NCBI GenBank assembly: GCA_002683575.1
Contig: NYTP01000126.1
Span: 1 to 38,028, forward strand
Direction of reading: 5' to 3'
DNA: 38,028 nucleotides
From: Bermanella sp.
Lineage (GTDB): Bacteria; Pseudomonadota; Gammaproteobacteria; Pseudomonadales; Oceanobacteraceae
The first letter of the stretch is position 1; each line of letters starts with the position of its first letter. The translations under genes were made by a program, and so were the position numbers. Under the pieces are notes generated by a model, which saw nothing but the letters and a program-made list of their open reading frames with translations, was not told the origin of the DNA and ran no database searches. This document shows, piece by piece, positions 1-38,028 of this stretch.

Positions 1-53
1 GCCAACGGCAAAAGATACGAGCACAGCGGTTTGCCATGCTCAAACAGGTAAGA

Positions 54-1658
54 TTAAGCGACCTTGCTATTGGCCGCTTTATTGGCCAAAAGCTCATCGT
101 ATGTGCCTTGGAAGTCCAATAGCTGATTATCTTTAATTTCAATTACGCGAGTGGCAAGAGACGACACAAACTCACGGTCATGACTGACAAAGATCAAGGT
201 GCCATCAAACTCTTTCAAGGCATTGTTCAGCGCCTGAATGGATTCCATATCCAAGTGGTTCGTGGGCTCATCCATAATCAAGACGTTTAAATCCATCATC
301 ATTAATTTGCCGAACAACAAGCGATTCTTCTCACCACCCGAGCAAACACGCGCTTTTTTATTGAAATCGTCCGCGGTGAACAGAAGTCGGCCCAACATGG
401 CGCGCACTTTTAAGTCATCGTGCTTTGGCGTACGCCATTGGCTCATCCACTCAAATAACGTGAGGTCTGAGTTGAAGTCTTCAGAGCTATCCTGCGGACA
501 ATAGCCAATTGTGGCATTTTCAGACCATTTCACGACACCATGTTCAGGCGTAATTTCGTTCATCAAACAACGCAAGAACGTGGTTTTACCTGCACCGTTT
601 TCACCAATAACGGCCAATTTAGAGCCCGCTTCTAGCAAAATGTCGCCGCCTTTAAATAGGGTTTCACCATCAAAACCGTGGGATAACTGTTCAAGCTCTA
701 ACACTTGACGGTGCAACTTCTTATCTTGGCGCAAGCTAATCGATGGGGTTTGGCGAGAGGTTTGCTTCACCTCGTCTAGGGTAATCTTGTCCATCTTTTT
801 AGCGCGTGACTGCGCCTGCTTAGACTTAGACGCATTAGCTGAAAAACGATTTACGAAGGCTTGCAGTTCGTCAATTTCAGCGCTCTTTTTGGCGTTTTCA
901 CCCAACAGCTGTTCGCGAATTAAGGTAGAAGCTTCGATGAAGTATTCGTAATTCCCTGGGTAAATACGAAGCTCGCCGTAATCAATATCGGCCATGTGAG
1001 TACACACTGAATTCAAAAAGTGACGATCGTGCGAGATGATAATCATGGTGCTTTTACGCTTGTTTAGCACATCGGCCAACCAATTGATGGTATCAATATC
1101 CAGGTTGTTAGTAGGTTCGTCCAGCAACAAGATTTCAGGGTTAGCAAACAAGGATTGCGCTAATAGCACACGTAGCTTCCAACCCGGAGCCAACTGCTTC
1201 ATTAGGCCGTAATGGAACTCTTCCTCGATACCAGCTTCTAGCAGTATCTCACCTGCGCGACTTTCTGCACTGTAGCCGTCCATTTCTGCGTATCGGGCTT
1301 CTAAATCACCCACGCGCATGCCATCTTCTTCTGTCATATCTGGTTTGGCATAAATGGCATCACGGGCCTGTTTTATCTTCCACAGCTCAACATCCCCCAT
1401 GATCACCGCATCAACCACTGAGAATTCTTCAAATGCATACTGATCCTGACTCAATGTACCTACCTTGTACCCAGGGGTAATGGATAAATTACCTGAGGTC
1501 GGTGTCAGCTCACCGCTTAAAATTTTCATGAAGGTGGATTTACCACAACCATTCGCGCCGATTAGGCCATAGCGATTGCCGTGACCAAACTGTGCAGAGA
1601 TGTTTTCAAACAAAGGCTCAGCGCCAAATTGCATGGTGATGTTTGCGGTAGTAATCAA
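54..1658 (-). CDS. ybiT: ABC-F family ATPase, YbiT-like
   Basis: Two ABC domains with Walker A ([18 protein letters not shown]) and [11 protein letters not shown] / [11 protein letters not shown]; closely resembles E. coli YbiT from memory (MQFG..PLFENIS, FEWMSQW). The start codon reads TTG on the minus strand with AGGA about 7 nt upstream. Confidence 0.93.
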
Positions 1659-1918
1659 GAAGGTATCCTGGGGCGGGCGCTAGCAGGTAACGTGTGCCAA
1701 TTAAAGAGTCATAATTGGGCCGCACTATATAGATGAAGGCGAGTTTTGTCGAGGGCATTGTACGGTTATTAAACAACCCGTATTTCTCATAAAACATACA
1801 ATTGACAACTCTAAGTATCAAAAATTATCCATTTGATCTAATTATGATCCTATATGTCATCTTTTTATATTTAAGGTACATTAGATTACTTGGGCACACT
1901 CTGAATAAGGATATGATT

Positions 1919-2461
1919 ATGAAACTCAAACCCACTGTCGCGCTGTTAAGCGCCATTTTTGCAACTGGCTCTGTGACTACAGCAGCCATGACACTCACCA
2001 GTGACGATATTCAGGAAGGCTCGCGTATGAGTCATACCTTTAGCTTTAATGGCTTTGGTTGTGATGGCGCTAACACATCACCGCAACTGAGCTGGAAAGA
2101 CGCGCCCAAAGGCACAAAAAGCTTTGCCATTACGGCCTATGACCCAGATGCCCCCACTGAAAGCGGCTTTTGGCATTGGCAAGTCATCAACATTCCAGCC
2201 AATGTCACCGATATTCCTAAAGGGCATTCCGGTAAGTTCAAAAAAGCAAAAGAACTAACCAATGATTACGGCGCAACCGGTTTCGGTGGTGCATGTCCAC
2301 CTAAAGGTCATGGCATGCATCGTTATCAATTTACGGTTTGGGCATTGCCTAGTGAAACCCTTGGTGTGCCAGATAACGCATCAAAAGCGGTGGTGGGCTT
2401 CATGCTCAATGCCAACGCGTTAGATAAAGCCCGTTTGACGTCCACCTATGTGAATGAATAA
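1919..2461 (+). CDS. Secreted PEBP (YbhB/YbcL-type) family protein
   Basis: Signal peptide (MKLKPTVALLSAIFATGSVTTAA) followed by PEBP hallmarks (SPQLSWKDAPKGTKSFAITAYDPDAPT..GFWHWQVINIP, GACPPKGHGMHRYQFTVWAL). The ORF opens at 1802, but 1919 (or 1913) is the likely start. Confidence 0.9.
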   Translation: MKLKPTVALLSAIFATGSVTTAAMTLTSDDIQEGSRMSHTFSFNGFGCDGANTSPQLSWKDAPKGTKSFAITAYDPDAPTESGFWHWQVINIPANVTDIPKGHSGKFKKAKELTNDYGATGFGGACPPKGHGMHRYQFTVWALPSETLGVPDNASKAVVGFMLNANALDKARLTSTYVNE

Positions 2462-2497
2462 ATCCAACCTAAACACAATAAAAAGGTAATGAGTTAA

Positions 2498-3271
2498 ATG
2501 ACCCAACCCATTGTGCAAGTGGCCACGTTTCATAGCATTAAGCAGCAACCACTGCACAATGTGCTGGTGTACGCCCCCACTATCGTGTGGATTCAGAATG
2601 GCTCAAAACAATTAATGTGGCGCGAAGATGCTCTGCAATTTGACCCTGCCCATTGGTTAATCATTCCGGGGAATCAGTATTTATCGTTTGTGAACACACC
2701 TGAGCAAAATCGGTTTTACTCGAAAGCCATTACCTTCATTGAGCCGCCACCCGCACACTGGCTAGAGCAAGACACGTCAACGCACCTAGCTGAGCCTAAA
2801 ATCAAACCCAACCACGCCATGAAATATTGCTTTGATTTACTGTTCGAAATGACACAAAAGCCGTTAGCGGTGGAAACACAACGGCATTTACTCTATGGAT
2901 TTTATGCGGAATTAAAGCACGCAGGAGTGCTCTCGTTATTGTTTCCCTCCCATTCGGCCAGCCTAAGGGAGAAGTTATCTGTGTATTTATCGGTTAATCC
3001 CGGCGAGCCACATGTGATTGAAACCGTGGCGGCGCACTTTTCCATGAGCCGCGCTACGCTTATTCGCAAGCTCGCCTTAGAGAACACCCGCTTCCGGCAG
3101 GTATTAGCCGAGGTGAGAATGGGCTTTGCCCTGAGTTTATTACAAGAATCTAACGACCTGATGGACATTGCACTGGCCTGTGGCTATCAGTCTCAATCCC
3201 GTTTTAGTGCCCGCTTTAAGCAGCAATTTGGGTTAACCCCAAACCAATACTTACACACACTCAATGATTAA
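2498..3271 (+). CDS. AraC-family transcriptional regulator
   Basis: C-terminal double HTH: VIETVAAHFSMSRATLIRKL ... LMDIALACGYQSQSRFSARFKQQFGLTPNQYL. Confidence 0.92.
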   Translation: MTQPIVQVATFHSIKQQPLHNVLVYAPTIVWIQNGSKQLMWREDALQFDPAHWLIIPGNQYLSFVNTPEQNRFYSKAITFIEPPPAHWLEQDTSTHLAEPKIKPNHAMKYCFDLLFEMTQKPLAVETQRHLLYGFYAELKHAGVLSLLFPSHSASLREKLSVYLSVNPGEPHVIETVAAHFSMSRATLIRKLALENTRFRQVLAEVRMGFALSLLQESNDLMDIALACGYQSQSRFSARFKQQFGLTPNQYLHTLND

Positions 3272-3846
3272 CGATCCCACAATAGTACATCGGGCAAATG
3301 ATTAGCCACGTCTAAATAGGTGTGATGTGTGGTGAGCACATCAATCACAACGGGCAAAGGCTCGGCCCAAATTTCAGGTAAGTCTGCCTCTTGTGGGCTC
3401 AAAATTGGAAACGCTAATTGCTCCATTGGGGGTACAAATTGTGCGTTGACCCCTTGCTTGTTGCCTCGCGCATCCACTCGATACCAGCCATGCTGTTGTA
3501 AATAGATGGCATTTAAACCGTGCAAACAAAATGGCGGTTCATCGGTAATGGTTAAACGCTGATAACACAAACCAGCAGGAATGCCATTGGCCCGCAGCAA
3601 AGCCGCCAATAAATGACTTTTTGCATAGCAATAACCCGTACCATGCAGCAATACATCCGATGCTTTGCACGTCACTGGGTTTTGCTGGTAATCCCAAGCG
3701 TGCTTGATTTCATCACGCACAAATTCAAAGCAGCGTTTTGCAATGGCCTCGTCACTTGTTAAGCCTTCGGCCAATTGCTGAGCTTGGTTTATTATGGTCT
3801 CGTGCTGCCAATCAATGTAATCGCTCACCGCTAAAAACTGTTTCAC
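3268..3846 (-). CDS. Transglutaminase-like (cysteine protease fold) protein
   Basis: Candidate triad Cys (GTGYCYAKSHLLAALLRANGIPAGLCYQR), His (CLHGLNAIYL), Asp (WYRVDARGN). Confidence 0.85.
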   Translation of the reverse strand: MKQFLAVSDYIDWQHETIINQAQQLAEGLTSDEAIAKRCFEFVRDEIKHAWDYQQNPVTCKASDVLLHGTGYCYAKSHLLAALLRANGIPAGLCYQRLTITDEPPFCLHGLNAIYLQQHGWYRVDARGNKQGVNAQFVPPMEQLAFPILSPQEADLPEIWAEPLPVVIDVLTTHHTYLDVANHLPDVLLWDR

Positions 3847-3885
3847 ATTAATCCCTTAACTGTTCAATTCATTCAAAAACAACAA

Positions 3886-3904
3886 CGCCAGTCTATGACT
3901 GGCG
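3886..3904 (-). terminator. Rho-independent terminator downstream of the YtoQ gene
   Basis: 8-bp perfect stem CGCCAGTC / GACTGGCG with a 3-nt loop; the minus-strand continuation is TTGTTGTTTTTG. Confidence 0.75.
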
Positions 3905-3930
3905 CTATTGACTCGCAATCTGTTAGCCGC

Positions 3931-4377
3931 TTATTTCGCCGCAATCACATATTGTAAGATTTCAACAATTTGCTCAGGGGATTGAGCCCAAGCCATGGCT
4001 GCACCATCCACTTCTTTAAGCGGGTGAATAATACTTTCATCATGCAATGTAATATAAGGCTTACCAAGTGCAGCACACATGCCTGCATCAAATGCTGCAT
4101 TCCACTGTTTGTATTTATCACCAAAACGAACAACTGCCATGTCGCAGTTTTCAATCATATTTTTTGTGCGAATACTGTTTACTTTTGATGATTGATGATC
4201 TCGCCAAAAATTACTCTCTGGCACGCCCAATACATCACCGGCGGCATCACTGGCTTCGTGATTGGTCACAGCCGATACAAATTCAACCGGCAAATTCAAT
4301 GCACTTGCACCTTGTTCAATTTGTTGGCGCCAATCGGTATGAATCTCACCTGATAAATAAACTGTCCACGTTTTCAT
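3931..4377 (-). CDS. ytoQ: YtoQ-family protein (nucleoside 2-deoxyribosyltransferase-like fold)
   Basis: MKTWTVYLSGEIHTDWRQQI ... NFWRDHQSSKVNSIRTKNMIENCDMAVVRFGDKYKQWNAAFDAGMCAALGKPYITLHDE, recognised as YtoQ-like. Confidence 0.85.
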   Translation of the reverse strand: MKTWTVYLSGEIHTDWRQQIEQGASALNLPVEFVSAVTNHEASDAAGDVLGVPESNFWRDHQSSKVNSIRTKNMIENCDMAVVRFGDKYKQWNAAFDAGMCAALGKPYITLHDESIIHPLKEVDGAAMAWAQSPEQIVEILQYVIAAK

Positions 4378-4395
4378 AGATTCGTCTCCTAATGA

Positions 4396-5484
4396 TTATT
4401 GCACAGAGCCTGACTGTGCGATTTCATTTAATGCTGTTACCAAACGTTCATTTTGATCAGTCGTGCCCACTGTGATACGTAAGCAGTTTTTTAATAACGG
4501 ATGACCACCATCCAAGCATTTAATTAAAATGCCTTTTTCTTTTAAGTCTTCAAACCAATTGCGGGCCATACCATCAGGGGTGCGCACTAGTACAAAGTTC
4601 GCCTCACTTGGAAACACTTCCAAGCCCGCAATGGCAGAAAGATCATTCATTAATACCACGCGATCAACACGTAGCTGTTCGGTTTGCATCACCAACATAT
4701 CAAAGTGCTCTAACGCAAATAACGCACTGGCTTGGGTTAATGAGTTAATATTGTAGGGCATGCGAATTTTCTCAAGCTCACTTAACCATTCTTTAGAGCC
4801 TATTAATAAGCCCAGACGCAAACCTGCCAAGCCTACCTTTGATAAAGTACGCATGACCAAAACATGATCATACTTTTCAAGCAGAGCCAGATGATCCGCA
4901 TCGGTAAATGCCGTATAAGCTTCGTCTAGAATTACCAAACCTTGAGAAGCTTCAATGATGTTTTTAATGGCTGCTTCATCCCAGAGGTTACCGGTTGGGT
5001 TATTGGGCTGAGCTAAAAAAATCAACTGAGGGTCATGCTCTTCAATGGCCGCTAGCATGGCCGGCTCATCAAGTTCGAAATCTGCCGTTAGCGGCACCCC
5101 GACATAATTTAAGCCGCAAAAAGTAGCGATCATTTTATACATCACAAAACCCGGCTCTGGCGCTAAAATCGTCGCACCTGGTTTTGCTACCGCCATGGCC
5201 AGCATTTGAATGATTTCGTCACTGCCGTTACCCAACAAAATATCGTATTGTTCATTCACACCCATTTCTTCACGCAGGGCATCTTTTACCATTTCACCAC
5301 TGGCATCTGGGTAGCGATTAATCGGCACGTCTTTTAATAAATCCGCCCACGCTTCACGGGCAACCGCTGGCCAGATGTATGGGTTTTCCATGGCATCTAA
5401 TTTAATCATACCGGCAGCACTTGGTACGGGGTACGCACTTAAGTCTAATATTTCTTGGCGTATCAATTTTTTAACACGAGACAT
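4396..5484 (-). CDS. hisC: Histidinol-phosphate aminotransferase
   Basis: Fold-type I PLP aminotransferase motifs (LGNGSDEIIQML, QPNNPTGN, LDEAYTAF, RTLSKVGLAGLRLGLLIG); adjacent to hisD and hisG. Confidence 0.95.
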   Translation of the reverse strand: MSRVKKLIRQEILDLSAYPVPSAAGMIKLDAMENPYIWPAVAREAWADLLKDVPINRYPDASGEMVKDALREEMGVNEQYDILLGNGSDEIIQMLAMAVAKPGATILAPEPGFVMYKMIATFCGLNYVGVPLTADFELDEPAMLAAIEEHDPQLIFLAQPNNPTGNLWDEAAIKNIIEASQGLVILDEAYTAFTDADHLALLEKYDHVLVMRTLSKVGLAGLRLGLLIGSKEWLSELEKIRMPYNINSLTQASALFALEHFDMLVMQTEQLRVDRVVLMNDLSAIAGLEVFPSEANFVLVRTPDGMARNWFEDLKEKGILIKCLDGGHPLLKNCLRITVGTTDQNERLVTALNEIAQSGSVQ

Positions 5485-5502
5485 GTGATCTTCTCTTAAA
5501 CA

Positions 5503-5533
5503 AAAACCCTAAGGTTAAAAACGTTAGGGTTTT
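5503..5533 (-). terminator. Hairpin/attenuator-like element just upstream of hisC
   Basis: Perfect 10-bp inverted repeat AAAACCCTAA / TTAGGGTTTT; the minus-strand right arm reads TTAGGGTTTTTGTTT. It lies about 19 bp upstream of the hisC start. Confidence 0.6.
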
Positions 5534-5600
5534 ATTATTTTAAATTTAATTGTCTATGGGCTACTAATAACGGCTAGCGCTAAAAGCCCAGTAACGATGA

Positions 5601-5682
5601 CCTAGCAAGGCATAAATTTTTGAAGAAGCGCAGTGTACAAGTAGTACATGAGCATTCTGATAAAATTTATAACACCGCTAGG
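5601..5682. repeat. Imperfect palindromic intergenic element (REP/MITE-like candidate)
   Basis: CCTAGC(5)ATAAATTTT at the left is mirrored by AAAATTTAT(6)GCTAGG at the right, with a partly self-complementary centre (GTGTACaagtaGTACAT). Confidence 0.5.
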
Positions 5683-5701
5683 GCGAGTTAATGAGCTTTT
5701 A

Positions 5702-7006
5702 TTAATCTTTTATGCGGTATTCGGCTGAACGGGCGTGTGCCGTTAACGACTCACCACGGGCCAATACCGAAGCCACTTTACCCATTTCGCTCGCGCCATC
5801 TGCACTGCACATAATTAATGAGCTGCGCTTCTGGAAATCATACACACCTAGCGGGCTAGAAAAACGAGCCGTACCGGATGTGGGTAATACGTGGTTAGGC
5901 CCTGCACAATAATCACCTAACGCCTCCGCTGTATAACGGCCCATAAAGATGGCACCGGCATGACGAATTTCTTTTGCCATGCTCACAGGGTCTTCAACCG
6001 ATAATTCTAAATGCTCAGGGGCTATACGATTGGCAAGAGCAATGGCTTCCTGTTCATTTTGCACTTTAACTAACGCGCCACGACCTTTAAGGGATGCATG
6101 AATAATGGCTTCACGCTCCATGGTCGGCAGTAGCTTTTGGATACTGGCTTCAACTTGTTTTAAGTATTCGCCATCCCAAGAAATCAAAATAGATTGAGCG
6201 TCTTCATCGTGTTCGGCTTGGCTAAATAAATCCATAGCGATCCAGTCTGGATCCGTTTTACCATCGCACACCACTAAAATCTCTGACGGGCCTGCAATCA
6301 TGTCGATGCCCACTTCGCCAAATACAAAGCGCTTTGCCGTGGCCACATAAATGTTACCTGGGCCAACAATTTTATCGACCTTAGGCACACTCTCAGTGCC
6401 GTAAGCTAATGCGGCAACCGCTTGCGCGCCACCAATGGTAAAGCAGCGCGTAACCCCGGCAGCCGCCGCCGCGGCTAGAACCAACTGGTTCACTTCACCA
6501 TCTGGGGTAGGTACGACCATGATGATTTCTTTTACGCCGGCAACATGGGCAGGGATCGCATTCATTAAGACACTGGAAGGATAAGCGGCTTTACCGCCTG
6601 GTACATAAATGCCCACACGGTCCATCGCTGTGACCTGTTGGCCCAGAACCGTACCGTCCGCTTCTTCATACTGCCAAGATTCACTGCGCTGTTTATCATG
6701 ATAACGACGCACACGCTCCGCCGCTTCAAGTAATGCAGTACGTTGTGCTTGTGGAAGATTATCCAGCGCTTCTTGTAATTGAGCTTGACCAATTTCTAAC
6801 TGGGCCATGGTGTTAACGTCTAAGCGATCAAAACGATTACTAAACTCGATGACCGCTTCATCACCACGGGTTTTAATTTGATGGAGAATATCGAGCACAG
6901 TTTGTTGCACTTGATGATCCGATACCGATTCCCACGATAACAAATCATCCATTGCCTGGGTGAAGTCTGCTTGTTGGCTATCTAACGTTCGCATTTGTAA
7001 CGACAT
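5702..7006 (-). CDS. hisD: Histidinol dehydrogenase
   Basis: [89 protein letters not shown]. Confidence 0.97.
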
Positions 7007-7061
7007 ACTGACCTCTTACACTTTTTCTCACTGCACTAAATACTAAAGGCGACATCTAGGA

Positions 7062-7703
7062 TTAACGACGACGCTCTACTGCTTGGGCTAACTTATCAAT
7101 GATCGGTTGAATCTGGCGGTGCTTCATTTTCATGGCCGCTTTACCCACTACCAAACGAGAACTGATCGGTGCGATTAAATCACGTTCTTCAAGACCGTTG
7201 GCTTTTAGGGTATTACCGGTATCGACGATATCAACGATTAAATCCGCCAGCCCCATGATCGGTGCTAATTCCATACCGCCATAAAGCTTAATGATGTCTG
7301 CTTGCTTACCTTGCTCGGCAAAATAACGCTTGGTCACACCAACAAACTTGGACGCGACTTTAATACGACCTTCCGGCATGACAGCACCTTTCAATGCAGC
7401 AGTCATTAAACGGCAAGTGGCGATATTTAAATCCAATGGTTCATACAAGCCTGTGCTGTCGGCTTCCATTAATACATCTTTACCGGCAACACCAATATCG
7501 GCGGCACCGTATTGAACATATGTGGGTACGTCGGTGGCACGAATCACAACCAATTTAATATGATCGTGGTTAGTATCAAAAATCAGTTTACGGCTTTTCT
7601 TAATGTCTTCGGCTGGCACGATGCCCGCTTCTGCAAAAAGCGGTAACGTGTCATCTAAAATTCGACCCTTGGATAACGCAATGGTCAATGGCTGCTGGCT
7701 CAT
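7062..7703 (-). CDS. hisG: ATP phosphoribosyltransferase, short (HisG-S) form
   Basis: [65 protein letters not shown]; 213 aa, without the C-terminal regulatory domain. Confidence 0.96.
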
Positions 7704-7725
7704 GTTAAATCCTTGGTGCTTGTGC

Positions 7726-9009
<1,284 letters not shown>

Positions 9010-9012
9010 TTA

Positions 9013-9255
9013 TTAAGATTGTTGTTGAGCCCACTGGGCTTGCGTATAAGTTTTGATAGTGACCGCGTGAACGCTGCCATCTGTAATTTTTTCGTTAAGG
9101 GCCGCATACACATATTGCTGACGCTTAACGGGATTTAACCCTTCAAATTCATCCGTTACGACGGTGATCTCATATTTATAACCATCTCCATCTACGGATA
9201 CCTGGCAATGCGCTAGCTTTTCTTCAAGCAAGGTTTGTAGGTCTTCTGGGCTCAT
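9013..9255 (-). CDS. ibaG: BolA family protein IbaG
   Basis: Small BolA-like protein between murA and the mla operon, with EFEGLNPVKRQQYVYAALNEKI..VHAVTIKTYT. Confidence 0.85.
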   Translation of the reverse strand: MSPEDLQTLLEEKLAHCQVSVDGDGYKYEITVVTDEFEGLNPVKRQQYVYAALNEKITDGSVHAVTIKTYTQAQWAQQQS

Positions 9256-9307
9256 AAGGGCTCTCCGCTGGGACTGGGAATTGACAACATGAAAAATAAA
9301 GGCGGGA

Positions 9308-9313
9308 ATTATA
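9308..9313 (-). promoter_or_regulatory. Candidate sigma70 -10 box upstream of ibaG-murA-hisGD
   Basis: Perfect TATAAT on the minus strand about 53 bp upstream of the ibaG start; only a weak -35 candidate (TTCGCT, 18-bp spacing). Confidence 0.5.
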
Positions 9314-9367
9314 GCGGAAAGGCATACTAATAGCGAAGTGTAAAATACCCGCTAGCGCACACTCTAC

Positions 9368-9676
9368 CTATCTCGACAGCTCGATAACGGCTTGTAAATG
9401 GGCACTGGCAATCATGTCATGCAATTGCTGTGGCGGCGATTTGAACGATATATTCAAATCTTTTGCTTGCGATGCTCTCTTCCAGCTCAGCAATAAAGCC
9501 AGCGCCGCACTACTACAGGCTTTCACAGAACTAAGGTCAAAAACAATGAATTGTTGGCTAGCTTGGATCGCCTGTAACCCCTCTTGCTCAACACTAACAA
9601 CGGTCTCAAAAGTGAGATCGCCGATGACACCGAACACCCCATCTTTGTGTTGCTCGACTTGCTGCTCAGGCATCAT
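9368..9676 (-). CDS. mlaB: STAS-domain protein MlaB
   Basis: FDLSSVKACSSAALALLLSWKRAS STAS signature; position after mlaC in the mla operon. Confidence 0.85.
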   Translation of the reverse strand: MMPEQQVEQHKDGVFGVIGDLTFETVVSVEQEGLQAIQASQQFIVFDLSSVKACSSAALALLLSWKRASQAKDLNISFKSPPQQLHDMIASAHLQAVIELSR

Positions 9677-10392
9677 TCATCCTCCTGCGCATCGTCGGTC
9701 AGATCTTGCTCTATGCTTTGCGAATCGCTGGGCTCCTTGCTGGAGACTTCAGAGCTCCAACCGGTGATGGCCTCATCTAGATTGCCATTATGGGTGGCAA
9801 CCAATCTTGCGAACTGATCACGAAATAATAACCCCATATTAATACCGTTGATAATGACATTTTGCACCATCCACTGGTTGCTTTTGGGGTTATAAAACAA
9901 GCTCTGAGTAACCGGAAACACTTGACCACTTGAGGTAATCACCTCAAAGCTGACCTGCGTATTACGCTGGGTTTGTTTACCGTCTTTAAGGGGCAAGACA
10001 TTCACTTTATAGTTATTAAACTCCCACAACCCTTTAGCATAAGTATTGAGTAAACTTGAACGAAAGACACTTAAAAAGCGTACCTTTTGCTCAGAGGTTG
10101 CTCGCCTAAAGTGCTTTGCCATAACACGCCGAGCGATACGTTTAAAATCCACTAGCTTACCCAACTGCTTATCAACCAAGGCGATCTTCTCGCCATCTGT
10201 CAGACTTGCCTTACTTTTAGACGATTGAATGTCATACAGCAGACTTTCAATTTTTTCACTGACCAACAAGTGTGCCTGCTGCGGGTCAGGGTTGGCCATG
10301 GCCAAACTAGGAAGCAACAAGATCATAATCAGCCAGCAGGCATTTTTATACCACTTCATTATTTTTACTGGGATAAAGGTGAGGCTATTCAT
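9673..10392 (-). CDS. mlaC: Phospholipid-binding ABC transporter periplasmic protein MlaC
   Basis: Signal peptide (WLIMILLLPSLAMA) plus MlaC core (KQLGKLVDFKRIARRVMAKHFRRATSEQKVRFLSVFRSSLLNTYAKGLWEF..). Start uncertain (10392 or 10359). Confidence 0.88.
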   Translation of the reverse strand: MNSLTFIPVKIMKWYKNACWLIMILLLPSLAMANPDPQQAHLLVSEKIESLLYDIQSSKSKASLTDGEKIALVDKQLGKLVDFKRIARRVMAKHFRRATSEQKVRFLSVFRSSLLNTYAKGLWEFNNYKVNVLPLKDGKQTQRNTQVSFEVITSSGQVFPVTQSLFYNPKSNQWMVQNVIINGINMGLLFRDQFARLVATHNGNLDEAITGWSSEVSSKEPSDSQSIEQDLTDDAQEDE

Positions 10393-10840
10393 TGCTTCGA
10401 CTGAATAAAAACTGACCAATTAATTCCTCCAATACAATGGATGATTGAGTATCTTCAATGAAGTCACCATTCAATAAGGTCTCTTCATCGGCCCCGACAC
10501 TTAAACCTATGTACTTCTCACCAAGCAACCCTGCAGTTAATACCGATGCCGAGGTATCCAGCGATAAGGGAACCCCTTTTTCAACAGCCATCTTTACTAC
10601 GGCCACATAATCTTGAGTGTCCAGCTTGATCTCCACCACCCGACCAATAGTCACACCAGACATGGATACTTTCGCCCGCTCGCTTAAACCCGATAAGTTT
10701 TCAAAACGCGCATATAAATAATACACATCATCATCTGCCTGGAAGCGTAAACCGCTGACATTGAGAGCCAGCACTAACAACCCCACCATGGCCGCTATGA
10801 CAAATGCACCAACCCCTAATTCTAATGACCTATTGTGCAT
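10385..10840 (-). CDS. mlaD: Outer membrane lipid asymmetry protein MlaD (MCE domain)
   Basis: N-terminal TM helix plus MCE domain (ARFENLSGLSERAKVSMSGVTIGRVVEIKLD..SVLTAGLLGEKYIGLSVG). Confidence 0.93.
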   Translation of the reverse strand: MHNRSLELGVGAFVIAAMVGLLVLALNVSGLRFQADDDVYYLYARFENLSGLSERAKVSMSGVTIGRVVEIKLDTQDYVAVVKMAVEKGVPLSLDTSASVLTAGLLGEKYIGLSVGADEETLLNGDFIEDTQSSIVLEELIGQFLFSRSNE

Positions 10841-10848
10841 AACTACTC

Positions 10849-11631
10849 CTAAAACCCGCCCAACATGACGGCCGTTAAAATAAAGTCTAGACCTAAAACC
10901 GCTAATGACCCCTGTACCACCGTTGCAGTGGTGGCCTGGCTAATGCCCTCGGAGGTTGGCCGTGCATTCCAACCATGAAATAACGCAATCCAGGTGATCA
11001 CAAACGCAAAAACCAAAGCCTTAATTAGCCCTTTTATGACATCATCAAAAAATAAAACAGAACCCTGCATATTGGCCCAGTAAGACCCTTCATAAACGCC
11101 CAATAAATTAACCGCCACAAACGCCCCACCGAAAATACCCAACAAACTAAATAAGGTGGCCAGTAACGGCAGACTAATAACTCCCGCCCAAAGTCTTGGT
11201 GAAAACACCCGCTTAAATGGATCAACCCCCATAATCTCCATGGCCGACAACTGCTCTGTTGTTTTCATTAAGCCAATTTCAGCGGTTAAGGCTGAGCCTG
11301 CTCGCCCAACAAATAAAAGCGCAGTGACAACGGGGCCAAATTCCCGTAACAACGATAGAGCTACCATCTGACCAATGGCCTCTTGAGAACCATAACTGCT
11401 CAAAATGGAATACCCTTGCAGTGCCAACACCATGCCGACAAATATTCCCGCCACGACAATGATGGGCAAAGATAAGACGCCTACATGATGTATTTGTTTA
11501 ATAACCCTATGACACGGGGCTTTAAAGCCTTTCCCCCAGCCCAGTATATTGATTAAAAACACACCACTGCGTCCGATTAACTGGCAAACCAGCAAACACC
11601 GAGCACCGGTTTGGGCAAGTGTATTAATCAT
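10849..11631 (-). CDS. mlaE: ABC transporter permease MlaE
   Basis: MlaE/YrbE permease: HHVGVLSLPIIVVAGIFVGMVLALQGYSIL, EFGPVVTALLFVGRAGSALTAEIGLMKTTEQLSAMEIMGVDP. The ORF extends to 11700; MINTLAQTG at 11631 is the likely start. Confidence 0.93.
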   Translation of the reverse strand: MINTLAQTGARCLLVCQLIGRSGVFLINILGWGKGFKAPCHRVIKQIHHVGVLSLPIIVVAGIFVGMVLALQGYSILSSYGSQEAIGQMVALSLLREFGPVVTALLFVGRAGSALTAEIGLMKTTEQLSAMEIMGVDPFKRVFSPRLWAGVISLPLLATLFSLLGIFGGAFVAVNLLGVYEGSYWANMQGSVLFFDDVIKGLIKALVFAFVITWIALFHGWNARPTSEGISQATTATVVQGSLAVLGLDFILTAVMLGGF

Positions 11632-12433
11632 GATGAAGCACCTGCTCAGTGAGATTCGGTGCAGGGTAATGAAACGGCACAGGACCATCGACGTGACCAT
11701 ATAAGAATTGCTTCACAAGTGGGTCATCGCTTTGCTTGATTTGCTCAGGGGTACCTGAACCAATGACCCTACCCTGTGCCAGAATAAACACTTGGTCGGC
11801 AATGCTTAACGCTTCTTTTACATCGTGTGTGACCAAGACAGAGGTTAGGTTTAAGTCTTCATGTACTTGGCGAATCAGGTTCACCAAAACCCCCATTGAG
11901 ATGGGGTCCTGCCCAGTAAAAGGCTCGTCATAAAGAATTAACTCAGGGTCTAGAGCTAGGCTTCGAGCGAGAGCCACCCGTCTTGCCATGCCGCCAGACA
12001 ATTGGGAGGGCATTAAATCCGCCGCTCCGCGAAGCCCCACTGAATCAAGGCGAAGCAATACCAGGTCACGAATCATATGTTCGGGCAGGCGCGTATGTTC
12101 ACGCAACGCAAAGGCCACATTTTCAAATACATTCATGTCTGTAAATAGCGCGCCCGTTTGAAACAATAAACTCATGCGCTGGCGCAATTTGAATAGATCC
12201 ACCCGGTTCAATTCGGCTATGTCTTGCCCGTCAATGAGTACCTCCCCAGTGGCTGCAATCAGTTGCCCACAAAAGAGCTTGAGCAGCGTGGTTTTACCGG
12301 TACCGCTTGGTCCTAATATCGCCGTGATTTGGCCTTTTTTAATGGCCATGTTTAAGCCAGAGAAAACAGTCTTATCCTCTCGGCGAAAACCCACATGATG
12401 ACACTCTACAAAGATTTGTGCTTTTAGCGACAT
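11624..12433 (-). CDS. mlaF: ABC transporter ATPase MlaF
   Basis: Walker A GPSGTGKTT, signature LSGGMARRVALARSLALDPELILYDEPFTGQDP. Start taken as MSLKAQ; the ORF extends to 12514. Confidence 0.93.
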   Translation of the reverse strand: MSLKAQIFVECHHVGFRREDKTVFSGLNMAIKKGQITAILGPSGTGKTTLLKLFCGQLIAATGEVLIDGQDIAELNRVDLFKLRQRMSLLFQTGALFTDMNVFENVAFALREHTRLPEHMIRDLVLLRLDSVGLRGAADLMPSQLSGGMARRVALARSLALDPELILYDEPFTGQDPISMGVLVNLIRQVHEDLNLTSVLVTHDVKEALSIADQVFILAQGRVIGSGTPEQIKQSDDPLVKQFLYGHVDGPVPFHYPAPNLTEQVLHHD

Positions 12434-12533
12434 GCACTCAATCATCCTATTGATGAATTCGATTCCTTTACTCTTATTCAAAGCATAGTCGCAACTGCTT
12501 AAGCCACAACCCAAGCGGCAACTTAAGGTGTGC

Positions 12534-12561
12534 TTGTTAGGGGCGTAAAAGCCTGTAGAAT
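12534..12561 (+). promoter_or_regulatory. Candidate sigma70 promoter for yrbG-kdsD-lpt operon
   Basis: TTGTTA - 16 bp - TAGAAT in the mlaF/yrbG divergent intergenic region. Confidence 0.5.
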
Positions 12562-12593
12562 GCGCCGATTATTGAATTTTATGAGTGTGTAAG

Positions 12594-13550
12594 ATGTTGA
12601 CAGCCAGCTTAGCGATCATTGTTGGATTAGTGGTATTGGTATGGAGTGCAGACCGCTTTGTATTGGGAGCCGCAGCCACCGCTCGGCACTTTGGTATGTC
12701 TCCCCTACTCATCGGCATGACCATCGTATCCCTGGGTACCAGCGCCCCTGAAATATTTGTCAGTGCCACTGCATCCCTTGAAGGCTCGGGTATTTTAGCC
12801 ATTGGTAATGCACTGGGCTCAAACATTACCAATGTGGGTCTCGTGTTGGGTATTACCGCACTGATTGCACCCTTACCGATTCAAGGTCGCATGCTAAAAA
12901 AAGAGATCCCCATCTTGCTGCTCGTCACTGTGATTGCCGGCCTGGTTTTGCAAGATTTTGTTCTGGGTTTCTGGGATGCCATCGTGTTAATGGTTTGCCT
13001 TGTGATCACCCTTTTTTGGCTCTTCCATGAGAGTAATGATCAGGAAATTGGCGGCTTAGACGAAGAAGAAGTGGCGGCCATCGAACAGACCTCCACCGCA
13101 AAAAGCATCATGTGGCTAGTGGTGGGTCTAGGCGCGCTGATGATCAGTGCCCAACTACTGGTATGGGGTGCCGTAGAAGTGGCCACTTACTTTGGTATCA
13201 GTGAACTGATCATTGGTTTGACCATCGTCGCCATAGGCACCAGCTTACCGGAGCTTGCCGCTAGCGTCGCCAGCGCCCTAAAAGGTCACCACGATATCGC
13301 CATTGGTAATGTGGTAGGTTCAAATATCTTTAATCTGCTTGCGGTAATGCCGATACCGGGATTGGTGGCAAGTACTGCCATCGAAAAAGAAGTGTTATTC
13401 CGTGACTACGGTACCATGCTAATCATCACAGTATTACTCATAGCATTTGTCTATCTGTTTCGCCGGAAAGGCCGCGTTGGCCGAAGTGCAGGTAGTGTAC
13501 TGTTATTAGCCTATGCTAGTTATTTAGGTTTATTATTGTTTCAAGCCTGA
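12594..13550 (+). CDS. yrbG: Calcium/sodium antiporter-like protein YrbG
   Basis: Duplicated Na/Ca exchanger repeats: GMTIVSLGTSAPEIFVSATAS..GNALGSNITNVGLVLG and GLTIVAIGTSLPELAASVASA..GNVVGSNIFNLLAV. Confidence 0.92.
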   Translation: MLTASLAIIVGLVVLVWSADRFVLGAAATARHFGMSPLLIGMTIVSLGTSAPEIFVSATASLEGSGILAIGNALGSNITNVGLVLGITALIAPLPIQGRMLKKEIPILLLVTVIAGLVLQDFVLGFWDAIVLMVCLVITLFWLFHESNDQEIGGLDEEEVAAIEQTSTAKSIMWLVVGLGALMISAQLLVWGAVEVATYFGISELIIGLTIVAIGTSLPELAASVASALKGHHDIAIGNVVGSNIFNLLAVMPIPGLVASTAIEKEVLFRDYGTMLIITVLLIAFVYLFRRKGRVGRSAGSVLLLAYASYLGLLLFQA

Positions 13551-13581
13551 TTTTAGGCTGCTGTAAGGTAAAGAATAAAAA

Positions 13582-14553
13582 ATGAGCACCATAAGTTTTA
13601 TTGAGTCAGCCCAACGCACCATTGCGGCTGAACGAGACGCCGTTAACGGCATGTTAAGTAAGCTCGATCATACTGCGTTTAATACCGCTTGCGAGTTAAT
13701 GCTCAACTGCAAAGGCCGTGTTGTGATTACGGGTATGGGTAAGTCAGGGCATATTGGTAACAAAATTGCTGCCACTTTAGCCAGTACCGGCACCCCTAGT
13801 TTTTTTGTTCACCCAGGTGAAGCGGCCCATGGCGACATGGGCATGATCACGGCTGATGACGTGGTCATTGCGCTGTCCAACTCTGGGGAATCCTCAGAAG
13901 TGACAACCATTATTCCGTTACTCAAGCGTCTGCATGTGCCTTTAATCGGCATGACGGGCAATGACCAGTCAACACTGGCTCAAGCGGCAGAAAGCCATTT
14001 AAATGTAGGCGTGGATAAAGAAGCCTGTCCTTTGGATCTTGCACCCACATCCAGCACCACAGTGGCGCTGGTCATGGGCGATGCACTGGCTATTTCATTA
14101 TTAGAAGCCCGCGGATTTACCGCAGAACAGTTTGCCTTTAGCCACCCAGGTGGCAGCCTTGGAAGACGCTTACTGTTGAAAGTGAAAACAATTATGCATT
14201 GTGGCAGTCAGATCCCAAGTGTCAAAGTGGGCACCCCTATAAAAGATGCACTGATCGAAATGACACAAAAGGGGCTTGGCATGACCACCGTGCTGACTGA
14301 ACAGGGTACACTTGCGGGTATTTTCACCGATGGCGATCTACGTCGTGCATTGGATAAAGATGTGGATTTTCATACCACAGCCGTTGAACTAGCCATGACT
14401 CAAAACTGCTCTACCATTGACCCTGAAAAACTGGCAGCAGAAGCATTAAGTGTTATGGAAGATAAAAAAATTAACGCCCTAGTTGCTCTTCAGGACGACC
14501 AAGTGGCGGGTGTCATCAATATGCATGACTTATTGCGGGCCGGGGTTATTTAA
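13582..14553 (+). CDS. kdsD: D-arabinose 5-phosphate isomerase
   Basis: SIS domain (VVITGMGKSGHIGNKIAATLASTGTPSFFVHPGEAAHGDMGMI) plus tandem CBS domains. Confidence 0.95.
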   Translation: MSTISFIESAQRTIAAERDAVNGMLSKLDHTAFNTACELMLNCKGRVVITGMGKSGHIGNKIAATLASTGTPSFFVHPGEAAHGDMGMITADDVVIALSNSGESSEVTTIIPLLKRLHVPLIGMTGNDQSTLAQAAESHLNVGVDKEACPLDLAPTSSTTVALVMGDALAISLLEARGFTAEQFAFSHPGGSLGRRLLLKVKTIMHCGSQIPSVKVGTPIKDALIEMTQKGLGMTTVLTEQGTLAGIFTDGDLRRALDKDVDFHTTAVELAMTQNCSTIDPEKLAAEALSVMEDKKINALVALQDDQVAGVINMHDLLRAGVI

Positions 14554-15113
14554 TGCGCAAGCGTTATATTGTTACGATTCTCACCGCGCTGGCGATGGTG
14601 GCCTACCTTGCACTTGATGACCATCAAGCCAGTATTGAAATCGTGGCACAAGACCTGATCGACCAAGAGCCCGACTACATTATTGAATCGTTTAATGCTC
14701 AAAGCTATGGCGAAGGCGGTGAACTTTCCCAACAAGTAACCGCCCATAAAGCCACCCACTACCCTGGTGACGACTCTACTATTTTAGAAAAGCCATCCAT
14801 GATCCTTTATGAGGCTGGCGTTCCTAAGTGGGGGGTCCGTAGTGTGTCTGGGCGGTTTCTCAAACAAACCAGTATTACCCTCGCAGGCGGTGTGATCATC
14901 GTGCCACTGAATCCGGCCGGCGGTGACTTCAGTCTCACAACGGACAGCTTAGATATAGACTTAGCCAGCCAAATGGCTGACACTGATGACGATGTGGTTA
15001 TTGAAAGCGACACCAGTGAATTATTAGCCACTGGTATGACTATTTTACTCGACCAGCAATTTGTGAAATTTAAATCCCATGTGAGAGGACGCCATGATCC
15101 ACAGGCACAGTAA
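14553..15113 (+). CDS. lptC: LPS export protein LptC
   Basis: N-terminal TM anchor plus LptC-like beta-jellyroll; in-frame TAATG overlap with kdsD and overlap with lptA. Confidence 0.85.
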   Translation: MRKRYIVTILTALAMVAYLALDDHQASIEIVAQDLIDQEPDYIIESFNAQSYGEGGELSQQVTAHKATHYPGDDSTILEKPSMILYEAGVPKWGVRSVSGRFLKQTSITLAGGVIIVPLNPAGGDFSLTTDSLDIDLASQMADTDDDVVIESDTSELLATGMTILLDQQFVKFKSHVRGRHDPQAQ

Positions 15114-15600
15114 AATTCTCATAGCGTGTGCGTTACTTTTAACCAGCTTATCGAGCTGGTCATTACCAGATGACAGCCAACAAGAAATACGCATTGCCAG
15201 CGACAGCGCTTCTTTGGATAAAGCAAAAGGCGAAATCATTTATTCCGGCAATGTAAAAATGCAACAAGGCTCATTAAACATTCAAGCACAAACCCTGACG
15301 TTGATTCGCACGGTTGAGGGCTTACAAAAAATTATTGCAACGGGCAGTCCTGCCCGTTACGAGCAAACACTAAATGAGCAAGAGGGTAAAACTCTTGCCT
15401 ACGGTGAGACAATTATTTACAACACGAAAATCGAACAATTAACGTTACTCAATAACGCCGGACTTGAAAAACAAGGCAATGTATTTTCGGGTGAAAAAAT
15501 TGTTTACCTAATAAAAGAACAAAGAGTAAAAGCTGAAAGCCCTGAGCAACAAAACCGTATTCGTATGGTAATTCAGCCGAAGAAGGACAAGGAACCTTAA
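15094..15600 (+). CDS. lptA: LPS transport periplasmic protein LptA
   Basis: Signal peptide plus OstA-like motif ([39 protein letters not shown]); SD GAGAGGA. Confidence 0.92.
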
Positions 15601-15604
15601 TCTA

Positions 15605-16330
15605 ATGGCAATCTTGCAAGCGCAACATTTAGCGAAAAGCTATGGCCCAAGACAAGTAGTAAAAGATGTTTCCATGTCTATTGAAAGCGGACAAATAGTA
15701 GGACTACTGGGCCCAAATGGCGCAGGAAAAACCACTTGTTTTTATATGATTGTTAACCTAGTGGCTTCCGACAAAGGTCGTGTTTTAATTGACGATACCG
15801 ACATCACCGATTTACCCATGCATGGTCGTGCGCAAAAAGGGATTGGCTATCTGCCACAAGAAGCATCTATCTTTCGTAAACTGACGGTGGCCAATAATAT
15901 TATGGCCATACTCGAAACACGCAAAGAATTGAACCAAACGCAACGCAAAGAAAAACTCGAAAGTCTGCTCGATGAATTTCACATACAGCATATTCGTGAC
16001 AGCTTAGGTATGGCCTTATCAGGGGGTGAACGTCGACGAGTGGAGATTGCACGGGCCCTTGCTGCTGATCCCTCTTTTATCTTACTAGACGAACCTTTTG
16101 CAGGTGTTGACCCTATTTCTGTAGGTGATATAAAAAGCATCGTAAAACAACTTAAAAAACGCGGTTTAGGCGTATTAATCACTGACCATAATGTGCGTGA
16201 AACCCTTGATATATGTGAGAAAGCTTATATCGTAGGTAACGGGCATATTATCGCAGAAGGCTCCGCTGAAGAGGTATTATCCAATCAGCAAGTGAAAGAT
16301 ATTTATTTAGGTGATGACTTTAAGTTGTAA
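15605..16330 (+). CDS. lptB: LPS export ABC transporter ATPase LptB
   Basis: [86 protein letters not shown]. Confidence 0.97.
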
Positions 16331-16384
16331 TCTTGTATATTCATTACAACGGCTCAAACGCGCTACGGGATTAAGCAGTAATAT

Positions 16385-17884
16385 ATGAAAGCCTCGCTCC
16401 AATTAAAAATGGGTCAACAGCTGACCATGACTCCTCAGCTGCAACAGGCCATCCGTTTATTACAGCTTTCAACACTGGACCTGCAACAAGAAATTCAAAA
16501 TGCTTTGGATTCCAACCCCTTGTTGGATGTGGACGAAGAGTTTGAAGGCGACAACAACCAAGATATTAATTCCCAAAGCGAAGAAAAAATTGAAACCGTC
16601 ACCGCCAGTGACGAACACCCATCCAATGAGCCAACCGCGGCAGACGATTGGAGTGAAAACATCCCTGACGAGTTATCCACTGACAGTGACTGGGATGACA
16701 CCTGGCAAGCATCCGCTGCACCCACATCTATGACTGAAAACCATTCCTCTGGCTCATCCGGTGATGACTATGACATGGACAGCCGAAATGGCAGCACAGA
16801 CGATCTTCAAGACCACTTATTGTGGCAACTCAACCTTACCCCCATGTCTGATAATGATCATCTCATTGCCATCAATATTATTGAGGGCGTGGACGATGAC
16901 GGTTATTTAAAAGTAGCCCTAGAAGACATTGTTGAGTCACTAGACCCTGAATTAGAAATTGAACTGGATGAAGTCGAAGCCGTTTTAAATTTATTACAAC
17001 AGTTTGAGCCAAGCGGAGTATGCGCACGCAATCTTCAAGAGTGTTTATCGCTACAGCTTCGCCAATTGCCACAAGAAACACCATGGCGCCCACTGGCACA
17101 AACATTAATCGACCAGCATATCGACTTGCTGGGTTCAAAAGATTACGCCGCTTTAATGCGTAAGCTGAAAGTCAAAGAAGATGAACTGAAGTTAGTTATT
17201 CGCGGCATTCAAGAACTTAATCCACGCCCAGGCTCACAGATAGATCCACAAACCAGTGAGTATGTGATTCCCGATGTTATGGTACGTAAAATCAAAGGGG
17301 AATGGCGTGTCGAGCTTAACCCTGAGATTGCACCAAAACTGCGCATCAATGATCACTATGCATCCATGGTGAAGCGTGCTGATAGCAGTGCTGATAACAA
17401 TTTCATTAAAGATCATCTTCAAGAAGCCCGCTGGTTCTTAAAGAGCTTACAAAGTCGTAATGAGACCCTACTTAAGGTAGCCATGAAGATTGTTGAATAT
17501 CAACAAGACTTCCTAGAGCAAGGGGATGAAGCCATGAAGCCCCTCGTCTTACACGACATTGCTGAAGCCGTTGGCATGCATGAGTCCACTATATCCCGTG
17601 TGACCACGCAAAAATATATGCACACCCCAGCCGGTATATTTGAATTAAAATATTTCTTTTCAAGTCACGTAAGTACCACCAGCGGTGGAGAGTGCTCTTC
17701 AACCGCTATTCGTGCCATGATTAAGAAACTGATTGCAGTAGAAAGTGCAAAGAAACCCTTGAGCGACAGTAAAATTGCCAACATCCTAGAAGAAGAAGGC
17801 ATCAAGGTTGCACGTAGAACCGTAGCCAAGTACCGTGAGGCGATGCACATACCGCCATCAAACGAGCGCAAACGCTTGGTTTAA
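16385..17884 (+). CDS. rpoN: RNA polymerase sigma-54 factor
   Basis: [37 protein letters not shown], acidic region II, and RpoN box [22 protein letters not shown]. Confidence 0.98.
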
Positions 17885-18002
17885 TTGTTCACCAAAGAGT
17901 TTTTGGTGAACTGCTACACTGGTTTTAGCCGGTAGCCTATACTTAAGGTTATCTGCACATTCACGCACTCTAATTTCGGAGTGCCGACAGTAGGAGCCAT
18001 CT

Positions 18003-18308
18003 ATGCAAATCAATATCAGCGGCCACCATGTTGAAGTGACTCAAGCCCTTAAGGACTATGTCCACTCCAAGGTAGAAAAACTGGAGCGACACTTTGATAA
18101 TATTACCAATGTGCAAGTAACACTCACCGTCGAAAAAGTCACTCAAAAGGCCGAAGCCACCATGCATGTATCAGGCGCTGAACTCCACGCCAATGCCGAC
18201 CATGATGATATGTACGCTGCCATTGATGGCATGACCGACAAATTAGATCGCCAACTTCTTAAACACAAAGAAAAAATGGTTAACCACCGCCATGGAAACA
18301 GCCATTAA
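18003..18308 (+). CDS. hpf: Ribosome hibernation promoting factor (short form)
   Basis: MQINISGHHVEVTQALKDYVHSKVEKLERHFDNI...; 101 aa directly downstream of rpoN. Confidence 0.95.
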   Translation: MQINISGHHVEVTQALKDYVHSKVEKLERHFDNITNVQVTLTVEKVTQKAEATMHVSGAELHANADHDDMYAAIDGMTDKLDRQLLKHKEKMVNHRHGNSH

Positions 18309-18314
18309 CTCAAT

Positions 18315-18767
18315 ATGACCTCTAGTATTTCAAATATCTTAACCCCTGCGCGCACCCAATTGGGTGCGCATTGCAGCAGTAAAAAGAAACTCATTCAGCA
18401 CATTAGTCAGTTCCTTTCATCGGCTATTGAAGATGCTCAAGCGGATGATATTTATGAGCGCCTGATTGCTCGGGAAAAGCTAGGCAGCACCGGAATCGGT
18501 GAAGGCATTGCGATTCCTCATTCTCGCCTTGAGGAGTGTGAAGGCACTGTGGGGGCATTATTTATTCTAGATGAACCCATTGATTTTGATGCCATCGACC
18601 GTAAACCGGTTGATATTGTCTTTGTATTACTGGTTCCAGCCGAAGCCACCGAGCAGCATTTGCAAACACTAAGTATGCTGGCTCAAAAATTCAGCCAAGA
18701 AGAGTATCGATCCTCTTTACGCAGCGCTAAAACACAAGATGAGCTGTATCAGCTCGCCATCGCTTAA
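18315..18767 (+). CDS. ptsN: PTS IIA-like nitrogen regulatory protein
   Basis: EIIA fold with active-site His motif GEGIAIPHSRLEEC; located in the rpoN cluster. Confidence 0.95.
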   Translation: MTSSISNILTPARTQLGAHCSSKKKLIQHISQFLSSAIEDAQADDIYERLIAREKLGSTGIGEGIAIPHSRLEECEGTVGALFILDEPIDFDAIDRKPVDIVFVLLVPAEATEQHLQTLSMLAQKFSQEEYRSSLRSAKTQDELYQLAIA

Positions 18768-18790
18768 AAAAGTTATTGATAAGGTTATTT

Positions 18791-19648
18791 ATGAAACTTG
18801 TGGTCATCAGTGGACGCAGTGGCTCTGGTAAAAGTACCGCCCTTGATCTACTAGAAGACTTGGGGTTTTATTGTATAGACAACCTTCCGGTTGGGCTTTT
18901 ACAAAACTTACTTGACCAAATTCAATCAGGCCAAGGCCAGATGAACTCCGTGGCGGTGAGTATTGACGCGCGCAATATTCAAGCGGACTTAGCTAATTTC
19001 TCCGGTATCGTTAACCAACTAGATCGCAAACAATGCCAGCTGGAAATTATTTACCTCGATGCTCATAGTGACACCCTGCTTACCCGCTTTAGTGCTACCC
19101 GTCGTAAGCACCCACTAACGGGACCAGATGTTCCGCTGCTCGAAGCAATTGACCGAGAAAAAAACGTTTTACAACACATTGCCGACATGGCTGATCTTAC
19201 CGTCGATACCACCCATTTATCCATGCACCAGCTTCGTAGTATGATCAAAGAACGGGTCGTTCAAAAACAAGGTGGCGACATGTCATTATTGTTTGAGTCA
19301 TTCGGTTTTAAGCACGGCATTCCAAAAGACAGTGATCTTGTATTTGATGTTCGCTGTCTGCCCAACCCATATTGGGACCCGACCCTGCGTCAATTTACAG
19401 GCCAAGACCCTCAGATTCAGGCTTTCTTACAAGATGATGAGCACGTCAACGCCATGTTTAATGACATCCAAGATTTTTTAAAGAAGTGGTTACCTCAGTT
19501 TGAAGCCAACAATCGCACGTACATGACCGTTAGTATTGGCTGTACCGGAGGACAACATCGCAGCGTTTATATGGCTGAACGCTTGTTAGCCGCTTATCAA
19601 AATGAATTTGCCAATGTACAGCTTCGCCATCGCGAGCTAAACCAATAA
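18791..19648 (+). CDS. rapZ: RNase adapter protein RapZ
   Basis: VVISGRSGSGKSTALDLLEDLGFYCIDNLPVGLL; SFGFKHGIP; DVRCLPNPYW; SIGCTGGQHRSVYMAERL. The ORF extends to 18776; 18791 is preceded by AAGG. Confidence 0.97.
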   Translation: MKLVVISGRSGSGKSTALDLLEDLGFYCIDNLPVGLLQNLLDQIQSGQGQMNSVAVSIDARNIQADLANFSGIVNQLDRKQCQLEIIYLDAHSDTLLTRFSATRRKHPLTGPDVPLLEAIDREKNVLQHIADMADLTVDTTHLSMHQLRSMIKERVVQKQGGDMSLLFESFGFKHGIPKDSDLVFDVRCLPNPYWDPTLRQFTGQDPQIQAFLQDDEHVNAMFNDIQDFLKKWLPQFEANNRTYMTVSIGCTGGQHRSVYMAERLLAAYQNEFANVQLRHRELNQ

Positions 19649-19730
19649 ACTTGTGTCCACCGCAATTCGCTAGACACAAGGGTGTTTGGCCGATATGGTA
19701 GCCCTTCTATCCCTATATGCTTGTATTGAT

Positions 19731-20000
19731 ATGCTTGAAAACTCCATCACAATAATAAATAAATTGGGTTTACATGCACGGGCTGCTGCAAAATTGGTCT
19801 CCACTGCCAGTGCGTTCTCCAGCAAAGTAAAAATCAGTTTTAATGGAAAAGAAGTGGATGGTAAAAGCATCATGTCCGTCATGATGCTCGCCGCTAGCCA
19901 AGGCTCTGAAGTTCTACTAAAAGTCCATGGCGACGATGAGCAAGCCGCCATGAGTGCACTGCAGGAACTGATTAACGATTACTTTGGTGAAGGTGAATAA
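19731..20000 (+). CDS. ptsO: HPr-like phosphocarrier protein NPr
   Basis: ITIINKLGLHARAAAKLV (phosphorylatable His) and GKSIMSVMMLAASQGSEVLL. ORF opens at 19686 (TTG); 19731 fits homologue length, but no clear SD is visible. Confidence 0.9.
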   Translation: MLENSITIINKLGLHARAAAKLVSTASAFSSKVKISFNGKEVDGKSIMSVMMLAASQGSEVLLKVHGDDEQAAMSALQELINDYFGEGE

Positions 20001-20117
20001 CCCTTCTTCGTAAAACCCTCATTAAATCAATCTTCTAGGCTACACTTTTAACTAAGGGTCGTAGCCTGCTACCGCCTTTATGGGTACAATCCCACGCTGA
20101 TTTAAAGAGATAGCATT
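20001..20117 (+). promoter_or_regulatory. Structured 5' leader of mgtE (candidate)
   Basis: AGGCTAC (20037-20043) / GTAGCCT (20061-20067) stem, then a TACC..GGTA stem (20070-20086) before the mgtE SD. Confidence 0.3.
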
Positions 20118-21473
20118 ATGTCTAGGGGCCAACATAAACACAGCAAGCTGGTACATCTGGGTGTCGCACTAGAAAGTGGGGCCTTGGCACAAGTACGTCG
20201 AATACTTAATAGTGACCTGCAGGCAGCCGATGTTGCGCACTTATTAGAATCAACCCCGCCAAAAGAACGTAAACTGCTTTGGGATCTCATCGACGAAGAA
20301 AACGAAGGTGAGGTACTGCAACACTTAAATGACGAGCTACAAGGCTGGTTGTTAAACCAAATGAGTGTGCAGGAAATGGCCAACGCCATGTCAGACCTCG
20401 ATACCGATGATATCGCTGACTTACTGCAAATATTACCTGATACCGTTACTCAAGAAGTCCTAACCACCATGGACTCGCAAGATCGTGCTCGTATCGAAGC
20501 CATCTTGTCTTACCCAGAAGACAGTGCCGGTGGCTTAATGAACACCGATACCGTGACGGTGCGGCCCGATATTACCCTTGAAGTTGTATTGCGTTACCTT
20601 CGTCGTCACAGAACCCTGCCGGACATGACGGATAACTTATTAGTGGTCAACCGCCGTGACGAGTTCATTGGTGTGCTGCCGATTAATAAAATTCTGGTGA
20701 GTGATGCAGACACCACAGTGCGTGAAGTGATGAATACTGACATCATTACCATTCGTGCTGATATGCCCGATACTCAAGTGGCCCAATTGTTTGAGCGTCA
20801 CGATTTAATTTCAGCCCCCGTTGTAGACGAACATACATTCAAATTACTTGGCCGTATAACCATCGATGACGTGGTGGATGTTATTCGTGAAGAGGCCGAT
20901 CACTCATTAATGAGCATGGCCGGTCTTGATGAAGATGAAGATACCTTTGCGCCGGCATTTAAAACCAGCCGTCGTCGTGCCGTTTGGCTAGGTATCAACT
21001 TGCTCACTGCTTTTTTAGCCAGTGCGGTCATTGGCTTGTTTCAAGATACCATTAACACCGTCGTTGCTCTGGCTGTACTTATGCCCATTGTTGCCAGCAT
21101 GGGCGGCATTGCCGGCAGTCAAACCCTAACACTGGTGATTCGTGGCCAAGCCATCGGTCACATCGACTCAAACAACATTGGATGGCTTCTTAATCGAGAA
21201 CTGCTAGTGGGCCTTAGCAATGGTATACTTTGGGCCATTGTGATTGGTCTAGCCACTTATGTTTGGTTTCAAGACATACAAATCTCGGTGATTATCGCTA
21301 TCGCCATTGTGATTAATTTAGTGGTAGCGGCTTTGGCCGGTGCCTTCTTACCTATCTTGCTAAAACGACTCAATATCGATGCGGCACTCGCCGGTGGGGT
21401 TGTATTGACCACCATTACCGATGTAGTGGGCTTCTTTGCATTTTTAGGTTTAGCCGCTAGCTTTTATTTATAA
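20118..21473 (+). CDS. mgtE: Magnesium transporter MgtE
   Basis: MgtE N-domain, two CBS domains and C-terminal TM domain (AVLMPIVASMGGIAGSQTLTLVIRG; GGVVLTTITDVVGFFAFLGLA). Confidence 0.96.
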   Translation: MSRGQHKHSKLVHLGVALESGALAQVRRILNSDLQAADVAHLLESTPPKERKLLWDLIDEENEGEVLQHLNDELQGWLLNQMSVQEMANAMSDLDTDDIADLLQILPDTVTQEVLTTMDSQDRARIEAILSYPEDSAGGLMNTDTVTVRPDITLEVVLRYLRRHRTLPDMTDNLLVVNRRDEFIGVLPINKILVSDADTTVREVMNTDIITIRADMPDTQVAQLFERHDLISAPVVDEHTFKLLGRITIDDVVDVIREEADHSLMSMAGLDEDEDTFAPAFKTSRRRAVWLGINLLTAFLASAVIGLFQDTINTVVALAVLMPIVASMGGIAGSQTLTLVIRGQAIGHIDSNNIGWLLNRELLVGLSNGILWAIVIGLATYVWFQDIQISVIIAIAIVINLVVAALAGAFLPILLKRLNIDAALAGGVVLTTITDVVGFFAFLGLAASFYL

Positions 21474-21490
21474 ACATTATTGGTTTCCCC

Positions 21491-22033
21491 ATGAGCGAAC
21501 ACGAAGACGATCAGTTTGAAGAGTATTCAGGCCCAAGTAAATCCCAGGTTAAACGCGAAATGCATGCCCTACAAGAGCTCGGCAAACGTATTTGTGAACT
21601 ACCTAAAAAGCAATTAAAAACCCTACCACTCAGCGCAACGATGATAGAGGCCGTAGCGGAATGGGATCGTATTAAGAAGAACGAAGCCAAACGCAGGCAC
21701 CTTCAATACGTGGGCCGTGTTATGCGTTCGGAAGATATCGAAGCGGTGAAATTAGCCATCGATAAACAAGACCCCAGTAGCGAAGAGTACAACCGAGTCT
21801 TACACCAGCAAGAAAAATGGCGTGACCGTTTAATCACAGAAGGAAAAGACGCATTAAGTGAATTTTGTGAGCAATTCGAGGTCTCGGATATTCAGCATCT
21901 TCGCCAATTGATTCGTAATGCGGCCAAGGAGCATGAAGAGAAACTAGCCAATCCTGATGCGGCACAAGCTAAAATGGGGAAAAGTGCAGCGCGTAAGTTA
22001 TTCTTATTTATTAAGACTTTTTACCCAAGCTAA
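21491..22033 (+). CDS. darP: Ribosome biogenesis factor DarP (YjgA family)
   Basis: SKSQVKREMHALQELGKRICELP...; RRHLQYVGRVMRSEDIEAVKLAID; KLFLFIKTF. Confidence 0.94.
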   Translation: MSEHEDDQFEEYSGPSKSQVKREMHALQELGKRICELPKKQLKTLPLSATMIEAVAEWDRIKKNEAKRRHLQYVGRVMRSEDIEAVKLAIDKQDPSSEEYNRVLHQQEKWRDRLITEGKDALSEFCEQFEVSDIQHLRQLIRNAAKEHEEKLANPDAAQAKMGKSAARKLFLFIKTFYPS

Positions 22034-22064
22034 ACACCTAATTCAAACAACCGCCGCGGTTTAA

Positions 22065-22100
22065 ACAAAAAGCTTTCGTGTATTCACGTAAGCTTTTTGT
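22065..22100. terminator. Bidirectional terminator between convergent darP and nit
   Basis: ACAAAAAGCTT-T-CGTG / tatt / CACG-T-AAGCTTTTTGT, with one T:T mismatch; T-tracts on both strands. Confidence 0.8.
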
Positions 22101-22902
22101 GTTGCTGAATGGGCATGTTAGCTCGACATTGCTCAAGAAAATCAAAATCCAAATCTGCAAATATGACTTGTGGTTTTTCATTATCCCCTTGCGCAAGGAT
22201 CTCACCATTAGGTGCAACGATCATACTTTGCCCCCAGGTTTTGCGGCCATCCTCATGAACCCCCACCTGATTAGCCGCTAACACAAAGCTTTGTGTTTCA
22301 ATTGCCCTAGCACGTAATAATATTTCCCAATGCACCCGCCCTGTTTCATAAGTAAAAGCCGAAGGGACTGTAATCAATTCACAACCCTGCGACTGATACT
22401 GCTGGTACAGTTCTGGAAAACGTACGTCATAACAAACACTTAAACCAAGCTGATGCCCATCAACCATCACTGTTTTCGCATCATTACCTGCGATAAACGT
22501 ATCCGACTCTTTATAACGGCCTTTTTCATCCGCCACGTTAACATCAAATAAATGTATTTTATTGTATTGCGCCATTATTTCGCCGTCACGAGAACACACT
22601 AATGAAGCCGCTAATACTTTTTCAGATTGTTTGTTACTTTCATCTATTAAAGGAACTGAACCCGCTACAATATTAAGTTTAAATTGCTTAGCCCAACCCA
22701 AAACGGTATGAATGACATCTTCAGGTGTAAAACGATTGCACGCTAATTCGAATTGATTAGTCACCCCAAGACAAGCAAACATTTCAGGTAATACGACCAA
22801 GTCAGCATCCTTTTCTGATGCTTGTTTAAGTAATACCTCAGCTTGCATTAGGTTAGCATCAACATCTTTACCACTGGTCATTTGAATAACGGCACAACGC
22901 AT
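22084..22902 (-). CDS. Carbon-nitrogen (nitrilase superfamily) hydrolase
   Basis: Glu (VVLPEMFACLG), Lys (YNKIHLFDVNV) and Cys (GLSVCYDVRFPELYQ) of the nitrilase superfamily; next to yhdP and rng. Confidence 0.93.
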   Translation of the reverse strand: MRCAVIQMTSGKDVDANLMQAEVLLKQASEKDADLVVLPEMFACLGVTNQFELACNRFTPEDVIHTVLGWAKQFKLNIVAGSVPLIDESNKQSEKVLAASLVCSRDGEIMAQYNKIHLFDVNVADEKGRYKESDTFIAGNDAKTVMVDGHQLGLSVCYDVRFPELYQQYQSQGCELITVPSAFTYETGRVHWEILLRARAIETQSFVLAANQVGVHEDGRKTWGQSMIVAPNGEILAQGDNEKPQVIFADLDFDFLEQCRANMPIQQHKKLT

Positions 22903-25900
22903 TACTCTTTTTCTCCTAACCCAAAAAAATCTTTCATTCGATACCAGAAGCCTTGGTCTTGCTTACCTTCAATATCATTATCAAATCGTTTCATTAACTT
23001 TAAATTTGGCTCATCCCAAGTACCATCTAATTTATAAGTAGCACTGGTGTATTTTTCAATTTGATCACCAACTAGCTGTTCACCAACAAACAATGATGCC
23101 GCCACAGGTGGTGCAAATCCTGCTAGGATAGCTACAAAAGGAAGTGTACTGGTAATAGGAAAAGTCACAGAGAGTTCTTGCTTAAGGGCTTTTGTATTTA
23201 AATTAACCGTTCCGCTAGCCGAAAATTTAGCTGAAGGCCCTTTAATATCTAATGTGTCTACAATCGTCATAACACCATCATTGACATTGACCTTTCCAGA
23301 GACGGAGTCAAAGTGTAAACCGCTTTGGTATACATCTGAAAAGTCTAAACGTAGGCGCCTTCCAATTGCTGAAAAATTCAAAATGCCAAATGCACTCAAC
23401 GCGCCGGTATCTCCAGCCTCTAAGAAACGACCATCTCGTAATGAAACACTGGCTTGCCCATTTAACAAATGGGATTGAATAGCTGCTGGGCTAGCCTGCC
23501 ATTTAAAATCTAGATTTACTTTTGCATTCTTGGCCTCGATGACAGGCTTACTGCGCCACGCTTTCTGGATACCACCTACGTCATTACTGGCTAACTTAAG
23601 TTGTAAAGATGTTGTTTGTAATTGCGTTTCATCCACCGATTTCACCCAACTCACCTGACCTTTTACAGCCAGTTTTTTAATAGTGCCGTCGATTTCTGTA
23701 ATCGATAATGTATCCCCTTTACTACGCACTTTTCCTTGCCAAGAACCGTAGTTTATTGGGCCAAGAAAAATCTCATCAACTTCTAAGTCCAGATCGGTAA
23801 ACATGCTTGGAAAAACATTGACTAACGGATCGACTTCTTTAGCTGCTTTATCATCCGATTCATTAAGTGCAGGCCAGTGAATATAATCTAGATCTAATGC
23901 AATAGGTTCACCTTCAGACCACGTCACCAAACCCTTTGCGATAGGCGCCTGAATATTTATATCCCAAGCGTTACCTCGGGGACTTACTTGTGTGGATACT
24001 TGCTCAAATTCATAATCATCGTAAACAACTAAATCAGAACTGATATCCACTTTACGCACAAGTGAACTTGATTCACGGCTTACCTGGGTATCATTGTGGT
24101 TAGCTGTGTTCGGTTGAAGACTCTGGAATAAATTCAACCATTCATTCGCGTTAATTTGGCTAACATGTCCAAGTACTTCAATGCCCTTGGTATTGGGTAT
24201 GTATGCTTCGGTTGACCCTAAATAAATTTGCCCTGACTGAACACCACCTTGCTTTAAATGCAGCGCCAAGTTCAAATTGTCAGAGTATGACAATTTGATT
24301 TTTTGCCCATCATCAAGGGCCATTTTCATTTTAAAAGGTTGAGCTGAGTTTGCCTGCTTAGCGAACGGCTCAGGGAGTGCAACATCAATACCTTTTAAAT
24401 CACTACTGATTTCTAAACCTGTAAAGCCGTTTTTTTCTCCACTAATTTTAAAGTATCCTGATACAAGCGCATTGCCGGTAATAGGCTCAAGTAGCGGTAA
24501 ATTCAGCCATTGCTTTAAACGAGTCGTTTCTAAATTACCTTTAAAAGCAATGTCCGACGAAAATCCAACCTCGTGTACTACGGAGTCAATATTCACGATA
24601 AGTGGTTGCTGCCAAAGATTAGATTGTATTGCAGATGCACTTAGCCCTTCACTTGTGCGGTATCGAATTGAACCATGAGTCTGGTCAAAACTTAAACCAA
24701 TATCGGCTAAATTCAAACTAGCTTGCGTCAAGCGTGTATTGATATCGGCGCCAATTGAATTACCACCCCCATTCAACGGTATAGACAAGCCTAATTGAGT
24801 AACATGTTTACCAGTCATACTCCATGGATCCATCACATTATTCACCACCGCTTGAAGGGGCGTATGCTGAAAATAGCTAAATCCTTCTGATGCTAATCCA
24901 TCCACATTAGCCTTAACCCAAAGCGTATTACTATCTATACCATCATAAATAATCTGTGTACTAGACACGTCACCACCAAGGCTTAAAGCCTGATTTATAT
25001 TGGCATAAACACGATCATTTTTAACAAATAAGTTTCCGTTAATATCAGATACGACAGGCCATTGTGGTAAATATTGAAGGGCGGCCTTAGATAAATTTAA
25101 TTGCAATTCAGACTGACTAGCACTGTTTTTATCAAGACCTGTAAATAAATAATATTGCCCACTATTAGCCTTACCCGCTAATAAAGACTGATCTAGCCAG
25201 TCCCTCAAATCCTCTGACACAATTTTAGGCACAAGAGCATGATGTACTGCCACATCAGCGTTAGTGAGTGATAAATTGAGTTCAAGCTTGTCCTCAAGAG
25301 ACGTTTTATCAAATAGCCAAACCTTAAAGCCGCCCATAATGTTTTCAACATTGGCCATTTCAAGGGATAGGCCATCCCCAACTAAGCGAACGCCTTCATC
25401 GGTAATAAACCAATCCACTTGCCCTTTTGCGTTAGGGAAATAAAACGGTGACTCATAAATGTCAGGAAAATTAATCGTTACCTGTGGGCCATCAAACTGC
25501 ACACGGCCGTTTTTTTCATTTGCCGCAATGACACCATTAATATTGGTAAGGCTAGGAATACCGCCACTTGCTTGGGTAGATACATTTTTGATTTCACCAG
25601 CGACTGTAAACGACGTTTGACCATCTGCTTTGTTTTGCATGATGATATTCATGTCTTCAACAGAACCAATAGGCGCTAATTCGGTTAAAAGCGGTTTCAA
25701 TTCTGTTGGTATCAGGTTCACCTTGGAAAGGAACTCATGTAAGTAACTGACATCCATGGACTTAAGGTAGGTCTGCCAACGACTGCCTTGCATGGTTTTT
25801 GATATACCTACCGCAAGATCATTAAATTCCCATGTTTTATTTTTTAACTTGAAGTTGCTATCTTCTAGCCAAAACCGCCAATCATCGACTGATTTTTGTT

Positions 25901-26783
25901 TTGCCCAAATTGTCGCATTCACTGCATCAATTTTTCGCCCATCGTTGACGTACACACTTGGGCTGGCGACAGACAACTTACTGTAATTTAATAACCTATC
26001 TTTAAATTCAAAACGTAATTGTGCGGATGCCGAAAACGATTTAAACAGCGATACATCAAATATCTCATTAAACCAATAATCCACATCTAAATCTGGTAGA
26101 TCCAATGCCCCTCTCGCATAAAATGTATCCAATTTAAAGGGGCTGCCTTGGCTGTAAAGCCTAAGACCGGCATTGACTTTATTTTCATTACCGTATGATA
26201 CATTACCGGTTATTAACCGGTTAAAACCATCACCCGTCATCACCAGATGATCTAGTTGCAAAATTTTGGTTTCATTTTCACGGATGTTTTCCACTGTCAC
26301 ATTATTTAGCTCAACTTGCTGTTGTAGCAATAGACTTTCAATAAGCTGTTTAATGAGCTTGATGTCATCGTCTTCAATGGGCTGTTTCGGTTTTTTATTG
26401 TCGCCATCTACGCGCACATATAAGCCGGAAAGCCTGACACTTTTAAATACAGGGGTAAGATTAAACAATGAAGAACGGGGATCTAAAACCGCATCAATGG
26501 CGGCTATGGATACCTTAGGTTGATCAGGGTAGTCATCGGTATGAAGCGTGACACCCTCAATATGAACCGAAGGCGTGAGAATATCCATGCCACCACTGAG
26601 CTGACGAATGCTGACATCACCGTCCAGTTGCTGGCCAAGATAGGTTTCTAACGAAGCACGATATTGACCAATATACGGAAAGATCTGCTGCCCTATGGCA
26701 CTGTACAAGGCCAGCACCATGAAAGTTGCAACAAACAATAAATTAAATGCGGTCAATCCTTGCTTTAATGTGTTTTTCTTCAT
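22902..26783 (-). CDS. yhdP: YhdP family AsmA-like phospholipid transport protein
   Basis: 1293-aa N-terminally anchored protein with AsmA-like C-terminus (GRFLEAGDTGALSAFGILNFSAIGRRLRLDFSDVYQSGLHFDSVSGKV); follows rng. Confidence 0.93.
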   Translation of the reverse strand: MKKNTLKQGLTAFNLLFVATFMVLALYSAIGQQIFPYIGQYRASLETYLGQQLDGDVSIRQLSGGMDILTPSVHIEGVTLHTDDYPDQPKVSIAAIDAVLDPRSSLFNLTPVFKSVRLSGLYVRVDGDNKKPKQPIEDDDIKLIKQLIESLLLQQQVELNNVTVENIRENETKILQLDHLVMTGDGFNRLITGNVSYGNENKVNAGLRLYSQGSPFKLDTFYARGALDLPDLDVDYWFNEIFDVSLFKSFSASAQLRFEFKDRLLNYSKLSVASPSVYVNDGRKIDAVNATIWAKQKSVDDWRFWLEDSNFKLKNKTWEFNDLAVGISKTMQGSRWQTYLKSMDVSYLHEFLSKVNLIPTELKPLLTELAPIGSVEDMNIIMQNKADGQTSFTVAGEIKNVSTQASGGIPSLTNINGVIAANEKNGRVQFDGPQVTINFPDIYESPFYFPNAKGQVDWFITDEGVRLVGDGLSLEMANVENIMGGFKVWLFDKTSLEDKLELNLSLTNADVAVHHALVPKIVSEDLRDWLDQSLLAGKANSGQYYLFTGLDKNSASQSELQLNLSKAALQYLPQWPVVSDINGNLFVKNDRVYANINQALSLGGDVSSTQIIYDGIDSNTLWVKANVDGLASEGFSYFQHTPLQAVVNNVMDPWSMTGKHVTQLGLSIPLNGGGNSIGADINTRLTQASLNLADIGLSFDQTHGSIRYRTSEGLSASAIQSNLWQQPLIVNIDSVVHEVGFSSDIAFKGNLETTRLKQWLNLPLLEPITGNALVSGYFKISGEKNGFTGLEISSDLKGIDVALPEPFAKQANSAQPFKMKMALDDGQKIKLSYSDNLNLALHLKQGGVQSGQIYLGSTEAYIPNTKGIEVLGHVSQINANEWLNLFQSLQPNTANHNDTQVSRESSSLVRKVDISSDLVVYDDYEFEQVSTQVSPRGNAWDINIQAPIAKGLVTWSEGEPIALDLDYIHWPALNESDDKAAKEVDPLVNVFPSMFTDLDLEVDEIFLGPINYGSWQGKVRSKGDTLSITEIDGTIKKLAVKGQVSWVKSVDETQLQTTSLQLKLASNDVGGIQKAWRSKPVIEAKNAKVNLDFKWQASPAAIQSHLLNGQASVSLRDGRFLEAGDTGALSAFGILNFSAIGRRLRLDFSDVYQSGLHFDSVSGKVNVNDGVMTIVDTLDIKGPSAKFSASGTVNLNTKALKQELSVTFPITSTLPFVAILAGFAPPVAASLFVGEQLVGDQIEKYTSATYKLDGTWDEPNLKLMKRFDNDIEGKQDQGFWYRMKDFFGLGEKE

Positions 26784-26789
26784 GTGAGA

Positions 26790-28265
26790 TTATTGCAGGA
26801 TCAAGTCGTATTGCTCTTGGCTGTACATAGGATCTACTTGTAATTTAATCGTTTTGTTTATGAAGTTTTCTAAGTCAGCAACACTTTGACTTTCTTCATC
26901 AAGCAATAAATCAATCACATTTTGCGACGCTAGAACCAAATAAGCCGATGCGTCATAAGCACGCGCCTCTCTTAGCAGCTCACGGAAGATTTCATAACAT
27001 ACTGTTTCAGCGGTTTTAATATCACCACGCCCATCACAATGAGGGCACGGCTCACATAACATTTGCCCAAGGCTTTCTCGGGTACGTTTACGGGTCATTT
27101 CCACTAACCCTAACTCGGATACTTGAGAAATCTTGGTTTTAGCGTGGTCTTTTTCCAATACCTTTTCCAGCATACGCAGCACTTGTCGCTGGTGTTCTGG
27201 GTCTTCCATATCAATAAAATCGAGGATAATAATGCCACCTAGATTACGTAAACGTAATTGACGACCAATCACAGTTGCCGCCTCTAAGTTGGTTTTAAAA
27301 ATTGTTTCTTCTAAATTACGATGGCCCACAAATCCACCCGTATTCACATCAACTGTGGTCATGGCCTCGGTTTGATCAATGATAAGGTAGCCACCGGATT
27401 TCAGCTGTACCTTACGCTCCAGGGCTTTTTGGATTTCATCCTCAACGCCATAAAGATCAAAAATAGGCCGCTCACCAGGGTAGTATTCCAGTTTATCGGT
27501 CACCTCTGGAACAAACGAGTGTGAAAACTCTTGTGCTTTTTGAAAGTTTTCACGTGAATCGATCAATACCTTATGGATTTCTGGGCGAATAAAATCCCTA
27601 AAAGTACGAAGGTGTAGCGGTAGTTCCTCATAGATCATACCGGGGGCTTTCACCGTAGTGATTCGCTCTTGGACCTTATTCCATACCCGTTGTAAGTAGC
27701 GAGTATCGAGTAATATTTCCTCTTCACCTGCGCCTTCAGCAGCTGTACGTAAAATAAAACCACATTGATCATTGAGACCTTCGGCCTCCATGCAAGACTG
27801 AACCAGAGCGCGCAAACGTTCACGCTCACCCTCGTCTTCAATTCTCTGACTGATGCCAACATGTTGAGTGTGCGGCATAAAAACAAGGTAACGCGAGGGA
27901 ATCGATAAATGTGTGGTTAAGCGGGCACCCTTGGTGCCAATAGGATCTTTAGTGACTTGTACCACTAAATCTTGGCCTTCATGTAGCAAGCTGGTAATCG
28001 CATCAGGCTGACGGCGAGCCGCATCACTATCTTTTACAGGCCCCTGCACATCAGCCGCATGAATAAACGCAGCACGTTCAAGGCCTACTTCAACAAACGC
28101 TGCCTGCATACCAGGCAGTACACGCACGACCTTACCGATATAAATATTACCAACAATGCCTCTGCGATTGCTGCGCTCAATATTCACTTCTTGCAGCACG
28201 CCGTTTTCCACAAGCCCCATACGGGTTTCTGTGGGTGTCACATTTAATAAGATTTCCGTATTCAT
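26790..28265 (-). CDS. rng: Ribonuclease G
   Basis: MNTEILLNVTPTETRMGLVENGVLQEVNIERSNRRGIVGNIYIGKVVRVLPGMQAAFVEVG (S1); IIILDFIDMEDPEHQRQVL; CEPCPHCDGRG. The ORF extends to 28298. Confidence 0.96.
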   Translation of the reverse strand: MNTEILLNVTPTETRMGLVENGVLQEVNIERSNRRGIVGNIYIGKVVRVLPGMQAAFVEVGLERAAFIHAADVQGPVKDSDAARRQPDAITSLLHEGQDLVVQVTKDPIGTKGARLTTHLSIPSRYLVFMPHTQHVGISQRIEDEGERERLRALVQSCMEAEGLNDQCGFILRTAAEGAGEEEILLDTRYLQRVWNKVQERITTVKAPGMIYEELPLHLRTFRDFIRPEIHKVLIDSRENFQKAQEFSHSFVPEVTDKLEYYPGERPIFDLYGVEDEIQKALERKVQLKSGGYLIIDQTEAMTTVDVNTGGFVGHRNLEETIFKTNLEAATVIGRQLRLRNLGGIIILDFIDMEDPEHQRQVLRMLEKVLEKDHAKTKISQVSELGLVEMTRKRTRESLGQMLCEPCPHCDGRGDIKTAETVCYEIFRELLREARAYDASAYLVLASQNVIDLLLDEESQSVADLENFINKTIKLQVDPMYSQEQYDLILQ

Positions 28266-28322
28266 GATTAGACTGCTGTTAAGGGTCGAAATCGACACGT
28301 TAAATTGAAAGCGTTGTGGCCG

Positions 28323-28907
28323 TTAATCCTGCCAAATAGGCACATTATAGTGCTGTAATAACTGAGCGGTTTCCATCAAGGGCAAGCCAACTACGTTGCT
28401 ATAGCTGCCCACAATACCGGCGACAAACACCGCCGCTTTACCTTGAATGCCATACGCGCCGGCCTTATCCATGGGCTCACCCGTGGCGACATAATCTTCA
28501 ATCTGAGTTGGCGCAAGTGGGTTAAACTGCACCTCGGTACTCACCACCTGGCTCATTAACTCAGGCTCGCCTAGCTTATTCGTGCAAATCGCAATGGCCG
28601 TTAATACATGATGACTGCGCCCAGACAATCGTGACAACATGGCACATGCATCTGCCTTAGTGTTTGGTTTGCTTAAAATCTCACCGTCCAATACCACGCA
28701 GGTATCAGAACCCAACACAGGCAAGCTGGATTGTTGCGCCCCTTGTTGCGCTTTTTCGCGTGCTAGTCGCTCGACATAGGCCTCTGGTGATTCATCGAGC
28801 AAAGGGGTTTCATCAATATCTTGTGGCTCACTTATAAAGCTGACACCAATCTGCTCTAGCAGTTCACGGCGTCGAGGGGAGGCAGAGGCTAATAATAAAT
28901 CTGCCAT
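28323..28907 (-). CDS. maf: Maf family nucleotide pyrophosphatase
   Basis: LLLASASPRRRELLEQIG; VLGSDTCVVLDGEILSKP; GEPMDKAGAYGIQGKAAVFVAGIVGSYSNVVGLPL. Confidence 0.95.
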   Translation of the reverse strand: MADLLLASASPRRRELLEQIGVSFISEPQDIDETPLLDESPEAYVERLAREKAQQGAQQSSLPVLGSDTCVVLDGEILSKPNTKADACAMLSRLSGRSHHVLTAIAICTNKLGEPELMSQVVSTEVQFNPLAPTQIEDYVATGEPMDKAGAYGIQGKAAVFVAGIVGSYSNVVGLPLMETAQLLQHYNVPIWQD

Positions 28908-28908
28908 G

Positions 28909-29379
28909 TTAGCCCCTAAAATATTGGCGCACCGCCAATAGTAAGTTGTACCAAAGAGGCCAGATCAACGCACTGCCTACAGAAGGCCAAAGCAATGCGG
29001 TTTTACCTTGACCAATGACAATAGACTCACTCCAGAAACGCACTAACAAAAACAGTCCAATTAAAATAAACACCAAAAAGCTCTGCTGCAAAGGGTTGTA
29101 TAAGCGCATGCGCGAATGCAGCAATAAAACCAAGTACGCCATGATGCTCATGGCTAAAGCATTAAGGCCTAGCAACGAACCATGCAGTACATCTAACAAT
29201 AGCCCCATAAACAAGGCTAAAAAAATACCGGCTTTTGTTGGGCTCATCAGTACCCAAAAAATCACCGTCATGGCCACCCATTCAGGGCGAATGTAATCGA
29301 TCAACCTTGGCATAGGGAAAGCGGCCAAAACTAAAGCAAAAAAGAAGGTGGGTAAGATGACCGAATATGCGCGAATCAT
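28909..29379 (-). CDS. mreD: Rod shape-determining protein MreD
   Basis: Hydrophobic multi-TM protein between mreC and maf; ATGA overlap with the mreC stop. Confidence 0.9.
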   Translation of the reverse strand: MIRAYSVILPTFFFALVLAAFPMPRLIDYIRPEWVAMTVIFWVLMSPTKAGIFLALFMGLLLDVLHGSLLGLNALAMSIMAYLVLLLHSRMRLYNPLQQSFLVFILIGLFLLVRFWSESIVIGQGKTALLWPSVGSALIWPLWYNLLLAVRQYFRG

Positions 29380-30239
29380 GGCTGCACCTCCGCTTGAATT
29401 TGAGGTTCAGGTAACTGGCTATCTTTAGAAAAAACCAATAAAACATAACGAGAACGGTCAAGCTGGGCAGAGGGTTTTGCCGAGACAATCGCAAATGGCT
29501 CACCTGGGTCGTGTTCGACCTTAGTAATCGTGCCTACAGGGTAACCACGAGGATAACGGGAGCCCAAACCAGAGCTCACCAAAAGGTCCCCTTCTTTGAT
29601 ATCTGCCGTATCCGGCACATATATCAGCGCCAATTCATCTAATCGACCAGCCCCCACTGCAATAGCACGAATACCGTTACGATTTACCAGTACCGGAATC
29701 GCATGGTTACTATCCGCCAGCAATAGAACCCGACTGGTATACGGCAATACTTCTATCACCTGCCCCATTAAACCCTGGGCATCCAAAATAGGCTGACCGA
29801 CAAAAACACCGTGTTTTTCACCTTTATTAATGATGATGTGATGGGTATAGGGGTCCGGGTCCACACCAATTAATTCAGCTACCTGGACTTTATCATCGAG
29901 TAATTCAGAGGCGTTCAGCAGTTCACGTAAACGATTATTTTCAGCTCGCATGGAAACCATTTGCTGAACTTTTTGCTTTAAAACGAGGGATTCATTACGA
30001 AGGCGATCATTTTCTTCTTGAAGACTGGCTCGACTGAAAGCGGACTTTTCAGCCCAAACACCTAATTGACCTGGAATGCCAGACACCCATTGTACGGGCG
30101 TAATGAAATACCCCAGTAAACTGCGCACATGCTGAACAGGTTCTAAGTATTTATCGGCCGACATGAGCGCAATACAAATAAGCGCTGCCATAAGCATGCG
30201 AGCATTGATGGCTTGGCCAGAACTGAAAATACCTTTAAT
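29376..30239 (-). CDS. mreC: Rod shape-determining protein MreC, with a predicted ATT start codon
   Basis: TM plus coiled coil (EENDRLRNESLVLKQKVQQMVSMRAENNRLRELLNASE) and MreC beta domain. The track ORF starts at ATG 30197, but the conserved N-terminus (KGIFSSGQAINAR..) continues upstream in frame to ATT at 30239, preceded by SD TAAGGAG. Confidence 0.85.
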   Translation of the reverse strand: MKGIFSSGQAINARMLMAALICIALMSADKYLEPVQHVRSLLGYFITPVQWVSGIPGQLGVWAEKSAFSRASLQEENDRLRNESLVLKQKVQQMVSMRAENNRLRELLNASELLDDKVQVAELIGVDPDPYTHHIIINKGEKHGVFVGQPILDAQGLMGQVIEVLPYTSRVLLLADSNHAIPVLVNRNGIRAIAVGAGRLDELALIYVPDTADIKEGDLLVSSGLGSRYPRGYPVGTITKVEHDPGEPFAIVSAKPSAQLDRSRYVLLVFSKDSQLPEPQIQAEVQP

Positions 30240-30245
30240 GGTGTG

Positions 30246-30252
30246 CTCCTTA
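30246..30252 (-). promoter_or_regulatory. Shine-Dalgarno sequence for mreC
   Basis: TAAGGAG on the minus strand, 6 nt before the predicted ATT start. Confidence 0.8.
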
Positions 30253-30297
30253 AGACTTCTTTAATGGTTAGAAATCGTCTCATCGAGCTGTACGTAC

Positions 30298-30329
30298 AAA
30301 ATGCGTAACCCTCGCGGATTACGCATTTT
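30298..30329 (-). terminator. Hairpin / possible attenuator in the mreB-mreC intergenic region
   Basis: Perfect 11-bp inverted repeat AAAATGCGTAA / TTACGCATTTT with a 10-nt loop, between the mreB stop and mreC SD; short T-run (TTTTGT). Confidence 0.6.
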
Positions 30330-30367
30330 CGACAGGATTTGACCGACAACTGGCGCCAACAACGAAA

Positions 30368-31538
<1,171 letters not shown>

Positions 31539-31552
31539 GCAGAGAAAATACC

Positions 31553-31840
31553 ATGGCGCTTGATCGTTCAGATGTCACCAATATTGCGGATTTAGCCCGC
31601 TTAGCCATCGCCGAAGACAATATCGGCCAGTACCAAGAAGAACTGAGCAGCATTCTGGCGCTCGTGGAGCAAATGAATGCCGTCAATACTGACGATGTTC
31701 AGCCTCTTGCTCATCCAGCCGATGCGGTTCAGCGCTTACGTGCCGACGTTGTTAGCGAAGAAAACCAACGCGAGAAATATATGGCCAACGCACCTGCGCA
31801 AGAAAACGGCCTATTTTTAGTACCTAAAGTTGTAGAGTAA
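31553..31840 (+). CDS. gatC: Asp-tRNA(Asn)/Glu-tRNA(Gln) amidotransferase subunit C
   Basis: MALDRSDVTNIADLARLAI...NTDDVQPLAHPADAVQRLRAD; upstream of gatA and gatB. The ORF extends to 31490. Confidence 0.95.
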   Translation: MALDRSDVTNIADLARLAIAEDNIGQYQEELSSILALVEQMNAVNTDDVQPLAHPADAVQRLRADVVSEENQREKYMANAPAQENGLFLVPKVVE

Positions 31841-31846
31841 TTGATC

Positions 31847-33316
31847 ATGGCCTTACATAACCTCACTTTGACCCAAATATCCAAAGGTCTCGAAGCCGGT
31901 GATTTCACCAGCGTTGAAATCACCCAGCACTTTCTCGATCGCATTGAACAGCTTGATAAAGGCGATAATGGCCTTAACAGCTTCATCACGGTCACCCCAG
32001 AGCAAGCACTTGCAGACGCCAAGGCCGCCGATGAACGTCGCGCCGCTGGTGACGCATCGACCTGGACCGGTGTGCCTTTCGCACACAAAGACATCTTTTG
32101 TACCGATGGTACCCTCACCACCTGTGGCTCAAAAATGTTGGGGAATTTTGTTCCCCCTTATGACGCTACTGTTGTTGCGAACATGAAAGCGCAAGGCGCC
32201 GTTTGTCTTGGCAAAACCAACATGGATGAATTCGCCATGGGTTCATCCAACGAATCCTCTTTTTTTGGCCCAGTAAAAAACCCATGGAATCATGAGACTA
32301 TTCCTGGTGGCTCATCCGGAGGTTCTGCCGCGGCCGTTGCTGCTCGCTTAGTACCGGCCGCCACCGGCACAGACACCGGCGGCTCTATTCGTCAGCCTTC
32401 TGCTCTTTGTGGCTTAACCGGTTTAAAGCCTACCTACGGTCGCTGCTCTCGTTGGGGCATGATTGCTTACGCATCTTCCCTTGACCAAGCTGGCCCGATG
32501 GCTCGCACCGCGGAAGATGCTGCCATGATGCTTAACGTGATGGCCAGCTTTGATGAAAAAGACAGCACCAGCATTGAACAAGACGTACCGGATTACACCG
32601 CCACGCTAAACAATGAGCTTGCAGGCAAAGTGATCGGCCTACCAAAAGAGTTTTTCCCTGAAAGCTTAGATGGAGAAATGAAACAGGCTGTAATGAATGC
32701 CATCGCTGAATTTGAAAAACTAGGTTGCACCGTTAAAGAAATTTCTTTACCAAGTACTGATCTTGCCATTCCAGCTTACTACGTTGTGGCACCGGCTGAA
32801 TGCTCCGCCAATTTATCTCGTATGGACGGTGTGCGTTTTGGTTATCGCTGTGACGATCCAAAAGATGTTGAAGATTTATACAAGCGTTCACGTGGTGAAG
32901 GGTTTGGTGACGAAGTAAAACGTCGCATCATGATCGGTACCTATGCGCTATCAACGGGTTTTTACGATGCCTATTATGTGAAGGCTCAAAAAATTCGTCG
33001 CTTAATTAAAAATGATTTTGTTAAAGCATTTGAAGACGTGGATTTCATCATGGGCCCTGTCACCCCGACACCAGCATTTAAAGCCGGTGAAAAGTCAGGA
33101 GACCCCGTTGAGATGTATATGGAAGATAAATTCACCCTATCTTGTAACCTTGCGGGTTTACCTGGCATGTCCATTCCGGCTGGTTTAATCAATGGTTTAC
33201 CTGTTGGTTTACAAATTATGGGCGATTACTGGCGTGAAGCCGATATGTTAAATGCGGCGCACAAGTTTCAGCAAGTCACCGATTTTCACAATGCAGCACC
33301 TCAAGGTATCGAATAA
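31847..33316 (+). CDS. gatA: Asp-tRNA(Asn)/Glu-tRNA(Gln) amidotransferase subunit A
   Basis: Amidase signature [46 protein letters not shown]. Confidence 0.97.
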
Positions 33317-33327
33317 GGAATTCTATT

Positions 33328-34782
33328 ATGGAATGGGAAGTAGTCATCGGTCTTGAGATTCACGCTCAGTTGGCCACCAAGTCAAAAATATTTTCAGGCT
33401 CAAGCACCGCATTTGGTGCAGAACCTAATACACAAGCCTCTCTGTTAGATTTAGGTTTACCCGGTGTATTGCCTGTCTTTAACGAACAAGCTTTAGCCAT
33501 GGCGGTTAAATTCGGTTGCGCCATTGATGCAGAGATCGGCAAAGTTTCTGTATTTGATCGTAAAAACTATTTTTATCCGGATTCACCAAAGGGATATCAA
33601 ACCACACAATTGCATCATCCAATTGTGGGTATGGGTCATATAGACATTACCTTGGAAGACGGCAGCACTCGTCGCATTAATGTTACCCGCGCGCACTTAG
33701 AAGAAGACGCCGGTAAATCATTACACGAAGACTTTCATGGACAATCCGGTATTGATTTAAACCGTGCTGGTACACCGTTAATTGAAATTGTATCCGAGCC
33801 AGAAATTCGCAGCGCCAAAGAAGCAGTTGCCTACTTCAAAAAAATGCACAGCATCGTAACCTACCTAGGCATTTGTGATGGCGATTTATCACAAGGTTCA
33901 ATGCGTTGTGACTGTAACGTATCTTTGCGTCCAAAAGGCCAAGAAGAATTCGGTACTCGCACTGAAATCAAAAACGTAAACAGTTTCCGTTTTGTTGAAC
34001 AAGCCATAAACGTTGAGATCGAACGCCAAATGGATATTCTTGAAGATGGTGGCACCATCACGCAAGAAACACGTTTGTTTGATGCCAATAAAATGGAAAC
34101 CCGCTCCATGCGCTCAAAAGAAGTGGCCAACGATTATCGCTACTTCCCTTGCCCGGATTTGCTACCCGTTGTTATTGATGACGAATACATTCAAACCATT
34201 CGTGATTCATTACCCGAATTACCCGACCAGAAAAAACAGCGTTTAATGGATGAAAACGGTTTAAGCGAATACGATGCGGGCGTACTGTCTGCAACTCGTG
34301 AAATGGCCGACTATTTTGAAGCCGTGGCTAAAACCTGTGGCGACTATAAACTGGCTGCTAACTGGGTAATGGGAGAATTATCTGCGGCGTTAAATAAAAA
34401 CGAAGTGGATATTAAAAATAGCCCTGTGAGCGCCGCACAGCTGGGTGCGATGATTGCTCGCATCATCGACAACACTATTTCTAGCAAGGGTGGTAAAGAT
34501 GTATTTGCTGCACTGTGGGAAGAAAAAGGTGACGACGTAGATGCACTGATCGATTCACTTGGTTTAAAACAAGTGAGCGACAGCGGCGCCATTGAAGCCA
34601 TTGTCGACGATGTCATTGCTAACAGTCCTAAACAGGTTGAGCAATATGTCTCGGCAGAGCCGGATAAACGCGGCAAAATGATTGGTTACTTTGTAGGCCA
34701 GGTCATGAAAGCATCGAAAGGCTCTGCGAACCCAGGCATGGTGAATAAGGTGCTTAAAGAGAAACTGGACGCTAAGTGCTAA
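33328..34782 (+). CDS. gatB: Asp-tRNA(Asn)/Glu-tRNA(Gln) amidotransferase subunit B
   Basis: [51 protein letters not shown]-terminal GatB tail domain. Confidence 0.97.
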
Positions 34783-34807
34783 ATTAATTCATCAAGCTGA
34801 TAGGATT

Positions 34808-34852
34808 AAGCACCTACAAACGGATATTGCATCCGCTTATAGGTGCTTTTTT
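34808..34852 (+). terminator. Rho-independent terminator of gatCAB
   Basis: AAGCACCTA / TAGGTGCTT outer stem with CGGAT / ATCCG inner stem, followed by TTTTTT on the + strand. Confidence 0.88.
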
Positions 34853-34859
34853 AGCTCAC

Positions 34860-37184
34860 TTAGTTGGCTAATAAACGATTAAATACCGATAATTGATGGT
34901 TTAATTTTTTTTCATCCTTATCATCAAGTGCACACTGATCCAGCACAAAGTGTACAGTTCTATTAACGGTTTCCCAGCGTGGGTTCTTCGGTAATGTTTG
35001 TACCGAAAGGTACTTATCGAGCGTCCGTGTTTTCGCGGTACTACCATCCATATACACACGCCACAAACCACTTTTTTCAGCTAAAACCGTTTTACTCTTC
35101 CCACTGTAACGTTGCCACATATCAATCGCATCGCGAATTAACTGCACAGTTACATCACGCACATCTTCATTTTCAGGCAGCATAACCATACTTGAACTAT
35201 TAAGCCGCTGTACTTTAAGTAATAACTCTTCTGGTAGCACCGGTGAAACCACATAATCGGTTACCCCCATACGAATACACTGGGCTAATTGTGTTTTATG
35301 GTATGCATCGACTAATAATAGTATCGGTATATCATTGTGCTCACTTCGAATACGCTTGATATCTTCAATCATATACGCATCCCATTTTTTAACTTGCCAA
35401 ACAATCATCTTAGGACGAAATTTAATAATATTTTCTTGAGTAATATTAGCCAAAATCAAATGAAAATATTCTGACAAGGTATGCCCGATCACCCCAGTTG
35501 AATCTTGGTTGACTAACACTGGCTCCGCTAATGCGTTGCCTAAATTTTCAACCTTTTTCTCATCATTTTCCTCATGCTCATCTTCAATATACCGCGGTAT
35601 TGAAAAGCTCATTTTAGTTGAGCTCGATAGCCGCGTAATATCAAGCTTACTGCCCATGGTATTTAAAGCATAATGAACTGCGTTCAATTCATCATGTAAT
35701 ATTTTTTGTTGATTAGTGACTTTATTTAAAATGACCTCAAAATTCACATTTTTAGAATCGTTACCTATATATAAACTGGCTGAAATACCATCGCGATCGG
35801 CCATACGAGTTAGAATTAGAACAATAGATTGCAGATCATCTTGACTGCAATTTAAAAGAATTGAATCGTCTTCAATATAAACAGGTAGATTAAGAATACC
35901 GGTGTAAAAATCAATGGAAGCTTGCCAGTGCCTAAGTGTAAAGAGGCTAGTAGTATTCGATTGCGTATATCTTTTCATTATCTGGCCAGCACTTCGATCA
36001 ATACTTGATTTTACACTTAACAATAATCGTGACTCTCGCTGACTGTGTAGCCACAACATATAAAGCTGAAACAGCACAAAAAATACCAAACCAAATTGCG
36101 CCAATGGCCGAGATTGAATATACAGATGGGTGTATAAATAATCATGAATAACAAATACCGTCCAGCCCATAAAACTAATCATAAATAAATTCACAAATGG
36201 GGCGTTTTGTTTTCTCAAAAGAACCAACATGATCATAATATAAGCGACTGTCATCAAGCCCATTATTTGATTCACCTCACCAAACCAAGTGAAAACGGTT
36301 GCCGGTAAAAAAACCGTGGCAATCACAACCACAAATGAAACAACAGCAATAATGCGGGGAAATACTTGATTTTTGATATCGAAAAAACGATGAAAGAAAT
36401 ACACAAATAATGGCAATGCAATAAATAAAAGAATGTGCTCTAAACGCTGCCAATTTTGCCAACTCATGAACGATATAAAGTCATAAGCAATGCGCTCACC
36501 CACCGTCACACTTCGCAGGGCAATCGCCCAAACAAACAGCGCAAAGAATATATGGCTATCATGTCCGTACCGGGTGATATTGCGCCCTAATAAGTAAATG
36601 GACACCAACACTAAAAAACTAAATACCATGGCATCCAGTAATTTACTTTGGTCACGTAACGCTGCGCGGTGCTTAGCATCCGATATTAAAAGGTTATGCC
36701 ACACCCCGCCTTCTTTATGATGAAAGTTACTCACATGCAAAACGAGGTCATACTGGGTAGCTGGCTCAAGGGGCATAACAGCCGGCCCAAATTTTGGCTG
36801 CTCCGATTGCACGGTATGAGATACCACACCACGCTGAAATCTCAATTTTCCATTGACCCACAAGCTCATGGCACTTGGCATATCCGGTATACGTAAATAA
36901 TAAGGTTGCTGCACAGGCATATGCAGGCGCAATCTAAATGTGGCAAATCCATGAGGGGCATAAGGACCTTGCTCATGCCATAAACCAGGCAGCTTTAAGC
37001 CATCTTGCATGGGCCGATTCATTTCTATATGCAGGGCCTGCCAGTCAAACGCCCACAAGCCATTAAGGGCAACAGGCCCTTGGCGTAAATCATCCGTTGA
37101 TATGGTTTTTTCTGGTAGGGAAAAACAGGTAAGAGGGATCATCCATCCCAATATAAATACAACTAACTTCATGGCATTTATCAT
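34860..37184 (-). CDS. 7TM-DISM-like membrane sensor with degenerate ATPase-like and pseudo-receiver regions
   Basis: Signal peptide, extracellular jelly-roll-like domain (LWAFDWQALHIE..FRLRLHMPVQQPYYLRIPDMPSAMSLWVNGKL), about 7 TM helices, cytoplasmic coil, HATPase-like region, REC-like region (KMIVWQVKKWDAYMIEDIKRIRSEHNDIPILLLVDAYHKTQLAQCIRMGVTDYVVSPVLPEELLLKVQRL), and a C-terminal domain with SGLWRVYMDGSTAKTRTLDKYL..LPKNPRW. Confidence 0.75.
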   Translation of the reverse strand: MINAMKLVVFILGWMIPLTCFSLPEKTISTDDLRQGPVALNGLWAFDWQALHIEMNRPMQDGLKLPGLWHEQGPYAPHGFATFRLRLHMPVQQPYYLRIPDMPSAMSLWVNGKLRFQRGVVSHTVQSEQPKFGPAVMPLEPATQYDLVLHVSNFHHKEGGVWHNLLISDAKHRAALRDQSKLLDAMVFSFLVLVSIYLLGRNITRYGHDSHIFFALFVWAIALRSVTVGERIAYDFISFMSWQNWQRLEHILLFIALPLFVYFFHRFFDIKNQVFPRIIAVVSFVVVIATVFLPATVFTWFGEVNQIMGLMTVAYIMIMLVLLRKQNAPFVNLFMISFMGWTVFVIHDYLYTHLYIQSRPLAQFGLVFFVLFQLYMLWLHSQRESRLLLSVKSSIDRSAGQIMKRYTQSNTTSLFTLRHWQASIDFYTGILNLPVYIEDDSILLNCSQDDLQSIVLILTRMADRDGISASLYIGNDSKNVNFEVILNKVTNQQKILHDELNAVHYALNTMGSKLDITRLSSSTKMSFSIPRYIEDEHEENDEKKVENLGNALAEPVLVNQDSTGVIGHTLSEYFHLILANITQENIIKFRPKMIVWQVKKWDAYMIEDIKRIRSEHNDIPILLLVDAYHKTQLAQCIRMGVTDYVVSPVLPEELLLKVQRLNSSSMVMLPENEDVRDVTVQLIRDAIDMWQRYSGKSKTVLAEKSGLWRVYMDGSTAKTRTLDKYLSVQTLPKNPRWETVNRTVHFVLDQCALDDKDEKKLNHQLSVFNRLLAN

Positions 37185-37386
37185 TATTTTTTAGCCATAT
37201 TACGCATTGATGGACTGAAACCATATGTCCAAATACGCCTTCATCTAAAGCGATGAGTGTCATTTTTATTTGACCTTTTTTAGCCTTTTTTTGTGTGGTG
37301 TTTATTCATGCTATGGCTTTAATTCTATGTGTGGCTAATCTGGGGATTTGCCACACTTAAAATAAATATAATAACGAGGTGCCCCA

Positions 37387-38028
37387 ATGAGACGATTCAA
37401 AGTCGCCCTAATGCTGATATGTCTAGGACTGAGCAGTGCCACACTTGCCTACCCAGGCGTATTCCCACAATCGATTTTTCAAAACTTAGACTATGGCCTG
37501 TATTGGTTCGGAAATAACGATAATTATCAAAAAGCCCAAGCGGGCCACAGTAATGCGTATTACAACAAAAGCGCACCAACCATCATCTATATTCATGGCT
37601 GGCAAAACGGCTCAAGCCAAACTAAAAACCGTGAAACCTTCAATCGTAGCGACAGTGGCGGCCCCAATGTGGACTTAGCCTATGCATGGCGCCGTGCGGG
37701 TTACAACGTGGGTATTTTATATTGGAATCAATTTGCAGATGAGGGCGAAGTAAAAGATGCCGAAGCTAAAATCTGGAGCAAAAACGGCCCTCGTGCTATG
37801 CGCTGGCGCGATCACAATGGGTCCTATCGTTCATGTCCAAATAAGGATGCAGGGCAACTCATGTTTGAAAGCCTGAAAAATAACATGGCGGATTATACAG
37901 GGAGCCGCTTGATCATTGCAGGCCACAGTCTAGGTAATCAAATGGCGATTGTGGTGACCAAAAAACTGAAAGATGGCATCAACGCTGGCAATACTAATAG
38001 TAAGCTGAAACCTAAGCGTGTGGCCTTA
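37387..38028 (+). CDS. Secreted lipase-like alpha/beta hydrolase, truncated by the window end
   Basis: My own translation from ATG 37387: MRRFKVALMLICLGLSSATLAYPGVFPQSIF... signal peptide; oxyanion-type YIHGW; nucleophile elbow GHSLG. Open to the last base; absent from the ORF track because it has no stop codon in the window. Confidence 0.8.
   Translation, partial: MRRFKVALMLICLGLSSATLAYPGVFPQSIFQNLDYGLYWFGNNDNYQKAQAGHSNAYYNKSAPTIIYIHGWQNGSSQTKNRETFNRSDSGGPNVDLAYAWRRAGYNVGILYWNQFADEGEVKDAEAKIWSKNGPRAMRWRDHNGSYRSCPNKDAGQLMFESLKNNMADYTGSRLIIAGHSLGNQMAIVVTKKLKDGINAGNTNSKLKPKRVAL

Follow-up and report, generated by a model that had tools for sequence, protein, structure and literature searches.

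It is almost certain that the mreC gene of a Bermanella species starts with an AUU, AUC or AUA codon (hereafter AUH, also when written ATT, ATC or ATA) located behind a strong Shine-Dalgarno (SD) sequence, as do the mreC genes of most of its relatives, Pseudomonas among them. The Bermanella gene, the only mreC in its genome, resides on the minus strand of the window, which is the whole 38,028-nucleotide stretch of DNA that was analyzed (contig NYTP01000126.1), within the gene order mreB-mreC-mreD (Table 1). Its reading frame satisfies the profile for MreC membership, scoring 200.3 bits against TIGR00219 (cut-off 92.75) and 152 bits against PF04085 (cut-off 28). Read directly on the minus strand, the junction runs TAA AGA AGT CTT AAG GAG CAC ACC ATT AAA GGT ATT TTC AGT TCT GGC CAA GCC ATC AAT GCT CGC ATG. 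A prior examination of the letters alone (the sequence-only reading) had proposed that mreC starts at the first ATT of this junction, that this codon lies six nucleotides after TAAGGAG, and that no ATG, GTG or TTG occurs in frame between the upstream stop and the ATG at 30197. The start itself is strongly supported by conservation across relatives, as described below. The six-nucleotide gap between TAAGGAG (30252-30246) and ATT (30239-30237) is seen on the minus strand, and the first canonical codon of the frame is indeed the ATG at 30197.

Table 1. Features of the mreC start region in the Bermanella window.
Feature	Position	Strand	Basis
mreB, upstream gene with ATG start, used as control	30368..31408	-	ORF list and profile match
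14-bp perfect hairpin between mreB and mreC, AAAATGCGTAATCC-GCGA-GGGTTACGCATTTT	30298..30329	-	predicted fold
In-frame TAA stop 8 codons 5' of AUU, closing the frame upstream	30261..30263	-	direct reading
SD TAAGGAG, 6 nt 5' of AUU	30246..30252	-	AGGAG-type core kept in genus; SD pairing of AUH mreC genes far above background
AUU start codon of mreC	30237..30239	-	ATT/ATC/ATA also in the aligned loci of genus, order and most of class
mreC coding sequence from AUU, 287 codons plus stop	29376..30239	-	TIGR00219 equivalog, 3.5e-59; PF04085
ATG, first canonical in-frame codon (codon 15), likely automatic but wrong start	30195..30197	-	not conserved even in genus
mreD, downstream gene overlapping the mreC stop	28909..29379	-	ORF list and profile match

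Two other placements of the start can be dismissed from the local sequence. Extension of the frame further upstream is ruled out by the TAA that precedes ATT, and use of the second ATT (codon 4) would require an SD spacing of 15 nt and would exclude a conserved AAA/AAG at codon 2. The gene also meets the sequence criteria for an AUH-start gene of the infC type, namely an AUH codon without an in-frame canonical alternative, a properly spaced SD, and conservation of the codon class.

Alignment of 5' ends from relatives, which the sequence-only reading had put forward as a check, reveals that codon and SD are retained at the same place in 10 of 10 species of the genus. The nine further species, which include Bermanella-named assemblies, carry ATT (ATC in one case) and an AGGAG-type SD, followed by the codons for IKGIF. 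The absence of a KGIF-type N-terminus from close relatives, which would have refuted the proposed start, is thus not encountered. Base-by-base comparison within the genus reveals constraint in the SD region (-11 to -8) and none in the spacer; constraint then sets in exactly at the ATT codon, and from there through codon 5 the first and second positions are invariant while third positions vary. The SD peak at -11 to -8 is likewise present across AUH loci as a whole. The codon that a gene finder would likely pick further downstream shifts its position among these same species. A base error at the start codon might be suspected in a draft assembly of 158 contigs with 89 percent completeness, but ATT or ATC recurs in the independently assembled genomes of the nine other species and in most of the class. 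This explanation, which the earlier reading had asked to be checked, is already refuted, and we assign it a negligible chance.

To establish how far this start extends, we relied on an ungapped alignment of 199 mreC loci that were not selected for their start codons. At codon 1 these loci carry ATT (76), ATC (75), ATA (15), ATG (14), GTG (4), TTG (2) or some other codon (13). Because 166 of the 199 loci have AUH in an alignment that is blind to start codons, the recurrence of AUH at this position, as judged from the aligned DNA, is far above chance. When starts were called individually, with small shifts tolerated and 20 of 245 loci left out for want of a confident call, the remaining 225 comprised 175 AUH starts (83 ATT, 77 ATC and 15 ATA), 42 ATG starts and 8 GTG or TTG starts. 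The mreB genes of the same loci, used as a control, yield 111 ATG, 6 TTG and no AUH starts (0/117); mreD could not serve in the same manner, as its N-termini are too variable for alignment.

Within the order, 54 of 66 genera have AUH only and 2 are mixed. Elsewhere in the class AUH is found in 54 of 83 genera, a figure that probably falls short of the true share, since the E. coli-like clade was heavily represented in one of the draws. Among the named taxa with AUH starts are Marinobacter, Oceanospirillum sanctuarii, Halovibrio, Aestuariicella and Pseudomaricurvus. The codon does vary: on a single-gene protein tree there are approximately 21 changes between AUH and ATG/GTG/TTG, along with 45 changes within AUH. 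Outside the Gammaproteobacteria group, Burkholderiales-type mreC (MEYSPPPLFKQG) and alphaproteobacterial mreC mostly have ATG or other canonical starts. For mreC in Gammaproteobacteria AUH is the norm, and the E. coli-like clade has AUG accompanied by little or no SD. The bases flanking the codon (30240-30234 in the window) display a pattern of their own, in that pyrimidines, mostly C, precede AUH (C at -1 in 90 and at -2 in 103 of 175 loci) and a lysine codon (AAA or AAG) follows it in 153 of 175, so that the extended consensus is CC-AUH-AAR.

The same loci bear on the possibility that mreC instead starts at a downstream canonical codon, as automatic annotation would have it (the ATG at 30197 or at 30191, which is codon 17, in Bermanella, and a GTG at codon 17 in P. 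aeruginosa). Such a start would give the longest canonical open reading frame, and a P. aeruginosa record is in fact annotated in this way. However, no SD precedes the codon, and its position is unconserved even in the genus. The sequence-only reading had likewise objected that the ATG at 30197 falls inside the N-terminal segment with no SD before it, which is borne out by the sequence. Among the 175 AUH loci, the first downstream canonical codon does not occur before codon index 14 in 149, and 25 have none before index 25, such that the membrane anchor would be cut. In the upstream direction, 157 of the 175 have no in-frame ATG, GTG or TTG before a stop, and 18 have one. Moreover, codons 2 through 5 (K-x-[LI]-F) are conserved and agree with the E. 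coli protein read from its ATG; the N-terminus of E. coli MreC quoted in the sequence-only reading (MKPIFSRGPSLQIRL, from ATG) proves to be correct. We consider it very improbable that a downstream codon is the true start.

Gene annotation has missed this start in at least one P. aeruginosa record. There the gene reads TAGGAG-N6-ATC-AAA (TAGGAGCGGATC-ATC-AAA-CCG-CTG-TTT, also given as CCTAGGAGCGGATC-ATC-AAA-CCG-CTG-TTT), the frame is closed a few codons upstream, and the annotated start is a GTG located 16 codons after the ATC. The loci of one family of the order match the solved P. aeruginosa MreC domain 6zlv at 85-94 percent and carry ATT or ATC. Records filed as plasmids also contain the gene. 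One of them, a linear 'plasmid' of 1131 bases from a P. aeruginosa isolate (CP123788.1), consists of the end of mreB together with mreC and probably derives from the chromosome; its mreC is annotated 16 codons short (positions 219-267). In Acinetobacter, large replicons deposited as plasmids hold the whole mreBCD-maf-rng run, with mreC annotated from GTG behind a weak AAGGA-type SD.

The strength of the SD differs between the two classes of start. Pairing energies with the anti-SD sequence have a median of -7.1 kcal/mol in 173 AUH loci versus a background of -2.2 kcal/mol (p 2e-28), where background is the stretch further upstream of the same loci. For the 42 AUG loci the corresponding values are -3.8 versus -2.9 kcal/mol (p 0.21). 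Among AUH loci 160 of 175 contain an SD core, as against 14 of 42 among AUG loci, and the SD of mreB shows no difference between the two groups of loci (p 0.17). The AUG loci belong mostly to one clade (E. coli, Shewanella-like genomes and others, as assigned by their N-termini), and Aeromonas mreC has ATG without an SD, but several isolated ATG lineages retain a good SD. When start codon and SD strength were compared in independent pairs, the association had the expected sign (about 2.4 to 0.4 pairs) and was not significant. Because one large AUG clade carries most of the contrast and the pairs do not reach significance, the apparent trade-off between AUH with an SD and AUG without one is a clade-level pattern in the sequences compared rather than a proven rule.

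From the observed codon, SD, frame and conservation, and from the observed contrast between AUH with an SD and AUG without one, we infer with good confidence that mreC is translated from its AUU behind a strong SD, and that this weak start has been selected as a throttle on the dose of MreC. A throttle on MreC relative to MreB is the most likely explanation, in which initiation with fMet, low output and selection on dose all remain inferences. In such a scheme, the strong SD six bases upstream would recruit initiation at AUU (30239-30237), which would be read by the initiator tRNA to yield a protein beginning fMet-Lys-Gly-Ile-Phe. AUH codons are weak starts against which IF3 discriminates, such that little MreC would be made per mreC message, and the AUG of mreB would yield much MreB from the same operon. 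It is known that starts other than ATG, GTG and TTG are repressed by IF3 (PMC5472188). MreC is needed in small numbers, an E. coli cell having approximately 180 copies; when overexpressed, it makes E. coli cells shorter and wider, an effect partly relieved by MreD (PMC7793260). Selection for the weak start would stem from the disturbance of cell shape that an excess of MreC causes. In the E. coli-like clade a similar outcome may be reached by means of AUG with little or no SD, and initiation of mreC looks deliberately weak in AUH and AUG genes alike.

Alternatively, the strong SD might offset the weakness of the codon, without any selection for low output. An ancestral AUH would then be a historical accident, tolerated since the SD restores expression. 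Suboptimal starts do tend to be accompanied by stronger SDs genome-wide (PMC5622118), and ATG replacements are found in scattered lineages. Yet non-AUG starts usually revert to AUG (for GUG to AUG, 4 percent of cases in comparisons of close relatives; PMC5622118), whereas AUH persists class-wide in mreC with ATG only one substitution away, and plain compensation does not require that the AUG clade be mostly without an SD. We therefore regard this explanation as unlikely, though it deserves more weight than a downstream start.

A somewhat better but still doubtful possibility is that AUH has been kept so that MreC synthesis follows IF3 and ribosome status, coupling wall elongation to translation capacity. 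Such a link between IF3 and MreC dosage, which the sequence-only reading had raised, is plausible by analogy with infC and with sigR (GTC start), but for mreC a response to IF3 is only an expectation drawn from the class of codon, without data of its own. In both codon class and SD arrangement mreC equals infC of the Bermanella genome, and Streptomyces SigR is controlled by IF3 repression of its GTC start, with infC fidelity mutants derepressing such starts (PMC5472188). Regulation of this kind is nonetheless dispensed with in the E. coli-like clade, which uses AUG, and a static throttle accounts for the same sequence. A constant low-level throttle on MreC is thus more economical than IF3-responsive dosage. 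Equally tentative is a broader hypothesis, that the rod-shape machinery of Gammaproteobacteria is dosed at mreC initiation. Most lineages would do so through an IF3-sensitive AUH behind a strong SD, the E. coli-like clade through an AUG that lacks one, and cell-wall elongation would in this way be coupled to the translation-initiation state.

To our knowledge, very few genes depend on AUU, AUC or AUA starts, and infC is the textbook case. The infC gene of the Bermanella genome, which served as a positive control, starts ATT AGA CGC behind ACGGAG as in other bacteria, and resembles mreC in its AUH start, clear SD, lack of a canonical alternative and wide conservation. It differs in that it encodes IF3, such that its AUU forms an autoregulatory loop, whereas mreC encodes a cell-shape protein and has no such loop. 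The ATT start of infC is autoregulatory in E. coli (PMC5472188) and is often misannotated (PMC5472188, PMC5559785). The sigR gene of Streptomyces also has a misannotated start, and through its non-ATG/GTG/TTG codon, GTC, one operon product, SigR, is kept at a lower level than its partner RsrA (PMC5472188). Unlike mreC, sigR uses GTC, belongs to Actinobacteria, encodes one member of a sigma/anti-sigma pair, and has an experimentally established IF3 effect.

The pcnB gene of E. coli has an AUU start and a product that is wanted at a low level, and in these respects it resembles mreC. The Bermanella pcnB frame, however, offers an ATG (MFKRLISKLKK), such that AUU is not evidently shared, and pcnB was dropped as a second positive control. 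We conclude that mreC is a putative further member, across the class, of the small set of AUH-start genes to which infC and pcnB belong, where initiation at AUH is inferred from conservation. No report of an AUU, AUC or AUA start for mreC was found in the open-access literature, a search that did not extend to subscription journals or database curation notes, and in a study of how start codons switch, changes from AUG or GUG to AUU were recorded only as single events (PMC5622118).

Such an addition would bring to the AUH-start genes an important cell-shape gene with class-level conservation that includes Pseudomonas, and the purpose of rare start codons could then be tested directly through a phenotype that is simple to score, namely cell width and length. 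Wherever the gene has been annotated from its first canonical codon, as happened in the P. aeruginosa record, the N-terminus given for MreC would need correction in its cytoplasmic segment and in part of its membrane anchor.

The orthologous gene of E. coli K-12, mreC (b3250), shares the K-P-I-F N-terminus, the operon order and an intergenic hairpin, and differs in having an ATG start without a recognizable SD. In Bermanella the hairpin between mreB and mreC is flanked by a 5' A-run and a 3' T-run, and its predicted fold is either terminator-like or 3'-end-protecting. It may add a transcriptional or stability step, for which there are no test data. Hairpins of unrelated sequence recur between mreB and mreC in relatives, and it seems to be the structure rather than the sequence that is kept.
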